Below, piece after piece: positions 1 through 64,000 of a stretch of 64,000 nt of DNA. Each line of letters begins with the position of its first letter. The stretch's first letter is position 1. Both the position numbers and the translations under genes were made by a program. Source of the DNA: Oscillospiraceae bacterium (GTDB taxonomy: Bacteria > Bacillota > Clostridia > Oscillospirales > Ruminococcaceae); assembly GCA_017559185.1 (NCBI GenBank), contig JAFYSU010000055.1, forward strand, positions 1 through 64,000. The letters run 5' to 3'. The notes under the pieces are model-generated. The model was not told where the DNA came from. It searched no databases and was given only the letters and a program-made list of their open reading frames with translations.

Positions 1-48
1 ATCATTATTAACATCCTTTTGAATATAATAAATTGTTTTTGAAAGATC

Positions 49-276
49 TTACTTTTCATAATCTGACAGCATAAACTCTACACAAGGTAAAAAAACTGTT
101 TTTCCTGCTATTTCAAATTCCGATTCAATCACACCAAAGCCATACAGATATTTTTCGTTATATTTATCGGGAACATCGCCTATCCGCATGAAGTTTTCAT
201 ATGACAAATCTTCCTTACAGCATATAGAAACCCTGTCTATCCTGCTTAAATATCCCCGTATATCTTTAAATTTCAT
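49..276 (-). CDS. Small hypothetical protein, 75 aa
   Basis: I do not recognise the family. The product is a soluble-looking, charged protein with no signal peptide and no membrane segment. It has three cysteines, two of them adjacent at residues 19-20 (ICCKED). It starts at an ATG preceded by a GAGGGGTG ribosome site about 8 bases upstream. It is the last member of a tight leftward group of four small genes, the other three encoding exported or lipoprotein-like products. Co-transcription is inferred from spacings of about 30 bases or less. No function can be proposed. Confidence 0.6.
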   Translation of the reverse strand: MKFKDIRGYLSRIDRVSICCKEDLSYENFMRIGDVPDKYNEKYLYGFGVIESEFEIAGKTVFLPCVEFMLSDYEK

Positions 277-308
277 CTTTTACACCCCTCATCCCACCAC
301 AACTGTTT

Positions 309-434
309 TTATTTTACAAATACCATCTGCGGTGATGGAAGTACTGGTTTTTTCACTATTCTCGGATTATTGCAGCCCGACATTGCAAACATCACTACCA
401 AAATTGCTGCTAATAACTTAATGTGCTTTTTCAT
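309..434 (-). CDS. Very small lipoprotein, 41 aa
   Basis: A 41-residue product starts with a complete lipoprotein signal: MKKHIK, a hydrophobic run, then the lipobox MSGC with the lipidated cysteine at residue 21. Only about 20 residues remain after cleavage, rich in proline, lysine and valine. The AAAGGAG ribosome site overlaps the stop codon of the preceding exported-protein gene, the usual sign of coupled translation. It could be a peptide lipoprotein acting with its neighbours, or the N-terminal remnant of a larger lipoprotein gene. The sequence after the stop gives no evident continuation. Function unknown. Confidence 0.65.
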   Translation of the reverse strand: MKKHIKLLAAILVVMFAMSGCNNPRIVKKPVLPSPQMVFVK

Positions 435-437
435 AAT

Positions 438-827
438 CTACTCCTTTAAATTTCCGTACAAAATTCTGACAGCGTATTCTGATATTTTCCCGTCTGTTAC
501 GGTAAATTTAACCATACTGTATTCTTCACCCTTAATATGAAACAGTGCTGTACCGCAGCTGTTTTCACTATCATATGTATAGTCCAGCAGTTCCTTTTTA
601 TCAGATGGACTAATTGGTTTTAGATAATAGCGATATACAAAATCTTCATGCAGCGAGGAATCTATATTATCTAAATTTTTAATCAAAAATATTTTATACT
701 CACTTTTGTTGACTGCTGATTGCTCATCTATTACAAACTCATGGTAGCCATCATACGGGTTATAAATTATACCCATAAGCAGGACGCTGCTCAGGAATAT
801 GATTGAAAAAATCATAAATTTCCGCAT
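438..827 (-). CDS. Exported or membrane-anchored hypothetical protein, 129 aa
   Basis: The N-terminus (RKFMIFSIIFLSSVLLMGII, residues 2-21) is a signal peptide or single membrane anchor. The rest is a soluble domain of about 105 residues rich in Asp, Glu, Tyr and Lys. I do not recognise it. The start is supported by an AAGGAG site six bases before the ATG. The first 68 bases overlap the 3' end of the upstream lipoprotein gene in another frame, and both reading frames look genuine there. The domain's position beside two lipoproteins suggests a cell-surface role, which is inference only. Confidence 0.65.
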   Translation of the reverse strand: MRKFMIFSIIFLSSVLLMGIIYNPYDGYHEFVIDEQSAVNKSEYKIFLIKNLDNIDSSLHEDFVYRYYLKPISPSDKKELLDYTYDSENSCGTALFHIKGEEYSMVKFTVTDGKISEYAVRILYGNLKE

Positions 828-1227
828 CCTCTACTCCTTCGTTAAACTTTAAAATAATTATTGTAGTCATAGCTTCATTGAATTTTGAACACTCCATATA
901 TCTGACTCTTATCAATACCTTTTCATCCGAATTATAGGGTTTAATATCCCATATTTTCACAGCAATATTTCCGGGAAAATAATCGATATATTCGCGGTAG
1001 CTTTCCGAGTCATACATCAATTTTTCTGCCACATTTTCCGGTATAATTGAACTTACAGTTTTCAGCCTTTCCTCTCTATCAGGAGAATAGTTAAAGCCTG
1101 CAAGCGTTTCAGCCAACAGTTCTATCTGCTCTTGGCTCAAACGCTTTTCTGATTTGTTTTTTATGCTACAGCCTGATATTGTAAAAATAACAATCAACAC
1201 TATAAAAACCGATATAATCTTTTTCAT
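760..1227 (-). CDS. Lipoprotein of unknown function, 155 aa
   Basis: The chosen start gives MKKIISVF and a classic lipoprotein signal ending in the lipobox ISGC. An upstream extension exists, but AAAAGGAAA sits directly before this ATG pair. The mature part, about 135 residues, is a charged mixed alpha/beta domain (motifs such as KIWDIKPYNSDEKVLIRVRY) resembling the small lipid-anchored domains often seen in Clostridia. I cannot assign a family. It is the first gene of a four-gene leftward group and its 3' end overlaps the next gene. Low GC content fits accessory DNA. Confidence 0.7.
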   Translation of the reverse strand: MKKIISVFIVLIVIFTISGCSIKNKSEKRLSQEQIELLAETLAGFNYSPDREERLKTVSSIIPENVAEKLMYDSESYREYIDYFPGNIAVKIWDIKPYNSDEKVLIRVRYMECSKFNEAMTTIIILKFNEGVEDAEIYDFFNHIPEQRPAYGYNL

Positions 1228-1607
1228 CATTTTCCTTTTCACTTTCAAATAAATTAGATTTTTGGTTTTACTTCCAACATGTTTTGGTAATAACAGCCTT
1301 ACATTATTTTGTATGTATCCCATTATGTGTCTTTATTTGTGTTCCTTTATGTTGACGAATATTATTGGTAATATAAAGGAACAAAAGTTGCTAGTTTATT
1401 GCTGTACTTTTACCGCTGCCAACCCAATATTTTTTAATTTCTTAAATCAACCATCTTTCACCGGTATCAGTTCCATACGCATACAATTACAATCAAGCAA
1501 AGCAGTTCGTATGCCTATTTGATCGTTTTTATTACAAAATTGCTCACTTCTTTTTATTTTTTTTATGATTTTCTGGTTTTATCTTCTCTTTTTTCTTCAC
1601 CTCACCA

Positions 1608-1979
1608 CTAAACTTCATATGCTTCTATCCCATCGAGTTTACATATTTCTACTAAAGTGTCTTCTATCTCCCAAGCGTTACACAAAAGCCTTGTTGGTTT
1701 TAAAAACTTGTTAGGTTTAGTTGGAAGTTTTTTGAACGCCCACCATTGCGAGCCATAACACTCCTCCCGTTCCAACCACCAATCATCTCCGCAAATAACC
1801 AAATCTTTCGCTACTTCTTGAACACCGTGACCACTATTATAGTAGACATTTGATAACTCCTTGAAATCATCAATTGATATTTGAGCATCAACACTGCCTA
1901 TCCATCTTACATCTTCAAATGTTTTACCGTTCTCTTCCAACGCACTTATTGTTTCTTCCCAAAGGTTTTCCATATACAT
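1608..1979 (-). CDS. Conserved-looking acidic hypothetical protein, 123 aa
   Basis: This is a soluble, acidic protein with six tryptophans, several in the central stretch around GDDWWLER and SQWWAFKK (about residues 64-85). It has no signal peptide or membrane segment. The pattern of a GDDWWLER-type core followed by a basic KLPTKPNKF segment resembles small orphan proteins of gut Firmicutes and their mobile elements. I recall no defined function. The start is ambiguous between two ATGs six bases apart, with only a weak ribosome site. It stands alone, downstream of the RNA ligase gene and separated from it by an inverted repeat. Confidence 0.6.
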   Translation of the reverse strand: MYMENLWEETISALEENGKTFEDVRWIGSVDAQISIDDFKELSNVYYNSGHGVQEVAKDLVICGDDWWLEREECYGSQWWAFKKLPTKPNKFLKPTRLLCNAWEIEDTLVEICKLDGIEAYEV

Positions 1980-2006
1980 GTACTCATCTACTAATTCTGT
2001 AAGTCA

Positions 2007-2053
2007 GCTTAAGGGTATAAGTATTTATTATCGCAGCAGCTTATACCCTTAGC
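2007..2053. repeat. Inverted repeat between RNA ligase and orphan gene
   Basis: Eleven-base perfect arms, AAGGGTATAAG at 2011-2021 and its complement at 2040-2050, are separated by 18 bases. Past a single bulged T at 2010 they extend by GCT/AGC. There is no clear T run, so it is a weak candidate terminator. An operator or mobile-element scar is equally possible. Confidence 0.5.
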
Positions 2054-2080
2054 AAATTTTAAGCACATACTAATTAACTG

Positions 2081-3079
2081 TTAGTTGCCTTCCAAAAGGA
2101 ATTCAGGACTTATACATTTGAAACTTATGTTTTCTTCCATATTTCTGAACACACAACCTTCACGATTTCGTTGTACAAGTACCGAATTTCCTTTTACATA
2201 CTCAACCAAATCCGAAATTTTTTCGGGCAGTGTAAACTCTGTTTCCATAATCGGAACCGTTTTAATTCCAAATGGCTTCAATTTTTCGGCTATCTCTACC
2301 GTTGAAAGTCTTTTTTCAGGATAAATTAAATTGAATGCGTAAAAATCACTTTCTTCCAGTTGGTAACGATTTCCTTGAATTTTAGGGCCTATAGTTTCAC
2401 CTTGCAAAACAACGCTTTCGGCATCGCCAATTAAACTTTTCAACACTGTTTCCATTTGGTAGCGTTCATTAACTCTTACATATGAATTTTCGCCCTCTGG
2501 CTCTATTTCGAGATTTCGGCTGCATATTCCAAATCGGTATTCACCATTATCCTCTTTTTTCAAATAATATGTTGTTGATGTTCCGTCCAGTTTTTCGGTA
2601 ACCATAAATTTTGTTTTTTCATCCCTGCATTTTTCGAATAATGGCACCAAGTTCTGAATTCGTTCTTCGTCTGTTTTTGAAATCCATTCAGGGAATGGAA
2701 CACCGGGTTTCTTTTTTACTTTTTCGCCTCGGAGTTCTTCTTTCATGTACTTACGAATGTTAAGCACCTCGGTTACATCGTCCCCAACAGTATATTCACC
2801 GTCAGGAAGTATTTCACAAGGCATTACCAAGCCCTGCGATATTTGTCCTCTGAGTTTTTTTGTTCTTACTCTAAACTTTGATTTACGCATAAACTCAAAA
2901 TCCGGACATTCAGGCAGCAAAGAGTCAATTTCGATATAAATAATTTTATCGCCTTGTTTATAGTTATCCTTCTTTGCAACCACACATTCCCAACCATCCA
3001 CAATTGCCAATTCAATTGCATCTGCATTTGGAATTGGTCTTATTTCGGAAATAACCCTTATACTTGCAAGTTTTCTCAT
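2081..3079 (-). CDS. RNA ligase, DraRnl/Rnl5-type (TIGR02306-like)
   Basis: Predicted ATP-dependent ligase sealing nicks that carry a 3'-OH RNA end, by way of a covalent lysyl-AMP. The 332-residue length matches the DRB0094 family (Deinococcus radiodurans RnlA). Residues about 1-110 form the N-terminal OB-like domain of that family, and the nucleotidyltransferase domain follows. Visible motifs are motif I KLDGTS with nucleophile K163, SRN at 187-189, QGETIG at 226-231 (motif IIIa), REGCVFR at 306-312 (motif IV) and SFKCIS with K321 (motif V). The start was placed at the ATG preceded by AAAGGA, eight bases away. A longer in-frame form lacks a ribosome site. No partner repair or toxin gene is adjacent, so its RNA substrate is unknown. 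Confidence 0.88.
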   Translation of the reverse strand: MRKLASIRVISEIRPIPNADAIELAIVDGWECVVAKKDNYKQGDKIIYIEIDSLLPECPDFEFMRKSKFRVRTKKLRGQISQGLVMPCEILPDGEYTVGDDVTEVLNIRKYMKEELRGEKVKKKPGVPFPEWISKTDEERIQNLVPLFEKCRDEKTKFMVTEKLDGTSTTYYLKKEDNGEYRFGICSRNLEIEPEGENSYVRVNERYQMETVLKSLIGDAESVVLQGETIGPKIQGNRYQLEESDFYAFNLIYPEKRLSTVEIAEKLKPFGIKTVPIMETEFTLPEKISDLVEYVKGNSVLVQRNREGCVFRNMEENISFKCISPEFLLEGN

Positions 3080-3699
3080 ATGCAAAATCCTTTCTGTTTT
3101 TTCACCATAGTACACCTGTTATATATGCATTTTCAAGGTTTCGGTATTGTAAGGTGCAAACGCACATTACCACATCAGGATTTAAAGTGAACATTTTTCA
3201 ACGCGCATCTTCTGTATAAAATCTTGTGTAAAATCAAGGTATACATTTCAAGTACAGATATGTACATTTTTAATCCCCGCTTGTTTAATTTGTAAATTTT
3301 TTGTAAATTATAAACAGCTATATATTATTTAAATTGTCCTTTAAATGCACAACGACAATATTTATATCCCCAACACTTCCAATATTTTATCTGCTGTTTT
3401 TATCCCATTATATGTCCATCGCTGTCCTATAATCATCCCAGTTCATTTCAAGAAATAACCCGATTTAATTATGATACATAACTTTAAGATTCTATGTTTT
3501 TTACTTTTAAATGCAGAAATGAAGATACTATAAATATGGTTTTGTGAATTCAACGATGTCATGATATTGCTTTTATTACAGTCGTATATTGTCAAAATAT
3601 GTTGTTCTTTAGGTTTTGTTATGGTATGCTTTGAAAACAAGAGAGAAAATGATGTTTCCAGACGGTAATAATACCGTTTTGACATACGGAGGTTTACAT
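3080..3699. other. AT-rich intergenic gap, no convincing gene
   Basis: These 620 bases separate the leftward RNA ligase gene from the rightward ZIP transporter. Open frames inside are short and have poor composition. The only features I can support are the palindrome and ribosome site near the right edge. A 24-codon leftward frame at 3362-3436 reads like a protein C-terminus and might be a gene fossil. Confidence 0.5.
3662..3677. promoter_or_regulatory. Operator-like palindrome before ZIP transporter
   Basis: The perfect dyad ACGGTA-N4-TACCGT lies 22 bases before the transporter start codon and just ahead of its GGAGG ribosome site. A metal-responsive repressor site is plausible from position only. 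It does not match the DtxR/MntR or Zur consensus that I remember. Confidence 0.35.
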
Positions 3700-4539
3700 A
3701 TGAGCATATTAGAAACCTTGATTTTGACAACTGCTATTGCAGGTGTAGGCGGAACAGGACTGGGCGGATTAATCGGAGCTTTACTGCAAAAAGACTCTAC
3801 CCGAACCGTAAGCCTGTTATTAAGCTTTGCAGGTGGTGTAATGCTGAGCCTTGTTTGCTTTGATTTGATTACCGAAGCAATTGAAACAGGCGTTGGGGTT
3901 ATGGTGGTAATTGGTGCGGTAGCATTTGGTGTAGTTATTATTTATTTACTTAACTATTTAATTGACCGCAACACCAATCCCGAAGTTCCGCATATCGACG
4001 AAAATCATCCAAAAACAGCTGATAATTTGGATGAATTAATTCACAGCGACCATTACGAACAGCATTTTGCCAAGCACGGTAACAGCTTTGCGCTGTTTGT
4101 TGCAGGTATGGTGATGGCATGTGCTATTGCACTGCATAATGTGCCCGAGGGCATGACAATTGGTGCTTCATATGCCAGCAACAGTGGTGTAATGGGGCGT
4201 TCTGCTTTGGTGCTTGCAGTCTTGATTGGCTTGCACAACATTCCGGAGGGTATGGCGGTTTCGGTACCGCTTATCAGCGGTGGAATGGGTAAAACCAAAG
4301 CTGTTCTAATGACAGCACTTTCCGGAGTTCCTACCATTATCGGAGCTCTGTTAGGATATCTTATTGGAGAAATTGGGGCACTGGGATTGGCACTTAGTCT
4401 TGGCTTTGCCAGCGGTGCTATGCTGTATGTAGTATTCGGTGAAATCTTCCCACAGGCAATATTAATGCATCACAGCAAAATTCCTGCCTTTTCGGCTATT
4501 GTTGGTATCCTTGTTGGTATGTTTATTATCTTTGCCTGA
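3700..4539 (+). CDS. ZIP-family metal ion transporter
   Basis: Membrane permease importing divalent metal (zinc, or possibly iron or manganese) into the cytoplasm. The 279 residues form about eight membrane helices. The two diagnostic ZIP helices carry HNVPEG (146-151) and HNIPEG (179-184), whose His/Glu residues build the binuclear metal site. The cytoplasmic loop between helices 3 and 4 (about 92-127) is His/Asp/Glu-rich (HIDENH, HSDHYEQHF), as in regulatory ZIP loops. The start was set at the ATG with CGGAGG seven bases upstream; a longer in-frame extension has no ribosome site. The gene appears to be first in a rightward series. A palindrome in front may be its operator. Confidence 0.92.
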   Translation: MSILETLILTTAIAGVGGTGLGGLIGALLQKDSTRTVSLLLSFAGGVMLSLVCFDLITEAIETGVGVMVVIGAVAFGVVIIYLLNYLIDRNTNPEVPHIDENHPKTADNLDELIHSDHYEQHFAKHGNSFALFVAGMVMACAIALHNVPEGMTIGASYASNSGVMGRSALVLAVLIGLHNIPEGMAVSVPLISGGMGKTKAVLMTALSGVPTIIGALLGYLIGEIGALGLALSLGFASGAMLYVVFGEIFPQAILMHHSKIPAFSAIVGILVGMFIIFA

Positions 4540-4583
4540 TAATTGCAAATCTTAATTTAAATAATGAAAGGGATATTGCTGTC

Positions 4584-6503
4584 ATGAAAAAAAACATATC
4601 TAAAATTACTGCCTTTTTAGCTGTATCAATTATGTTGACAGCAATCATTATAGATTGGCTTAATCCTGTCCCCGAAATGATGCAGGAGCTTTCGCTTCGT
4701 GACAAAGTATCGCAGATGATGATGATGTCGTTTCGTTACTGGGATAATGACCCTGTTGCCACAAAAGAACCAACCGCATTTACCGTTATGAATGACGATG
4801 TACGCCTTATTGTTGAAAATTATAATTTAGGTGCTGTTATTTACTTTGCTCAAAACCTTGCCGAAACCGAACAAGCTTACATTCTTACCAAAGAAATGCA
4901 GCAGGCCGCTGTTAAAGACGGCGGAATTCCAATGCTAATCTGCACCGACCAAGAAGGCGGGAATGTTTTTCGCTTGGCTTCGGGCACTTCACTTCCGGGT
5001 AATATGGCACTCGGCGCAGCAAACGATGTGGAATATGCCTTAAAAGCAGGCAGAATTATAGGCAGTGAATTAAGTGTATTGGGGATCAACACCAATCTTG
5101 CACCTGTTGCTGATATAAACAACAATGCAAATAACCCCGTAATAGGGCTTCGTTCTTACAGCGACGACCCTTCATTAACAGGACAAATGGCAGTCGGTGT
5201 TATTGATGGCATGTCAGAATATAATATCGTAAGCTGTGCCAAGCATTTTCCCGGTCATGGAGATACCGCTGTTGATTCACATTACGGCTTACCATGTGTT
5301 GATAAATCACTATCCGATTTGTCTGAGCGCGAGCTTATCCCGTTTCAAACTGCCATAAATCATGGTGTTGATATGGTTATGACCGCGCATATTCTTTATC
5401 CTCAATTAGAACCTGATACAGCTTTTTCAACAAAAACAGGAAAACAGGAATCACTGCCCGCTACCATGTCCGACGATATTATTACCCAACTACTTAAAAC
5501 CGACATGAAATTTAATGGAATAGTTGTAACCGATGCAATGGAAATGAAAGGCATTACCGACCATTGGGAACCGGTTGAAGCAGTAATTTATTCCATACAG
5601 GCAGGGGCAGATATGATATGCATACCCTGTTCACTTAACTCACCAAAGGATATTTCCAATTTGGATGCTGTAATTGATGGAGTATGTGCTGCTGTTGAAG
5701 ATGGCAGAATACCAATGAGCCGAATTGATGATGCTGTCGAAAGAATTCTTACCGTAAAACACAACCGAGGAATTTTGAATTATAACAATTTCAAATATAC
5801 CTTGGAAGATGCTAAAACTATTGTTGGCAGCAATACCAATAAAGAAGCAGAACAAGAAATTGCCGCTGCCGCTGTTACCGTTTTACAAAATAAAAATAAC
5901 ACTTTGCCGTTAAAGCTTACATCGGAAAGTAAGGTTTTAATGGCTGTTCCATACGACAATGAACAAGCACAGATGATAATTGGTTGGAATCGTGCAAAAA
6001 ATAAAGGCCTTATTCCCGATGGTGCACAGATAAAAGTAATACGATTTGATAAAAACACATCCCCTGACACTTTCAAGGCTGAGCTTGATTGGGCAGACAC
6101 TTTGATTTTTAATTCCGAAGTCAGCAGACCATCTGCAATGAATGGCGGAAGCTGGGAATCCGCTTATATTCTTAATGCTGCTGCATACGCAAAATCCCAT
6201 GGCAAAACAACCATTGTTATCTCTGCGGATAAACCCTACGATGTACAATCTTATCCTGATGCCGATGCAGTCTTGGCTGTATACGGCTGCAAAGGTTCAT
6301 CTGTTGACCCTACCGATGCCTTAATAAACGGTACTTTGTATTCTGATACAGCTTGCGGACCAAATATTATTGCCGGAATAGAGGTAATTTTGGGTGTCTG
6401 TCCTGCAAAAGGAGTTCTGCCTGTTGATATTCCAAAGTTTGAAAACGGAGCATACACCGATGAAATTGTTTTCCCTCGCGGCTATGGCTTAACTTATAAT
6501 TAA
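4584..6503 (+). CDS. Membrane-anchored glycoside hydrolase family 3 (NagZ-like)
   Basis: Probable exo-beta-N-acetylglucosaminidase acting on peptidoglycan or related glycans outside the membrane. An N-terminal hydrophobic segment (about 8-24) is followed by a GH3 TIM-barrel domain with TDQEGG (121-126), KHFPGHG (220-226), the NagZ-type Asp/His dyad in VDSHYG (D231, H233) and nucleophile D317 in VVTDAME. Residues from about 420 form the GH3 C-terminal alpha/beta-sandwich domain, as in Bacillus NagZ/YbbD. The 639-residue length fits the two-domain secreted form. AAAGGG precedes the ATG. It is 44 bases after the ZIP gene and may be co-transcribed. Cell-wall recycling is inferred from the family. 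Confidence 0.9.
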   Translation: MKKNISKITAFLAVSIMLTAIIIDWLNPVPEMMQELSLRDKVSQMMMMSFRYWDNDPVATKEPTAFTVMNDDVRLIVENYNLGAVIYFAQNLAETEQAYILTKEMQQAAVKDGGIPMLICTDQEGGNVFRLASGTSLPGNMALGAANDVEYALKAGRIIGSELSVLGINTNLAPVADINNNANNPVIGLRSYSDDPSLTGQMAVGVIDGMSEYNIVSCAKHFPGHGDTAVDSHYGLPCVDKSLSDLSERELIPFQTAINHGVDMVMTAHILYPQLEPDTAFSTKTGKQESLPATMSDDIITQLLKTDMKFNGIVVTDAMEMKGITDHWEPVEAVIYSIQAGADMICIPCSLNSPKDISNLDAVIDGVCAAVEDGRIPMSRIDDAVERILTVKHNRGILNYNNFKYTLEDAKTIVGSNTNKEAEQEIAAAAVTVLQNKNNTLPLKLTSESKVLMAVPYDNEQAQMIIGWNRAKNKGLIPDGAQIKVIRFDKNTSPDTFKAELDWADTLIFNSEVSRPSAMNGGSWESAYILNAAAYAKSHGKTTIVISADKPYDVQSYPDADAVLAVYGCKGSSVDPTDALINGTLYSDTACGPNIIAGIEVILGVCPAKGVLPVDIPKFENGAYTDEIVFPRGYGLTYN

Positions 6504-6576
6504 TAGATTTTTTATAGCTTAACTTTTTAATGAACGAGAACCACAATCTTTCACTATCATCTGAAGGAACATAAAA

Positions 6577-7737
6577 ATGACAACAACCATCCCAACCGAC
6601 AAAATCAAAACTTCATCCGAGCAACCTTCTGCAATTAGTGAATACCTCAGCCAAAAAATTAAGTTTTTAACCACAATTTCCATGATATTTGTGGTGTTCA
6701 TTCATGCCTACAACTATACCGATACCTTTTTACAGCCAATGACCTGCATTACCGAGGGACTGCATATCGGTGCAATGACACAGTTTTTCTTTTCTAACGC
6801 ATTTACCAGAAGTGCAGTACCTATTTATTTCATCGTATCCGGATATTTGTTTTTTGCAAAGCGTGAGCTAACATCCAAAGTATATACACATCAAATCCAA
6901 AAGCGGCTTAAAAGTGTACTGTATGTGTTTCTTGTTGTCTCGACCGTTTCATTTGCTTGCTGTACAGCTATCTATACTGTAACGGGTGCAGGTGTTTTTC
7001 CCGTAATTGACGAGCGTATGGCAGTAGTTGAACAAGGATTAACAGGTGTACTTAAAATATGGCTTAGTAATCCTTTTGCATTTCAGCTGTGGTTTTTGAT
7101 GCAGCTTTTCTTAATCTGTCTTTTAACACCACTAATAAATTGGTTTATTATTCGATTCAATGTACTTTTACCAGCACTATTTATAGTACCGTGGTGGTTT
7201 GATATTGGATTTGGTATTGGTTCTTACAATGTATTTAACGCAGACACCTACTTGTTTTTTACTTTTGGTGCGTGGCTTGGTATAAAGAAAATCAAATTGC
7301 CCGGCATGGACAAGCCAATAGGCAAAAAAGCAGTATCTTGGATTATGCTTGCCTGTCTTACTGCATTATCAGCAATATATACTGTTTACTGTGCATCCAT
7401 AACCGTAAGTTCTCAAAAACAAATGATGTTGTTTAAACTTATAACCATTGTCGGCATAGCTGCAGTTTGGTACTTGTATGACATAATCCCCAATAGCTTT
7501 ATCAACTCTGTCCCATGGAAAACATTACAGAAAAATTCTTTTGTAATTTTCCTGCTGCACGAGCCTTTAATGCACATGATTTTTCAACGAGGACTCGCTT
7601 TCTCTCAATCCGATTGCATGCATATGCTGCTATATTTCGGGCTTCCTGTACTAATGATTTTACTTATGAGTGCCGTTGGCACATGGACAAGACGATATTG
7701 CCCTGCATGTTATAAAATTCTTACAGGCGGCAGATAA
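6577..7737 (+). CDS. Acyltransferase 3 family membrane protein
   Basis: Integral membrane O-acyltransferase of the OafA/WecH type, expected to transfer acetyl or similar groups onto a cell-surface glycan or lipid-linked sugar. A short soluble N-terminus is followed by about ten hydrophobic segments. The first (about 28-46) contains the family's conserved histidine in VVFIHAYNY, and IYFIVSGYLFF (about 86-96) is the typical second-helix motif of acyltransferase-3 proteins. AAGGA precedes the ATG. The preceding gene is a wall-acting GH3 enzyme, so modification of a wall polymer is a reasonable inference, but the substrate cannot be read from sequence. A bidirectional terminator follows. Confidence 0.82.
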   Translation: MTTTIPTDKIKTSSEQPSAISEYLSQKIKFLTTISMIFVVFIHAYNYTDTFLQPMTCITEGLHIGAMTQFFFSNAFTRSAVPIYFIVSGYLFFAKRELTSKVYTHQIQKRLKSVLYVFLVVSTVSFACCTAIYTVTGAGVFPVIDERMAVVEQGLTGVLKIWLSNPFAFQLWFLMQLFLICLLTPLINWFIIRFNVLLPALFIVPWWFDIGFGIGSYNVFNADTYLFFTFGAWLGIKKIKLPGMDKPIGKKAVSWIMLACLTALSAIYTVYCASITVSSQKQMMLFKLITIVGIAAVWYLYDIIPNSFINSVPWKTLQKNSFVIFLLHEPLMHMIFQRGLAFSQSDCMHMLLYFGLPVLMILLMSAVGTWTRRYCPACYKILTGGR

Positions 7738-7790
7738 ATATTACACGTGCAGCCGATTTTACCAAATATCGTTTTAATCAGTGATTTCAG

Positions 7791-7837
7791 AAAAACCCAT
7801 CGACCTGCCATGAACAGGTCAATGGGTTTTTCTTTTT
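7791..7837. terminator. Bidirectional intrinsic terminator
   Basis: Arms at 7791-7807 and 7815-7831 pair over 17 positions with one mismatch and a seven-base loop. A T-rich tract follows on each strand. It ends the rightward acyltransferase gene and the leftward reductase operon, which converge here. Confidence 0.92.
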
Positions 7838-7848
7838 AAAATTTTCGA

Positions 7849-9471
7849 TTATTTAGGAATTAATTGAAGTATCTGCTCGATATTCTTTTTACCAAATGAA
7901 ATTTGATTATCGTTTATTACAAGGCATGGTACACTCATCACCTTATACCGTTCTTTTAAGTCCTCAAAATGCCGAATGTCATACACATGTGCTTTGATAT
8001 AAGGGCTCTCCGCAGCAATACGCTGAGCTGCCACAACCAAATCCGGACACATGGTACACGACAGTGTAACAAGTATCTTCATATCCACGGTATTTTTGAT
8101 TGAGTTTATTTGCTGTTTTACATCATCGCTTATTTTCTGACCCGAGCCTGCAGCGTTATATAACCCAAGTACAAAAGAAGTGAATTCATGACCGGTTGGT
8201 ACACCATGGAAAGCCAGTCCGGTTTGTGTACCATCTGCCCTGCACACCATAACGCATGGAAGATTTTCACTGTATGAGTTATCTTTGTCAACATAAACCG
8301 TAAGCTTATCGGACAAATCCGCTAAAGCTGTAATAAACTTCTCCAGTTCTTTAGACACTGGACGATTATCCAAATGCAGTTTCAGCTGAAGTGAGTTTTC
8401 CATACGAGAAAATACTGTATCCAGCTGCTCACGCATCTCGTGGGTAAACAGCTCACCTATTTCGCTTGTTTCCTGCGCTGTGACACCAATAGTCGCTTGG
8501 TTAGATTTTGGCAAAGGTGCATTTGTACGCAATCCGGTTTTTCGCTGCATTTCAGCAACATATTTTTCCAGTTCCGTTGCAGCCATTGCACCATCACCGA
8601 CAGCTGTAACCACCTGACGCAAAGGTTTGATACACACATCCCCCGCTGCATATACACCATCTGCACTGGTTTTCTGCGAAGTATCGGTCACAATATAACC
8701 ATGTTCATTCAATTCAATCGTACCTTTAAGTATTTCGGTGGCAGGTGCATAGCCTGCAAATACAAACACACCTAAGGTTTCGTTGCTTTTATATTCCGTA
8801 ACCTTTCCGGTGACGGTGTTTTTATATCGAACATAGTTAAGACCGTTTTCTCCGGAAACTTCTTCCATAACAGTATTTGTAAGAACGGTTATTTTTTCAT
8901 GATTTTTTGCTTGCTCCGCAACCGAGGCCGCACACGAAAAATCATTCTTTCGGACAAGAATTGTTACATGACGGGCAAATTTTGTAAGAAACACGCTTTC
9001 CTCCGCTGCGGCATAACCGCCGCCCACTACAAATACTTCCTTATCGGTAAAAAATTCACCGTCACAGGTAGCACAGTAGGCAACACCCCTGCCCTTGTGT
9101 TCTTCCTCACCTTTAAAGCCCACACTTCTTGGGTGCGCACCTGTGGCTATCAGTACCCCAAAACAGCGAAAATCTCCCCGATTTGTGCGAACAGTCTTTA
9201 TATTTTCGCTTAGGTCAAAGCCTGTAACCTCAGCTATCATAAACTCCGCACCAAAATATTCCGCCTGCTTTTGCATGGTATCGGTAAGGGCTTTACCACT
9301 GGTCTTTAAAATTCCCGGATAGTTTACTACCTCGTGAGTAATGGTAATCTGACCGCCAAGCTGTTCCTTTTCCAAAACCAACACGCGGTATTTTGCTCGG
9401 GCAAGGTAAATGGCTGCCGTAAGTCCAGCAGGACCACCGCCTACCACAACCACATCATACAAATTTTCCAT
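7849..9471 (-). CDS. AhpF-like flavoprotein disulfide reductase with C-terminal thiol domain
   Basis: Predicted NAD(P)H-dependent electron donor to the adjacent peroxiredoxin. The N-terminal two thirds is a thioredoxin-reductase module: FAD site GGGPAG (11-16), redox pair CATC (C133/C136), NAD(P)H site VVGGGYAA (148-155) and the second FAD motif AAGDV (275-279). From about residue 340 comes a double thioredoxin-fold domain like the N-terminal domain of E. coli AhpF, with its own CTMC pair (C472/C475). The domain order is thus reversed relative to AhpF. This matches the TIGR03143 'AhpF homologue' family, which is typically encoded next to a sole AhpC. Its ATG shares one base with the ahpC stop codon, so translation is coupled. 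Confidence 0.92.
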   Translation of the reverse strand: MENLYDVVVVGGGPAGLTAAIYLARAKYRVLVLEKEQLGGQITITHEVVNYPGILKTSGKALTDTMQKQAEYFGAEFMIAEVTGFDLSENIKTVRTNRGDFRCFGVLIATGAHPRSVGFKGEEEHKGRGVAYCATCDGEFFTDKEVFVVGGGYAAAEESVFLTKFARHVTILVRKNDFSCAASVAEQAKNHEKITVLTNTVMEEVSGENGLNYVRYKNTVTGKVTEYKSNETLGVFVFAGYAPATEILKGTIELNEHGYIVTDTSQKTSADGVYAAGDVCIKPLRQVVTAVGDGAMAATELEKYVAEMQRKTGLRTNAPLPKSNQATIGVTAQETSEIGELFTHEMREQLDTVFSRMENSLQLKLHLDNRPVSKELEKFITALADLSDKLTVYVDKDNSYSENLPCVMVCRADGTQTGLAFHGVPTGHEFTSFVLGLYNAAGSGQKISDDVKQQINSIKNTVDMKILVTLSCTMCPDLVVAAQRIAAESPYIKAHVYDIRHFEDLKERYKVMSVPCLVINDNQISFGKKNIEQILQLIPK

Positions 9472-10034
9472 TACAACTGCCCTACCAAATCCAAGCTTGG
9501 TTTCAAAGTTTCCGCACCTGGCTTCCAGTTAGCAGGACAAACTTGATCGCCGTGGGCGTGTACAAACTGACATGCCTGAACTTTACGCAGCAGTTCTTCG
9601 GCATTTCTGCCCACATTACCTGCTGTTACCTCATAACCCACAATTTTGCCATCGGGATTAATGATGAATGTTCCTCTCTCTGCAAGACCGTCTTCCTCTA
9701 TCAAAACCTCAAAATCTTTGGAAATTGCATGGGTTGGGTCTGCCAGCATTGGGTAATTAATCTTCTTAATACGGTCAGATGCATCGTGCCATGCCTTATG
9801 AACAAAATGTGTATCGGTAGATACAGAATAAACCTCACAGCCTATAGCTTTAAACTGTTCATATTTGTCTGCTAAATCCTCGAGCTCTGTAGGACAAACA
9901 AAGGTAAAGTCAGCAGGATAAAAGAAAAATACACTCCATTTACCCATAATATCTTTTTTAGACACAAATTTAAAATCGTTTTCGTGGAATGCATAGGTGC
10001 GAAAATCTGAAACTTCTTTATTTATCATAGACAT
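9471..10034 (-). CDS. ahpC: Alkyl hydroperoxide peroxidase AhpC (2-Cys peroxiredoxin)
   Basis: Cytoplasmic peroxidase reducing H2O2, organic hydroperoxides and probably peroxynitrite. The 187 residues match typical AhpC length. The peroxidatic cysteine is C47 in DFTFVCPTE and the resolving cysteine is C166 in QVCPANW, so this is a typical 2-Cys enzyme. The gene is the middle member of an operon: desulfoferrodoxin three bases upstream and its presumed reductase overlapping downstream. Superoxide would be reduced to peroxide by the first gene product and the peroxide removed by this one. Confidence 0.97.
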   Translation of the reverse strand: MSMINKEVSDFRTYAFHENDFKFVSKKDIMGKWSVFFFYPADFTFVCPTELEDLADKYEQFKAIGCEVYSVSTDTHFVHKAWHDASDRIKKINYPMLADPTHAISKDFEVLIEEDGLAERGTFIINPDGKIVGYEVTAGNVGRNAEELLRKVQACQFVHAHGDQVCPANWKPGAETLKPSLDLVGQL

Positions 10035-10037
10035 AAA

Positions 10038-10412
10038 TTAATTCCTCCAAAGATCATGTTGATTACAAAACGCGTATGCTGCCCGTACCTCGTCACCTTC
10101 ACAGACAGCAAATTTTGCTTTAGGCTTATCATTGGGGTCCAAATGGGCATACTGAATACCATGTTCGGTTTCCAAGCAAATCCACTCGATATAATGCTCC
10201 TTGGACATAGGATGTTCCACCTCGCCCACGCTGACATGAACAATGTTGTTCTTAATTTCGTATACAGGTACATGTTTTTCTTCAGACGCTTCGGTGGTGT
10301 CAGGGGTTATCTCATGCATTTTCTCACCACAACAGTAAAGAGGCACTCCCTTGTTGCGAATCATTGCAACAATATTACCGCAGTGTTTACAAATATAAAA
10401 TTTTTGCTTCAT
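10038..10412 (-). CDS. dfx: Desulfoferrodoxin (superoxide reductase)
   Basis: Non-haem iron enzyme reducing superoxide to hydrogen peroxide without releasing oxygen, typical of anaerobes. At 124 residues it is the two-domain form. The N-terminal desulforedoxin-like centre I has cysteines C8, C11, C27 and C28. The SOR domain has centre II ligands H47 (EKHVP), H67 (HPM), H73, C116 and H119 (CNQH), with E45 and K46 beside the site. All ligands are present and spaced as in Desulfovibrio Dfx. The ATG was chosen because AAGGAGG precedes it; a longer reading adds 17 unlikely residues. It leads the dfx-ahpC-reductase operon. Confidence 0.96.
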   Translation of the reverse strand: MKQKFYICKHCGNIVAMIRNKGVPLYCCGEKMHEITPDTTEASEEKHVPVYEIKNNIVHVSVGEVEHPMSKEHYIEWICLETEHGIQYAHLDPNDKPKAKFAVCEGDEVRAAYAFCNQHDLWRN

Positions 10413-10578
10413 AAAAAACCTCCTTCTGAAAAAAGTGTGTCCAAAACTTTGTAAATAATTCACATTAATTTGAACACACTATCATTAATGAATTAATCCC
10501 GAAGAAAATTGTTCCATTCCGTTCAATATCTATGCGGTACTCTTTGGGGCAAAAATCTATAATAAAGGAAGAAATAAT
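10413..10578. promoter_or_regulatory. Divergent promoter region, dfx operon / SDR gene
   Basis: This 166-base region must hold both promoters. A ten-base palindrome, TCATTAATGA, lies at 10482-10491. It is AT-rich like PerR-type sites but does not match the PerR box closely. TATAAT occurs at 10558-10563, probably too close to the SDR start to be its -10 element. Confidence 0.35.
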
Positions 10579-11376
10579 ATGAGATTGAAAGATAAAGTTG
10601 TATTGGTCACTGCTTCTACTCGCGGTATTGGTCTTGCATGTGTGAAAGCTTGTGCAAAGGAAGGTGCCGTTGTTTACATGGCTGCAAGAAATTTACAGCA
10701 AGCACAAGCAATTGCAGACAGTCTTAATTCAGAGGGCTGCAAAGTAAAATGTGTATTTAACGACGCAACTAAACCTGAAACCTTTTACTCCATGGTGGAG
10801 GATGTAGTAAAGCAAGAAAGCCGCATTGATGTATTGGTTAATAATTTCGGAGGCTCTAATCCTGCTAAGGATATGGACTTTGCCAATACCGATTGCTCTG
10901 TGTTCTTGGATACCATTAATCTAAACCTGAGAAGTGTGTTTATGGCAAGCCAAGCAGCGGCAAAATATATGGCTGTACAAAAAGGCGGCAGCATAATCAA
11001 CATTTCCTCTGTCAGCAGCATTGTCGCAGATATTTCTCAGGTTGCTTACGGAACAAGCAAAGCGGCAATAAACCATCTTACCAAATTAATCGCTGTTCAA
11101 GAAGCAAAGCATAATATACGCTGTAATGCAGTGCTTCCCGGAATGACCGCCACAGATGCAATGGAAAATTTCTTATCGCAGGAATTCCGCAGCCTGTTCT
11201 TGCGTAACATTCCACTTAACAGAATGGGATTACCTGATGAAATTGCTGCCGCTGTAGTATATTTAGCAAGTGATGAAGCCTCGTACACTACCGGACAACT
11301 GTTGGCTGTATCCGGTGGTTTCGGAGTAGCAACACCGTTATACAGTGAGTTATTTGATAAAAAATTTCGCAGATAA
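10579..11376 (+). CDS. SDR oxidoreductase resembling 7-alpha-hydroxysteroid dehydrogenase
   Basis: Classical short-chain dehydrogenase of 265 residues. The cofactor loop is TASTRGIG (11-18) rather than TGxxxGIG. R15 and R37 (YMAARN) suggest NADP(H). The NNFGG motif is at 89-92 onward, catalytic Ser is S144 and the YxxxK pair is Y157/K161. Several stretches (TASTRGIG, AYGTSKAAIN, NIRCNAVLPG, the C-terminal GGFGVATP) agree with my memory of the clostridial bile-acid 7-alpha-HSDH group of C. absonum/sardiniense more than with generic FabG. Substrate identity is inference; other steroid or keto substrates are possible. GAAGGAAGA precedes the start. It is divergent from the oxygen-defence operon. 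Confidence 0.82.
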   Translation: MRLKDKVVLVTASTRGIGLACVKACAKEGAVVYMAARNLQQAQAIADSLNSEGCKVKCVFNDATKPETFYSMVEDVVKQESRIDVLVNNFGGSNPAKDMDFANTDCSVFLDTINLNLRSVFMASQAAAKYMAVQKGGSIINISSVSSIVADISQVAYGTSKAAINHLTKLIAVQEAKHNIRCNAVLPGMTATDAMENFLSQEFRSLFLRNIPLNRMGLPDEIAAAVVYLASDEASYTTGQLLAVSGGFGVATPLYSELFDKKFRR

Positions 11377-11420
11377 AATAAAAGCACTTAAAGGTATAAG
11401 GTTTTTGGAATTATACCGCA

Positions 11421-11466
11421 AAAAAACCAACAGCCTGTTGCAAACAAGCTGTTGGTTTTTAATTTT
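11421..11466. terminator. Bidirectional intrinsic terminator
   Basis: Thirteen-base perfect arms at 11422-11434 and 11448-11460, rich in A on the left and T on the right, enclose a 13-base loop. It terminates the rightward SDR gene and the convergent leftward H-cluster gene. Confidence 0.9.
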
Positions 11467-11499
11467 AATTAATTCAAATATAATCGGTCAGCATTACTG

Positions 11500-13380
11500 T
11501 TACAGGTTGCGTACATCCTGTCTGATAGACTGAGACACTTCACTTACACTACGGCTCTGTTCAGAAATTTCTTCCGTTGTTTCCGCAATATGTGTAATTT
11601 TTTCGTTCAGTACGGAAATGCTTTCCAAAAGTCGCTTAATAGCTTCAACGCTACCGTTTATTTTTGGTATTGTGTTAGTTGCCTGTGTTTCGTTTTCGCT
11701 AATCAATTCGGTTGTGGAATTCGCAAGGTTTCTTACTTCACCTGCAACAACCGCAAAACCTTTACCCTGTTCACCTGCTTTTGCAGCTTCAATGCTTGCA
11801 TTTATACTAAGCAGGTTGGTCATGCTTGCAACATTGGCAATGTCATCGTTGCTCTTACGGTATATATCTACAAATTCAGCAAACAGCTTAAGGGAATCAT
11901 TTATCGCATCACATTGTTCGCTAATTTCGTTCATTGTGCAAATAACCTGATTTACATCTTCGGCTGTCATTGTATTGGCTTGTGCAAGCTGTCTTACACT
12001 GCGGTTAAGGCTAACAAAATCGTTTGCAATCTTTTCTATTTTTGCATAACGTACATTTGTTTCGGCAACATTGTCGGCATGGAGTTTTTCAATTTCTTCA
12101 CGCTCTTTTTCAGCAAGAGCCTTAACATAGTGTATGCAGTTTTCTTTAACATTCGCACCACTGTGAATTGCCATAGCCATATGTTTACATGTAGCATATC
12201 CGCAAGACGAACAGTCGATATGGCGTGATTCTACGGTAGTTTTTCCCATAGCATTGAAAATCTCGTCAAATTCGCGCTCGCTCAGCATAGGAATATTTAT
12301 TTTTTTATTGGTGTATTCGCGTTTAAAGTCGTTAATATCAAGACCTTTAAACTGCTTGCAGAAATTATTCCATCTGCGCTTTAATGACAATGAATTATCC
12401 CATGGTGTTTTCTTTAATCCAAAGGTTTTGTCTGCCACAAGCTTATTCATATCGTTTATGGCAATTTCAACATCTATGTCGTTAATTCTGTCATCGGTAG
12501 CCGAACCGCGGATACAGCCCTTTTGACAATTCAAAATATCCACCATAAAAGGAAGATTGTTTTTGCGGTGTGTGTACTCCTGAAGGAATTTGTATGCTTC
12601 AGCTTCACCTTCTACCTGCAAAACGGAAACCTTATTACCAAGGAAAAAGTGCACACACTCTTTAAGACCGCCCGGTTTTGGATATCTTGCACCCAAACCG
12701 TATGTGGACTCTTCTTCCGCTTCTGGAGCAGACATATATTTACTTCCTATTGCTTCCATAAGCTTTTTAAAGGTTACATTATATTTTACATATCCATGTG
12801 TATTTTTATCGGTTATTTCAAGTTTTTTTGCAATACAAGGACTAAGGAACACAAGGTCTTCCCTAACATTTTTGTACTTTTTAAGGTAAATTGCTTCCTG
12901 CATCATTGGGCTGTGCAAAGGAACCAGCATTGGTATAAGCTCCGGCTGATATTTTTCTATGTAATTTACAATAGCAGGGCATGGCTGACTAATGAGTCCC
13001 TGCTTGCCTGTTTGTTTAAGGTAAGAAATATATGACCATGTAGTAATATCCGCACCAAAGCTAACACTGTAAATATGTGCTACACCCAGTGATTTAAGGT
13101 ATCCGTAAATTTTTTTATATGTTTTGGGATAGTTTGCAATAAATGCAGGTGCAACAATTACCGAAAGCTTTTTACCTGCTTTCAAATCATTCAAGAAACG
13201 AACGGTATCATCTTCGTAGTCTCTTGCTCCGTGTCTGCAGTTATCAAAGCATGCACCGCATTGTATACATATTTTTTCATTTACATCAATTCTATTTCCG
13301 CGTGCAGTATTTGCAAGGAACACCGGACAAGACCTTATACATTTGTTACAGCCAACACATTTTTCATTAGTAAATATCAT
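11500..13380 (-). CDS. Ferredoxin / [FeFe]-hydrogenase-like / chemoreceptor signalling fusion
   Basis: Soluble multidomain protein of 626 residues. Residues 1-55 are two [4Fe-4S] ferredoxin motifs (C8, C11, C14, C18; C38, C41, C44, C48). About 70-330 is an [FeFe]-hydrogenase large-subunit domain whose H-cluster ligands are kept: C134 (QPCPA), C182 (SPCIAKKLE), C285 and C289 (NCQKGC). The cysteine that normally precedes C134 in TSCCP and shuttles protons is proline here. Residues 388-418 form a further Fe-S motif (C390, C393, C398, C415). From about 450 there is a coiled-coil methyl-accepting chemotaxis signalling domain with the hairpin tip EAAKAGEQGKGFAVVAGEVR at 531-550. There is no membrane segment. 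I infer a cytoplasmic H2 or redox sensor rather than a catabolic hydrogenase. Confidence 0.88.
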   Translation of the reverse strand: MIFTNEKCVGCNKCIRSCPVFLANTARGNRIDVNEKICIQCGACFDNCRHGARDYEDDTVRFLNDLKAGKKLSVIVAPAFIANYPKTYKKIYGYLKSLGVAHIYSVSFGADITTWSYISYLKQTGKQGLISQPCPAIVNYIEKYQPELIPMLVPLHSPMMQEAIYLKKYKNVREDLVFLSPCIAKKLEITDKNTHGYVKYNVTFKKLMEAIGSKYMSAPEAEEESTYGLGARYPKPGGLKECVHFFLGNKVSVLQVEGEAEAYKFLQEYTHRKNNLPFMVDILNCQKGCIRGSATDDRINDIDVEIAINDMNKLVADKTFGLKKTPWDNSLSLKRRWNNFCKQFKGLDINDFKREYTNKKINIPMLSEREFDEIFNAMGKTTVESRHIDCSSCGYATCKHMAMAIHSGANVKENCIHYVKALAEKEREEIEKLHADNVAETNVRYAKIEKIANDFVSLNRSVRQLAQANTMTAEDVNQVICTMNEISEQCDAINDSLKLFAEFVDIYRKSNDDIANVASMTNLLSINASIEAAKAGEQGKGFAVVAGEVRNLANSTTELISENETQATNTIPKINGSVEAIKRLLESISVLNEKITHIAETTEEISEQSRSVSEVSQSIRQDVRNL

Positions 13381-13443
13381 TTATGTTTCCCCTTACACAT
13401 ATTTAAAATGTTAATTACAAAAAAATCCTCTGACCTATTTTAA

Positions 13444-13471
13444 ATTATACACCTTTTTTACATTCCTTCAA
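13444..13471 (-). promoter_or_regulatory. SigA-type promoter of H-cluster sensor gene
   Basis: Reading leftward, TTGAAG (13466-13471) and TATAAT (13444-13449) are separated by 16 bases. They lie 64 bases before the start codon, whose ribosome site is AAGGGG. Confidence 0.6.
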
Positions 13472-13594
13472 TATTCCTACAAAATAAAACTGCTAAAAAT
13501 TCATTTTTTCTTGCACTTTTTATATTGTGCAAAAAAATTTATGTGATATATGGCAAATAAAGCTTAAAAATTTCTCTTATTTTCAATTTTTAAA

Positions 13595-13642
13595 TCTATA
13601 AAAAGAATGAGCTTGGCACTACACCAAACCCATTCTTTTTAT
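13595..13642 (-). terminator. Intrinsic terminator of MscS-type gene
   Basis: A long imperfect stem pairs 13598-13616 with 13624-13642; the outer 12 pairs are perfect. Reading leftward it ends in TTTTTATAG. It lies 45 bases beyond the channel gene's stop codon. Confidence 0.8.
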
Positions 13643-13686
13643 AATATTAAGGGGAGAAAATCGAAATTTATCTCTGGATTTCTGAT

Positions 13687-14850
13687 TTATTCATTAAAGA
13701 ATTTGTTTTCCATTTTTTCAAGCATTCTTGCGGCAAATTCTCTTCCGCCCATGCCAAACGAAATTGCAAATGCAACTGCTGCTGCCGCCATCATGAGTAT
13801 GAACGCTGTATTTACAATAATCTCGGCAACACCAAGTTCACTTAAAATCATAAATCCGCCAAGGATATAAATAGCAGTCTTAGCTACAACAGCACCTGCC
13901 TGACTGCCGTTTTCTTTAATGGCTTTATGAGCAATTGAACCGCACACATAACACGCAAGCATAAGCAAAACAGCTGTAAGTACATAAGGCATATATCCTA
14001 TAACAGCGTTGCCAATGTTTGTTATAACCTTAAGCTGAAGCAGGTTAAAGCCTTCAACAGTAAAGAATATCACCATAACAACATTAACTATTACACCTGC
14101 TGTTTTGGAAAACACAAAATTTTTAGCCTTGCCGTCAAGCTGTTTGTTTATTGCAGTATCCAAACCGGCAGCTGCTATCATGTGTTCAACAATTTTTCCG
14201 GAGAATTTTGCAATCATGCAGCCAATTACAATTATAACCAATGCTGCAAATATGCTTGGTATGTATGCAAAAATAACATCCAGCATTCTTACTGCCGGTC
14301 CGGAAATTGCCTGAATTCCCAATACATTAAGCGCTGTAATTATAACAGGTATAATAATGAGTACATAAACAATGTATGCCAAGGTATTGGAAAGCTTGCC
14401 TTCGTCGGAAACTTCAATACCTGCTTTTTCCTGCAAAGCATCAATTTTTATTTTGCCGAACACAGGCACAAGCAGTTCACGCACAAGTTCAGCCGCAAAC
14501 ATTCCTGTACCCATAACAACAATGGCAGCAACAATGTTTGGAAGATAACCCCACATTGTGTCAAGCAGATTAAGTATAGGAAAGGATATACTTCCCATTC
14601 CCCATGCTTCAAATATTCCGGGAACAAACAAAAGGAAAACAAACAGCTGTGTAAGCTTTCCTGTAAACGCTACCATTGTAGTTTTACTTTCATAGCTGTT
14701 TTGAGATTTACCAAACAGCTTTTCAATTTTTGCGGTGTTAATAAGCTTTACAACAAGGGATTTTGCAATGCTTGCAGCAACAAATGCCACTATAAGCAGC
14801 AAAACGGATTTTACCGCACCCCATGCACTCGTAAATACGATTTCATTCAT
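13687..14850 (-). CDS. MscS-like mechanosensitive channel family protein (conserved-TM-helix type)
   Basis: Integral membrane protein of 387 residues built from repeated hydrophobic hairpins. Three repeats share the pattern LPNIVAAIVVMGTGMFAAEL, IPSIFAALVIIVIGCMIAKF and MPYVLTAVLLMLACYVCGSI, which corresponds to the conserved TM helix family (PF05552, CmpX-like). A C-terminal AFAISFGMGGREFAARML segment is the MscS pore-helix-like end. There is no large cytosolic beta domain, so it may act as an osmotic or membrane-stress channel of the small class. GGAGG precedes the ATG. The promoter contains a TetR-type dyad shared with the divergent regulator, so repression by that regulator is likely. Confidence 0.8.
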   Translation of the reverse strand: MNEIVFTSAWGAVKSVLLLIVAFVAASIAKSLVVKLINTAKIEKLFGKSQNSYESKTTMVAFTGKLTQLFVFLLFVPGIFEAWGMGSISFPILNLLDTMWGYLPNIVAAIVVMGTGMFAAELVRELLVPVFGKIKIDALQEKAGIEVSDEGKLSNTLAYIVYVLIIIPVIITALNVLGIQAISGPAVRMLDVIFAYIPSIFAALVIIVIGCMIAKFSGKIVEHMIAAAGLDTAINKQLDGKAKNFVFSKTAGVIVNVVMVIFFTVEGFNLLQLKVITNIGNAVIGYMPYVLTAVLLMLACYVCGSIAHKAIKENGSQAGAVVAKTAIYILGGFMILSELGVAEIIVNTAFILMMAAAAVAFAISFGMGGREFAARMLEKMENKFFNE

Positions 14851-14940
14851 AGTTTATACCTCCGTTATCTTTATCGGGCGGTCTGTCATAAATGTTCAAA
14901 ATATATTGTTATATTGACATTCTCGCCCTCTTGTGATACG

Positions 14941-14969
14941 ATTTTAACAACACAGTGTTGCAAAGTCAA
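14941..14969 (-). promoter_or_regulatory. Promoter of MscS-type gene with operator in spacer
   Basis: Leftward TTGACT (14964-14969) and TAAAAT (14941-14946) are 17 bases apart. The dyad CAACACAGTGTTG fills positions 14948-14960, within the spacer. Binding there would block RNA polymerase, so it is a natural repression site. Confidence 0.72.
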
Positions 14970-15023
14970 CAAGCAATTTTTAAAACAACGCTGTGAATTA
15001 AACAAAAATTCAACAGCGTGTTG
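14948..15023. promoter_or_regulatory. Three related TetR-type operator dyads
   Basis: CAACACAGTGTTG (14948-14960) is a perfect 13-base dyad. CAACAGCGTGTTG (15011-15023) differs at two central positions. A weaker copy beginning CAACGCTGTG lies at 14986-14998. Their size and symmetry suit a TetR dimer. One overlaps the leftward promoter and the others lie before the regulator's own gene, fitting autoregulation. Confidence 0.7.
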
Positions 15024-15069
15024 GAATTCTGCTCTTGAATTTACAAATTATTAAAAAGAGGTTTTTTAT

Positions 15070-15621
15070 ATGGCTGAAAGCAGAAGAGTACGAATGACAA
15101 AAAAACTAATAAAAGATGCTCTTATTGACCTTTTGGAAACCCGTCCACTTAATAAAATAACAATTAAAGAAATTTGCATGGTTGCCGATGTTAATCGTTC
15201 AACCTTTTACGCATATTACGAAACGGTCGATGCACTTCTTCAGGAAATAAACGAAGATGTTTTGGCTCAGCTTCCGCAAGCACCAAACGAATCAAACTGC
15301 AATTCACTTGAAGAATTTAAAGGTGTGCTTATAAACTTTTTGGATTATGTAAAGGAAAACCACCAGCTGTTTCGTGTTCTTATGCTGCATCCTAACAGCA
15401 ATACCTTTAACCACAAGCTTTTTGAGTCTGTAACTAATAAATACCGCAAGGTATTGCTGCAAAAAAACTCCATGACAGCCCGTTATGATTATATTTTTAA
15501 GATAAACGGTTTTATTGGTATGGCAAAAGATTGGGTAAATAACGATTTTCCAATAAGCAGCATTGAATTTACGGATATAGCATTATCTTTGATGTTTAAT
15601 AATGCTTTACCAGATAAATAA
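15070..15621 (+). CDS. TetR/AcrR family transcriptional regulator
   Basis: DNA-binding repressor of 183 residues. The N-terminal helix-turn-helix (about 10-57) has the family signature ITIKEICMVADVNRSTFYAY. The C-terminal domain (about 75-180) is the ligand and dimer part and resembles the DhaS-like TetR_C_8 type. AGAGG precedes the ATG. The divergent region upstream holds three dyads related to CAACRC-N-GTGTTG, one within the promoter of the channel gene, so the likely targets are that gene and its own. The ligand is unknown. Confidence 0.9.
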   Translation: MAESRRVRMTKKLIKDALIDLLETRPLNKITIKEICMVADVNRSTFYAYYETVDALLQEINEDVLAQLPQAPNESNCNSLEEFKGVLINFLDYVKENHQLFRVLMLHPNSNTFNHKLFESVTNKYRKVLLQKNSMTARYDYIFKINGFIGMAKDWVNNDFPISSIEFTDIALSLMFNNALPDK

Positions 15622-15627
15622 TCATAT

Positions 15628-15657
15628 TTGACAAACATCTTTGGAAAAGCGTATAAT
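15628..15657 (+). promoter_or_regulatory. Near-consensus SigA promoter
   Basis: TTGACA (15628-15633) and TATAAT (15652-15657), both perfect hexamers, are 18 bases apart. The promoter begins six bases after the TetR stop codon and drives the small Cys/His-rich gene independently. Confidence 0.85.
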
Positions 15658-15680
15658 TTTGTGACAAAGGAGTGATTACA

Positions 15681-15956
15681 GTGTACAAATCAATAAAATG
15701 TGCTGTTTTTGTTCTTGCAATGTCTGTTTTTTGCGTTACAGCCTTGGCTGATGATTTTTACGGCTGCCAAGGATATAACAATGAAAGCTGCCGTTATCAA
15801 AACAACACTTCAAACTCATGCGCTTATGTACATACAGATTATTGCACAAATCCGCAGTTATGCCCTAAAATTGGCTACTGCATGAATGATAAACAACATC
15901 AACAAGGTAACCATAATACCCACAAAGCTCACAAAAACCACCATTGTTACAAATAA
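15681..15956 (+). CDS. Secreted Cys/His-rich small protein, 91 aa
   Basis: Starts at a GTG eight bases after AAAGGAG; an in-frame GTG nine bases earlier is too close to that site. Residues 1-23 are a signal peptide ending TALA, with cleavage probably before D24. The mature part of 68 residues has seven cysteines (29, 37, 47, 55, 61, 67, 89) and ends in a His-rich tail with six His from position 73. This composition suggests disulfide or metal binding (Cu, Zn or Ni) outside the membrane. I recognise no family. It has a near-consensus promoter of its own and a good terminator, so high expression is likely. It sits directly downstream of the TetR gene. Confidence 0.75.
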   Translation: MYKSIKCAVFVLAMSVFCVTALADDFYGCQGYNNESCRYQNNTSNSCAYVHTDYCTNPQLCPKIGYCMNDKQHQQGNHNTHKAHKNHHCYK

Positions 15957-15992
15957 AAAAATTGCAGCGAGTAACCGCTGCAATTTTTTTAT
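15955..15992. terminator. Bidirectional intrinsic terminator
   Basis: Perfect 15-base arms (15955-15969 and 15976-15990), seven A/T pairs followed by ATTGCAGCG-type pairing, enclose a six-base loop. It ends the rightward Cys/His gene and the leftward aminotransferase gene. Confidence 0.93.
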
Positions 15993-17273
15993 TTAAGCCA
16001 TCAGTTTTTCCACAGAAGCCAGTTTTACACACAAACAGAACAGTTCCATTGCTGTTTTCAGTTCATCTACCGGCGGATAAGACGGAGCAATACGGATATT
16101 GCTGTCGTGAGGGTCTTTTCCATATGGGAAGGTTGCACCTGCACCGGTCATTTTAACGCCTGCTTCCGAGCAAAGTGCCACTATGCGTTTTGCACAGCCG
16201 TCCATGCTGTCAAACGCTACAAAATAACCGCCCATCGGGTCATTCCAACGACCGATTTCCAAACCTTTAAGCTCTTTATCCAGTGTATTTTTTACAGTTT
16301 CGAACTTTGGCTGCAAAGCTTTTCCAAGCTTTTTCATGTGCTCAAGCATACCGTCATAGCTGCCGAAATATTTTACATGACGCAGCTGATTAATTTTGTC
16401 ATAACCAATAGCCTGTACACCTGCATGCTTTTTCATCAAAGCCATGTTGTTGTCAGACATACCCATAACAGCTACACCTGCCCCAGGGAAAGTTACCTTG
16501 GAGGTAGATGCGAATATGTAAACCATGTCCTGTGTACCGTTCTTTTCACATTCCTGCATAATGTCGAGCAGGACATCCTGCTTATCTTCATACAGGTCGT
16601 GTATAGCATAAGCATTATCCCAGAATATTCTGAAATCTTTAGCAGCAGGTTTGAGTGCTGCCATTCTTTTTACTGTTTCGTCGGAATATGTTGTACCCAA
16701 AGGATTGGAATACTTCGGAACACACCAAATACCTTTTACAGCAGGGTCTTTAACAGCCTCTTCAACAGCATCCATGTCAGGACCGCCTTCAACCATAGGA
16801 ATGGTTACAAGTTCAAAGCCGAAATGCTCGGTAATGCGGAAATGTCTGTCGTAACCCGGTGCAGGACACAAAAATTTGAGTTTTTCCTCTTTGCACCATG
16901 GGCGCTCGGAGCCATACGCACCATGAGTATACGCACGGCAAACAGCATCGTACATAAGTGTAAGGCTGGAGCTTCCTCCAACAAACACATTTTCGGGCTT
17001 AACACCAAGCAGCGGCGCAAACAACTCCTTCGCTTCGGTTATACCGTCAAGAACACCGTAGTTGCGAATATCGGTTCCATTTTTGGTTGTATACTCACCG
17101 TCTGCACCAATTACATCAAGCAGTTCCATGCAAAGGTCAAGCTGGCTTGGAGCAGGCTTTCCGCGGGACATATCCAAATTAAGTCCACGGCTTTTGTATT
17201 CGTTGTATTTTTCCAACAATTCCGCATGAAGCACTTTAAGTTCTTCTGCGGATAATTGATTGTAAGGTTTCAT
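15993..17273 (-). CDS. Aspartate aminotransferase, class Ic type
   Basis: PLP-dependent transaminase interconverting aspartate/2-oxoglutarate with oxaloacetate/glutamate, cytoplasmic. The 426-residue length fits the Ic subgroup (PF12897-like, once annotated MocR-type). The start was chosen at the ATG after CGGAGG. Visible features are the N-terminal substrate-binding MSRGKPAP, the phosphate-binding GGSSSLT loop, the PKYSNPLGTT and WDNAYAIHD (cofactor Asp/Tyr) motifs, and the Schiff-base lysine in ASTSKVTFPGAG. The C-terminal NIRIAPSYPP holds the substrate-carboxylate arginine. It lies downstream of asnS and could be co-transcribed with it, linking aspartate supply and Asn-tRNA charging; that link is inference. 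Confidence 0.93.
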   Translation of the reverse strand: MKPYNQLSAEELKVLHAELLEKYNEYKSRGLNLDMSRGKPAPSQLDLCMELLDVIGADGEYTTKNGTDIRNYGVLDGITEAKELFAPLLGVKPENVFVGGSSSLTLMYDAVCRAYTHGAYGSERPWCKEEKLKFLCPAPGYDRHFRITEHFGFELVTIPMVEGGPDMDAVEEAVKDPAVKGIWCVPKYSNPLGTTYSDETVKRMAALKPAAKDFRIFWDNAYAIHDLYEDKQDVLLDIMQECEKNGTQDMVYIFASTSKVTFPGAGVAVMGMSDNNMALMKKHAGVQAIGYDKINQLRHVKYFGSYDGMLEHMKKLGKALQPKFETVKNTLDKELKGLEIGRWNDPMGGYFVAFDSMDGCAKRIVALCSEAGVKMTGAGATFPYGKDPHDSNIRIAPSYPPVDELKTAMELFCLCVKLASVEKLMA

Positions 17274-17314
17274 GTTAAGTACCTCCGATATGTATTTGTT
17301 TAACCCCATATACA

Positions 17315-17355
17315 GCAAAGCACAGCTTAACCATTACGGAAAAACTGTGCAAAGC
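17315..17355. repeat. Inverted repeat between asnS and aminotransferase genes
   Basis: GCAAAGCACAG at 17315-17325 faces CTGTGCAAAGC at 17345-17355. Six inner pairs are perfect, an AAA/AAA mismatch follows, then two more pairs. There is no T tract, so it may be an mRNA hairpin rather than a terminator. Confidence 0.4.
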
Positions 17356-17371
17356 TATATTACAGGTTAGA

Positions 17372-18766
17372 TTAAAATTCTGCAGAACCTGTTGTGCGTG
17401 GGAATGGAATAACATCACGAATGTTGCCAATACCTGTTACATACATGATAAGGCGTTCAAATCCCAAACCAAATCCGGCATGACGAACACCGCCGTATCT
17501 GCGCAGGTCAAGGTACCAATCATAATCCTCATGCGGCAGACCAAGTTCTTCCATGCGTTTCATGAGTACATCCAAGCGTTCTTCACGCTGGCTACCGCCG
17601 ATAATTTCACCAACACCCGGAACAAGCAAGTCCATTGCTGCAACAGTTTTTCCATCATCGTTCATGCGCATGTAAAATGCTTTGATGTCTTTTGGATAAT
17701 CGGTAACAAATACCGGTTTTTTGAATATTTCTTCTGTAAGGTAACGCTCATGTTCTGTCTGAAGGTCAAGACCCCAGTAAACAGGGTAAGCAAATTCTTT
17801 GCCGGATTCTTCAAGCAGCTTGATAGCTTCTGTATAGGTAACATGTCCAAAATCAGCCGAAATCAAATCTGTCAAACGCTGGATAAGTCCTTTATCGTAG
17901 AAATCATTGAAGAACTTCATTTCTTCAGGACAGTTTTCCAAGAGATATTTAAGAACATATTTCAGCATAGCTGTTGCTGTTTCCATGTTGTCCTGCAAAT
18001 CTGCAAATGCCATTTCAGGTTCTATCATCCAAAACTCAGCCGCATGGCGCGCAGTGTTGGAATTTTCCGCACGGAATGTTGGACCAAAGGTGTAAACTTT
18101 GCCAAAAGCCATTGCCATACATTCTGCGGAAAGCTGACCGGAAACGGTAAGGTTAGTGGATTTACCAAAGAAATCCTGTGTGTAGTCAACTTCGCCTGCT
18201 TCATTCATTGGCGGTTCTTTTGGGTCAATTGTGGTTACGCGGAACATTTCCCCTGCACCTTCAGCGTCACTTCCGGTGATTATTGGTGTGTGTGCATAGG
18301 TAAAGCCGTTTTCATTAAAGAATTTGTGCAGCGCATAAGCCGCTACGGAACGAACACGGAATACCGCACTGTAGGTGTTGGTTCTTGGACGCAGATGTGC
18401 AATAGTTCTGAGGAACTCAAGACTATGGCGTTTTTTCTGAAGCGGATAGTCGGATGTGGAGACACCTTCTACCTCAATAGAAACTGCATGCAATTCAAAA
18501 GGCTGTTTTGCATTTGGGGTAATAATAACATTACCGCGTACAACCAAAGCTGCACCAACATTCTGTTTTGCAATATCTGCATAGTTTTCAACTTTATTTT
18601 CTTCAAATACAACCTGCAGGTTTCTGAAAGAAGAACCATCGTTCAGTTCAATAAATCCCAAGTTTTTATTAGCACGAATGGTTTTAACCCAACCGCATAC
18701 GGTGATTTCGCCATGAATATAATCGGCCACCGAAGAATACAATTTTTTAATCTCGATTCTTTGCAT
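17372..18766 (-). CDS. asnS: Asparaginyl-tRNA synthetase
   Basis: Class IIb synthetase charging tRNA-Asn with asparagine using ATP. The 464 residues comprise an OB-fold anticodon-binding domain (about 15-105, with [20 protein letters not shown]) and the class II catalytic core. Motif 2 is visible around [11 protein letters not shown] and motif 3 at the end in [23 protein letters not shown] and the flipping loop around [10 protein letters not shown] are typical of AsnS rather than AspS. It has its own TTGATA/TATAAT promoter. Two small hairpins may form in its leader, but no T-box is visible. Confidence 0.97.
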
Positions 18767-18843
18767 CGAACTTTCCCTCCGTATCCCTAACGCCCATAAT
18801 TATGCGTTTGGGGAAATTCTGACCATTCGGTCCATTACCTTTT

Positions 18844-18872
18844 ATTATATCAGTTAGGCGGCAGTCTATCAA
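18844..18872 (-). promoter_or_regulatory. SigA-type promoter of asnS
   Basis: Leftward TTGATA (18867-18872) and TATAAT (18844-18849) have an ideal 17-base spacer. They lie about 78 bases before the asnS start codon. Confidence 0.85.
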
Positions 18873-18900
18873 GAATTTTAACAAATAATTCAGCTTTTTA

Positions 18901-19776
18901 TCAAAATCCTCGTCTAAAGCCCTTACCAATAATTTCGCTTGTATTGGAAATAAGCATAAACGCACCCGGTTCACATTCGTGTACAAAGTTGCGCAGTCTT
19001 ATTGCTTGTGCGCGTGTCATTGCAGTCATAACAACAGTTTTTTCCTGATGAGTGTACGCACCCTCAGCCTTGTAAATTGTAGCGCTTCGTTTAAGCTCCT
19101 GAGTTATAAAATTGCATATAGGCTCCGGCTTGGTGCAGATTATATTAAAGTATTTGCACATATTAATGCTTTCAATAACATTGTCTATTACAAGTGATTT
19201 TGCAATAAGACCCAATATTGAAAACAAACCAGTTCTTACGCCAAACAAAAATGTACCTGCAACTGTAATAAATATATCCGACCAAAGCAAAGCACTGCCA
19301 ATGTTTATGCTTGTGTATTTTCTCATTATCATGGCAACAATATCGGTTCCGCCGCTGGAAGCACCAATATTAAACAATATAGCCGAACCTACCGCAGGCA
19401 GGAAAACCGCAAAAACCAATTCGAGCATTGGTTCGTCTGTAAGTGGTCCCGAAAGCGGAAAAACAACTTCCATTATACTCAATCCAAAGGACAAAACCGC
19501 ACTTGAAAATACTGTTTTCATTCCAAAATTTCTGCCGAAAAACACAAATCCCATAAGCAGCAGAAACATGTTTATAACAAAAGTTATTGTAGCCGGTGTT
19601 ATATTAAAAAGCTTGCTTATTATTACCGCCATACCGGTAACGCCGCCGAAAGAAAAGTTGTTTGGAAATTTAAAAAAGTATACACCCACCGCCAATATCA
19701 ATGTACTTACAGCAATTATAAAGTATTCAGCAACTATTTTTTTCCAACCGCTTAATTGTGACAAGCTTATCTTCAT
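18901..19776 (-). CDS. YitT family membrane protein
   Basis: Membrane protein of 291 residues with five or six hydrophobic segments (about 15-185, the YitT/DUF161 domain, motif NFSFGGVTGMAVIIS and GASSGGTDIVA). A cytoplasmic C-terminal DUF2179 domain (about 205-285, YTHQEKTVVMTAMTRAQA) resembles an ACT-like fold. The family is widespread in Firmicutes, often multicopy, and of unproven transport or regulatory role. GAGGG precedes the ATG. It is transcribed toward asnS; the asnS promoter lies just beyond its stop codon. Confidence 0.9.
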   Translation of the reverse strand: MKISLSQLSGWKKIVAEYFIIAVSTLILAVGVYFFKFPNNFSFGGVTGMAVIISKLFNITPATITFVINMFLLLMGFVFFGRNFGMKTVFSSAVLSFGLSIMEVVFPLSGPLTDEPMLELVFAVFLPAVGSAILFNIGASSGGTDIVAMIMRKYTSINIGSALLWSDIFITVAGTFLFGVRTGLFSILGLIAKSLVIDNVIESINMCKYFNIICTKPEPICNFITQELKRSATIYKAEGAYTHQEKTVVMTAMTRAQAIRLRNFVHECEPGAFMLISNTSEIIGKGFRRGF

Positions 19777-19814
19777 TACCCTCTACCCCTTTTGTACATA
19801 CAAAAACCATTTTT

Positions 19815-19864
19815 AAAAAACAAAACTGCCCCGAGCAGCTGTAAAAAACAGCATACTCAGGGCA
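19815..19864 (-). terminator. Terminator of the nucleoside transporter operon
   Basis: An imperfect stem pairs TGCCC(C)GAG and GCTGT at 19827-19842 with their complements up to 19864. Reading leftward a GTTTTGTTTTTT tract follows. Confidence 0.75.
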
Positions 19865-19905
19865 TAGATTATCACCTTTAAATAAATAAGTCAACAAAAA
19901 TTATA

Positions 19906-20859
19906 TCAGCGGCTGCCTTTGTCGTACGGAACACCTGCTGCACGAGGTGCCTGCGAATTTTTTGATGTAAAAGCAAGCACTATCAAGGTAGCTGCATACG
20001 GAATAATTTTGTATATTTCCGCAGGAATAGACAATGTTGAAAGCAGTGGTATTACCGAATAAGCCGAAGCTACAGTTTTCATAAGACCAAAGAAAAATGC
20101 CGCCAAAAGTATTCTTTGTGGCTTCCACTGACCGAATATCAATACAGCAAGTGCCAAAAATCCGTAACCCGCAACGGTAGCATTAAAATTGGTAGAGGTT
20201 GGTATTACAAAAATCAAACCGCCAATACCACCTAATGCACCCGATATCATAACTCCGGCGTAACGAATTTTATAAACATTTACACCTACCGAATCCGCTG
20301 CCTGAGGATGCTCACCACAAGCACGAAGTCTGAGACCAAATTTTGTTTTGTTTAATACAAAGGCTGATACTATTAAAATAGCAAATCCGATGTAGGTTGT
20401 AATGTAAGTATTCTTAAAGAAAATGTCCCCCAAAACGGGAATATCCCCCAAAAACGGAACTTTGCTTATATGGAACTGATTTTGGAACGGAACCTGCTGT
20501 GTTTGATATATGGAACGAGCAACACAAATTGCAAACGCAGGAGCAAACATATTTATTGCTGTACCGCTTATTACCTGATCGGCTTTCATATTAACAGATG
20601 CATAAGCATGAGCCAGTGATACTATAACACCGGCAGCTGTTGCTGTGAGCAGTGCAGCTATCAAAATAGGCTGACCGGGCAAAACACCTTGAAAAAGGTT
20701 TATTACCACTATCCCCGAAAATGCACCTATTACCATTATCCCCTCAAGCGCAACATTTACTACGCCGCTTCTTTCGGAAAACATACCGCCCAATGCTACT
20801 ACAAGCAGCGGAATGGAGAAAAACATTGTTTGCTGAACAATAAAGTATAAAGTATTCAA
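19906..20859 (-). CDS. Nucleoside-type ABC transporter permease (NupQ-like)
   Basis: Second membrane subunit of a BMP-type nucleoside importer. Its 317 residues form about eight to ten hydrophobic segments with the family motif SGVVNVALEGIMVIGAFSG near the N-terminus and FGLRLRACGEHPQAADSVG (the coupling EAA-like loop) near 175-193. The start is a TTG nine bases after AAAGGAGG; the ribosome site lies in the end of the preceding permease gene. The order ATPase - permease - permease matches Bacillus nupO-nupP-nupQ. The operon also contains deoC, so deoxynucleosides are probable cargo. Confidence 0.92.
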   Translation of the reverse strand: MNTLYFIVQQTMFFSIPLLVVALGGMFSERSGVVNVALEGIMVIGAFSGIVVINLFQGVLPGQPILIAALLTATAAGVIVSLAHAYASVNMKADQVISGTAINMFAPAFAICVARSIYQTQQVPFQNQFHISKVPFLGDIPVLGDIFFKNTYITTYIGFAILIVSAFVLNKTKFGLRLRACGEHPQAADSVGVNVYKIRYAGVMISGALGGIGGLIFVIPTSTNFNATVAGYGFLALAVLIFGQWKPQRILLAAFFFGLMKTVASAYSVIPLLSTLSIPAEIYKIIPYAATLIVLAFTSKNSQAPRAAGVPYDKGSR

Positions 20860-20860
20860 A

Positions 20861-21967
20861 TTATTTTTCCTCCTTTCCTTTTGCCAAACGCATTATGAAA
20901 CCTTTCATAAGCAGTGCAAATGCACTAAAGTAAATTATTACGGAAATAATAACCTCTATTACCTGTGGTGCAAAGTTGTAAAGCTGCATATTAAATCCGC
21001 CTACATTAAGATAAGCGATAAATATACCCGAAATAACAACACCTATTGGATGATTTAAGCCAAGCAGCGCAACAGGAATACCGTTAAAACCCTCCGCAGC
21101 AAGAACATCCAATACTTCAATGGATTTTCCCGAACCCGCAAGGTAAAGCAGTGCTCCGCCAAGCCCCGACAATGCACCTGCTATCATCATGGAAAGCACT
21201 ATGCTTCTTTTTTCGTTTATGCCTGCGTAACGGCTTGCTTCTCTGTTATATCCGCACGCCTTAAGCTCAAAACCAAATGTAGTTTTTTCAAGAATAATGT
21301 AAACTATTATTCCTGCAAGCACCGCAACCAAAATCCCTGCATTAACACTGGATGTGCTGTAACCTGTCTTGAATATCGAATCCAAACCCATTTTAGGCGA
21401 CACAGCAGTTTTGGCTACTGCCATGGACTGATTTTTTCTTACATCAAACACAAAATTCTTAACAAGAAGATTTACCATGTACATACCAATGTAGTTCATC
21501 ATTATACAGGAAATAACCTCGTTAACATTGCAGTAAGCCTTTAAAACACCGGGAAGCACAGCCCAAAACGCGCCTACAAGCGTAGCCATGAACAATGCAA
21601 AAAGCCAGTGGGAAACACCTGTCAAACTTTGAACCTTAACACCAACAAAAACAGCTGCAAATGCACCTGTTATAAACTGCCCTGATGCACCAATGTTAAA
21701 CAAACCTGTTTTATTGGCAAATGCAACAGAAAGTCCTGTCATAATTATTGGTGTTGCAAAATACAATACCTGACCAAGATTTTTCATATCGCTTAATCCG
21801 CCAAAAAGAATAGCCTTAAATCCATAAACAGCTTGTGATGGATTTGTAAGAAGAAGTATTACAAGACCAAACAAAAGCCCAACGAGTACAGCCATTACAG
21901 AAGCTGAAAAACTTCCAAAGCTTTCTGTTGCCAAAAGAGAGCATTTTTTGTTGTGTTCTTTTTTCAT
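20861..21967 (-). CDS. Nucleoside-type ABC transporter permease (NupP-like)
   Basis: First permease subunit, 368 residues. A hydrophilic N-terminus of about 20 residues precedes about ten hydrophobic segments. Family motifs are the FANKTGLFNIGASGQFITGA segment and the cytoplasmic coupling loop GFELKACGYNREASRYAGI. Its ATG shares one base with the stop codon of the ATPase gene (TAATG), so the two are translationally coupled. With the second permease it would form the membrane pore for ribo- or deoxyribonucleosides. Assignment to nucleosides rather than simple sugars rests on the BMP lipoprotein and deoC upstream. Confidence 0.92.
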   Translation of the reverse strand: MKKEHNKKCSLLATESFGSFSASVMAVLVGLLFGLVILLLTNPSQAVYGFKAILFGGLSDMKNLGQVLYFATPIIMTGLSVAFANKTGLFNIGASGQFITGAFAAVFVGVKVQSLTGVSHWLFALFMATLVGAFWAVLPGVLKAYCNVNEVISCIMMNYIGMYMVNLLVKNFVFDVRKNQSMAVAKTAVSPKMGLDSIFKTGYSTSSVNAGILVAVLAGIIVYIILEKTTFGFELKACGYNREASRYAGINEKRSIVLSMMIAGALSGLGGALLYLAGSGKSIEVLDVLAAEGFNGIPVALLGLNHPIGVVISGIFIAYLNVGGFNMQLYNFAPQVIEVIISVIIYFSAFALLMKGFIMRLAKGKEEK

Positions 21968-23490
21968 TACTGCTCCCTCCTTTTCGAACCGGACATATAA
22001 AGTCCCAATTCCTGTGCATTTGCTTCATCTGCCGGTATATCGGCAACCAATTCACCTTCATAAATAACCAAAATTCTGTCGCTTACATTAAGAACTTCGT
22101 CCAGTTCAAGCGAAACAAGCAAAACTGCCTTTCCTGAATCACGATGCTCTACAATTTTTTTGTGAATATATTCATTTGCGCCAACATCAAGTCCGCGTGT
22201 CGGCTGTACTGCAATGAGCAAGTCCGGATTACGGTCTATTTCTCGGGCAATTATTGCTTTTTGCTGATTACCGCCCGACATACTGCGGACAACGGTTTTT
22301 TCTCCCATACCGCTTCTTACATCATATTGAGAAATAAGACCTTTTGCATATTCCTTAATGCTGTCGAACCTTAAAAAACCAAACTTTTGGAAGCGCGGTT
22401 CAAAATAGCTTTGCAGCACCATGTTTTCTTCCACGGTATATTCCAAAACCAAACCGTGTTTATGACGGTCTTCGGGAATATGCCCAATCCCCGACAAGGT
22501 TCTGCGGCGAATAGGCATTTTTGTTATATCTTTACCGTTAAGAATAATTTTACCCTGAATACTGTCCTTCAAGCCTGTAATTGCTTCCACAAGCTCAGTT
22601 TGACCGTTGCCGTCAATGCCGGCAATACAAACTATTTCACCTGCTCTTACTTCAAACAAGACATTATTTACAGAATTTTTACCTTCCGTTCTTCCTTTTA
22701 CGCTAAGATTTTCCACTTTAAGAACAGGGTTGCCCGGATTGGATTTTTCCTTTTCTACCTGAAGCTTTACCTTTCTTCCTACCATCATTTCGGAAAGCTG
22801 TTCCTTGTCGGCATCGGCAACATTTACTGTTGCAATTGTTTGCCCTTTTCTTAAAACGGTACAGCGGTCCGCAACGCTTTTAATCTCATTAAGCTTATGT
22901 GTAATAAACAAAATGGATTTTCCTTCATCTGCAAGATTGCGCATAATGTTAATCAGCTCATCTATTTCCTGAGGGGTTAAAACCGCTGTTGGTTCGTCCA
23001 AAATTAAAATTTCATTGTCACGGTAGAGCATCTTTAAAATTTCAACTCTTTGCTGCATACCAACGGTAATATCTTGAATATAAGCATCGGGGTCTATCAT
23101 TAAGCCGTACATTTCGCTAAGCTTAAGCACCTTTTCACGCGCAGCAGACATTTCCAGCTTACCGTATTTGGTATCCTCTACGCCCAAAATAATATTTTCA
23201 AGCACAGTAAAGTTATGCACCAGCTTAAAGTGCTGATGCACCATTCCTATTCCCAAACGGTTTGCGTCGTTTGGATTGGTGATTTTTACTTCCTGTCCGT
23301 TTTTGCGAATAACACCTTTATCGGGCTGGTACATACCAAAAAGTATGCTCATAAGGGTGGATTTTCCTGCCCCGTTTTCGCCCAAAAGCGCATGAATTTC
23401 GCCTTTTTTTAATTGTACAGTAACATTATCATTTGCTTTAATACCGGGGAATTCTTTTGTTATCCCAAGCATTTCAATGATATACTCCAT
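21967..23490 (-). CDS. Nucleoside-type ABC transporter ATP-binding protein (NupO-like)
   Basis: Cytoplasmic ATPase with two nucleotide-binding domains in one chain of 507 residues. The N-terminal domain has the Walker A GENGAGKST and Walker B EILILDEPTAVL. The C-terminal domain has a degenerate Walker A region (IAGIDGNGQTEL) and the signature VRSMSGGNQQKAIIARE. This two-domain layout is shared by sugar and BMP-type importers. The start was set at the second of two tandem ATGs, seven bases after GGGAG. It follows the BMP lipoprotein gene after a hairpin and overlaps the next permease gene. Confidence 0.93.
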   Translation of the reverse strand: MEYIIEMLGITKEFPGIKANDNVTVQLKKGEIHALLGENGAGKSTLMSILFGMYQPDKGVIRKNGQEVKITNPNDANRLGIGMVHQHFKLVHNFTVLENIILGVEDTKYGKLEMSAAREKVLKLSEMYGLMIDPDAYIQDITVGMQQRVEILKMLYRDNEILILDEPTAVLTPQEIDELINIMRNLADEGKSILFITHKLNEIKSVADRCTVLRKGQTIATVNVADADKEQLSEMMVGRKVKLQVEKEKSNPGNPVLKVENLSVKGRTEGKNSVNNVLFEVRAGEIVCIAGIDGNGQTELVEAITGLKDSIQGKIILNGKDITKMPIRRRTLSGIGHIPEDRHKHGLVLEYTVEENMVLQSYFEPRFQKFGFLRFDSIKEYAKGLISQYDVRSGMGEKTVVRSMSGGNQQKAIIAREIDRNPDLLIAVQPTRGLDVGANEYIHKKIVEHRDSGKAVLLVSLELDEVLNVSDRILVIYEGELVADIPADEANAQELGLYMSGSKRREQ

Positions 23491-23601
23491 CATTTCGCTC
23501 CCATTCTGCCGCAAGGCCTTTATACCGAATATTCGGCTGCTTTGAAAAGCTGTCGATTTATCGGCAAGCTTTCAAAAAAGTCGTATATCCATGACCGAAA
23601 A

Positions 23602-23641
23602 TTAAGGGAGAAAGACACGACCATCGTTCTCTCTCCCTTAA
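23602..23641 (-). terminator. Intercistronic hairpin after the BMP lipoprotein gene
   Basis: Fourteen-base arms (23602-23615 and 23628-23641) match at 13 positions. Only a short TTTT follows in the leftward direction. This is likely a leaky terminator or RNA-stabilising stem keeping the binding protein more abundant than the transporter subunits. Confidence 0.7.
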
Positions 23642-23654
23642 CATCAATAATAAA

Positions 23655-24788
23655 TTATTTGATTTCGGTGAGTTTTACTATGGAAACAGGAATATCGGAC
23701 AGGCTGATAGGATTGCCGTCTTTGTCCGCATCTTTAATCATGCTGCTTGCAATACCGTTTTCATCGGATGCCAATGCATTGAATACAGCATTATAATCGT
23801 CCTGTGTAAAGTTTGTAAGTTTGGAGGTTTCGTTTGGAAGAGCAACACCGTTGTTTTCAGCGCTGAATACCAATGCCTGACCGCCTGGGAACTGACCTTC
23901 ACTGTATTTCTTTACAACATCGTATACGGAAGCCTGTATACCTTTCATTGCAGAGGTGATAACTGTTTCGGATTCGCTGGACTGGTCAACATCAACACCG
24001 ATAACTTTACCGTTAGACTGTGCAGCTGCTGCCATTACGGAGTTACCAACAGCACCGCCGCAAGCGAAGATAACTTCTGTACCGTTCTGATACCAAGAAG
24101 CAGCCAGAGTCTGTGCTTCAGGAGTAGCAGAAAAACCGCCTGTGTAGTGGTAATTCATCTGTACTTCGGAAATGCCAAGTTCTGCTGCTGCAGCTTCCGC
24201 GCCCTGTACGAAACCGTAGCCAAAACGAACTACGGCAGGAACTGCCATACCACCCATAAAGCCAAGTTTTGTGTAGCCTTCTTTTACAGCCGCATAACCA
24301 GCAAGGAAGCCAGCCTGTTCTTCGGCATAGGTAATGCTTACGGTATTATCGGCAATTTTGAACTCTGTACCATTGTTTGGAGTACCGTCAATAAGAACAA
24401 ATTTTACATCCGGGTACTGTTCCTGTGCAATAAAAATAGGTTCTTCATACAAAAATCCCGGTGTGACAATCAGTTTAGCTCCGCCTTTAACTGCAAGCTC
24501 GATAGAAGCCAAATAAGAGTCGGTGGATTTTTCAACAGGTTTGTAGTATTTGTGGCTGATACCTGCTTCTTCCGCAAATTTTTTCAAGCCTTCCCAAGAA
24601 CCCTGATTGAAGGATTTGTCGTCGATTGTGCCGACATCTGTAATGAGTGCCAGTTCATAAGTACCGTCTTCGGAAGCTGCTGTGCCTTCCTGTGGTGCTG
24701 TATCTTCAGCGCCGCCTGCACTTCCGCCGCATGCCACAAGCGACAATGTCATTGCTGCCGCCATAAGCATAGCCAATAATTTTTTCAT
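23655..24788 (-). CDS. BMP family nucleoside-binding lipoprotein
   Basis: Extracellular substrate-binding lipoprotein of a nucleoside ABC importer, 377 residues. The start at MKKLLAM is supported by AAAGGAGG; a longer reading adds 49 residues without signal character. The signal peptide ends at the lipobox LVAC, giving a lipidated cysteine at 20, followed by a Gly/Ala/Glu-rich linker. The mature domain shows BMP/PnrA features: ALITDVGTIDDKSFNQGSWE near its start, then GTPNNGTEF, YAEEQAGFLAGYAA and VIGVDVDQS. In purine-binding PnrA the corresponding Asp and Phe contact the nucleoside. Transcribed after deoC. Confidence 0.95.
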   Translation of the reverse strand: MKKLLAMLMAAAMTLSLVACGGSAGGAEDTAPQEGTAASEDGTYELALITDVGTIDDKSFNQGSWEGLKKFAEEAGISHKYYKPVEKSTDSYLASIELAVKGGAKLIVTPGFLYEEPIFIAQEQYPDVKFVLIDGTPNNGTEFKIADNTVSITYAEEQAGFLAGYAAVKEGYTKLGFMGGMAVPAVVRFGYGFVQGAEAAAAELGISEVQMNYHYTGGFSATPEAQTLAASWYQNGTEVIFACGGAVGNSVMAAAAQSNGKVIGVDVDQSSESETVITSAMKGIQASVYDVVKKYSEGQFPGGQALVFSAENNGVALPNETSKLTNFTQDDYNAVFNALASDENGIASSMIKDADKDGNPISLSDIPVSIVKLTEIK

Positions 24789-24868
24789 GTTTTCTTTCCT
24801 CCTTTGAGTGGATGTAAAATTACAATCCTTTTCTTTATCTAATTTCGGAAAAACCGAAACAGATATAC

Positions 24869-25534
24869 TTAATAGCCGTTTGCCTGTTCGCCTGCAAGCA
24901 TTGCTACGGCCGAGCTTGTCCCTATACGGTCGCATCCTTCGTTTAAGAACATTTCCAAATCTGCTTTGGTTTTAACTCCGCCCGCAGCTTTGATTTTTAC
25001 ATTTTCGCCGATATGTTTTTTCATCAGCAGTATGTCATCCAGTACTGCTCCGCCTGTTCCAAATCCTGTTGATGTTTTAATGTAATCCGCTTTGCCATTG
25101 GTAACACATTTGCAAAGCGCGATTTTTTCGTCTTCGGTAAGATAGCAGGTTTCAATAATTACCTTTAAGATATTACTGCCTACTGCGTTTTTCATAGCCG
25201 ATATTTCCTCGGTAATTTTTTCAAAATCTCCGTTTTTAACATCGCCCAAATTAACAACCATGTCGATTTCCGAAGCACCGTCTGCCAATGCCTGTTTTAC
25301 CTCCTGCACCTTTGCCGAAGTTGTACTGTAACCCAAAGGAAAGCCTACAACTGTGCAAATATTAAGCTTTTCACCGTAAGCTGCGTGTATTCTTGCCACA
25401 TACGAAGGCGGCACACAAACCGAAGCCGTGCCGTATTTAACCGCATCATCACACAGCTTTTTTATATCGTCCCATGTACAGCACGGTTTAAGCAAGGTAT
25501 GGTCTATATGTTTTAAGATTTCGGAATTTGTCAC
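24869..25534 (-). CDS. deoC: Deoxyribose-phosphate aldolase
   Basis: Class I aldolase splitting 2-deoxyribose-5-phosphate into glyceraldehyde-3-phosphate and acetaldehyde. The 221 residues match the short bacterial form. Catalytic lysines are visible in DYIKTSTGFG (Schiff base) and KAAGGVKT; the conserved Asp is in IDMVVNLG. Translation starts at GTG, after AAAGGG. It is the first gene of a five-gene operon whose other members import nucleosides, so the operon would take up deoxynucleosides and burn the sugar. No deoD/pdp phosphorylase or drm gene is in this window. Confidence 0.96.
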   Translation of the reverse strand: MTNSEILKHIDHTLLKPCCTWDDIKKLCDDAVKYGTASVCVPPSYVARIHAAYGEKLNICTVVGFPLGYSTTSAKVQEVKQALADGASEIDMVVNLGDVKNGDFEKITEEISAMKNAVGSNILKVIIETCYLTEDEKIALCKCVTNGKADYIKTSTGFGTGGAVLDDILLMKKHIGENVKIKAAGGVKTKADLEMFLNEGCDRIGTSSAVAMLAGEQANGY

Positions 25535-25593
25535 CGTATCACCCTTTAAAAATAAATTTGTTTATCAACAGCAATTTAAAAACATACTTTCTA

Positions 25594-25622
25594 AGTGTAT
25601 ATAATGTACCCATTTTTGTCAA
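25594..25622 (-). promoter_or_regulatory. SigA-type promoter of deoC operon
   Basis: Leftward TTGACA (25617-25622) and TACACT (25594-25599) have a 17-base spacer; an alternative TATACA at 15 bases overlaps. It lies about 60 bases before deoC. I saw no clear DeoR dyad. Confidence 0.65.
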
Positions 25623-25704
25623 TCAGCGACAATAACCCAACAGTATTATTTGCATGGTTTTGTGTTTTCAACCATACATAAAACAATTATTTAAACTAAT
25701 CCTT

Positions 25705-26475
25705 TTAAAGCAGCAGAGTAAATATTCCGTAAATAACGGGCTGATGAATTAAGTAGATAACCAAAGAATGTTTACCCATAAAATTCAAAAATCCGCAGCC
25801 TTTACAGTGCGCAATTATGCCAAGCTTATCCTTTACGGATTTATGAATAAAGTAACCTGCCGAAAACAGGAAAAACCATGGAACAAGCGGAAAATAATCC
25901 GTTGACCAAAAACCGCTGAACGGCAATCCTAAAAATGCCGTAAAGAAATTTTTATACCATTCTGGCGGAAGGCTGAAAAGTGTTATTTTTCCGAAAGATA
26001 TAATCCCATCCGATACATTTCGTGTAAGTATAAAAAGCAGACTAAACACAATAAATCCATACACAGGCTTTACTTTTATAAACAGCTTGTCGGCTGCTGT
26101 CATAATAATCATAGAGCTGCCCAAAAGAGTAAGTACACCAAACAAAACCTTTTGCTGCGGAACTGCCGCAATAGTTACCAGCGATAACAAAAAGCTTGCT
26201 GTCAAAACCACCATACCTCGTTTAAGCGGTCGTTTGCTCATCGACCAGCAAAATCCCGAAAGCAAAATAAAAGTCCAGCAAACCATCTGCTGCCAAACAT
26301 ATGCCGCTGTACCGTAAAACCATTTCCACTCCATGCCGAATATGTAAACCAAATCCCATACAGCATGGTATATTATCATACTTAATAAATTTAATCCCCT
26401 TAAACTGTCAAGCAGATGATAACGCGTCCTTTTCTGCCCCGTTTGCGCTCTGTCCATAACAGCGGCTGAATTCAT
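25705..26475 (-). CDS. DUF1624 / HGSNAT-like membrane protein
   Basis: Integral membrane protein of 256 residues with about seven hydrophobic segments. The N-terminal motif YHLLDSLRGLNLLSMIIYHA and the C-terminal GKHSLVIYLIHQPVIYG are typical of the DUF1624 family, related to the catalytic part of heparan-alpha-glucosaminide N-acetyltransferase and to membrane acyltransferases; the conserved His (IIYH) may be catalytic. Substrate unknown; transfer of acetyl groups to a surface sugar is the family-based guess. The start was placed at the ATG after GGGGAGGAG. A terminator separates it from the radical SAM gene upstream. Confidence 0.82.
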   Translation of the reverse strand: MNSAAVMDRAQTGQKRTRYHLLDSLRGLNLLSMIIYHAVWDLVYIFGMEWKWFYGTAAYVWQQMVCWTFILLSGFCWSMSKRPLKRGMVVLTASFLLSLVTIAAVPQQKVLFGVLTLLGSSMIIMTAADKLFIKVKPVYGFIVFSLLFILTRNVSDGIISFGKITLFSLPPEWYKNFFTAFLGLPFSGFWSTDYFPLVPWFFLFSAGYFIHKSVKDKLGIIAHCKGCGFLNFMGKHSLVIYLIHQPVIYGIFTLLL

Positions 26476-26524
26476 ATAAAACAAACTCCTCCCCAATAAT
26501 TTTGCAGAATTATCCGCTGCAAAT

Positions 26525-26571
26525 AAAAACAAGAGGGTACTATTTATCGTTCCCGATAAATTATACCCTCT
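26525..26571 (-). terminator. Intrinsic terminator of the radical SAM gene
   Basis: Outer arms AGAGGGTA (26532-26539) and TACCCTCT (26564-26571) are extended by inner ATTTATCG-type pairing. Leftward, TTGTTTTTATT follows. Confidence 0.88.
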
Positions 26572-26588
26572 TTAAAAATTTCAGTCAA

Positions 26589-28316
26589 TCAATCGCCAAT
26601 TACAATCTCAAAGCTTTCAGCTTTGCCTGTTAATCCTCTTTTTTCATAATTAAACAGCATAGCCGTTGTTTTGCGTTCTCCGCTTGCCATGTCATATGCA
26701 AACACCTGCAAATGCGCTATTCGTGAAATACGCTTACCGTTTTCACCCTCGAATTCTGGGAGATAGCGTGTAATGTTTTCGGTGTTGTCATAAAATTCAA
26801 TTATCTGCTTTTGATAATCGTCATTCAGGCGATTTTTAATAAACTCAGGCAGCTTTTTTGGTTTTTCGTGAAGGCATATATCCAAAAGGCAGCATTCTTC
26901 CATAAAATCGGTAAATTGCAGTCCTTTTTCAATGCAAAAATCACGCAGTATTGTGTAAAGCTGTTCTTTTGTTTGATTCTTTAAATGATGTCCCTGCTGT
27001 GAAAAATAGCTTCCAAGCTGCTCGTAAAAATCGAATGGGGTTGCAAACAGTGGTACAAGCTGTTCCAGAATATTACTGAAACGACCACTGTTGTAATATC
27101 GCTCCACCATATCCTCGGTTTGCTTTAAAGACAATATATCGTCATAGGAAAGCCACTTTGTAGCCATTACCTCATACGGTGCACGAGTAGTGTAAATTAT
27201 CCCGAATTCCTGTTTTTGACGATGTATTGCAGAACCTTTAAGAACCTTTAAAAAACCCAACTGAAGCTGCTGCGGACGCAGTGCATAAACATCGTTAAAT
27301 GAGTTGGCAAATGACTTTTTATCTTCATACGGCAGTCCCGCTATCAAATCCAAATGCTGGTGAATATTGCCGAAACTGTCAATTTTTTTGCATATCTCAA
27401 ACAGTGACGGAATATGCGTTTTACGGGTAATTCCTGCCAATGTTTCGTTATTTGTGGACTGAACGCCAACCTCAAACTGGAACTGCTCTTTACGAACAGT
27501 TTTTAAAAAATCCATGGTTTCGTCATCCAAAAGCTCGCCCGCAATTTCAAAATGGAAATTGGTAACACCGTTGTCGTGCTCGGACAGATATTTCCAAATA
27601 GCCAAAGCATAGTTTTTGTTGCAGTTAAAAGTTCTGTCCACAAACTTTACCTGTCTTACCTTGTTTGCAAGGAAGATATCCATTGCTGCGAAAACCTGCT
27701 CCAACGGCATAAAACGCACCCCTGTTCCAATCGAGGACAGGCAGTAGCCGCATCTGAACGGACATCCGCGCGAGGCTTCAAAATACAGTATTCTTCCGCC
27801 AAGCTCATTTAAATCCTTGTACGGAAACGGCAGAACATCCAACGACGGCAGTGGTGCCGATTGTGTACTGTTTATTCCATTTTCACTGCGCCATGAAAGT
27901 GACGGCACCTGTTCGGCTGTACACACTCCGTTTACCCATTCCAAAAACGGAATCAGCACAGGCTCGCCTTCACCGCGTATAACAGCATCCACAAATGGGT
28001 ATTTTTCCAAAAGCTGTTCACTGTCGTAGCTTACCTCGGGTCCTGCCAAAACAATCTTGCAGTTTGGGGATACCTTTTTTAACTCCTCGCAAAGTTCAAG
28101 AACCATTTGTATATTCCAAATATAGCAGGAGAATACAATGCAGTCAGCTTTTAGCAGATAAATCTCACGCATAAGCTGCAGAATCCTATGATTTATGGTA
28201 TACTCCACAAACTCAGTTTCATAACCGCCATGCTGTTCCGCCAAACACTGCATATATCTTACAGCGAGATTTGTGTGTACATATTTTGCATTTATTGCTG
28301 CAAATACAGTTTTCAA
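26589..28316 (-). CDS. B12-binding-type radical SAM protein (DUF4080-like)
   Basis: Radical S-adenosylmethionine enzyme of 575 residues. The N-terminal 130 residues form a Rossmann-like cobalamin-binding-type domain (KIVLAGPEVSYD, VIRGEGEPVL). The radical SAM core follows, with the 4Fe-4S motif CPFRCGYC (C185, C189, C192). The C-terminal part (about 400-575) corresponds to the DUF4080 extension. Translation probably starts at TTG eight bases after AAAGGAGG, giving MKTVFAAINAKY, the expected family N-terminus; the GTG three codons earlier lies inside the ribosome site. The substrate is unknown; methylation or thioether chemistry is possible. It follows the FkbM gene with an 18-base gap. Confidence 0.88.
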   Translation of the reverse strand: MKTVFAAINAKYVHTNLAVRYMQCLAEQHGGYETEFVEYTINHRILQLMREIYLLKADCIVFSCYIWNIQMVLELCEELKKVSPNCKIVLAGPEVSYDSEQLLEKYPFVDAVIRGEGEPVLIPFLEWVNGVCTAEQVPSLSWRSENGINSTQSAPLPSLDVLPFPYKDLNELGGRILYFEASRGCPFRCGYCLSSIGTGVRFMPLEQVFAAMDIFLANKVRQVKFVDRTFNCNKNYALAIWKYLSEHDNGVTNFHFEIAGELLDDETMDFLKTVRKEQFQFEVGVQSTNNETLAGITRKTHIPSLFEICKKIDSFGNIHQHLDLIAGLPYEDKKSFANSFNDVYALRPQQLQLGFLKVLKGSAIHRQKQEFGIIYTTRAPYEVMATKWLSYDDILSLKQTEDMVERYYNSGRFSNILEQLVPLFATPFDFYEQLGSYFSQQGHHLKNQTKEQLYTILRDFCIEKGLQFTDFMEECCLLDICLHEKPKKLPEFIKNRLNDDYQKQIIEFYDNTENITRYLPEFEGENGKRISRIAHLQVFAYDMASGERKTTAMLFNYEKRGLTGKAESFEIVIGD

Positions 28317-28334
28317 GCTGTACACCTCCTTTTG

Positions 28335-29405
28335 TTATTCAGAAATGCAGTAAAGATTTGTATCCCATGCGGGAATGTATCGGTAATGTCTCATGTAAAA
28401 CTTGTAGTTTGGATTTATATCACGCACTTGCAAAGGTATTGCAAACATATCTTCGGTTCTGTGATAAATGGAAATAAGCATTTTGGGCTGATATTTCAAA
28501 ATTGTTTGCTTACAGCCGTTAATAGCTTCCTTTTCCGCACCTTCAACATCCATGTTTATAAAAGAAACTCGTTTTCCTTCTCTAACATTATCCAAAGAGT
28601 TCGCCTGTGTTGGCTTGCCTTTTTCCTTATCCAAAGAAGAATGTCTGCCCCCGCGGCTTGCAAAGTAAAGCACTTCTTCGGTGCTGTGTGCGGAAATGTT
28701 TCGGCAATCGGCATCTATTCCTAACTCCTGCATACGCGCAGTGAGTTTCTTATGGTTTTTCACATCAGGTTCGAATGCGGTTATGCTACTGTATTTCCCC
28801 GAAGTGTATTTCAAAAATTCCTCAACGGTATCGCCTTTGTATGCACCAAGGTCGGCATAATCCTCGTTTTCATCAAGACGCAGAATATTTTCGTATGCTT
28901 CGTCAGGTGTTGTGGTGCATGATGCAAGGTAGCGTATATCACCGCTTATTTTGTAATTCAGTATATCGGCAAACACTTTTCGGGATTGTTCGTCTGCAAG
29001 CATATCATACACCTGCTGCAGCTCGTTTTCATGTTTGACAATATAATCAAGGTCAAACAATCCGTCGCCAATAACAGGCACATCCGGAGCTGCAAATTCG
29101 TGACGCTCGGCAATTTTTGTAATGCGCTCTGTCATTGGAATGTCGTGTATACCAAACGCCATAAGAATGAACAGGTCACCATACTGTTCCTCCAGTTCGC
29201 TTAAACGATGCACCTTATACCCCATAAAAGAATGACCGCGTACAAATTCATCGCTGGCAAAAAAACCTGCAAGAGGTATGTTTTTTTCTTCAAGCACCTT
29301 CATTATTTTCAAGGCACCGTCACCCATTCCGTACATTACAATAGGTTTTTTTGTTTCCTTAAGTCTTTGCCATACTGTTTTGGTTTCTACAATAAAATCC
29401 AACAA
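28335..29405 (-). CDS. FkbM family methyltransferase with N-terminal Rossmann-like domain
   Basis: SAM-dependent methyltransferase of 356 residues. Residues about 15-110 (VMYGMGDGALKIMKVLEEKN) resemble the NAD- or nucleotide-sugar-binding Rossmann modules attached to glycan-modifying enzymes. From about 180 comes the FkbM core: DLGAYKGDTVEEFL (SAM-binding loop), ITAFEPD and FINMDVEGAEKEAING, the FkbM hallmark. Translation starts at TTG eight bases after GAGGAG. It probably O-methylates a sugar or surface glycan; this is inferred from family. It is co-oriented with and close to the radical SAM gene, and lies behind the tyrS terminator. Confidence 0.88.
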   Translation of the reverse strand: MLDFIVETKTVWQRLKETKKPIVMYGMGDGALKIMKVLEEKNIPLAGFFASDEFVRGHSFMGYKVHRLSELEEQYGDLFILMAFGIHDIPMTERITKIAERHEFAAPDVPVIGDGLFDLDYIVKHENELQQVYDMLADEQSRKVFADILNYKISGDIRYLASCTTTPDEAYENILRLDENEDYADLGAYKGDTVEEFLKYTSGKYSSITAFEPDVKNHKKLTARMQELGIDADCRNISAHSTEEVLYFASRGGRHSSLDKEKGKPTQANSLDNVREGKRVSFINMDVEGAEKEAINGCKQTILKYQPKMLISIYHRTEDMFAIPLQVRDINPNYKFYMRHYRYIPAWDTNLYCISE

Positions 29406-29424
29406 GGTTTTTTCTCCTCACCTT

Positions 29425-29460
29425 TGTAAAACAGTCCTCCCGTCAGGAAGGACTGTTCAT
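29425..29460 (-). terminator. Intrinsic terminator after tyrS
   Basis: ACAGTCCT (29431-29438) pairs with AGGACTGT (29449-29456) around a ten-base loop. A short TTTT follows leftward, so termination may be partial and allow transcription into the FkbM gene 20 bases on. Confidence 0.7.
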
Positions 29461-29469
29461 AAACTAAAA

Positions 29470-30687
29470 TTACAGGCTTACTTTGTGGAATACTTTTTTG
29501 CCTTTTTTAATTATTACACCATCACCGGACAGCTGTTCTTTTGTAATAACAGCTGTAAATTCGGTAACTTTTTCATCGTTTACCAATACGCCGCCCTGTT
29601 TAATTACTGTTCTTGCATCGCTTTTAGATTTTACCAATTCAGCTTTCATCATAGCATCAATAACAGTAATTGCACCATCGGTAAGGTCGTCTTCGGTCAA
29701 AACAGTTGCAGGCATGTTGCTCATATCGGCAGCACCACCAAAGAGTGCTTTTGCAGCAGCGATTGCTTTGTCTGCGTTTTCCTGACCATGAACAAATTTT
29801 GTTACCTCGTAAGCAAGGCGTTCTTTAGCAGCATTAAGCTGGCTGCCTTCCCACGCTTCCATAGCTTCGATTTCTTCAATCGGAACAAATGTGAGCAGTT
29901 TAAGGCAGTTGATAACATCGGCATCATCAACATTTCTCCAGTACTGGAAGAAGTCGTATGGGGAATATTTTTCAGCATCAAGCCATACAGCACCGCCTTC
30001 GGTTTTGCCCATTTTGCGGCCGTCTTTGGTGGTAAGCAGCTTAAAGGTCATACCGCATACTTCTTCACCTTCAACACGACGAACAAGGTCAACACCGCCA
30101 AGAATGTTTGCCCACTGGTCGTTGCCGCCCAGCTCCATTGTGCAGTTGTGCATCTGGTACAGTTTAAGGAAGTCGTAGCTCTGCATAATCATGTAGTTAA
30201 ATTCGATGAAGGAAAGACCTCTTTCCAAACGAGATTTAAAGCATTCTGCTGTAAGCATCTGGTTAACGGAAAAATGTACGCCTACATCACGCAGCAGTTC
30301 AACATAATTAAGTTTGAGCAGCCAGTCACCGTTGCGTGCAACAATAACTTTATCCAAGTCAACAAGTCTGCCCATCTGCTCAAGGAAACGGTCAGCATTG
30401 TAGTTAATTTCTTCTACAGTAAGCATTTTGCGCATATCGGTTTTGCCTGTTGGGTCACCTACCATTGTAGTACCTGTACCAAGCAGCAAAATTGGTCTGT
30501 GACCTGCTTTTATCATATGGTTAATAACCATAAGCTGCAAAAAGTGACCTACATGAAGGCTGTCAGCAGTAGCGTCAAAGCCAATGTAAAAGGTTACCTG
30601 CTCATTTTCCAGCTTGTGTTTAATTTTTTCGGGATGTGTCATCTGTGCGATAAGTCCGCGGCGTTCAAGTTCCTGAAATACGGTCAT
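29470..30687 (-). CDS. tyrS: Tyrosyl-tRNA synthetase
   Basis: Class I synthetase charging tRNA-Tyr. The 405 residues fit the TyrS subgroup with the HIGH-like motif HVGHF (about 41-45), the tyrosine pocket around YIGFDATADSLH and YDFLKLYQ, the KMSKS-like loop KMGKT (about 221-225), and a C-terminal S4 RNA-binding domain (about 340-400, SDARTVIKQGGVLVNDEK). The ATG follows AGAGGAAA. It is preceded by a T-box leader whose specifier reads as UAC, so expression should rise when uncharged tRNA-Tyr accumulates. Confidence 0.97.
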   Translation of the reverse strand: MTVFQELERRGLIAQMTHPEKIKHKLENEQVTFYIGFDATADSLHVGHFLQLMVINHMIKAGHRPILLLGTGTTMVGDPTGKTDMRKMLTVEEINYNADRFLEQMGRLVDLDKVIVARNGDWLLKLNYVELLRDVGVHFSVNQMLTAECFKSRLERGLSFIEFNYMIMQSYDFLKLYQMHNCTMELGGNDQWANILGGVDLVRRVEGEEVCGMTFKLLTTKDGRKMGKTEGGAVWLDAEKYSPYDFFQYWRNVDDADVINCLKLLTFVPIEEIEAMEAWEGSQLNAAKERLAYEVTKFVHGQENADKAIAAAKALFGGAADMSNMPATVLTEDDLTDGAITVIDAMMKAELVKSKSDARTVIKQGGVLVNDEKVTEFTAVITKEQLSGDGVIIKKGKKVFHKVSL

Positions 30688-30728
30688 TACAATTTCCTCT
30701 TTTCTATAATTTGTTTTTATTATCCAAC

Positions 30729-31000
30729 AAAAAAAGCCCTCTGCCTGACCATACAGTCAAGCAGAGGGCAGTCATTCTGACTACGGTACCACCTCTGGGT
30801 GTTTTTTCCTCACGAAAAAAACCTTAGCGGGTACAAAAATTATACCCCTACGCTGTAACGGGCGTTCCCGTCATAACCTACTTGGCAAAGCCGTTCGATA
30901 TGCCGCTCCGAAATGTATTCATACGACCGCCTTGTTTCCTTACACCTACCGAAAACTCTCTGCGCCGGCATCTGCCGTATTACTTCTTTTCATCATAGCA
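30729..31000 (-). promoter_or_regulatory. Tyrosine T-box leader controlling tyrS
   Basis: Leftward RNA leader with the conserved T-box sequence AGAGGTGGTACCGT (30783-30796). Its UGG-type bases pair with the acceptor end of uncharged tRNA. Downstream is a strong terminator: arms 30736-30749 and 30756-30769, followed by seven T. In Stem I the codon UAC (tyrosine) at 30915-30917 is preceded by GAA, the expected 3' side of the specifier loop, and an AGUA element lies near its 5' end at about 30990. This agrees with regulation by tRNA-Tyr of the gene downstream. Boundaries are approximate. Confidence 0.93.
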
Positions 31001-31046
31001 TTTTGTTGTATAACGCGGTAAAAGACCGCTTTGTCGCTTAGGCTGT

Positions 31047-31075
31047 ATTATAATACATGCCCATTTTTTTGTCAA
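31047..31075 (-). promoter_or_regulatory. Consensus SigA promoter of the tyrS T-box transcript
   Basis: Perfect TTGACA (31070-31075) and TATAAT (31047-31052) hexamers are 17 bases apart, reading leftward. The -35 hexamer includes the recN stop codon TGA. Confidence 0.93.
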
Positions 31076-32745
31076 GATTTCGCTAACTCCAGCATTTCCT
31101 TTGCATTTTGCAGACTGAGCTCGGTAATGTTTTCACCCGAAATAATACGGGCAATTTCGTGTTCTCTTGCAATTTCGGAAAGCGGAGTAACAGTGGTAAA
31201 TGTACGGTCATTTTCAACCTGTTTTTGAATACACAAATGGTGCGAAGCAAAGGCTGCAACCTGTGCCAGATGGGTAACCGCAATAACCTGTCGGTTTTTG
31301 GCTACCTGTTTCATCTTCATACCAATTTTTTGTGCAGCTTTTCCGCTTACACCTGTGTCAATTTCATCAAATATCGAAGTTGCTATCAAGTCCTTGTCGG
31401 CAAATACATTCTTTATCGAAAGCATTATTCTTGAAAGCTCACCGCCTGACGCAATTTTTGCCATAGGCTTTGCAGGCTCGCCAATATTTGTGCTTATTAA
31501 AAATTCTACTTCATCCTGCCCGGATGATTTCAAGCTTTCGGTTTCTTTTCTGTCTACAAAAAGCTTTACCGAAGGCATATTCAAAAAACTAAGCTCCGCC
31601 TGAACTGCCGCAACAAAACTTTCTCCTGCTTTAATGCGTGCCGCTGTCAGTTCGTCTGCCGCCTGCATCAAATCGTCCATCATGCTGTCAAGCTGGTCGT
31701 GAAGCTCTTTAAGCTTGCTGTCCGACTGCTTAATGTCAGCAAGCTCTGCCTTTGATTTATCACGAAGTTTTAAAATATCCTCGACATCTCCGCCGTATTT
31801 CCTTTTAAGCCTGTGAATAAGCTCCAAACGCTCCTCAATAATATCAAGTTCGTTAGGTTCGTATTCCATGCCGTCAAGCTTGGAGCCTACATTCATGCGC
31901 ATGTCATCAAGCTCAATGGACATAGCCTCAACTTTATCAGAAAGCTCGTTCATTTCCGGCAAAAACGCACCAAGCTGCAGCAATGTATCACGCAGACCCT
32001 CCATCAGCCTTATTGCTCCGGCATCTCTTTCGTCGTCACCGTCAAGCAAGAGGCGTGCATTTTCCAAGAGCATCGCAATACGCTGAATGTTGGTTATTTT
32101 TATTTTTCTGCTGTTAAGCGTTTCTTCCTCGCCAACTACAAGTTCAGCCTTATCAATTTCTTCAATGATGTACGAAAGCTCGGCAATTCGTTTTTGCTTT
32201 TGATTTTCGTCAACACCAAGAGATTTTATTTTCTTTTCTATTGCCACAGCTTTATCGTAAAATGAACGGTAATTCTTTTTATACTCGTAAAGCTGTCCGT
32301 AATCGTCCAAAAGCTGAAGATGTGTCGCAGGGTTAAGCAGCTGACCGCTGTCACGCTGACCGTGAATGTCAATAAGATGTGATGCAACCTCTTTTAATAT
32401 TTGCAGGGTTGCCGGTCTGCCGCCTATTTTGCATATGTTTTTGGAATCATGTTTAAGCTCACGAGTAATGATAAGGCTGTTGTCCTCGGCCTCATACCCA
32501 AGTTCGCTTATAATGCCGCATACTTTAGGAGAAATATCAGTAAACAGTGCCGAAATATATGCGCTGTCTTCGCCTGTTCGGATAATTTCTTTTGAAAGTC
32601 TTGCTCCCAAAACACCGCTTACAGCACTTACAAGTATGGTTTTGCCTGCACCGGTTTCCCCAGTAAAAACATTAAAACCATCATGAAAGTCTATAGCGGC
32701 TTCCTTTATTACAGCAAAATTCCGCAGATACAGTTGTGAGAGCAT
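31072..32745 (-). CDS. recN: DNA repair protein RecN
   Basis: SMC-like ATPase acting at double-strand breaks, cytoplasmic. The 557 residues show the N-terminal RecN motif LRNFAVIKEAAIDFHDGFNV, Walker A GETGAGKT (30-37), a long coiled-coil centre (about 150-370), the ABC signature LSRIMLSIKNV with ASGGE before it, and Walker B SIFDEIDTGVSGKAA. GGGAGG precedes the ATG. It is the last gene of the argR-containing housekeeping run, as in many Firmicutes (argR-recN order). Confidence 0.97.
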   Translation of the reverse strand: MLSQLYLRNFAVIKEAAIDFHDGFNVFTGETGAGKTILVSAVSGVLGARLSKEIIRTGEDSAYISALFTDISPKVCGIISELGYEAEDNSLIITRELKHDSKNICKIGGRPATLQILKEVASHLIDIHGQRDSGQLLNPATHLQLLDDYGQLYEYKKNYRSFYDKAVAIEKKIKSLGVDENQKQKRIAELSYIIEEIDKAELVVGEEETLNSRKIKITNIQRIAMLLENARLLLDGDDERDAGAIRLMEGLRDTLLQLGAFLPEMNELSDKVEAMSIELDDMRMNVGSKLDGMEYEPNELDIIEERLELIHRLKRKYGGDVEDILKLRDKSKAELADIKQSDSKLKELHDQLDSMMDDLMQAADELTAARIKAGESFVAAVQAELSFLNMPSVKLFVDRKETESLKSSGQDEVEFLISTNIGEPAKPMAKIASGGELSRIMLSIKNVFADKDLIATSIFDEIDTGVSGKAAQKIGMKMKQVAKNRQVIAVTHLAQVAAFASHHLCIQKQVENDRTFTTVTPLSEIAREHEIARIISGENITELSLQNAKEMLELAKS

Positions 32746-32762
32746 TCTACCCCTCCCAAAAA

Positions 32763-33218
32763 TTACATATCCAAAAGCTTTTTAAGCTGAGCCACCAGGT
32801 CGATTGCAGCTTTTTCGTTGCGCATTACAAAAAGTATTGTATCATCACCCGCAACTGTGCCAACAATGCCTTGCCATTCCATTGAATCCAACGCTGCACA
32901 CGCTGCACTTGCCATACCTGTATAGCATTTTACCACTACAATGTTTTGTGCATAGTCAACATTATTTACCGATTCGGTAAATATCGCATGGAATTTGAAA
33001 GAAATGTTGTATTTGTCTTCATTATGACCTGTAGCATAACGATATTGTCCGTTTGAACCAAGCTTTTTAACCAAACGCAGTTCTTTTATATCTCGTGATA
33101 CAGTTGCCTGTGTCACGGTAAAACCGGAACGGTTAAGCTGTTTTAAAAGTTCTTCCTGTGTATCAATGGACATTTCGGAAATAAGCTCCAAAATTTTTGT
33201 GTGACGCTTGGATTTCAT
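32763..33218 (-). CDS. argR: Arginine repressor ArgR
   Basis: Arginine-sensing regulator, hexameric when arginine is bound. The 151 residues include the N-terminal winged helix (about 1-70, with TVTQATVSRDIKELRLVK, the DNA-recognition helix) and the C-terminal arginine-binding domain (about 80-150, with GTVAGDDTILFVMR carrying the ligand-contacting Gly-Asp-Asp). Full length and intact. It lies between nadK and recN, the canonical clostridial placement. Arginine biosynthesis targets are not in this window. Confidence 0.97.
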   Translation of the reverse strand: MKSKRHTKILELISEMSIDTQEELLKQLNRSGFTVTQATVSRDIKELRLVKKLGSNGQYRYATGHNEDKYNISFKFHAIFTESVNNVDYAQNIVVVKCYTGMASAACAALDSMEWQGIVGTVAGDDTILFVMRNEKAAIDLVAQLKKLLDM

Positions 33219-33251
33219 TGCAGCACCCCTTAATTTTATATCACATGGGAA

Positions 33252-34103
33252 TTACATTGCTGTTATTTTATCTTTCAGTACCTGATAGAAGTTTTTGTCT
33301 TCAAAAGCAATCAGTTTTACATGGTCTTCGCTTTTGCGTATAACCAGATATTCACCGTCGGCAATTTCGATGTCGGGACGACCGTCAATTGCCATTATCA
33401 TGCTTGAGGAATGTGCATGGTCATGTACACCGCGAACAATGAGCTCACGGTCTGCACCGTAGATTATGGATCTTGAGAACAGTGTATGAGGACAAATTGG
33501 TGTCATGATTATTGTGTCTACACTTGGGTCAACAATAGGACCGCCTGCCGACAATGAATAAGCTGTCGAACCGGTAGGTGTAGCAAAAATAACACCATCT
33601 GCACGAACCTGCATAACATGTGTTTTGTCCTGAACATCAATATCCACTATTCTTGTTGCAATTGCATTGCGAATTACAACCTCATTAAGTGCAGCATACT
33701 TTGTAACTGTGTTTCCGCTGTGATGCTCGATTGTAAGCATCATTCTGTCGGTAGTAAAATAATCACCCTTTACAAAGCGTTTGAGGGACTCGTCATCATC
33801 TTTTTCAATGGTGGTCAAAAATCCGAGTCTGCCTGCGTTTACACCCAAAATTGGTTTGCCCATGGTAAGTGCAAATCGAGCAAAACGAAGAATTGTACCG
33901 TCACCGCCAACCGCAACTATTGCATCAAATTCCGGCGGGGTGTATGCAAAGTCTTCAAACTGGATTGATTTTTCTTCCATTTTATCGCTGTGAGCCAAGT
34001 CCATGTAACAGGTCACACCCATCGAGGAAAGAACATTTGCAACATGGTCTGCCTGACGAAGTATGGACTCCTTATCTGCATTTATAGCAATCATTACCTT
34101 CAT
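33252..34103 (-). CDS. nadK: NAD+ kinase
   Basis: Phosphorylates NAD+ to NADP+ with ATP, supplying NADPH for biosynthesis including the DXP pathway encoded in the same run. The 283 residues contain VGGDGTILRFAR (GGDG, catalytic Asp), LNEVVIRN (NE/D motif) and TPTGSTAYSLSAGGPIV, the diphosphate-binding GTGSTAYS-type loop. The ATG was chosen six bases after GAAGGTG; an in-frame TTG 15 bases upstream lies in the ribosome site itself. It follows tlyA closely, as in most Firmicutes. Confidence 0.96.
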   Translation of the reverse strand: MKVMIAINADKESILRQADHVANVLSSMGVTCYMDLAHSDKMEEKSIQFEDFAYTPPEFDAIVAVGGDGTILRFARFALTMGKPILGVNAGRLGFLTTIEKDDDESLKRFVKGDYFTTDRMMLTIEHHSGNTVTKYAALNEVVIRNAIATRIVDIDVQDKTHVMQVRADGVIFATPTGSTAYSLSAGGPIVDPSVDTIIMTPICPHTLFSRSIIYGADRELIVRGVHDHAHSSSMIMAIDGRPDIEIADGEYLVIRKSEDHVKLIAFEDKNFYQVLKDKITAM

Positions 34104-34118
34104 GCTGTTCACCTTCAA

Positions 34119-34913
34119 TTATAAATTTTCATGAGACAACGCAACAAGCTTTGGAATGTCCGGCTGTATGGACTGAGCCTGTGAGTCTTTTTTGATATGA
34201 ATTAAATACTCAATATTGCCCTGTGGACCCTTTACCGGAGAATAATCCAATCCCAAAACAGCAAAGCCCAGTTCAATACAAAAATCATAAATCTTGCGAA
34301 TTACATCTTCATGCACTTTTTCGTCACGAACAACGCCTTTTTTGCCGACATTTTCCCTGCCTGCTTCGAACTGCGGCTTGATAAGGCATACAGCCTCACC
34401 CGACTCTTTAAGCAGCCCGTAGCCTACCGGCAACACCAAAGTGAGCGAAATAAAGGAAACATCGACCGAAAAAAAGTCCAACGCATCAGGTACTTGTTCA
34501 TCTGTAACATAGCGTATATTGGTACGCTCCAAATTAACTACCTTTTCGTTCTGACGAAGCTCCCATGCCAGCTGACCATAGCCAACATCAACGGCATAAA
34601 CCTTTTCTGCACCGTTTTGGAGCATACAGTCGGTAAAACCACCTGTTGATGCACCAATATCCATGCATACCATGTTATTCAGCGAAAGGTCAAACACTTT
34701 CATTGCTTTTTCAAGCTTTAGTCCGCCGCGGCTTACATACTGCAGCTTTTGACCTCGCACTTCAATTTTATCGTCCGGCTTAACGGTATCGCCCGCTTTG
34801 TCCGATTTTTGACCGTTTATGTATACCTGACCGGCCATTATAAGTGCTTTTGCCTGTTCGCGGCTGGTGGTAAACCCCTGCTCGACCAAGGCAACATCAA
34901 GTCTTTTTTTCAA
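34119..34913 (-). CDS. tlyA: TlyA family rRNA 2'-O-methyltransferase
   Basis: Predicted ribosomal RNA 2'-O-methyltransferase; once called hemolysin. The 264 residues have an N-terminal S4 RNA-binding domain (about 3-65, RLDVALVEQGFTTSREQAK) and a C-terminal FtsJ/RrmJ-like domain with the SAM loop DIGASTGGFTDCML and LIKPQFEAGRENVGKKGVV, containing the conserved Lys and Glu. Translation starts at a TTG overlapping the dxs stop by four bases. Located dxs-tlyA-nadK-argR-recN, the standard clostridial order. Confidence 0.95.
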   Translation of the reverse strand: MKKRLDVALVEQGFTTSREQAKALIMAGQVYINGQKSDKAGDTVKPDDKIEVRGQKLQYVSRGGLKLEKAMKVFDLSLNNMVCMDIGASTGGFTDCMLQNGAEKVYAVDVGYGQLAWELRQNEKVVNLERTNIRYVTDEQVPDALDFFSVDVSFISLTLVLPVGYGLLKESGEAVCLIKPQFEAGRENVGKKGVVRDEKVHEDVIRKIYDFCIELGFAVLGLDYSPVKGPQGNIEYLIHIKKDSQAQSIQPDIPKLVALSHENL

Positions 34914-36784
34914 TTATTTCCCCCCTGTCTGTCGCTTCTGAAATGATTTGCCAGCGACACACTGTCCAATCCTGCAAGTTCAAGTGCTCGTGACGGAACG
35001 GCTTGAGGAATAAACATATTATCAACGGCACGAACCGCATATTTACCCTTAAAGCCTTTTTCCATCAGCCTGTTTCCTGCATATTCGGAAATTGAACCTC
35101 GTTTTATTCCTTCTTCTGCAAAAAGAATATTATCGTACTCGGACATAATTTCTATGATTTCATCGGACAAAGGGTATATTTTTTGCAGATGCAGCACCGA
35201 TACTCTAATATCTTCCTTTAAAAGTGATTTTGCTGCATCTGCTGCACGATGTCCCATTCTTCCGTATGAAACCAACAAGTTTTTATGTCCGTTTTTAACC
35301 AATTTAACATCTTCCCTTACAGCAAGATAATCCAAGTCGGACTTCTCTTCGCCGCCTCGTGGGTATCTTACAGCAACAGGACCGTTGTTTTGGTACAAAG
35401 CCTGTTTTACGCAGTAACGCAAACCTGCAAGAGTTGCAGGAGAATATATTACCATTTTAGGAATGTTGGAGAGCATGGCGACATCAAACATACCCTGATG
35501 TGTTTCACCGTCATCACCAACTATACCCGCACGGTCAACCGCAAGCAAAACATGCTGCGGTTCAATAGCAAGGTCATGAAGTATCTGGTCATACGAACGC
35601 TGCAAAAATGACGAATAAACCGCAAACACCGGCATCATTCCCTGTGCAGCAAGTCCGCCTGCAAATGCTGCCGCATGGCTTTCGGCAATACCTACATCAA
35701 AAAATCTGTCAGGATACCTTTTTGCAAACGGCTGAAGTCCCGTTGAATCTTTCATTGCGGCAGTAATTGCACAAATGCGTTCATCTTTAGCTGCAAGGTA
35801 TGTAATGTATTTTCCCAGTTCAGCCGAAAAACCCGATGCAGGCACATAATCCACCAAGCCATACTCTACATCGAACTTTGAAACTCCGTGATATGCACTT
35901 GGATTTGAAGATGCAAAGTCATACCCGCGTCCCTTTTCGGTGGAAATATGCACTATGCAAGGTTGGTCAAGCTTTTTAACGCGTTCAAAAACCTCTGTAA
36001 GTGCATTTATGTCGTGTCCGTCCAACGGTCCGAAGTAAGTCAGTCCAAGGTCGGAAAAAAAGTTGGTATTATAAAGCACCTTTTTAGCTGCATATTTTGT
36101 AAGCTTTACTGCATGTTTGACATGTTCACCTATAATCGGCAGCTTGTCAAGGGTTTCCTCCACTGCATCCTTAGCTTTGAAATACGAAGAAGTCGAGCGT
36201 ATTTTGGTAAGGTACGCCGCCAAGGCACTAACATTTTCCGATATTGACATTTCATTGTCGTTAAGAACAATTACAAGGTTTTTGCAGTCTACGGCACTGT
36301 TTGTGAGTGCCTCGTAAATCATTCCGTTGGTAAATGCTCCGTCACCCGCAACAGCAATAACCTTGTGCCTGTCACCTTTTATCTGCTTTGCTTTTGCTAT
36401 ACCGCAAGCTACGGAAACAGATGTTCCCGCATGTCCCGCAACAAAGGCATCGTGCACACTTTCAGCACGCTTTGGGAAACCGCTTATTCCGCCTTCCTGT
36501 CGCAAAGTGTTAAATCTTTCTTTTCGCCCTGTCAAAATTTTATGGGAATAGCATTGATGCCCAACATCCCACACAATTTCGTCCTTAGGAGTATCAAATA
36601 CCTTGTGCAGCACAACAGTAAGTTCCACCACACCCAAATTGGACGCAAGATGTCCGCCTGTTTTGGAAACATTATCAATTATAAACTCTCTAAGCTCAGC
36701 ACAAAGCAGTTCCAATTTTTCTGTTGAAAGTCCTTTTACATCTTTAGGAGATAGTATCGAGTCTAAAACCGAATAGCTCTTCAT
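34910..36784 (-). CDS. dxs: 1-Deoxy-D-xylulose-5-phosphate synthase
   Basis: Thiamine-diphosphate enzyme joining pyruvate and glyceraldehyde-3-phosphate, the first step of the MEP isoprenoid pathway. The 624 residues match the family. Features: GHLASNLGVVELTVVLH, DVGHQCYSHKIL, the ThDP/Mg motif GDGAFTNGM...LNDNEMSIS, HTxxEKGRGYDFA-type loop, and the transketolase C-terminal half with DRAGIVGDDGETHQG and RYPRGGE. TAAGGAG precedes the ATG. It sits in one run with ispA, two genes upstream, so precursor formation and prenyl chain elongation are co-transcribed. Confidence 0.97.
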   Translation of the reverse strand: MKSYSVLDSILSPKDVKGLSTEKLELLCAELREFIIDNVSKTGGHLASNLGVVELTVVLHKVFDTPKDEIVWDVGHQCYSHKILTGRKERFNTLRQEGGISGFPKRAESVHDAFVAGHAGTSVSVACGIAKAKQIKGDRHKVIAVAGDGAFTNGMIYEALTNSAVDCKNLVIVLNDNEMSISENVSALAAYLTKIRSTSSYFKAKDAVEETLDKLPIIGEHVKHAVKLTKYAAKKVLYNTNFFSDLGLTYFGPLDGHDINALTEVFERVKKLDQPCIVHISTEKGRGYDFASSNPSAYHGVSKFDVEYGLVDYVPASGFSAELGKYITYLAAKDERICAITAAMKDSTGLQPFAKRYPDRFFDVGIAESHAAAFAGGLAAQGMMPVFAVYSSFLQRSYDQILHDLAIEPQHVLLAVDRAGIVGDDGETHQGMFDVAMLSNIPKMVIYSPATLAGLRYCVKQALYQNNGPVAVRYPRGGEEKSDLDYLAVREDVKLVKNGHKNLLVSYGRMGHRAADAAKSLLKEDIRVSVLHLQKIYPLSDEIIEIMSEYDNILFAEEGIKRGSISEYAGNRLMEKGFKGKYAVRAVDNMFIPQAVPSRALELAGLDSVSLANHFRSDRQGGNN

Positions 36785-36805
36785 ATTATGTATCGCTCCT
36801 TAGGT

Positions 36806-37366
36806 TTAAAAAACAGGGAAAACCAACGCAACAAATATTCCCAGCAATGCTCCTCCGATAACTTCCATAGGGGTATGCCCCAAAAACTCGTTAAGCATTT
36901 TATAATATGGGTCATTTTCTATTTCAGTTTCAGTAATTTCTTTTTGTTCAGGCTGTTCTTTTCCGCCTTTTTTCTTTCTTCTTAAAAAGTCCTCAAGTCT
37001 TGTAAAATCTCCAAAAAGGTGCTTTTTTTGAAAAAGCGAAAGAATAACCGTATTAAGCACCTTAGCGTGTTCTCCCGCTGCACGGCGAACACCCATTGCA
37101 TCGTACATTACCACCACGGCAAAGCACAATGCCAGTGCAAACATCGGTGAAGCAAAACCCTCTTTGCGTGCCATTGCAACCGCGAGCGAAACCACCAGTG
37201 CAGTGTGTGCACTTGGCATCCCGCCTGCGCCTACCAGCCTTTCCAGCACCAATTTTTTCTGAAATATCAATGTAAACAGGGTTTTCAAAATTTGTGCAGA
37301 AGCCCATGCAACTAATGCAACATCTATAATATAATTGCTTGTAACAATTTTCAAAGCTTCAATCAA
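36806..37366 (-). CDS. YuiD-type divergent PAP2 family membrane protein
   Basis: Membrane protein of 186 residues belonging to the DUF212 (divergent PAP2) family. The motif GGMPSAHTALVVSLAVAMA (about 47-65) holds the phosphatase-like Ser/His, and DAMGVRRAAGEHAKVLN (about 89-105) the second His. A charged cytosolic insertion (about 125-150, KKKGGKEQPEQKE) precedes a final HTPMEVIGGALLGI helix. Acid phosphatase or haloperoxidase ancestry is known for the fold; the natural substrate, perhaps a polyprenyl or lipid phosphate, is inferred from placement between ispA and dxs. Start is a TTG eight bases after AGGGGG. Confidence 0.9.
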   Translation of the reverse strand: MIEALKIVTSNYIIDVALVAWASAQILKTLFTLIFQKKLVLERLVGAGGMPSAHTALVVSLAVAMARKEGFASPMFALALCFAVVVMYDAMGVRRAAGEHAKVLNTVILSLFQKKHLFGDFTRLEDFLRRKKKGGKEQPEQKEITETEIENDPYYKMLNEFLGHTPMEVIGGALLGIFVALVFPVF

Positions 37367-37390
37367 TGCATTAACCCCCTTTTTTATATT

Positions 37391-38278
37391 TTATTTATCG
37401 CGGTCAACCACCATATCCGCGAGTTCATAAAGCCAACTGCTTTGTATATTCATGCAAGATAATTCTCTTTTTGCAAGCTCGGCTCTTTCGATTGCCATTT
37501 CATGTGCTTTTTCAGCAGAAAATAAAGTAACATAGGTAATTTTGTGGTTTTCCTTGTCACTTCCCACAGGTTTACCTATCTTTTCCTCTACTCCCTCAAC
37601 ATCAAGTATATCATCAAATATCTGAAATGCCAAGCCGATATTCAATGCATATTTACCCATTCTGTCTATCATTTCATCATCGGCAGAACCAACCATTGCA
37701 CCTATTACAGCTGCCGCTTTAAGAAGATATGCTGTTTTCATGAGACAGGTGCGTTCCAGACGCTCGCTGTCAGGAGCGTTTTTTTCATTTTCCAAGTCAA
37801 GTATCTGTCCGCCTATCATACCATGCTCGCCTGCACACTCGGCAAGAAAAGCCGCTGCTTTTACCTTAACCTCATCTCGTGAATTACTCGACATTATTAC
37901 CGAAAACGCTTTGGTTAAAAGTGCATCGCCTGCAAGAAGCGCCGTAGATTCGCCAAATGCAATATGGCAGGATGGCTTTCCGCGTCTTAAATCATCATCA
38001 TCCATACAAGGCAGGTCGTCATGTATTAATGAATAGGCATGTACCATCTCTACCGCACAAGCAAAAGGAAGTGCCTGTTCCACACTTCCGCCCGCAGCAA
38101 TACAGCATTCCAACAGCAGCGCAGCACGCAAACGCTTACCTGCACCAAGCAAACTGTAACGCATAGCTTTTATTACGGATTTTTCATCACAAAGCACATC
38201 AGGAACGAGCCTGTCCAGTTCCCGTTCCGTAATATTCGCATAATTTTTTAATTTTTCGTTAAACTCCGAGGTTCTCAT
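37391..38278 (-). CDS. ispA: Polyprenyl synthetase (farnesyl/geranylgeranyl diphosphate synthase)
   Basis: Condenses isopentenyl diphosphate with allylic diphosphates to give C15 or C20 chains. The 295 residues carry the first Asp-rich motif DDLPCMDDDDLRRGKPS (FARM) and the second FQIFDDILDVEG (SARM), plus KAMRYSLLGAGKRLRAAL at the IPP site. FARM residues suggest a bacterial FPP synthase. The start was taken at the ATG giving MRTSEFNEK, overlapping xseB by 20 bases; a longer reading has no ribosome site. Grouped with dxs and xseB, as in most Firmicutes. Confidence 0.94.
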   Translation of the reverse strand: MRTSEFNEKLKNYANITERELDRLVPDVLCDEKSVIKAMRYSLLGAGKRLRAALLLECCIAAGGSVEQALPFACAVEMVHAYSLIHDDLPCMDDDDLRRGKPSCHIAFGESTALLAGDALLTKAFSVIMSSNSRDEVKVKAAAFLAECAGEHGMIGGQILDLENEKNAPDSERLERTCLMKTAYLLKAAAVIGAMVGSADDEMIDRMGKYALNIGLAFQIFDDILDVEGVEEKIGKPVGSDKENHKITYVTLFSAEKAHEMAIERAELAKRELSCMNIQSSWLYELADMVVDRDK

Positions 38279-38474
38279 TGTTTTTTCCTGCCCCTGCCTG
38301 ATTTGCAATTTTCTTTTTCGCAGCTTCAATTTTTGTCGTACAGAATTTTGTCAGCTTTAAAGCTTCGGTATACAGTTCCATTGACTCGTCCAGCGACAGT
38401 TCTTCGTTCTGCATTTTGCTGACTATTTCCTCAAGCTCACGCATTGCTTCCTCAAAGGACATTGTTTTTTTCAT
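38259..38474 (-). CDS. xseB: Exodeoxyribonuclease VII small subunit
   Basis: Small subunit, 71 residues, that binds several copies to XseA to form the single-strand-specific nuclease. The family pattern SFEEAMRELEEIVSKMQNE and LSLDESMELYTEALKLTKFC is complete and forms two helices. The ATG after AAAGGGGAAAG shares one base with the xseA stop codon, so synthesis is coupled. A longer reading lacks a ribosome site. The C-terminal Lys/Ala/Asn-rich tail overlaps the start of ispA. Confidence 0.95.
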   Translation of the reverse strand: MKKTMSFEEAMRELEEIVSKMQNEELSLDESMELYTEALKLTKFCTTKIEAAKKKIANQAGAGKNNENLGV

Positions 38475-39691
38475 TATTCTTTCCCCTTTGCAGATGTACC
38501 GTGTTTTACAATTTCGGAAATCACCCAACCGTCCGGCAAATATGTTTTTATCATTCCGTCCTTCGGCAGATTTTCTACCGATTTCAACCGATGTCCCTGT
38601 ATATCCTCCGTAACAGTATACCCCATGGAAAGCAATTTTAACGGGTTAATAACTTCCAATGTACTGCACACCTTTTTAAGCTCATATTCCTTGCGCTGTA
38701 CCTGTGATACCGCTGCTGCTTTTACAGCAGTTAAAATACTGTCCAGCTGCATTTCATACTCACGCAGAACACCTTGCGGACCATAATATCGGCAATCCGC
38801 TTCAAGCACCTCAATGCGTTTTTGATAAAACTCTAAACGCCTGAACATTTCATTTTCAATTCTGGTGTACATTGAATCCAACTTGTATTTAACTTCGCGT
38901 ATGTCGGGAACTGCAATTTGAGCCGCAGCGGACGGTGTTTCTGCCCTTACATCTGCTACAAAGTCGCATATTGTAAAATCGGTTTCATGACCAACTGCCG
39001 AAATCACAGGAATATTCATGGCAAAAATTCTTCTGGCAAGTGCTTCATCATTAAATGCCCACAAATCTTCTGTCGAACCGCCGCCTCGACCAATTATTAC
39101 AACATCGGCACCGTCATGCTCGACTGCGTCTATTGCAGATATTAATCTCGGAACTGCTGTAACCCCCTGAACCGAAGCATCATAAAGCACAGTTTGGCAT
39201 ATTGGGTATCTTTCACCGATAATGCTGAGCATATCCTGAAGTGCTGCACCGGTTTTAGATGTTATAAGCGCAACCTTGTCCGGATATAACGGAAGCGGGC
39301 GTTTGTGCTGTGCATCAAACAATCCCTCGGTACTAAGTTTGGTTTTAAGTTGTTCAAAAGCAGCCGCAAGAGCCCCTTTACCGTCAGGCTGCATGTCCTG
39401 CACATAAAGCTGATACGAACCATCTCGTTCGTAAAGCGATACCCCGCAGCAAAGTATTACTGACATCCCGTTTTCGGGAGTGAAAATAAGCCGTTGAGCA
39501 TTTGACGAAAACATCACGCACTTAACAGCGGCATTGCCCTCTTTTAAAGTAAAGTAGCAATGCCCCGATCTAAAGTGATTTATGAAATTTGATATTTCCC
39601 CGCGGACATAAATCGCTTTTAGTTTTCGGTCGTCCTCCAAAAGCGATTTAACATACCTGTTAAGCTGTGATACCGTCAGAATACTGCTCAT
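38474..39691 (-). CDS. xseA: Exodeoxyribonuclease VII large subunit
   Basis: Catalytic subunit of ExoVII, degrading single-stranded DNA from both ends. The 405 residues contain the N-terminal OB fold (about 3-105, LTVSQLNRYVKSLLEDD, YVRGEISNF) and the catalytic core with ALITSKTGAALQDMLSI, VVIIGRGGGSTEDLWAFNDE and VISAVGHETDFTICDFVAD; these carry the metal and phosphate-binding residues. A coiled-coil region follows (about 265-340). The start overlaps the preceding gene by four bases (ATGA). Encoded with xseB, ispA and dxs. Confidence 0.97.
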   Translation of the reverse strand: MSSILTVSQLNRYVKSLLEDDRKLKAIYVRGEISNFINHFRSGHCYFTLKEGNAAVKCVMFSSNAQRLIFTPENGMSVILCCGVSLYERDGSYQLYVQDMQPDGKGALAAAFEQLKTKLSTEGLFDAQHKRPLPLYPDKVALITSKTGAALQDMLSIIGERYPICQTVLYDASVQGVTAVPRLISAIDAVEHDGADVVIIGRGGGSTEDLWAFNDEALARRIFAMNIPVISAVGHETDFTICDFVADVRAETPSAAAQIAVPDIREVKYKLDSMYTRIENEMFRRLEFYQKRIEVLEADCRYYGPQGVLREYEMQLDSILTAVKAAAVSQVQRKEYELKKVCSTLEVINPLKLLSMGYTVTEDIQGHRLKSVENLPKDGMIKTYLPDGWVISEIVKHGTSAKGKE

Positions 39692-40626
39692 TTTTTACTA
39701 TCCTTTAAGTAAGCAAACAATGCGGCTCCCACAGCATTGTCGGACGACAATGCCGGAGCTGCAAAGCTGCAGTCGTACTTGTTTTTAAGCGATGCCGAAA
39801 TTATGCTGTTGCTCATTACACCGCCTGCAAAAATTATTGGAGTATTGGGATGTCTGCGGCAGGCATCCGCAGCCATTTTATCGCAAACTACCTTTATGGA
39901 CTCAACAGCAAACAGTGCGATATCTTCGGGTTTTTCCCCTTTATCCAAAAGGTTTTTACACTGATTTTCAATACCGGACAAACAACAATCCGCACCTTTA
40001 AATGTTGGACGCACCTTCCACTTCTTTTTGGATTTATGCGAAAGCTCGTCCAGCTTCATTCCTGCCGGAAACGGAATATCCAACATTCTTCCCACACGGT
40101 CAATAACCTGTCCCGCCTTTAAATCAAGCGAGCCTGCTTCAAGCTCGATATCAACAAGCTTTTCCTCGTTCGGTACAGCATAAAGACATTCACTTGTTCC
40201 ACCCGAAAAATGAAAAGCTATAAAAGGTCTGTTAAGATAATCCATATTGTCGGTATCGTACAAAGCGGCAAGAATGTGACCGCATTGGTGTGAAAGCTCA
40301 TACAACGGTATACGCAGGGATGATGCAACTATTTGTGCTGCCATTTTACCTACCGAAAAGCAAGGCATGTACGAACCTTCAACAGGGCGCGGAGTTGTGC
40401 TTACCCCAACAGCACAAATTTGCCCGTCAGCTTGTTTTACGGCATCTTCAAACACCTGTGCAAGCTGCTGAACATGGTGAAAAACCGCATCACCCTGCCG
40501 CAGCCCAACAGCTCCCTGTGAAACAGGCAAAAGCTTTTTGCTGTTTACAGCTTGTCCGCTGTTACTGTCGTACAAAGCCACCGATGTGGTGTAGTTGCTG
40601 GTATCAATTCCCAAATAAAGGGACAT
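39688..40626 (-). CDS. TsaD-like M22 family paralogue
   Basis: ASKHA-fold protein of the Kae1/TsaD/YgjD superfamily, 312 residues. It has the N-terminal GIDTSNYTTSVALYD phosphate loop, the metal-site pair H113/H117 in LSHQCGHILAA, a FSGGTSE loop (140-146) where TsaD has SGGHT, and a C-terminal SSDNAVGAALF with the third metal ligand Asp. It is shorter than TsaD (about 335-345) and diverges elsewhere, so I call it a paralogue. The true TsaD is expected at another locus for tRNA t6A synthesis. Many Clostridia carry such a paralogue between nusB and xseA. Function unproven. Confidence 0.85.
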   Translation of the reverse strand: MSLYLGIDTSNYTTSVALYDSNSGQAVNSKKLLPVSQGAVGLRQGDAVFHHVQQLAQVFEDAVKQADGQICAVGVSTTPRPVEGSYMPCFSVGKMAAQIVASSLRIPLYELSHQCGHILAALYDTDNMDYLNRPFIAFHFSGGTSECLYAVPNEEKLVDIELEAGSLDLKAGQVIDRVGRMLDIPFPAGMKLDELSHKSKKKWKVRPTFKGADCCLSGIENQCKNLLDKGEKPEDIALFAVESIKVVCDKMAADACRRHPNTPIIFAGGVMSNSIISASLKNKYDCSFAAPALSSDNAVGAALFAYLKDSKK

Positions 40627-40630
40627 TGTT

Positions 40631-41038
40631 TTAACCCTCCTGTGTGTTAGAACGGTTTATTGCACCAAGTATACCGTTAACAAAAGGTGCTTCTTCTTCG
40701 CCTGCAAACAGCTTTGTGAGTTCTACTGCTTCATTTATGGAAACACCAACCGGAATATCGTCAAAGTAACGCATTTCGCAGTAAGCCGCACGAAGAATGC
40801 TCAGCACAATTCTTGGCAGTCTGTTAAGCTTGCGTTTTTTGGAGTATTCCTGCAAAACTTTGTCTATTTCTTCTTGATTTTCTTCAACTGCTTTTACAAG
40901 CTTCAACGCATATTCATCAACCACAAGGTCTCTGCCGTCACTTGCATTTTCAATTATTGCTTCCCAGCTGTACTGTGGGTTGAATATTTTTTCAAACAGC
41001 AGGCATATAGCCTGTTTGCGAGCTTCATTTCTTTTCAT
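40631..41038 (-). CDS. nusB: Transcription antitermination factor NusB
   Basis: RNA-binding factor that joins NusE (S10) on boxA RNA in rRNA transcription. The 135 residues start MKRNEARKQAICLLFEKIF and contain the conserved C-terminal DDIPVGVSINEAVELTKLFA and FVNGILGAI. The ATG was chosen after TAGGAGAAG; the longer reading adds 11 residues without a ribosome site. It precedes the M22 paralogue by four bases and follows yqhY, an arrangement shared with Bacillus (yqhY-nusB). Confidence 0.96.
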   Translation of the reverse strand: MKRNEARKQAICLLFEKIFNPQYSWEAIIENASDGRDLVVDEYALKLVKAVEENQEEIDKVLQEYSKKRKLNRLPRIVLSILRAAYCEMRYFDDIPVGVSINEAVELTKLFAGEEEAPFVNGILGAINRSNTQEG

Positions 41039-41092
41039 AACACTTCTCCTAATCCATACTGTATTCTTCAAAATACGGTTTATAAGTAAAAT

Positions 41093-41122
41093 CAGCCCTC
41101 CTGATTATTCCCAGGAAGGCTG
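41093..41122. terminator. Hairpin between yqhY and nusB
   Basis: CAGCCCTCCTG (41093-41103) faces CAGGAAGGCTG (41112-41122) with one wobble pair and an eight-base loop. Reading leftward ATTTTAC follows, a poor T tract, so partial termination or a processing stem is more likely. Confidence 0.5.
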
Positions 41123-41179
41123 TTAATGACGAACTTGCATTAAAAGCCCTTACAATTTATACATGTCGGACTTTCAGCA

Positions 41180-41557
41180 TTAATCTTCTGTTGACAAAGG
41201 TTCATCAAATACAATACCGGCTACCTGGATATTTACTTTGGAAACTGTAATTCCTGTCATATTCTGTACAGCATTTTTTACGGATACCTGTACTTTTTCG
41301 GCAGCTTCCGGAATATTGGTGCCTTCTTTAAGGTCAATCATCATGTCGATAACCGCAACATCATCGGACAGATTGATGGAAATTGGCTTGTGTATACCTT
41401 TTTTCACAACGAAGCTGCGGATGGTTCCCATATTATCCATGTTATCAATCGGAATTACACCTTCAATTTCCGAAGCCGCTTTGCATGCAATTGTTGCAAT
41501 TACATCCTGAGAAATTCTAAGGCTTCCTTTTGGCTGTTTTACCTGTGTGTTCTGCAT
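41180..41557 (-). CDS. yqhY: Asp23/Gls24 family envelope-stress protein (YqhY-like)
   Basis: Small alpha/beta protein of 125 residues from the Asp23/Gls24 (DUF322) family, cytoplasmic and probably oligomeric at the membrane. The pattern ISQDVIATIACKAASEIEGV, then VAVIDMMIDLKEGTNIPE and VQVSVKNAVQNMTGITVSKV is complete. In Bacillus yqhY lies beside the fatty-acid acc genes and nusB; here it precedes nusB and the acc genes are absent, with spoIIIAH on the other side. GGAGG precedes the ATG. Its 5' leader is unusually long (about 250 bases) and structured. Confidence 0.93.
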   Translation of the reverse strand: MQNTQVKQPKGSLRISQDVIATIACKAASEIEGVIPIDNMDNMGTIRSFVVKKGIHKPISINLSDDVAVIDMMIDLKEGTNIPEAAEKVQVSVKNAVQNMTGITVSKVNIQVAGIVFDEPLSTED

Positions 41558-41806
41558 AGTATACCTCCATATTCACTTTCGGCAGCTGCTGCCAAAAAAC
41601 ATGGCAAAGCAGCATCTGCACGCAGACACCGCTTTTCTGCCTGAATATTTCATTTTATATTTTACTCACGAATACAGGTTTTTTATTTACCGTGTTCCTT
41701 ATACGGCAAATATTACCCTAAATCAAACGGGATTATCCCTGCACAGGTGTTCCCCTCAAGGGAGTTTGCTCGACTTTTTAATGCTGCCAAGCATACAATT
41801 ATTATT
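41558..41806 (-). ncRNA. Long structured leader or small RNA upstream of yqhY
   Basis: This untranslated stretch follows a good promoter. Leftward, GCAGCAT at 41781-41787 can pair with ATGCTGC at 41609-41615, an outer stem enclosing about 165 bases. Inside lie smaller stems: CCC-UUGA-GGG near 41754-41765, CCUG/CAGG near 41739-41748, GGGAU/AUCCC near 41730-41740 (the two overlap and compete) and CCGU/ACGG near 41690-41706. I cannot assign a riboswitch class; no TPP, FMN, SAM, lysine, cobalamin or T-box signature is visible. A 6S-like RNA is only a speculation from size and closing stem. Confidence 0.4.
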
Positions 41807-41813
41807 CTTGATT

Positions 41814-41841
41814 ATTATACCACAAAAATCACAGCACACAA
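41814..41841 (-). promoter_or_regulatory. SigA-type promoter upstream of yqhY leader
   Basis: Leftward TTGTGT (41836-41841) and TATAAT (41814-41819) are 16 bases apart. The region just upstream of -10 reads TTTGTGG, giving partial extended -10 character. Confidence 0.65.
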
Positions 41842-41885
41842 GACAGGATGGAATAAATTTACCGTTTGTATACAATTTTTTACGG

Positions 41886-42431
41886 CTACTTTACCTCGAT
41901 GATGGATATGTTTTCAACAGCTACATCAGTCTCGCCAAGTACAACATCTCTTATTTGAAGCACTTCGTTATCCAACAATCCGCTTGTTTGCACAACAACA
42001 TCCACCTTGTCATTTTCGCAGTACACCATACAGTCTTCAAAGCCCTTGGCACGAATAAGGTTTTCTATTTTTCCTTCGGTTTCTATTGCCATGGCAATTT
42101 TTGCCGCCTGCATGTTAAGCTCGGCTTTCTTTGCAGAATCAAGAGATTCATCGTCCATCATTGTACGCATAGCCGTTACCGCTTCATCACGCGACTTGCT
42201 GCGTGTAAGTCTTGCCTGCGCAAAATAATCGTTTGACTGCGAAACATTTTCAATTTGAGCATCCACAAACTGTGCATCACCGTAATTTTCCCTGTCCTCC
42301 TGCGTTACAGCTTCGGTTGCAATATATTCACCGCCTGCAGCCGTAAATTTGTAATTTACATAAACGGCAACGGTTAATGCCACTACCAGTGTAGCCAGAA
42401 TTATCTGCCGTTTTCCTACTATCATGTTCAT
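41886..42431 (-). CDS. spoIIIAH: Stage III sporulation protein AH
   Basis: Mother-cell component that joins forespore SpoIIQ and forms a ring across the intermembrane space. The 181 residues have an N-terminal membrane anchor (about 8-29) then a basic/acidic helical linker and the C-terminal YscJ/FliF-like ring-building fold (about 85-181) with AAKIAMAIETEGKIENLIRAKGFEDCMV. GGGGAG precedes the ATG. Last gene of the operon; spoIIQ is not in this window. Confidence 0.94.
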   Translation of the reverse strand: MNMIVGKRQIILATLVVALTVAVYVNYKFTAAGGEYIATEAVTQEDRENYGDAQFVDAQIENVSQSNDYFAQARLTRSKSRDEAVTAMRTMMDDESLDSAKKAELNMQAAKIAMAIETEGKIENLIRAKGFEDCMVYCENDKVDVVVQTSGLLDNEVLQIRDVVLGETDVAVENISIIEVK

Positions 42432-42468
42432 CTATTTCTCCCCTTTTTCATCATTAAAGTTATGTATA

Positions 42469-43041
42469 TCATCGTTCACTTTTTGCCGGAACGATACACA
42501 CCTTGTCTGCCCCAATGCCAAGAACCGTAGTTAATGCATCGGTTATTCTTACGCATACAACAGGACTTTCCGCCCCTTGGCACACCACCACTACACCTTT
42601 TATAACAGGCTCTATCTGCGTTTTTATAAGCGGTTTTGTATTCCCGTTTACATCATCCACCAAAATGTAGTTGTTTTCGGTTGTAGTTCTTGTCTGCACT
42701 TTTTTGGTATGCTCACCGTCAAAATCCTGATATCTGTCGCTGTTTGTTTTGTCCTCGCTTGCAAAAATGTATTCTGCGCTTTGGTCAACCGTAAGCATAA
42801 CCTGAGCATTACCCACACCGTCTATCCCCTGCAAAACATCTTTAAGCTTTAATTCCATTTCCCGTATGTACTCACTGCTGTTTACCGCACATTCCGCTGT
42901 CTTTACGACATCTGCATTTTTGTCTGTGCCAAGTCCCGATATGAATATTAAAATTATTCCGCTTATGCCAAGCAAAAAAATCATTTTCAAACGATTTTCT
43001 TCTTTAAGCATACTCTTAAAAAATTCTGACATTCCAATCAC
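42469..43041 (-). CDS. spoIIIAG: Stage III sporulation protein AG
   Basis: Ring-forming membrane protein of the mother-cell secretion-like channel. The 190 residues have a membrane segment (about 22-40, MIFLLGISGIILIFISGLG) and an extracellular ring domain with LKDVLQGIDGVGNAQVMLTV and the insertion typical of SpoIIIAG (KVQTRTTTENNYILVDD). Translation starts at GTG eight bases after GGGAGG; the next ATG is 17 bases away. It follows spoIIIAF by 19 bases. Confidence 0.93.
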   Translation of the reverse strand: MIGMSEFFKSMLKEENRLKMIFLLGISGIILIFISGLGTDKNADVVKTAECAVNSSEYIREMELKLKDVLQGIDGVGNAQVMLTVDQSAEYIFASEDKTNSDRYQDFDGEHTKKVQTRTTTENNYILVDDVNGNTKPLIKTQIEPVIKGVVVVCQGAESPVVCVRITDALTTVLGIGADKVCIVPAKSER

Positions 43042-43060
43042 TTTGTTTTCCTCCCTAAAG

Positions 43061-43534
43061 CTATTCAAATGAACATTCTATTCCCAATTCACTGTGAATA
43101 AGACTTTGTATTTCCTGCTTAAAAGATGCATCTTTTTCGTTTAATTCTATTACTGCTTCAATATAAGATATGTTGTCCTCATCATCATTATGAACATTAA
43201 CCTGCACATTTTCGGGAACAACATGAATTTTTCCAAGCCTTTCACTGATTATTTTTTTCACCTGCGCCTGTACCGCTTCAACTGCAATTTCATGCGCTGC
43301 TTCTTCGGCTTGGAGTGTGTATTCTTCAATTTCTGCGTAGCTTTCATCAAAATCGGTATCTGGTAATTTTAACTTCAAGTTCATTAAAGGCGAAACAATG
43401 CAGCTTAAAATCACTACCGTTGTAAGCAGTTTAAAAAGCTTTTGTATGCTGCCTTGCGGTAAAAGCATACCAATCAAAGAACAGCATACAGCACAGCCGC
43501 ACAGTGAAACCGCCCATTCCTTAATCATACCCAT
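43061..43534 (-). CDS. spoIIIAF: Stage III sporulation protein AF
   Basis: Membrane protein with two N-terminal membrane segments (about 1-55) and a C-terminal ring-building domain facing the intermembrane space, 157 residues. The N-terminal motif MIKEWAVSLCGCAVCCSLIGMLLPQGSIQK is truncated in my quoting to its core WAVSLCGCAV. The middle is Glu-rich (about 75-105). The start was set at the ATG nine bases after GGAGG; a 23-residue longer reading overlaps spoIIIAE. Confidence 0.9.
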   Translation of the reverse strand: MGMIKEWAVSLCGCAVCCSLIGMLLPQGSIQKLFKLLTTVVILSCIVSPLMNLKLKLPDTDFDESYAEIEEYTLQAEEAAHEIAVEAVQAQVKKIISERLGKIHVVPENVQVNVHNDDEDNISYIEAVIELNEKDASFKQEIQSLIHSELGIECSFE

Positions 43535-43539
43535 AGGAA

Positions 43540-44676
43540 CTATCCTCCAAATCCAAGCACCATTACAACGGTAGTGCAAACTATAATCAACAAAGCAAAG
43601 CACATTAGCAGTGCCAACAGCACGGAAAGCACCGTCCCCGCAGCCTCAAGAACCTCGGCAAGTTCCTCAGATTCTACCATTAATGCAATTTGTGCTGTAA
43701 TCATTGTCGTAATGCACCACAACGCCACCTTTATCACAAGAGGTATGAATGTAAGTGCTGCAACAACTATACCAAACGCTCCCAATGTACTTTTAACAAG
43801 CAACAAGCAGCCATGCGCTGCCGAAAAAGCATCCGACAATGCACCGCCTATTATCGGAACAAAACTGCCAAGCATAAACTTGCTTGCCTTTATCGAAAGA
43901 GCATCCGACCCTGTATTCACCATAGTCTGTACAGAAAACAGTCCAACAAAAAGCGTTGTCATAAGCCCAAGCGACCAACAAACCACCGATTTTACCGCCT
44001 GTGTTATACCCTTCAGCTTTAACCCCGGTACCACCGCAGCTGCAAGCGTTACGGCAAAATAAATACTCATAAGCGGCAGAAGTATCCTTGCAGCCGCCTG
44101 CGCTACACCTTGGCATGCCGCTACAAGGAAAAAATGATAGCTTACCGCTGTTACAGGATGTCCTCCTGCAGCTACAGCTCCTGCAAAGAACGGTATAAAT
44201 GCCAAAATAAAAGCTGCGCATTCCTTTAGAACCTGTGCTGCATCGTAAATGCATGATATCACCGGTTCTGTAATAAACCCTAACGCACACAATACAGCAA
44301 CCACCGCAAATACATTGTTTATACTGCTGTCCGGAAAAGAATCAGATATTCCTTTAAAAATTGCGGATAAAAGTACTATCCCCATAATCAGCGCAAATAC
44401 CTCAAGCGGTGCTTTTATTTCAGCTGCGGCAGATACTTTAAGAACCTGCACAAACTGCTGCGGTGAAAGTGCCGCTATTTCGCTCAATTCCATCTGTGAA
44501 AACCGTATTTCATCAAAAGCATGCTTGGCATTATCGGGAATTTTTTCGGCAAGCTCATAAGCCCCCATATCATAAAGCACACGGTCAGGGTCTATAACAG
44601 GCTCCTCTGCAAAACAAAGCGTAGAATGAATAAAAAACAAAACAACCAAAAGCAACAGCCCAAACAACCTTTTCAT
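43540..44676 (-). CDS. spoIIIAE: Stage III sporulation protein AE
   Basis: Polytopic membrane protein of the SpoIIIA channel, 378 residues. A signal-like segment at 3-23 is followed by an extracellular helical region (about 30-90) and about seven to eight membrane helices. LPLMSIYFAVTLAAAVVPGL and FVPIIGGALSDAFSAAHGCL are family motifs. In Bacillus this protein is needed for forespore sigma-G activity after engulfment. The ATG follows GGTAGGGAA. Intact and in normal order between AD and AF. Confidence 0.96.
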   Translation of the reverse strand: MKRLFGLLLLVVLFFIHSTLCFAEEPVIDPDRVLYDMGAYELAEKIPDNAKHAFDEIRFSQMELSEIAALSPQQFVQVLKVSAAAEIKAPLEVFALIMGIVLLSAIFKGISDSFPDSSINNVFAVVAVLCALGFITEPVISCIYDAAQVLKECAAFILAFIPFFAGAVAAGGHPVTAVSYHFFLVAACQGVAQAAARILLPLMSIYFAVTLAAAVVPGLKLKGITQAVKSVVCWSLGLMTTLFVGLFSVQTMVNTGSDALSIKASKFMLGSFVPIIGGALSDAFSAAHGCLLLVKSTLGAFGIVVAALTFIPLVIKVALWCITTMITAQIALMVESEELAEVLEAAGTVLSVLLALLMCFALLIIVCTTVVMVLGFGG

Positions 44677-44685
44677 TTTTGTTCC

Positions 44686-45078
44686 CTACCTTACACCTAT
44701 TAAAGACACCACAATGTCCAGCAAGTTTTTAAACAACGGAAATGACATAAGCAGTACCGCAACCTTGCCACTCATTTCAAGCTTGGATGCAACCGCATTT
44801 TCGCCTGCATCACGGCACACATCGCATGCCAGCTGCGTTATAAAACAAACCCCCAAAGCTTTTAACAGCACCTGTGCGTAATTTGAATTCATCCCTGCGG
44901 TACTGAACATATCTTTAAGTTCTCTTACAAGCGGAATTATACTCGAAAGCATTATGCTTAATATTACAATCCCCGCTGCTGCCGATGCAGGCACCGCATA
45001 TTCAGGCTTATACTGACGAAGAAGCGTTAATATTGCGGCAGTTACCACACCCACCCCGCAAACAGCCATAATATCCAT
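44686..45078 (-). CDS. spoIIIAD: Stage III sporulation protein AD
   Basis: Small membrane protein of 130 residues with three or four hydrophobic segments (MAVCGVGVVTAAILTLLRQY, GIVILSIMLSSIIPLVRELK) and family motifs YAQVLLKALGVCFITQLACD and CRDAGENAVASKLEMSGKVA. The ATG was chosen four bases after the spoIIIAC stop; the longer reading lies inside spoIIIAC in another frame. No clear Shine-Dalgarno is seen, so expression probably depends on coupling. Related to SpoIIIAC. Confidence 0.94.
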   Translation of the reverse strand: MDIMAVCGVGVVTAAILTLLRQYKPEYAVPASAAAGIVILSIMLSSIIPLVRELKDMFSTAGMNSNYAQVLLKALGVCFITQLACDVCRDAGENAVASKLEMSGKVAVLLMSFPLFKNLLDIVVSLIGVR

Positions 45079-45082
45079 AGCT

Positions 45083-45277
45083 TTACAACCCGAAAACCGA
45101 TTTAACGGTGTTGAACAGTACATTTATTTCTTGAATTATCATCATTAAAACCACTATCAAACCTGCAAGAGTTGTCATCATTGCTTGTTCTTCCCTTTCG
45201 GAGCGAATAAGAACCTGATTTAGAACCGAAACAATTATGCCTATTGCAGCAATTTTAAAAATCATATCGACATCCAT
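45083..45277 (-). CDS. spoIIIAC: Stage III sporulation protein AC
   Basis: Short membrane protein of 64 residues with two helices: DMIFKIAAIGIIVSVLNQVL and a second around TTLAGLIVVLMMIIQEINVL. RSEREEQAMMTTLAGL is the hallmark of the family. It is full length (Bacillus 68). It lies between spoIIIAB and spoIIIAD with minimal gaps, in canonical order. Confidence 0.95.
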   Translation of the reverse strand: MDVDMIFKIAAIGIIVSVLNQVLIRSEREEQAMMTTLAGLIVVLMMIIQEINVLFNTVKSVFGL

Positions 45278-45297
45278 TTTTTATACCTCACATTCTT

Positions 45298-45804
45298 TTA
45301 TATCAACACCAGACATACCGCTGCACCGCCAAGCATACCAAGCGAACGGTACATTTTTCCATGCTTTTGCTCATACTCCAATGCCATGCACCGTTGGTGC
45401 TCAAGTTTAATTAAAATTGACGATATTGCATTCAGCTGACTTTCGGCAGTTGATTTTCCCAGTATCAATGCAAGCTGTGAAAAAATTGCACGGTCATCTT
45501 CATTAAGTGCACCTTTAAAAAGTTTTACCGCCTGCAGCAATGCTTTGTTAAACGATGTATACGATTTATTTAAGCTTTTGTAGATATGTAAAAATTCAAA
45601 ATCACGCAAAAGCGGATTTTCCAAAAGCAAATCCATTATCTGTCCCACCGGTGCCAAGCTGTGTTTGAGTTCATCTTCAATAATTCGTGCTGTAAGAATA
45701 CATTTTTCTATATCCTTAACCCTTGCTTTTAAGCGTTTGTCAGCAAAAAAACCTGCCGCTGCAAACGAACCCCAAAGCATTACCATACCCCATAGCTTGA
45801 ACAT
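45298..45804 (-). CDS. spoIIIAB: Stage III sporulation protein AB
   Basis: Membrane-anchored protein of 168 residues, probably the platform that couples the SpoIIIAA ATPase to the channel; it resembles type II secretion GspF domains. An N-terminal membrane segment (about 4-20) and a C-terminal one (about 152-168, GMLGGAAVCLVLI) flank a helical cytosolic domain with KDIEKCILTARIIEDELKH. The start overlaps the spoIIIAA 3' end by 25 bases, implying coupling. Confidence 0.93.
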   Translation of the reverse strand: MFKLWGMVMLWGSFAAAGFFADKRLKARVKDIEKCILTARIIEDELKHSLAPVGQIMDLLLENPLLRDFEFLHIYKSLNKSYTSFNKALLQAVKLFKGALNEDDRAIFSQLALILGKSTAESQLNAISSILIKLEHQRCMALEYEQKHGKMYRSLGMLGGAAVCLVLI

Positions 45805-46760
45805 TTTTGCACCTGCCTGTCCAAATTTATAATTTCTGAAATTTCTCCCAATCCGCTTGGCGAAAGAAAAGCTATTTTTGAAAAGGCTCCCGTTTCGGCA
45901 AGCGCCCTTCCTTGGGGCCTTGAAAAAAAGCTTTTTGCATCTTCGGCATGTATGGATGCTATTACATTTACTCCGCAGTTCAGGCTTTGTTCAACTGCCT
46001 TTACCTCTTGCGCAGTGCCTATTTCATCACAAATTACAAACTGCGGTGATAATGTTCTTACCGCCTGCATAATTCCATCGGCTTTGCCGTAACCATTTAA
46101 AACATCACAGGAAAAACCCAAATCATTCTGCACAAGCCCGTTCACAACAGCCGCAATTTCACCGCGTTCGTCTACTACTGCGGTTTTATAAATAATGCCC
46201 AGTGTTCCCGCAGAAAGCAGTCTTGCAGTATCACGAAGCAATGTTGTTTTTCCGCTTGACGGCGGACCTGCTATTAAAAACGAACAAATGCCATCCTTAA
46301 AAGTTTGATTAAGCAATTTTTGGGCACATCCCTTTATTTCCCGTGCTATCCTTAAATTTACTGCAGTTATCTCGCGTATGGTTTTAATTCCACTTCCGCC
46401 ATAAACTGCCGTTCCTGAAAGTCCTGCCCTGTGACCTCCCTGTGCCGTTATGAACCCGTACCGCATTTCCTCCTGATGAGAATGCACCGAATACCCGCTT
46501 AGCGTTTCTACCGCCATTAAAACTTCTCTTTGTGAAATATAGCGGCTGTTATATCCGGGGACAGAACTGGTTTTTCCGTCAACATCCACGAACACCAATT
46601 TTCTGCCTGTCCATAAGGCAAGCGGTTTTCCTGTTTTCATGCGTATTTCCATAACACTGCCTTGTAATTCGGCATCCACCTTCAAAAGTGTTTTAAAAAC
46701 GCTTTCGGGAAGTTGTCCCACAGCTTGCACATACCTGCTGTCACATTTACCATTCCGCAT
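45780..46760 (-). CDS. spoIIIAA: Stage III sporulation protein AA (ATPase)
   Basis: Cytosolic ATPase of the mother-cell SpoIIIA complex, related to type II/IV secretion ATPases. The 326 residues include an N-terminal domain (SVMEIRMKTGKPLALW, then YSVHSHQEEMRYGFITAQGG) and the ATPase core with Walker A GPPSSGKTT (165-173) and Walker B RTLSPQFVICDEIG. Truncation is not seen. The ATG was taken ten bases after AAAGGA; an upstream in-frame extension runs back through the terminator of the preceding gene. I could not find a convincing sigma-E promoter; GAATATT nearby matches only the -35 part. Confidence 0.95.
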   Translation of the reverse strand: MRNGKCDSRYVQAVGQLPESVFKTLLKVDAELQGSVMEIRMKTGKPLALWTGRKLVFVDVDGKTSSVPGYNSRYISQREVLMAVETLSGYSVHSHQEEMRYGFITAQGGHRAGLSGTAVYGGSGIKTIREITAVNLRIAREIKGCAQKLLNQTFKDGICSFLIAGPPSSGKTTLLRDTARLLSAGTLGIIYKTAVVDERGEIAAVVNGLVQNDLGFSCDVLNGYGKADGIMQAVRTLSPQFVICDEIGTAQEVKAVEQSLNCGVNVIASIHAEDAKSFFSRPQGRALAETGAFSKIAFLSPSGLGEISEIINLDRQVQKCSSYGVW

Positions 46761-46819
46761 TTTTACCAATCCTTTCTTGGGATTTAATAAATAATATTCG
46801 CTACGGACAGGCAATAGAA

Positions 46820-46861
46820 CAAAAAAACAGCAAAGAAACATTTTTATGCTTCTTTGCTGTT
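46820..46861 (-). terminator. Intrinsic terminator of the cyclophilin gene
   Basis: Perfect 12-base arms, AACAGCAAAGAA (46826-46837) and its complement (46850-46861), enclose a 12-base loop. Leftward, seven T follow. It separates the cyclophilin pair from the spoIIIA operon. Confidence 0.93.
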
Positions 46862-46892
46862 TGTATAAACATTATTTAATTGAAAGTCTATC

Positions 46893-47717
46893 TTATTTTT
46901 CTTCGGTAATTTCGGAAGCTTCTGCTGTTTGTTCGGAACTGTCAGCTGCGGCAGCTTCCTCAGAAGCTGCAAGCTCAGCCAGAGCTTCACTTGCAGGAAC
47001 CATAGTTACCTTTTCAATAATCACTTCTTCAGATGGTGTTCCCATCATATCCATTCCAAGTGCTGCAATTGTATCAACGGTGTCCATGCCCTCAACAACA
47101 TGACCAAACACGGTATGAACATAGTCAAGGTGAGGTGTACCGCCTACTTCTTTGTATTTTTCAATGATGTTGTCGCTCCATTTAGCACCTGTTTCACCGC
47201 TTGAAAAAACAGAATTGCTTATAGCTTCGGGATTAACATAAGGTGCCTGAACAATAAAGAACTGGCTGCCGTTTGTGTTTGGACCACTATTTGCCATGGA
47301 CAATGCTCCGCGGAAGTTACGAAGACCAATGTTGAATTCGTCCTCAAACGCTTCGCCCCAAATGCTTTCACCGCCTGCACCTGTTCCTTGAGGGTCACCG
47401 CCCTGAATCATAAATCCATCAATAACACGATGGAAGGTAACACCGTCATAATAGCCATTGTTTATGTGTGTTACAAAATTTTCAACTGCTTTTGGCGCAT
47501 GCTGTGGGAACAGGCGAATTTTAATTACACCCTGATTAGTCTGCATTACAACGATTTCTTCGTTTGGGTCAACTTCGGTAAACTGGAGCAGTTCAACCTC
47601 CTGAATAGACTGTTCCTGCGAAGCTGCCTGCTGATTTGAACTTTCATTTTTTGCACCGCATGCTGCAAATGACATCATCATAACTGCGGTTAAAAATATG
47701 CTGATTATTTTTTTCAT
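46893..47717 (-). CDS. Cyclophilin-type peptidyl-prolyl isomerase lipoprotein
   Basis: Extracellular foldase anchored by lipid. The signal peptide ends in the lipobox FAAC; a Gln/Ser-rich linker follows. The cyclophilin domain (about 55-250) keeps the active-site set FHRVIDGFMIQGGD (with the catalytic Arg), NGSQFFI and VFGHVVEGMD. The C-terminal 30 residues are Ala/Glu/Ser-rich (about 245-274). The chosen ATG starts MKKIIS; another ATG 12 bases upstream is possible because the ribosome site is weak. A second, divergent cyclophilin-like lipoprotein gene lies directly upstream and is probably co-transcribed. Confidence 0.93.
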   Translation of the reverse strand: MKKIISIFLTAVMMMSFAACGAKNESSNQQAASQEQSIQEVELLQFTEVDPNEEIVVMQTNQGVIKIRLFPQHAPKAVENFVTHINNGYYDGVTFHRVIDGFMIQGGDPQGTGAGGESIWGEAFEDEFNIGLRNFRGALSMANSGPNTNGSQFFIVQAPYVNPEAISNSVFSSGETGAKWSDNIIEKYKEVGGTPHLDYVHTVFGHVVEGMDTVDTIAALGMDMMGTPSEEVIIEKVTMVPASEALAELAASEEAAAADSSEQTAEASEITEEK

Positions 47718-47823
47718 AATTATTCTCATTTCTTCGGCTTTAAAGTTTAATTTTTAAGTATGCACCATGCCGACTGCACATACCAAGTAAAACTATACCT
47801 GTTTTATTTTGCTTTTGCAAGCA

Positions 47824-48486
47824 TTAAGCCTCGTATTTCTCTATTGAGATATTTTCAATTATAACCTTTTCGTCTGCTATATCTCCGTCTGCAATTTTGT
47901 CTATTATATCCTGACCTTCAATTACCTGCGCAAAAACCGCATCCTTCAGCCAACGGTCGGGATATCCTCCCATTCCGCCAAATACCTGCGCCACTATCTT
48001 CGGAAATCCGTCTTCGTGCAATTCCTTGGTATCCTCAGCTGTTATACTGTTGCTTGAATGTATGAAAAAACTGCCGTCTGCTTTGCCGTAAGCGTCAACA
48101 TACATGGCTACCGCCCCCGAAACAGGACACAGATTATACGAAACCTCCGCTTCGTAGCTTGTCTCGTCTGTATTCTTTGGCTGTACCGCAGCAAATTCGT
48201 CGTCATCGTCCTGAGTCACAAATAATGCTTGTCCATTGTAGCTGCCTTTTTCCGACATATCAATAAATATATCCATGGAGTCGGGTGCTTCACTCGGGAA
48301 AAACCTGAGTGTAATTTTTCCGTGAGTCGTTGTTATAACAGCTATTTCTTCACCCTCCTGCATTTGTGTCAGCTGCATTGGTGTGATGTTGCTTTCGTCA
48401 AAATGCTCTATATCACTGGGGTACGAACAGCCGCCCATTACCGACGCTGCATAAAGCAAAATTCCAATTTTCCCCGCAAATTTCAC
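47824..48486 (-). CDS. Divergent cyclophilin-like lipoprotein
   Basis: Lipoprotein of 220 residues, lipobox VMGGC, starting at GTG seven bases after GGGAGG. The fold outline of a cyclophilin is visible: EIAVITTTHGKITLRFFPSE, GSFFIHSSNS (where NGSQFFI is expected) and QVIEGQDIIDKI. The segment that should carry the catalytic FHR motif reads ALFVTQDDDDEFA, without the Arg, and no MIQGGD is present. Isomerase activity is therefore doubtful; a binding or scaffold role is possible. It lies upstream of the canonical lipoprotein cyclophilin gene, suggesting duplication and divergence. Confidence 0.8.
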   Translation of the reverse strand: MKFAGKIGILLYAASVMGGCSYPSDIEHFDESNITPMQLTQMQEGEEIAVITTTHGKITLRFFPSEAPDSMDIFIDMSEKGSYNGQALFVTQDDDDEFAAVQPKNTDETSYEAEVSYNLCPVSGAVAMYVDAYGKADGSFFIHSSNSITAEDTKELHEDGFPKIVAQVFGGMGGYPDRWLKDAVFAQVIEGQDIIDKIADGDIADEKVIIENISIEKYEA

Positions 48487-48745
48487 TTTTATTCCTCCCA
48501 AAAGTACACAATAGTTTTTTTGTTCACAATTTTATGGTAATATTAATGTGAAAAGTTACTTTAATTCCTAATTCTGATACAATTTTAAATTATTATATAA
48601 CATTTGTGTACCGCTACCTTTAAACAAAATGTTAATTTTCTTATGCAGTAAACATAAAAAAATTCCACACCATAATAACAGTAAGCGTAAATATTTTTAT
48701 CTTAGTTTATTTTTATCTTGCCAATAAAAAAGGAGGCTTGCCAAT

Positions 48746-51700
48746 ATGAACAGACTGGTTTGGGTAATGCTTGTATTTCTTGTTGTTTGCACCATAGCAA
48801 TCGGACTTATAAGCTGTGGACCAAAAAAATCAGATGAACCCAACATTCCCGCAATTTCCGAAGAATCCGAAGACCTTACAGATTATGAAGATATTGAGGA
48901 AGACGATGAGGACGAGGATGAAGAGGAAGAAAGCGAAGAGGAAGAAAAAGAGGAGACCAAACTTCCTACCGTACATAAACCCTCATCCAATACATCTACC
49001 AGTACATGGACACCTCCGTCATACACTCCGCCCGCAGCATCAACAGTTGTCCCTGACAACACCACCCCTGCAGTAAGCGGTGGCCATGTTACCTATGACA
49101 AAGCAGGCACATACAGCACTGCTGCTGAATACAAAAAAGTTACCATTGATGAAAAAGGTGTTATTCTTTCCAATAAAACAATCAGCGGTGACCTTATTAT
49201 AACCGAAAATGTAGGTTCGGGCGATGTTCACCTGAGCAACATTGACATCGGCGGTACATTGTACATTTACGGCGGCGGTGAAAACTCCATTTATCTTGAT
49301 AATGTAACCGTAGACAAAGCCGTTGTTAACCGCGGCAAAAAAGGGCGTGTACGCATTATTGCTTCGGGAAAAACCTCCGTTAAGCTTATCGAAGCATACT
49401 CCGGCATCATCCTTAAAGAAACTGCATTAAACAAAAACTTCGATGGCTTTTATGATATTGTAACCAAAAGCGGCAACAAGCTTTCCAACCTGCAAGTTAC
49501 ACTTTATGGCTGCGATATTAACGAAATTAAAGCTCATGAAGATACCACACTTTCCATTAAAGACGGCTGCGAAATTAAAACAGCCAATGCCGAGTTTTAT
49601 GAAATATTCGTAATTGGCGACTGGAGTGCCATTGATAAACGCAAAGGTGATGTCGAACGCAACTCAACCTCCAGTTCGGGCGGTGGCGGAAGTTCCAAAA
49701 CAAGAATTTCCACCCCTAAAAATCTGTCGTACTCCGTTAAAAATAACCGTTTTTATGTTAGTTGGGACAGCGTTTCCAAAGCTGACAACTACACAATCAG
49801 AACAAATGCCAAAACTCACGATGTTCCTTATTCAAGCTATACCGGAGCAGATATAACCGATTACATCCCAACAGGAAAGAACAATATTTCCATTCAGATT
49901 AAGGCAAATCGCAGCAGCTCCGGATACAAAGATTCCAATTATTCAAATACACTTTCGGTAAATAATGTAGTTAAGCCGGATGCAGTGTCAAACCCTAAAC
50001 TTTCAATGGACGGAACTGACCTTAAGGTAGAATGGGATGCACCTGTTTCCACGCAGTATCTTGATGGATACCGTGTCGAGCTTGTAAGCAAAGCTACAGG
50101 TAAAGTTATGGCTACTGTAACTCCTGATAAAAACAGCACCTCCACGGTTTTCGCTGTTGGCTCTGCAAGAAGTGCAAACGCTGTTTCGGTTTCCGAAGCT
50201 TTGGGAGCTACATATTACGCAAGGGTGTATTCCCTGCCCGCTACTGCAAGCGGCGAAGTTGGTTTGGAGCAGTATGTATTAACAAATGACTGCCTGTATG
50301 AAAACACACAAAAGCTTGCAGTCCCCACAGGTCTTGCAATTACTTATGACAACTCAACTAAGCAGCTCAAGCTTACATGGGACGAAGTTTTTGCCGCCGC
50401 TGAATACGATGTATTCAAAAACGGTGAATTTGTTGCTACCACTGCCGCTGCATCGTATACCGTTACCCTTGACGACAGCGACCTTAACGGAACTGCTTCG
50501 TTTGCGGTACAAGCCATTGATGCAGGACAAAATTCCACCTACGATTCCGAAAAATCTGCTGCTGTTGTGCTTTCCAGGCTTACAGCCCCAAGCGGCTTCA
50601 CCCTTGCAGACGGCAAGCTCACTTGGAATTCCGTAGACGGTGCAACAGCTTACGAGGTTTCCCTTAACGGCGGAACTGCCATAACAGTAACAAACAATCA
50701 GACAAGCGTAAACATTGTTGATGCCAACGAGTACACCTACACCGTACTTGCCAAAGCAAACGACAAAATCAATTCCGATACTACACAGGCTGTAATTAAA
50801 AAGCTTGCTGCCCCTGTAATCCAACTTTCCAATGATGATACTATTACATGGGATAAAGTTGACGGCGCTTCCGATTATGAAGTTTATAAAGACGACAGCA
50901 AGGTTAATTCCCCTGAAATAAGCGAGCAGGACGGAAAATTCAGCTTTACCGCAACAGAAAACGGCAGTTATTCGGTTATGGCTATGGGAGACTCATCGCT
51001 TGTAGTTAGCTCCGAAAAATCCAATTCTGTAACAGTTACAATTGCTCAGCAGCTGGTTATTGAAGATGTTGTTCTTGCAAAAGAAGATTCCGATTGGGTA
51101 TTTAGAATAACAGCACCTAATGCCGCAAATGTAACCGTATCAGGCGACATAACTGTTACAGGCTCTGCACCTGACTTTACAGCGGAAATCCCTGAACAGA
51201 AACAGTCCTACACCATTGTTGCTGTTGGTGATGGTAAAAACTATCTCAAGTCTGCAGAGAAAAATATTACCGTAACAACAGCTCAACCGGAGCTTTTGCT
51301 TAACGACAACGGAGAAGTTACTGCTACACATAACGCCGACTTGTACCTTAACGGAAACAATCAAAACAGTATTTGCCTTGCCGATATGGATGACGGCAGC
51401 TACACCGTAAAGGCTGTTGTTGAACCAATCTTCAGCGACTTTAACCTTGGCGGTGAAGCAACCGAAACCTATACTGTAAAAACAGGCAATGCACCTTCCG
51501 AAAAGCCTGCTGTAACAGCTGACAATGCATGTGTTACCTATACAATTACGCTGCCTGCTGTCGAAAATTACACCTATGGCTCAAGCTATACACTTAACAT
51601 CACCAACAATGACGACTCTGTTGACAGCGTGGTAATTTCTGAGCTTACCTTTGAAAAAACAGCAATAGATAAGCTTAACAATGCCAAATCCTTTACCGTA

Positions 51701-51895
51701 AGTGTTCAAGCTAATTGCATTTTGCAGACAGTTGTAAGTGAGGATACAGTAACAAAATACCCTAAAACTTCCGTTACGCTTACAAGTGACCCCATTGTAA
51801 TTGAATCCCCCTCACAGGTTAACGAAGATTTAGGAAATGGTGAAGAAAGCGAAGTTCCTGCTGAGGGTGAAGAACCACAGCCCGAAGAGGAATAA
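48746..51895 (+). CDS. Large surface lipoprotein with acidic stalk, beta-helix-like and Fn3-like repeats
   Basis: Secreted lipoprotein of 1049 residues. Signal peptide with lipobox LISC (C24). Residues about 36-70 are a run of Glu/Asp (EDDEDEDEEEESEEEE), then a Thr/Pro/Ser-rich spacer (about 75-110). About 130-275 is a beta-solenoid-like module with repeating hydrophobic strands (GDLIITENVGSGDVHLSNID, GTLYIYGGGENSIYLDNVTV). A GGGGSS hinge leads to successive beta-sandwich modules from about 315, several Fn3-like, each with the pattern WDxVxxAxxYxV (LTWDEVFAAAEYDVFKNGEF, TWDKVDGASDYEVYKDDSKV). The C-terminus is Glu-rich. No LPXTG or S-layer anchor is seen; lipid holds it. The ATG follows AAAGGAGG. 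Adhesion or scaffolding is inference. Confidence 0.85.
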   Translation: MNRLVWVMLVFLVVCTIAIGLISCGPKKSDEPNIPAISEESEDLTDYEDIEEDDEDEDEEEESEEEEKEETKLPTVHKPSSNTSTSTWTPPSYTPPAASTVVPDNTTPAVSGGHVTYDKAGTYSTAAEYKKVTIDEKGVILSNKTISGDLIITENVGSGDVHLSNIDIGGTLYIYGGGENSIYLDNVTVDKAVVNRGKKGRVRIIASGKTSVKLIEAYSGIILKETALNKNFDGFYDIVTKSGNKLSNLQVTLYGCDINEIKAHEDTTLSIKDGCEIKTANAEFYEIFVIGDWSAIDKRKGDVERNSTSSSGGGGSSKTRISTPKNLSYSVKNNRFYVSWDSVSKADNYTIRTNAKTHDVPYSSYTGADITDYIPTGKNNISIQIKANRSSSGYKDSNYSNTLSVNNVVKPDAVSNPKLSMDGTDLKVEWDAPVSTQYLDGYRVELVSKATGKVMATVTPDKNSTSTVFAVGSARSANAVSVSEALGATYYARVYSLPATASGEVGLEQYVLTNDCLYENTQKLAVPTGLAITYDNSTKQLKLTWDEVFAAAEYDVFKNGEFVATTAAASYTVTLDDSDLNGTASFAVQAIDAGQNSTYDSEKSAAVVLSRLTAPSGFTLADGKLTWNSVDGATAYEVSLNGGTAITVTNNQTSVNIVDANEYTYTVLAKANDKINSDTTQAVIKKLAAPVIQLSNDDTITWDKVDGASDYEVYKDDSKVNSPEISEQDGKFSFTATENGSYSVMAMGDSSLVVSSEKSNSVTVTIAQQLVIEDVVLAKEDSDWVFRITAPNAANVTVSGDITVTGSAPDFTAEIPEQKQSYTIVAVGDGKNYLKSAEKNITVTTAQPELLLNDNGEVTATHNADLYLNGNNQNSICLADMDDGSYTVKAVVEPIFSDFNLGGEATETYTVKTGNAPSEKPAVTADNACVTYTITLPAVENYTYGSSYTLNITNNDDSVDSVVISELTFEKTAIDKLNNAKSFTVSVQANCILQTVVSEDTVTKYPKTSVTLTSDPIVIESPSQVNEDLGNGEESEVPAEGEEPQPEEE

Positions 51896-51933
51896 ATTAC
51901 CTCTTCCCCAACACATTAAACACTAAACAAAAT

Positions 51934-51976
51934 TAACCCCTGAAAGACTGCTTAATCTTTCAGGGGTTATATTTTT
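51934..51976. terminator. Bidirectional intrinsic terminator
   Basis: Perfect 13-base arms, TAACCCCTGAAAG (51934-51946) and its complement (51957-51969), with a ten-base loop. ATATTTTTG follows on the right. It lies between the convergent surface lipoprotein and DUF975-like genes. Confidence 0.9.
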
Positions 51977-51982
51977 GCTGTA

Positions 51983-52972
51983 TTATTTTTCTTCGGATTT
52001 TTTTGGAGCATCAAACATTACAAAGCCTGTTCCGCTGCTGTTATCCGAAACTATTCGCCCTTCGCTGTCACGATTTTTGCCCGTCTCGGCAGCTTTTTCG
52101 GCAGCCTTTTGCTTTTCAGCTTCTGCTTGAGCCTTAGCTTTGTTTTTTTCATTTCTTTCGGCAGTTTCAATAAGATAACGCGCATAAAGCACACTGCTCA
52201 TTTCATAATAAGGCTGCACATACAAAACAGGCATTACAAAAATGCTCAGTGCAAACCAACCTACAAACGATAACTTGAACGCAAGAATTCTAATTCTCAT
52301 TCCCTTGGTGCTTTTGCAAGAAAGGCTTATTGTCTTATAAGCCGAAATATCCTTTTGCGATACCATATAATATTCTGCCAAGAAATAACGGTTTAACTGA
52401 ACCGCCAACATAACAAGACCAACCAAAGCCAGAACTATCCCCAACATTATAAGCAGAGTGGCATACAGTGCTGCATATTCTGTGTCGGCATGTTTTGTGA
52501 AATACCATGCGCCCCATGCACATCCGCCTGCCGGAGCAAGCAGTAAAACTGTCCATGCAAGTTTGCAAATTCCAAGCAATACCGCCAGTGAAACAGAACG
52601 CCACAACAGTTTTGCTGATGCAAAAAAATTGAAAATACTCAGCAAATCATCACTGTAACCGTCCGAAAGCAGGTAATACCACCGTTTTACCCCAAGGCAC
52701 AACGGTATCATAATTACCACCATTCCCAAAGAAAGCAATCCCGTAATTACCAACGAAATAATAGAAATGTTCGGAAAATCATCCAAAAAGTTATCGGCTG
52801 TGCGGTATATGTCCAAATAACCTCCGACACCCGCCGCCATATCCAAAACGCTGTTCATTATGGTAAAGAACATCATTATGGCAAGCAGCAGCAAAAGAAT
52901 AGCTACCGCCTTTGCCCAGTAATCACTAAGTGCATGCTTGGCTTCTTTTTTTACCTTGCTACTTAAATTCAT
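51983..52972 (-). CDS. DUF975-like integral membrane protein
   Basis: Membrane protein of 329 residues. About five to six hydrophobic segments lie between 20 and 265, interrupted by soluble loops (WYYLLSDGYSDDLLSIFNFF, typical of DUF975 and of YciC-like proteins). The C-terminal 65 residues are a hydrophilic, Lys/Glu/Ala-rich coiled-coil-like tail (KNKAKAQAEAEKQKAAEKAA). The biological role of the family is unknown. It is convergent with the surface lipoprotein gene and is 41 bases downstream of a histidine phosphatase gene, with which it may be co-transcribed. Confidence 0.75.
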   Translation of the reverse strand: MNLSSKVKKEAKHALSDYWAKAVAILLLLLAIMMFFTIMNSVLDMAAGVGGYLDIYRTADNFLDDFPNISIISLVITGLLSLGMVVIMIPLCLGVKRWYYLLSDGYSDDLLSIFNFFASAKLLWRSVSLAVLLGICKLAWTVLLLAPAGGCAWGAWYFTKHADTEYAALYATLLIMLGIVLALVGLVMLAVQLNRYFLAEYYMVSQKDISAYKTISLSCKSTKGMRIRILAFKLSFVGWFALSIFVMPVLYVQPYYEMSSVLYARYLIETAERNEKNKAKAQAEAEKQKAAEKAAETGKNRDSEGRIVSDNSSGTGFVMFDAPKKSEEK

Positions 52973-53013
52973 ACACCGGCTTCTCCTTTTAACATGTCAC
53001 TTCATTTTATGCT

Positions 53014-53652
53014 TTATTTATTGGCAATCAAACGCTGAATACCATCGGGAACATACCCTACAACCTCAAGTGTACGGTCACGCTGCCACATTTGTGCAGA
53101 TGTAATTGCGGTATAACCTGCTCCGCCTGCACACTGCCATTCATTCATAGGCATTTTGGGAAGAGCAACAGCCGCCAGCAAAGCCATGATTGCACCACCA
53201 TGCGTAACAATGGCAGCATCAAATATTTCATTTTCCATCATGTCCAAAATTATCTCGTTTAATGCGCCTACCAGTCTTATTAAAAAGTCTTCCATGCCTT
53301 CACCATTTGGCGGTGGATTGTCAACGGCATTTTCAAGCCATTTCAAGAAATCCGGATTATCCTTTAATTCTTCGGCAGTTTTGCCTTCAAATTTTCCCAT
53401 GTCCATTTCCAAAAGCTCGGCAACTTCTTTAATTTGCGTGTTCGGATAAAGCATTTCCGCAGTCTGCACACAGCGCATAAGCGGGGATGTGTATACCTTT
53501 GACACCTTTGGATAGTCACATTCTTCCATTAAATGCTTAATTTGTGCGATACCTTGCGCACAAAGCGGCTCGTCGGTTCTGCCAATATAACGCCCTTCAA
53601 GATTTGCCTGTGTTAAACCATGTCTTATAAAATGGATTTTGTAGTTTCTCAT
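53014..53652 (-). CDS. Histidine phosphatase family protein
   Basis: Phosphoglycerate-mutase-like phosphatase of 212 residues, cytoplasmic. The phosphohistidine motif is IHFIRHGLTQAN (RHG), the second catalytic His is in AAIVTHGGAIMALL and the supporting Arg/Glu appear in TSPLMRCVQTAEML and ELLEMDMGKFEGK. The pattern fits the broad-specificity subgroup (CobC/PhoE-like) rather than true glycolytic PGM. The natural substrate cannot be assigned; no cobalamin genes are adjacent. GAGGAG precedes the ATG. Confidence 0.92.
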   Translation of the reverse strand: MRNYKIHFIRHGLTQANLEGRYIGRTDEPLCAQGIAQIKHLMEECDYPKVSKVYTSPLMRCVQTAEMLYPNTQIKEVAELLEMDMGKFEGKTAEELKDNPDFLKWLENAVDNPPPNGEGMEDFLIRLVGALNEIILDMMENEIFDAAIVTHGGAIMALLAAVALPKMPMNEWQCAGGAGYTAITSAQMWQRDRTLEVVGYVPDGIQRLIANK

Positions 53653-53766
53653 ACTTTCTCCTCGTATCTGTCATTTTTTAGATGTACATAATAATAATAT
53701 AATCCATAAATAAAATAATTGTAAACAAAATTAGACAATATTTTAAAATATTCTTCATAAAGCTAC

Positions 53767-53795
53767 TTTACATCTCGTAGATTATATAATATAAT
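53767..53795 (+). promoter_or_regulatory. SigA-type promoter of XRE regulator
   Basis: TTTACA (53767-53772) and TATAAT (53790-53795), 17-base spacer, about 78 bases before the start codon. Confidence 0.8.
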
Positions 53796-53872
53796 TTACA
53801 AAGCCGATTTTGCTAATTTTTACGATATTTATCGGTATTTATCATGTTTTTGAACAGGAGGACGCTTGCACT

Positions 53873-54574
53873 ATGAACACCGAATTCCCACGGCTTTTGA
53901 CATTGCTCAGAAAAGAAAAAGGCATTAGTCAGGTACAGGCTGCAGCGGAGCTTGGTATTTCCACATCTTTGATGTCGCATTACGAAAGAGGAAAACGCGA
54001 ATGCGGGCTGGATTTCCTTGTAAAATGTGCTAATTATTACGGAGTATCATGTGATTATCTCCTTGGGCTTTCTCCTGAACGCAGCGGAAATACACTCACT
54101 GTTGAAGATATCCCCGATCCCGAAACCCAAAAAGACACTGTTTTCAAAGGAAACATGATGCCTTTGCTCAGCAGAAAGCTTATTTGCAATTCCATGAATG
54201 TGCTGTTCGATTTGGTTGCAAAAACCGAAAATCCACAGCTTAATCGTGAAATAAGCGCATATTTAATGATAGCTACATATAAAATGTTCCGTGTTGTTTA
54301 CGGAACAAACCCTAAAAACGAAGAAGCTATGTTTTCAGTTCCGCAGCAGATGCTTGATGCTTACTGTAACGCAGCAATGGCTCTGGCAAGTTGTCATGCT
54401 GACCAGATTGCTCAAGGCAATGTTGACAAAAGCGAAATCAAAAACCTTACCGACATGAAGCTGACAACGGAATATTTGAAACAGGCTTACCCTCAATATG
54501 CCCCTTCTTTGATGAATCTTATTCATAATTCCGAACACCGAATGGCTTTTCAGAAAAATTCTTCAAACGAATAA
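53873..54574 (+). CDS. XRE-type HTH transcriptional regulator
   Basis: DNA-binding protein of 233 residues. The N-terminal HTH_3/XRE domain (about 5-62) has KGISQVQAAAELGISTSLMS and YERGKRECGLDFLVKCANYY. The C-terminal 150 residues are helical with no clear family (DLVAKTENPQLNREISAYLM). The start was placed at MNTEFPRLL; an upstream in-frame reading is unlikely because CAGGAGG lies between. It has its own promoter and terminator. The dyad beyond the terminator, at the head of the next operon, is a possible target. Confidence 0.9.
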   Translation: MNTEFPRLLTLLRKEKGISQVQAAAELGISTSLMSHYERGKRECGLDFLVKCANYYGVSCDYLLGLSPERSGNTLTVEDIPDPETQKDTVFKGNMMPLLSRKLICNSMNVLFDLVAKTENPQLNREISAYLMIATYKMFRVVYGTNPKNEEAMFSVPQQMLDAYCNAAMALASCHADQIAQGNVDKSEIKNLTDMKLTTEYLKQAYPQYAPSLMNLIHNSEHRMAFQKNSSNE

Positions 54575-54608
54575 GCTGTTCCTTTCAACGGTCTTATAGG
54601 TAAAATAC

Positions 54609-54642
54609 AGGACGGCTGGAGTTTCCATGCCGTCCTTTTTTA
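54609..54642 (+). terminator. Intrinsic terminator of XRE gene
   Basis: AGGACGGC (54609-54616) pairs with GCCGTCCT (54629-54636), 12-base loop, followed by TTTTTTATT. Confidence 0.9.
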
Positions 54643-54701
54643 TTGTTGCAAAAGTCACTGCTTTTGCAGTAAAATTAATATGTTAAGATAATCGACACAC
54701 T

Positions 54702-54732
54702 TTACCTCATTATATGTTGTATAATAAGGTAA
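54702..54732. promoter_or_regulatory. Long dyad overlapping -10 element of lipoprotein/two-component cluster
   Basis: Arms TTACCTCATTATA (54702-54714) and TATAATAAGGTAA (54720-54732) form a 13-base dyad with a single mismatch and a five-base centre. The right arm contains TATAAT (54720-54725), a likely -10 element; no good -35 was seen, as expected for an activated or repressed promoter. The bound protein is unknown: the XRE protein next door or the cluster's own response regulator are candidates. Confidence 0.6.
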
Positions 54733-54768
54733 TATTTTAAATTCACTTAAAAGGGAGGACTTGCCCCT

Positions 54769-56088
54769 GTGAAAACGCTTTTAAAATCCTTGCTGCTTGG
54801 CACAGCGGCTTTGTTCCTTACATCCTGTACATCGTTTGACCCTTCCACCGAATCATTAATGCAGCCGCCACGCCTTACCCCAATTCAATCACAGCTTAAC
54901 GATGCCTTGATTGAAACCGCAGGAACCTCTGCCGATGGTATTAAGCTTAAATATCCAAGAGAGGGCAAGCATCGTTCCGCCTTTGTATTTCACGATTTGG
55001 ATGGTGACGGCTCCGACGAAGCAGTTGCATTTTACCAAGCCGACACCAAAGGTACTAAAGCATGGATAAGCGTTTTGGATGAGCAGGACGGGCGTTGGAG
55101 GTCGGTTTTTGAATATCCCGGACTTGCATCCAATGTTGACTTTGTTTCCTTTGCCAACATTACCGATACATCAAAAAACAATCTTGTTGTGGGCTGGTAC
55201 AACGACCGCAGCATTGAACGGAACATAACCGTTTTTCAATACGACAATTTGACACTCAAGGAAATATTCCCCGACAATTACCGCAGCTATCTTGAATATG
55301 CCATTACCGATATGGATAACGACCGCCTTGATGAAGTAATTATATTAAATGTAAACCGAAACTCAAAATACTATGCCGACCTTATATCTTGGGACGGAAG
55401 CTCACTTGATGTTGCTACCGGCGGGGTAACCCTTAACAGTGATATTCAAGGTTTTGCCCAAGTAAAAACAGGTATGCTAAACCGTTATTCATCCGCCCTT
55501 TTCATTGATGAATTAACAAATGATGAAAAGCTTACCACTGAAATATTATTTGTGGAAAACGGCGAGCTTTCAACACTTCAAGCACAAGACCAATATGTTG
55601 ACATAAATCTTTTAACAGAACGCTCCTCGGGTGTTTTGTGCCAAGATGTCAACAACGATGGCATTATTGAAATTCCTACATCCTCTGCTCTTCCCGGACA
55701 CAATTCTTCCGACGAAGACCCTGTTTACCTTACCCAATTCAACCAGTTTATTGACGGTGATTTAGAGCCTGTAATGTCGGCATATGTAAACATGAAGCAG
55801 GGCTACATGCTGCAGGCACCTCCCGATTGGGTTGGAAATGTATCGCTGACAGTACAAAGCCAAACCGGCGAATGGCAGTTCTATGAATACTCTAAAGAAA
55901 AGGATTTGACCGAAAACATTCTTTTGCGCATACGAGTGTATTCACAGAACGATTATCACGACAAATTTGAAAACTTTATCCTATTGGAACAAAAAGGATT
56001 GTTTGAATACTATGGCTGTATTCCTCAAAACAACAGCAGCTATGCAATTTCACAAACAGAGCTTGAACAGTTGTTCCATTTGCTGTAA
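54769..56088 (+). CDS. Lipoprotein with FG-GAP/EF-hand-like Asp motifs
   Basis: Exported lipoprotein of 439 residues. GTG start ten bases after GGGAGG. The signal peptide ends in the lipobox LTSC (C20). Calcium-loop-like motifs FHDLDGDGSDEAVAFY (about 74-89) and QDVNNDGIIEIP (about 293-304), with ITDMDNDRLDEVIIL (about 184-198) as a third, suggest a beta-propeller of the FG-GAP/VCBS type. It is first in a cluster with a response regulator and histidine kinase, so it may be a sensory partner or target. The link is inferred from spacing. Function not assigned. Confidence 0.83.
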   Translation: MKTLLKSLLLGTAALFLTSCTSFDPSTESLMQPPRLTPIQSQLNDALIETAGTSADGIKLKYPREGKHRSAFVFHDLDGDGSDEAVAFYQADTKGTKAWISVLDEQDGRWRSVFEYPGLASNVDFVSFANITDTSKNNLVVGWYNDRSIERNITVFQYDNLTLKEIFPDNYRSYLEYAITDMDNDRLDEVIILNVNRNSKYYADLISWDGSSLDVATGGVTLNSDIQGFAQVKTGMLNRYSSALFIDELTNDEKLTTEILFVENGELSTLQAQDQYVDINLLTERSSGVLCQDVNNDGIIEIPTSSALPGHNSSDEDPVYLTQFNQFIDGDLEPVMSAYVNMKQGYMLQAPPDWVGNVSLTVQSQTGEWQFYEYSKEKDLTENILLRIRVYSQNDYHDKFENFILLEQKGLFEYYGCIPQNNSSYAISQTELEQLFHLL

Positions 56089-56125
56089 TCCCCCAACGCT
56101 ATAACAACATGAGGAGGACCTGTAC

Positions 56126-56821
56126 ATGAAACGCATTCTTGTAGTAGAAGATGAAGATGTTATCCGCGACTTTGTGGTGCTTAACCTTAAACGCAACGGA
56201 TACGAAGTTGTAGATGTAAACTGCGGAGAAGCCGCTCTTGATGTATTTGATAAAAGCGGCGGTAATTTTGATGTAGCATTGCTTGATATAATGATGCCAG
56301 GCATTGACGGCTTTACCGTTTGCAAGGAAATTCGCAAACGCAGCCAGTCGATAGGTATTATTATGCTTTCCGCAAAAAGTCAGGAAATGGACAAGGTTGG
56401 TGCGCTTATGTACGGTGCAGATGACTATATAACCAAACCTTTCGGTCCTGCCGAGCTTGTTGCCCGTGTTGATGCTATTCACCGCCGCGTTACACTTATG
56501 AACCAAAGCAGACAGGAACCTTCCGAAATAACATCCGGACCTTTTATTCTTAACGAACGCAGCCGTACACTAAAGAAAAACGGTGAGGTTATAGAGCTTA
56601 CACAGGTAGAATTCCAGCTTATGGAATATTTCTTAAAAAATATTAATGCAGCACTTGACCGCAACGACATACTTTCTAAGGTATGGGGCGAAAACTACTT
56701 TGGTGACCCAAAGATTGTTGATGTAAACATAAGACGCCTGCGTATGAAAATTGAGGACGAACCGTCTAACCCTCGTTATTTAACAACTGTATGGGGTCAC
56801 GGTTACAAATGGACAAGCTAA
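56126..56821 (+). CDS. OmpR/PhoB family response regulator
   Basis: DNA-binding response regulator of 231 residues. The receiver domain (1-120) has acidic residues in VVEDED, phosphorylation site D54 (ALLDIMMPGIDG) and K104 in ITKPFG. The winged-helix domain (about 135-231) has RTLKKNGEVIELTQVEFQLM and DVNIRRLRMKIEDEP with VWGHGYKW at the end. GAGGAGGACC precedes the ATG. It is 35 bases before the cognate kinase gene. Regulon unknown. Confidence 0.96.
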   Translation: MKRILVVEDEDVIRDFVVLNLKRNGYEVVDVNCGEAALDVFDKSGGNFDVALLDIMMPGIDGFTVCKEIRKRSQSIGIIMLSAKSQEMDKVGALMYGADDYITKPFGPAELVARVDAIHRRVTLMNQSRQEPSEITSGPFILNERSRTLKKNGEVIELTQVEFQLMEYFLKNINAALDRNDILSKVWGENYFGDPKIVDVNIRRLRMKIEDEPSNPRYLTTVWGHGYKWTS

Positions 56822-56856
56822 AAATACACAAATCAAATTAAAGGAGGGATTACTCG

Positions 56857-58275
56857 GTGGCAGTAAAAAAGATAACCCAGCGTTGGCTGTATAACAGCTT
56901 TCTTGTTATTCTTGTTATTCTTTGTTCATTCGTTGTAGTTTTCTCCTTTGGTTTGCGCGGCTATTATTACAACAGCGTTTCGCACGCAGTAAAACAGCGT
57001 GCAGGTGCAAACGAAACTCTGCTTCTTACCTACTCGCAGGACAGCACAATTGACTTGCCTCTTCAAATAAGACACATGGTTGAGGATTTTTCCGATAAGG
57101 ATAAAATCGAAATGATGGCAATTGACAACCAAGGCAGAGTTTTTATAACCTCCAGCGGATTTGAACCGGATGCTTCACTTGAAATGCCTGACTATAAACT
57201 GGCTCGTGAGTCATCAAACGGTATTGGCGAATTCCGCGGAAATGTTTCCGGTGAGGAAATATATGCCGTAACCTACCTTTCACCTGTAAACAGCGACGAG
57301 CTTTCGGCTTTTCGTTATGTAACATCACTGTCAAAGGTAAATCATCAAATAATGTTTTTCATTATTTTGATAATATCCATTGGTATTGCAATAATATTCT
57401 TCGTTATCATGTCCAGCTCGTACTTTATAAGCTCGATTGTAAACCCTGTCAGCAGCATTGGGGAAACGGCAAGGCGTATTGCTCAAGGTGACTTGAAAGC
57501 TCGTCTTACCAAAACCCACGATGACGAGCTTGGTGATTTGTGCGACATAATAAACCACATGGCAGAAGAACTGCAAACAACCGAAAACATGAAAAACGAA
57601 TTCATTTCCTCTGTTTCACATGAGCTGCGAACCCCTTTAGCCGCAATTAAAGGTTGGGGCGAAACTATTTTGAGCGACAAGGAAATGGACCGCGAAACCA
57701 TGGACAAGGGTATGCAGGTTATTATTAAAGAAACCCAACGACTTTCAAGCATGGTGGAAGAACTGCTCGACTTTTCCCGTCTGCAATCGGGCAACCTTAA
57801 AATGAACATGGGTAAACTTGACATTGTTGCCGAAATTGAAGATGTTGTGCTGATGTACACCGAGCGCGCCAAGCGTGAAAACATTCAGCTTATTTGGAAT
57901 GAAACCGACAGTTTTTTCATTGTTTACGGCGATGTAAACCGTTTGCGACAGGTATTGGTAAACATTATCGACAATGCTATAAAGTATTCCGACAGCGGTG
58001 ACACCGTTACAGTTTCCATTGCACAGCAGGATGAAAATATCCTTATAACCATACGCGATACAGGTATTGGCATATCAGCGGTGGACCTGCCGCAGGTAAA
58101 AAATAAATTTTACAAAGCCAATTCAACCAGACGCGGCTCGGGAATTGGTCTTGCTGTAGCTGATGAAATAATTGCCATGCATGGCGGTTCGCTTAGTTTG
58201 GACAGTATTCAGGGTGAAGGTACCACCGTTACCATTACCCTGCCACTATACAAAGAAAAGAAAAACCAACAATAA
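56857..58275 (+). CDS. Membrane sensor histidine kinase
   Basis: Sensor kinase of 472 residues. GTG start after AAAGGAGGG. Two membrane segments (about 12-35 and 165-190) bracket a 130-residue extracellular sensing region with no evident PAS/Cache signature. HAMP (about 193-245) is followed by HisKA with H255 in SVSHELRTPLAAI, and HATPase_c with NIIDNAIKYS, DTGIGIS and GIGLAVADEI. Pairs with the preceding response regulator. The upstream lipoprotein could assist sensing, which is inference. Confidence 0.95.
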   Translation: MAVKKITQRWLYNSFLVILVILCSFVVVFSFGLRGYYYNSVSHAVKQRAGANETLLLTYSQDSTIDLPLQIRHMVEDFSDKDKIEMMAIDNQGRVFITSSGFEPDASLEMPDYKLARESSNGIGEFRGNVSGEEIYAVTYLSPVNSDELSAFRYVTSLSKVNHQIMFFIILIISIGIAIIFFVIMSSSYFISSIVNPVSSIGETARRIAQGDLKARLTKTHDDELGDLCDIINHMAEELQTTENMKNEFISSVSHELRTPLAAIKGWGETILSDKEMDRETMDKGMQVIIKETQRLSSMVEELLDFSRLQSGNLKMNMGKLDIVAEIEDVVLMYTERAKRENIQLIWNETDSFFIVYGDVNRLRQVLVNIIDNAIKYSDSGDTVTVSIAQQDENILITIRDTGIGISAVDLPQVKNKFYKANSTRRGSGIGLAVADEIIAMHGGSLSLDSIQGEGTTVTITLPLYKEKKNQQ

Positions 58276-58293
58276 AACGAAAGATGTGAAATT

Positions 58294-58818
58294 ATGCCTA
58301 CAAAAGAATTTTTAGACAAATACAACAACGGCAAAACCCCACTGTACTGCGAAAAAGAAAACTATGTTGCAATGTGGGTGGGAAATTTTGAGTCCTCGGA
58401 AATTCTTGACGAGTACATGGACACCAAGTTTTCCGATGAACGCGGATTTGCAAAGCACCTGAAAGACCTTTTTGTGCCGGAAAATGCAAACCGTCCGTTT
58501 GAAAACGATTTAAAACAGTTTTTTGATGAATTCTACAATGTTTTTGAATACGACTTCGGCGTTGTTTCCGATGACGATTTTATTGAAGCCGAAGTTTTCC
58601 CTCAAAAATCCAACCGCATTGGAACACTGCTTTTGCCTTTTTCCTTCTCTGAACAGATTATACCGCTGTTCGAAGAAAAATTCGGACTTACACTGGACGA
58701 GGAATACAACACCGTTATCCTGCTGTACAACCTTGAATATCACGGTCAGGTAACACAGGCTGAACACGACGGTTTGTCGGTAAAATTTGTTGGTAATGTG
58801 TATGTACCACAACCATAA
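58294..58818 (+). CDS. Imm22-like (DUF4284) protein
   Basis: Soluble acidic protein of 174 residues. The segment ENYVAMWVGNFESSEILDEY (about 22-41) matches what I recall of the immunity protein 22 family (PF14112), where a VSxWxGNF..E.E...Y pattern opens the domain. Its C-terminus (LLYNLEYHGQV) is compatible. In polymorphic toxin systems such proteins neutralise a contact-dependent or secreted toxin, but no toxin gene is in this window, so it may be an orphan antidote or have another role. It lies 18 bases after the kinase gene and 30 before yqhQ. Confidence 0.62.
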   Translation: MPTKEFLDKYNNGKTPLYCEKENYVAMWVGNFESSEILDEYMDTKFSDERGFAKHLKDLFVPENANRPFENDLKQFFDEFYNVFEYDFGVVSDDDFIEAEVFPQKSNRIGTLLLPFSFSEQIIPLFEEKFGLTLDEEYNTVILLYNLEYHGQVTQAEHDGLSVKFVGNVYVPQP

Positions 58819-58848
58819 CCATAACCAATTTTAAGGAGATGAAATTTT

Positions 58849-59790
58849 TTGCCTAATAATACAGAAGAACAAAGCTGTTACCGCACTTCCATAGGCGGTC
58901 AAGCCGTTATGGAAGGCGTTATGATGCGAAACCCTGTCGGCAAAACGGCTCTTGCTGTCCGTGGTGCGGACAAGCAAATTGTTATTGAAGATGTTGATGT
59001 TCCGCCTGTTACCGCATGGTACAAAAAAACTCCGTTCGTTCGCGGAGTTTTTAACTTCATCGACATGATGGGACTTGGCTACAAATGCCTTATGCGTTCC
59101 GCTGATTTGGCAGGTTTTGAAGAGGAAGAAAGCGAATTCGAAAAGAAACTGCGCCAAAAGCTCGGCAAGCATTACGAAACACTGTTTCAAGGCACTGTTT
59201 TGCTGTTCAGCTTTATTTTGACCTTTGGTCTGTTTGCTTTTCTGCCCACATTTTTGGTAACTCAGCTTAAAGACTATGTAAGCCATACATTTATTCTTAC
59301 AGTAATCGAGGGCTGCACAAAAATAGCAATATTTTTAATTTACCTTTCGGCAATATCGGTAATGAGTGACATTAAACGCGTTTACCAGTACCACGGTGCC
59401 GAACATAAAACTATTGCCTGCTACGAACACGGTGACGAGCTCACTGTGGAAAATGTTCGTAAATACACACGCTTTCACCCACGCTGCGGAACCAGTTTTC
59501 TGGTTATCGTGTTAATAATTTCAATACTGATGTTCTCGGTAGTTTCGTGGGGCAACATTTGGCTGCGTGTAGGCTTAAAATTGCTGCTGCTGCCTGTGGT
59601 AATGGGTATAACCTACGAGATAATCAAGCTTGCAGGGCGTTGCGACAACGCTTTCACACGCTTTATCTCCGCACCGGGACTTTGGACACAGCGTCTTACC
59701 ACTCGTGAACCCGATGATGAAATGATTGAAGTTGCCATTGCTGCAATGAAGGCTGTTCTTCCGCAGGATAACAGCCGTGTGGAATGGTAG
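58849..59790 (+). CDS. yqhQ: DUF1385 (YqhQ) family membrane protein
   Basis: Membrane protein of 313 residues from the DUF1385/YqhQ family of unknown biochemical role, conserved in Firmicutes. The N-terminal IGGQAVMEGVMMRNP and central YQYHGAEHKTIACYEHGDEL are its hallmarks; four or so membrane segments lie between 105 and 275. TTG start after AAGGAG with a wider (11-base) spacing. The 3' end overlaps prmC by seven bases. In many Clostridia yqhQ also precedes prmC and prfA, but prfA is not adjacent here. Confidence 0.93.
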   Translation: MPNNTEEQSCYRTSIGGQAVMEGVMMRNPVGKTALAVRGADKQIVIEDVDVPPVTAWYKKTPFVRGVFNFIDMMGLGYKCLMRSADLAGFEEEESEFEKKLRQKLGKHYETLFQGTVLLFSFILTFGLFAFLPTFLVTQLKDYVSHTFILTVIEGCTKIAIFLIYLSAISVMSDIKRVYQYHGAEHKTIACYEHGDELTVENVRKYTRFHPRCGTSFLVIVLIISILMFSVVSWGNIWLRVGLKLLLLPVVMGITYEIIKLAGRCDNAFTRFISAPGLWTQRLTTREPDDEMIEVAIAAMKAVLPQDNSRVEW

Positions 59791-60629
59791 GCGGTATAAC
59801 CTTTCGCCAGCTTTTGGCGGAAGGCAAACGCTTGCTTGCACCATTGGAAGACGGCGATTTTGATGCTTTTCAGCTTCTTGAATTTGCCTGCCAAATCGAC
59901 AAATCCGCTTTTTTAATGAAGTCGGATGAAGCTGTTCCAACAAAACAGGCAGAGCATTTTTTTAATCTTTGCGAACGCCGTTTGCAGCGTTATCCGCTGC
60001 AATACCTGCTTGGCAGCTGGGATTTTTTCGGCTATACATTCACAGTAGGCGAAGGTGTGCTTATTCCCCGTTTCGACACCGAAACGGTTGTTGAAGCTGC
60101 CATTGAACGCACTTCATCCATTCCAGCACCCGTTGCTGCTGACCTTTGCAGCGGCTCGGGCTGTATTGCAGTTACACTTTCCAAACAACTTAAAAACAGC
60201 AAAATCTACGCTGTCGAGCTTTCGGAAAAAGCATTGCCCTATCTTAAAAAAAATGTGCAGTATAACAACTGCACTAATGTTGAGGTTGCAGCCGCAGATA
60301 TTTTTGAATGGCAGCCTCCACAGCAGTTAGACCTTGTAATTTCCAATCCACCCTACATCACACCCGAGGACATGGCAGCACTTCAGCCCGAAGTTACATT
60401 TGAACCTGCCATGGCACTGGCAGGCGGCAGTGACGGCTTGGATTTTTACCGCGGCATAACCAAGCGTTTTTACCCGTTCATTAAAAACGGCGGTTGGCTT
60501 ATATTTGAATTGGGCTACGACCAATTTGAAGCTGTAAAAAATTTAATGTCTGACCAAGGCTTTAAAAATATTACAGGTCACAAGGATACAGGCGGAATAA
60601 TACGCGCAATATGCGGACAAAAGCCATAA
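59784..60629 (+). CDS. prmC: Release factor glutamine methyltransferase
   Basis: SAM-dependent enzyme methylating the GGQ glutamine of peptide chain release factors, raising termination efficiency. The 281 residues include the N-terminal release-factor-binding helical domain (about 1-75), LLGSWDFFGYTFTVGEGVLIPRFDTE with the PrmC pattern, a SAM loop ADLCSGSGCIAV and the catalytic NPPYITPEDM. The ATG overlaps the yqhQ stop region. Closely linked to yqhQ, the standard clostridial neighbour. Intact. Confidence 0.95.
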   Translation: MVGGITFRQLLAEGKRLLAPLEDGDFDAFQLLEFACQIDKSAFLMKSDEAVPTKQAEHFFNLCERRLQRYPLQYLLGSWDFFGYTFTVGEGVLIPRFDTETVVEAAIERTSSIPAPVAADLCSGSGCIAVTLSKQLKNSKIYAVELSEKALPYLKKNVQYNNCTNVEVAAADIFEWQPPQQLDLVISNPPYITPEDMAALQPEVTFEPAMALAGGSDGLDFYRGITKRFYPFIKNGGWLIFELGYDQFEAVKNLMSDQGFKNITGHKDTGGIIRAICGQKP

Positions 60630-60667
60630 AAAACAAGCCCCTGCAGCAGCTGCTGTGCGGGCTTGTT
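60624..60667 (-). terminator. GC-rich hairpin after prmC
   Basis: AACAAGCCC (60632-60640) pairs with GGGCTTGTT (60659-60667), with an inner CAGCAGCTGCTG dyad (60644-60655). There is no T run on the right; reading leftward TTTTTTATG follows, so intrinsic termination is better for antisense transcription. It may still end the prmC transcript by a different mechanism. Confidence 0.55.
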
Positions 60668-60769
60668 CAGCATTTGGAAATTAAATATTTTTTAACAATC
60701 TAATTGACACCATCCGTTTTTTTAAGTATAATGTTCGTTGTAGGCTATACGCCTAAGTTGGAGTTTGAT

Positions 60770-61342
60770 ATGATAAAACAAAGCACAGCTGAACTGCTGC
60801 AAAAAGCCAAACAGGGCGATACACACTCGTTTACCGCCTTGGTGAACAGCTATATTTCATCGGTTCGTGCCATTGCTCATGCGTACCGTTTCCCCGAAAA
60901 AGAGGATTTGGTTCAGGAAGGGCTTATTGGCTTTATTAAGGCTGTTCGCACATTCGACCCCAACAAACAGGTTCCTTTCAAGTCATATGTAAATTTGTGC
61001 GTTTCCTCGCAGATAAATTCCTACCTTAAAAAATGCCGCACGCAAAAGCGCAAGGCTGACATGGAATGTCTGCCGCTTGATATGCTGGACAGTTTGGACG
61101 GTTTTTCCGACCCTTCTGCCGAAGATATCTACATCAACATGGAAAGCTCAAAAAACTTGAATGAACAAATTGAATCCCTTTTGTCTGGTTTTGAACAGGA
61201 AGCTTTAAAATTGTATCTCAGCGGTCATACCTATTCGGAAATGGCTATAATTCTGAATGTTGCCCCAAAAGCTGTTGACAATGCCCTGCAACGCATAAGA
61301 CGAAAGCTCAAGACAGCAGCTGCTGTCAATTATCCTCATTAA
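60770..61342 (+). CDS. SigH-like sigma-70 family RNA polymerase sigma factor
   Basis: Alternative sigma factor of 190 residues. Region 2 has KEDLVQEGLIGFIKAVRTFD and PFKSYVNLCVSSQINSYLKK; region 4 has LSGHTYSEMAIILNVAPKAV and VDNALQRIRRKLK, closely like Bacillus SigH (KSIDNALQRVKRKL). SigH drives transition-phase and early sporulation genes. The ATG was chosen after TTGGAG; a longer reading adds 22 residues upstream of a TAGGC-N5-GCCTA hairpin (60741-60755). It is separate from the usual rlmB-sigH-rpmG-secE locus, so it may be a second SigH-type factor; that is inference from context. Confidence 0.85.
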   Translation: MIKQSTAELLQKAKQGDTHSFTALVNSYISSVRAIAHAYRFPEKEDLVQEGLIGFIKAVRTFDPNKQVPFKSYVNLCVSSQINSYLKKCRTQKRKADMECLPLDMLDSLDGFSDPSAEDIYINMESSKNLNEQIESLLSGFEQEALKLYLSGHTYSEMAIILNVAPKAVDNALQRIRRKLKTAAAVNYPH

Positions 61343-61446
61343 TCAGCCTTTTAGGCTGTAATAATGCCCTTGGCTCCAAGCAGAAGAGACTCTCTCCGTT
61401 GATAAGTCATTGGCAAATTCATTTTTCCATAAGCGAGGTAAAAATC

Positions 61447-61719
61447 ATGTACGAAGACAAAACATTAGTATGCAAAGAATGCGGAGCAGAATTTACTTTC
61501 ACAGCTGGTGAGCAGGAATTTTACGCTGAAAAAGGTTTCCAGAACGAACCACAGAGATGCAAATCCTGCAGAGACGCTCGTAAAAACGGCGGCAAACAGG
61601 AAAGAGAAATGTTCGAAGCACAGTGTGCTGGTTGCGGCGGTACTGCTAAAGTTCCTTTCAGACCACGCGAAGATCGTCCAGTTTACTGCAGCGAATGCTA
61701 CGCTAAACAGAAAGCATAA
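61447..61719 (+). CDS. Zinc-ribbon protein, CxxC-type, 90 aa
   Basis: Small soluble protein with two zinc-ribbon motifs: residues 9-12 (CKEC) with CKSC at about 39-42, and CAGC at about 61-64 with CSEC near 82-85. The first half resembles the trcL-type zinc-ribbon (DKTLVCKECGAEFTFTAGEQ), the second the CxxC_CxxC family. It probably binds nucleic acid or ribosomes; function unproven. GAGG precedes the ATG; an upstream in-frame reading has no ribosome site. It is followed by a strong terminator and is unlikely to belong to the sigma-factor operon. Confidence 0.9.
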   Translation: MYEDKTLVCKECGAEFTFTAGEQEFYAEKGFQNEPQRCKSCRDARKNGGKQEREMFEAQCAGCGGTAKVPFRPREDRPVYCSECYAKQKA

Positions 61720-61736
61720 TTTTATTTATTGCTAAT

Positions 61737-61772
61737 AAAAGCGAAACATCGAAAGATGTTTCGCTTTTTTGT
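61737..61772 (+). terminator. Intrinsic terminator of zinc-ribbon gene
   Basis: Fourteen-base perfect arms (61737-61750 and 61755-61768) with a GAAA tetraloop, followed by a T run. Confidence 0.95.
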
Positions 61773-61785
61773 TTGTCACCGAATA

Positions 61786-61818
61786 CTCAAAAACCGCACT
61801 CCTTTCGGAATGCGGTTA
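61786..61818 (-). terminator. Intrinsic terminator of trmB
   Basis: Reading leftward, AACCGCATTCC (61807-61817) pairs with GGAGTGCGGTT (61792-61802), with one mismatch or wobble, around a four-base loop; TTTGAG follows. Confidence 0.85.
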
Positions 61819-61821
61819 ATT

Positions 61822-62502
61822 TTACTGTTCTTGTTCGGTTTTTCTGGGGCAAACGGCAATCAAGAATTTTGTCGGTATTCCCTGTTCGGTAAACATTCTT
61901 TCATGCTCGGTTGCGGGACTGCTGCCGTCAAAATCGCTTTTGTGCAGGTCTTCGGTTATGTAGCGAATGGTAAATCCGCATTCGTCAAAATAACGCTGTG
62001 ACTCCTTGAACAGCTGGTCATCGTCGGTTTTAAACCAAATTTCGCCGCCTTTAACAAGGAAGTTCTTGTAAATTTCAAGCTGACGGCTGTGTGTTAGACG
62101 GTGCTTTTTGTCCTTTGGTTTAGGCCATGGATTACAGAAATTGATGAACATTCTTTCGATTTTGTCCTGTTCATCAAAAACTGTGAGTGCCTTTTCCACA
62201 TTAAAAACCGTCAGACGAATGTTGTCGGGGGTACGGTTTGCCTGAGCAAACATACTTTCGATGTTACGCTTTGCAACCCCAAGCATATCAATTTTTATGT
62301 CGACAGCCACAAAGTTAACATTGGGGTTTTCCAAAGCCATTTGTGCTACAAAGTTGCCTTTTCCGCAGCCTATTTCCAACCAAAGCGGTGCTTTTTGCGC
62401 ATACAAATCGCGCCAATGCCCTTTGTGCTGTGTTGGTTCTTCTATGTAATAGCTAACGCTTTTAAGTTCAGGTTCAGCCCATTTTTTCTTTCGAATTCTC
62501 AA
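61822..62502 (-). CDS. trmB: tRNA (guanine-N7-)-methyltransferase
   Basis: Forms m7G46 in tRNA using SAM. The 226 residues include the SAM loop LEIGCGKGNFVAQMA, the acidic VAVDIKIDM and the RNA-interacting NFCNPWPKPKDKKHRLTH, with FKTDDDQLF and TEHERMF typical of TrmB. Translation starts at TTG after AAAGGCTGAG, a modest ribosome site. It converges on the zinc-ribbon gene; both have their own terminators. Upstream, a terminator separates it from clpB, read in the same direction. Confidence 0.95.
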   Translation of the reverse strand: MRIRKKKWAEPELKSVSYYIEEPTQHKGHWRDLYAQKAPLWLEIGCGKGNFVAQMALENPNVNFVAVDIKIDMLGVAKRNIESMFAQANRTPDNIRLTVFNVEKALTVFDEQDKIERMFINFCNPWPKPKDKKHRLTHSRQLEIYKNFLVKGGEIWFKTDDDQLFKESQRYFDECGFTIRYITEDLHKSDFDGSSPATEHERMFTEQGIPTKFLIAVCPRKTEQEQ

Positions 62503-62561
62503 ATCTGCTCAGCCTTTCGTTGTGTTTATATCAGAGTATAAAGTTTACCACAAAACAGCGT

Positions 62562-62602
62562 AAAAATAAAGACGGGAAAAGCCTTTATTCTCCTTTCCCA
62601 TC
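62562..62602 (-). terminator. Intrinsic terminator of clpB
   Basis: Reading leftward, GATGGGAAAG (62593-62602) pairs with CTTTTCCCGTC (62571-62581), with one bulge and a wobble, and a TTTATTTTT tract follows. Confidence 0.85.
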
Positions 62603-62609
62603 TTTTTAT

Positions 62610-64000
62610 TTATGCTATTACAAGCTGTCCGTCCTTTACATCAACTGTAAGCACAGTACCTGCGGCAAGGTCCTTGCCTATTATTTCTTTTGCAATAAGT
62701 GTTTCAACCTTTTGCTGAATAAAGCGTTTAAGTGGTCGTGCACCGTAAATTGGGTCGTAGCCGTTTTCGACTACAAATTCTTTTGCGGTATCGGTCAAAC
62801 GGCAGTCAAGCTGTTTGTTTTTAAGTCGCTTGCTAAGGTTATTAAGCTGGAGTTCAACTATGGAGGATATATTATTCTTAGTCAAAGGCTTGTAGAATAC
62901 TATCTCGTCGAGCCGGTTAAGGAACTCAGGTCTGAACGAACGCTTGAGCAGCTCTTCCACCTGTGCCTTTGCTTGCTCGGTTATTTCGCCGTCGGCATTC
63001 ATTCCGTCCAGCAGATAAGACGAACCAAGGTTAGAAGTTAAGATAATTATTGTGTTTTTAAAATCCACTGTTCGTCCTTGGGAGTCTGTAATTCTGCCGT
63101 CATCCAGAACCTGAAGCAGTATATTGAATACATCGCCGTGTGCCTTTTCAACCTCGTCAAAAAGCACTACCGAATACGGCTTACGGCGTACTGCCTCCGT
63201 AAGCTGACCGCCTTCTTCATAGCCAATATATCCGGGAGGTGCGCCTATAAGTCGGGATACACTGTGTTTTTCCATGTATTCGCTCATATCTATGCGGATA
63301 ATGTTCTTTTCATCGTCAAACAGGTTTTCGGCAAGCGATTTTGCAAGCTCGGTTTTGCCTACACCAGTAGGTCCCAAGAACAAAAACGAACCTATTGGGC
63401 GGTTTGGGTCTTGTATACCTGCACGGGAACGCAAGATTGCTTCGCTCACCTTGGTTACCGCTTCATCCTGACCGATTACCCTTTTGTGGAGTATATTCGG
63501 AAGATTAAGCAGCTTGTCACGCTCGCTTTCAATGAGCTTTGAAACAGGTATACCTGTCCAGCGTTCGATTATTCTTGCAATTTCCTCGTCTGTTACCTTG
63601 TCTCGAAGCAGAGTTGCTTTTTTGTCTTCGGCAAGTTTTTCCTGTTCTTCAAGCTCCTTTTGCAGTTCGGGCAGTCTGCCGTATTTCAATTCAGCTGCTC
63701 GGTTAAGGTCATACTCGCGTTGTGCTTTTTCAATTTCACCGCCGATTTTTTCGATTTCTTCACGAAGCTTCTGCACCTTGCCAATGGATTCTTTTTCGTT
63801 TTCCCACTGTGCTTTCATTGCATTGAAGCGTTCACGCATTTCGGCAAGCTCCTTTTGAATATCCGCAAGGTGTTCTGCCGACAAGGTATCTTTTTCTTTT
63901 TTCAGCGCAGCTTCTTCAATTTCATGCTGAATTATTTTACGCTGAATAATGTCAAGTTCGGTAGGCATGGAGTCTATTTCGGTTCGTATCATTGCACAGG
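62610..64000 (-). CDS. clpB: ATP-dependent chaperone ClpB, C-terminal part
   Basis: Disaggregase working with DnaK to resolubilise aggregated proteins. The gene enters at the right edge of the window and about 463 codons are present, so the N-domain and first AAA+ domain are missing. Visible are a long middle coiled coil (EEIEKIGGEIEKAQREYDLN and neighbours), the second AAA+ domain with Walker A GPTGVGKT, Walker B VVLFDEVEKA, sensor SNLGSSYLL and the RPEFLNRLDE motif, plus the C-terminal YGARPLKRFIQ region. No internal frameshift is seen. A terminator follows. Confidence 0.95.
   Translation of the reverse strand, partial: CAMIRTEIDSMPTELDIIQRKIIQHEIEEAALKKEKDTLSAEHLADIQKELAEMRERFNAMKAQWENEKESIGKVQKLREEIEKIGGEIEKAQREYDLNRAAELKYGRLPELQKELEEQEKLAEDKKATLLRDKVTDEEIARIIERWTGIPVSKLIESERDKLLNLPNILHKRVIGQDEAVTKVSEAILRSRAGIQDPNRPIGSFLFLGPTGVGKTELAKSLAENLFDDEKNIIRIDMSEYMEKHSVSRLIGAPPGYIGYEEGGQLTEAVRRKPYSVVLFDEVEKAHGDVFNILLQVLDDGRITDSQGRTVDFKNTIIILTSNLGSSYLLDGMNADGEITEQAKAQVEELLKRSFRPEFLNRLDEIVFYKPLTKNNISSIVELQLNNLSKRLKNKQLDCRLTDTAKEFVVENGYDPIYGARPLKRFIQQKVETLIAKEIIGKDLAAGTVLTVDVKDGQLVIA

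Follow-up and report, generated by a model that had tools for sequence, protein, structure and literature searches.

The window, by which is meant the whole 64,000-nucleotide stretch of gut-bacterial DNA analysed here, carries on its reverse strand a gene for a 626-residue protein in which a two-cluster ferredoxin domain, an [FeFe]-hydrogenase H-domain, a further FeS domain and the signalling part of a methyl-accepting chemotaxis protein (MCP) are fused in a single chain (Table 1). The matches to all four parts exceed the Pfam gathering scores (4Fe-4S dicluster, residues 2-48/52; Fe_hyd_lg_C, residues 70-292, 4.7e-36; FeS/PF04060, residues 388-416; MCPsignal, residues 483-619, 4.1e-20). The Fe_hyd_lg_C fold and the four H-cluster cysteines place the protein in the [FeFe]-hydrogenase superfamily, while the MCPsignal hairpin, the conserved tip and the presence of CheA and CheW in the genome identify it equally as a methyl-accepting chemotaxis protein.

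Table 1. Features of the sensor gene and its product, with positions in the window.
Feature	Position	Strand	Evidence
Whole gene, ferredoxin / H-domain / FeS / MCP fusion, 626 aa, ATG start	11500..13380	(-)	ORF + Pfam
Ribosome binding site AAGGGG, 8 bases 5' of ATG	13389..13394	(-)	Sequence read
Two-[4Fe-4S] ferredoxin domain, residues 2-52 (C8 C11 C14 C18 / C38 C41 C44 C48)	13225..13377	(-)	Pfam Fer4 models
[FeFe]-hydrogenase H-domain, residues 70-292	12505..13173	(-)	Fe_hyd_lg_C 4.7e-36; Foldseek to CbA5H 1e-16
Loop 1, Q132-P133-C134 (C134 = CpI C300; Pro at CpI C299 site)	12979..12987	(-)	QPC in 27/27 members
Loop 2, S180-P-C182-I-A-K185-K-L-E188 (C182 = CpI C355, K185 = CpI K358)	12817..12843	(-)	C 27/27, K 26/27
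Loop 3, D281-I-L283-N-C285-..-C289 (C285, C289 = CpI C499, C503; L283 at CpI M497)	12505..12540	(-)	Residue table
C-terminal FeS domain, C390, C393, C398, C415	12133..12219	(-)	PF04060; four Cys invariant
Chemoreceptor helical hairpin, helices 416-534 and 536-625	11503..12135	(-)	AlphaFold2 pLDDT 86; MCPsignal
Signalling tip, residues 525-545 (SINASIEAAKAGEQGKGFAVV)	11746..11808	(-)	N527, E531, G536, G539, F542 invariant

The original prediction had described a protein with no membrane anchor, with all four H-cluster ligands, with proline in place of the cysteine that precedes the first of these, and with a chemoreceptor signalling part at its C-terminus. Each of these features was borne out: C134, C182, C285 and C289 are present, residue 133 is proline, no membrane helix was found in the 626 residues (the mean hydropathy of 19-residue segments nowhere exceeds 0.99), and the MCPsignal region is modelled as a hairpin by AlphaFold2. 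The C-terminal FeS domain, with its cysteines at 390, 393, 398 and 415, is an addition to the features named at that time. In the AlphaFold2 model, for which 25 full-length relatives served as input (mean pLDDT 86), the MCP hairpin begins directly at the FeS domain without a HAMP or PAS domain in between, and Foldseek finds that the model resembles group A hydrogenases, the top match being CbA5H (1e-16).

The fusion is not a product of chance, because the identical architecture, together with Q132-P133-C134, recurs in 27/27 aligned members, drawn from several families, of what is here called the QPC clade, a working name taken from the invariant Gln-Pro-Cys loop. The eight ferredoxin cysteines are likewise invariant or almost so among the aligned members. 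The fusion architecture is strongly supported, and it can be said with high confidence that the window protein is real, sensory and linked to a chemoreceptor.

Gene neighbourhood was considered as a functional clue and rejected, since among 34 loci no neighbour of the QPC-clade gene occurs more than three times. A convergent short-chain dehydrogenase (SDR) gene adjoins the sensor gene both in the window and in one other locus (L134), but the two SDRs are only 30% identical and the shared neighbour is taken as chance. The SDR of the window (10579-11376, forward strand) matches NF049979 (7alpha-hydroxysteroid dehydrogenase) with 401.7 bits against a cut-off of 350, and to judge from this match it is likely to be a bile-acid enzyme encoded beside the sensor gene. 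At 7849-10463 on the reverse strand, genes for a desulfoferrodoxin, an AhpC peroxiredoxin and an AhpF-like reductase follow in series and form an oxidative-stress cluster near the sensor gene.

The QPC clade and its active site

When a tree was computed from the H-domain alone, the 27 QPC proteins grouped together at 100/100 and separately from the rows for groups A, B, C and D, which had been assigned here by motif, length and domain content and not from HydDB. Clustering with the catalytic hydrogenases, one of the outcomes that the original prediction had set against itself, is ruled out at this support, and Q-P-C stands where the catalytic groups A and B have their TSCCP loop. The clade is equally separate from TmHydS-type proteins of group C, in that no PAS domain follows the FeS domain of the window protein, and from TamHydS-type proteins of group D, in that proline occupies the C299 site and leucine, in 26/27 members, the column of E252. 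The original prediction was upheld in that the protein is soluble, of a sensory [FeFe] type and equipped with a chemoreceptor output; it belongs neither to group C nor to group D, having a clade of its own. Since Gln-Pro-Cys is present in loop 1 of all 27 members, the proline is a stable trait of these proteins and no slip of a single gene. A whole-genome survey detected the same sensor head (E <= 1e-75) in 20 genomes out of 392 sampled from the class, with further cases in the relatives set, and the QPC clade is a distinct and widespread branch.

Equivalences to the group A hydrogenase CpI were read from a profile alignment and a residue table covering the 27 clade members, and the four H-cluster cysteines are kept in every one of these. 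In CpI the diiron subsite is held by Pro231, Ser323, Pro324 and Lys358; the corresponding P78, S157 and P158 are each kept in 27/27 members and K185 in 26/27. Other CpI residues have been exchanged in the clade, namely C299 for Pro, S298 for Gln, M353 for Ser and M497 for Leu, and the group A proton path E279/E282/R286 has also been replaced. The proton relay of group D involves E252 (PMC10407848), and was scored as the pattern S/T249-x-x-E252 and D265, with Ala at C299; among the group D rows used, glutamate fills the E252 column in 8/8, 6/8 have Ser or Thr three residues earlier, and 6/8 have Asp at +13. This relay, too, is missing from the clade, and Glu257, which is present in 26/27 members, is a candidate proton relay that may be peculiar to it.

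The loss of the proton-shuttle cysteine, to which the original prediction had drawn attention, was duly observed, but has little meaning alone, because proline is already found at the C299 position in ~10% of HydDB sensory sequences (PMC10055695). Although M497L in CpI damaged diiron integration (PMC10055695), Leu and Ser at the M497 and M353 positions do not rule out an H-cluster, since the group D protein TamHydS has both of these residues, binds the H-cluster and turns over H2 slowly (PMC11803613). L283 and S180 of the window protein correspond to L291 and S191 of TamHydS.

Output domains and the chemotaxis genes of the host

The majority of the 35 members of the clade (27 proteins from 24 genomes) have the QPC head fused to an MCP. 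The same head is joined to a histidine kinase in four proteins (L062, L063, L137 and L154) and to a GGDEF domain in one (L025), and in two others (L064 and L065) it is accompanied by no recognised output domain. In the H-domain tree the GGDEF form belongs to the tight group immediately around the window protein, which indicates that this swap is recent. A constant head with exchangeable outputs is what characterises an input module. In one genome (G375; L135, 6179-10162, reverse strand) two clearly different QPC-clade genes lie in tandem, a pairing that points to a cell with two distinct set-points or ligands.

The MCP form is accompanied by CheA. All 24 genomes with this form have CheA, against two of the five that have other outputs only (Fisher p = 0.003), and in the 81-genome relatives set it is present in 5/5 MCP-form genomes as against 20/76 others (p = 0.002); in the wider set, an ORF of ~670-740 residues with a CheW domain was taken to be CheA, and both p-values are guides only because the genomes are related. 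A rival reading is that the window protein is a working catalytic hydrogenase whose MCP part serves for placement only. Such a role would agree with the retention of the four H-cluster cysteines and the ferredoxin clusters, but outputs are exchanged freely, the clade lies apart from groups A and B at 100/100, C299, M353, M497 and the E279/E282/R286 path have been lost, and the host genome has a separate [FeFe]-hydrogenase, the one other found there, with a canonical TSCCPGW loop. A catalytic function is consequently regarded as highly improbable.

CheA and CheW, which the original prediction had proposed to look for in the genome, are both present in the host assembly (1.58 Mb, 86% complete). 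One CheA was found, complete with Hpt, P2, dimerisation, ATPase and CheW domains; it is adjoined by CheW, CheR, CheB and CheD, and further CheW-domain proteins are encoded in the genome besides the CheW at this site. Output of the window protein to CheA is likely. The host has 13 MCPs, the window protein included, and the latter departs from the others in that the arm following its tip is 88 residues long (83-101 in most relatives) as against at least 122 in the host's other receptors, and in that its tip has Lys in place of their usual Arg. Eleven of the host receptors L008-L019 have a nearly identical signalling tip, the outliers being the window protein and L019. To judge from the arm length and the tip lysine, the window protein may sit in a separate cytoplasmic cluster. 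The short arm, and the resemblance of most other host tips to one another but not to that of the window protein, would also suit the same sensor having an output other than flagellar taxis, with short cytoplasmic MCPs forming a separate array or using another partner. However, only a single CheA was found in the host genome and the MCP form tracks CheA across genomes, and a non-taxis output is considered improbable.

Maturases and the diiron subsite

Of the HydEFG maturases, for which the original prediction had also proposed a search, HydE (580 bits) and HydF (589 bits) were found in the host genome, whereas HydG was not found above cut-off in this 86%-complete assembly. Among 29 QPC-carrying genomes HydG is above the cut-off in 16 and below it in 13, both nearest relatives included. 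The 12 HydG-negative genomes examined all carry other [FeFe] paralogues, the canonical TSCCP loop having been read directly in nine, and 11 of the 12 are also without HydF. In the relatives set, where six candidates per genome were scored, 41 of 81 genomes are without both HydG and HydF, though nearly all carry H-domains.

A missing HydG was considered as proof that there is no diiron site, and rejected because the same genomes hold canonical hydrogenases and because about half of the relatives are without HydG and HydF in this search. The absence of HydG is accordingly not assignable to the QPC clade, and is general to such genomes or a property of the models used. An intact hydE-hydG-hydF cluster, which includes a TM1266-family regulator, lies ~2.5 kb away from the QPC-clade gene in one genome (G400).

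HydF without HydG occurs in nine relatives-set genomes, among them that of the host. Canonical TSCCP [FeFe]-hydrogenases are found where HydG and HydF are not above cut-offs in the Clostridia genomes G365, G407, G423, G261, G467, G468 and others, several of which are near-complete; the models may overlook a divergent set of maturases, or else maturation takes another route.

A rival explanation is that the protein is a redox (or O2) chemoreceptor with a hydrogenase fold but [4Fe-4S] clusters only, which would have no diiron subsite and be blind to H2. It would account for the invariant proline at the proton-shuttle site and the invariant glutamine before it, for the loss of the proton relays of both group A and group D, and for HydG and HydF scores below the family cut-offs in many carrier genomes, and the desulfoferrodoxin-ahpC-ahpF cluster near the window gene would be in keeping with it. 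The Lys, Ser and Pro residues that hold the diiron cyanides are, however, almost invariant, HydG-less genomes also carry canonical catalytic hydrogenases, and the neighbourhood is unconserved. A sensor with [4Fe-4S] clusters only is therefore judged to be possible, if rather unlikely.

Proposed function and known systems

The best explanation, to which we give about an even chance, is that the window protein is a soluble H2/redox chemoreceptor that feeds the CheA of its host. In its favour are the swapped outputs, the co-occurrence of the MCP form with CheA, the Che system of the host, the residues of the diiron pocket, the leucine and serine shared with TamHydS, the presence of HydE and HydF and the maturase cluster near the gene in G400; against it are the missing HydG, the missing group A and group D proton relays, the leucine at M497 and the deviant tip and arm of the MCP part. 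The original prediction of a cytoplasmic H2 or redox chemoreceptor thus holds insofar as the protein is soluble and sensory with a chemoreceptor output, but H2 as the input signal is only a modest favourite ahead of a redox-only sensor. We infer the metal loading, H2 as ligand, the direction of the signal and the contact with CheA/CheW.

In the proposed mechanism the H-domain would carry an H-cluster, or at minimum its [4Fe-4S] half, and would report H2 or the low-potential redox state of the cell. H2 binding at the H-domain, or its reduction, would bring about a change in both the ferredoxin and the C-terminal FeS domain, and this change would enter the coiled coil through the helix that starts at residue 416. 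The MCP tip would then alter CheA activity via CheW, upon which the cell would move or respond otherwise. In TamHydS, H2 does not reduce the C-terminal cluster and changes in secondary structure are nevertheless observed (PMC13104023), making a conformational path likelier than an electron path; by analogy, the C-terminal FeS domain of the window protein may not convey the signal as electrons.

More broadly, the QPC clade could be an additional sensory branch of the [FeFe]-hydrogenase fold, as yet without a name, in which the diiron subsite has been abandoned or is used in an unfamiliar form, and which provides a plug-in intracellular redox head for chemotaxis, two-component and cyclic-di-GMP outputs, a proposal that we offer tentatively and hold on balance to be unlikely. 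H2 is a main currency of gut fermentation, and the clade offers a soluble, single-gene candidate H2 chemoreceptor whose output, CheA activity, is measurable in the test tube. The natural series of output swaps, with a GGDEF form among the closest relatives, could reveal whether the head alone senses. As groups C and D are distinct from the clade, it also bears on the question of whether the hydrogenase fold has been converted to a sensor repeatedly.

Redox or energy input to CheA is familiar from energy-taxis receptors, for example the soluble TlpD and the membrane-bound Aer, which have zinc-binding or FAD-PAS heads. The window protein would have the route from redox or energy state to CheA in common with these receptors, but their heads are not of the hydrogenase fold. 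With CpI and CbA5H of group A it shares the H-domain fold and the four ligating cysteines, whereas their C299, E279, E282, R286, M353 and M497 have all been exchanged. TmHydS of Thermotoga maritima (group C) is alike in its ferredoxin clusters, its H-domain without C299 and its C-terminal FeS domain, but differs in having a PAS domain and Ala at C299 (PMC10055695), and group C relatives of the PAS type fall into a clade apart from it. TamHydS of Thermoanaerobacter mathranii (group D) likewise has Leu at M497, Ser at M353, a C-terminal [4Fe-4S] cluster and no PAS domain (PMC10407848, PMC11803613, PMC13104023); it differs in its Ala at C299, its E252 relay and its lack of an output domain, the QPC clade having Pro and Leu at these two positions.

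The nearest counterpart in classification is HydDB [FeFe] group C2, 'Chemotactic (putative)', a class defined computationally, for which H2 sensing through methyl-accepting chemotaxis proteins is predicted (PMC5037454). In predicted MCP-linked sensing the two are alike, a comparison made with the one-line description of that class, but the QPC clade differs from the description in that it also holds histidine-kinase and GGDEF forms. In the literature, we found neither a tested member of the C2 class, or H2 chemoreceptor of such a kind, nor a report of a demonstrated bacterial H2 chemoreceptor. Given group C2 (PMC5037454) and the ~10% of sensory sequences with proline (PMC10055695), members of the QPC clade are very likely to be present in databases already, and H2 chemoreceptors as an idea have been put forward before. 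New here are the standing of these proteins as a separate clade, distinct from groups C and D, the interchangeability of their outputs, and the association of the MCP form with CheA.
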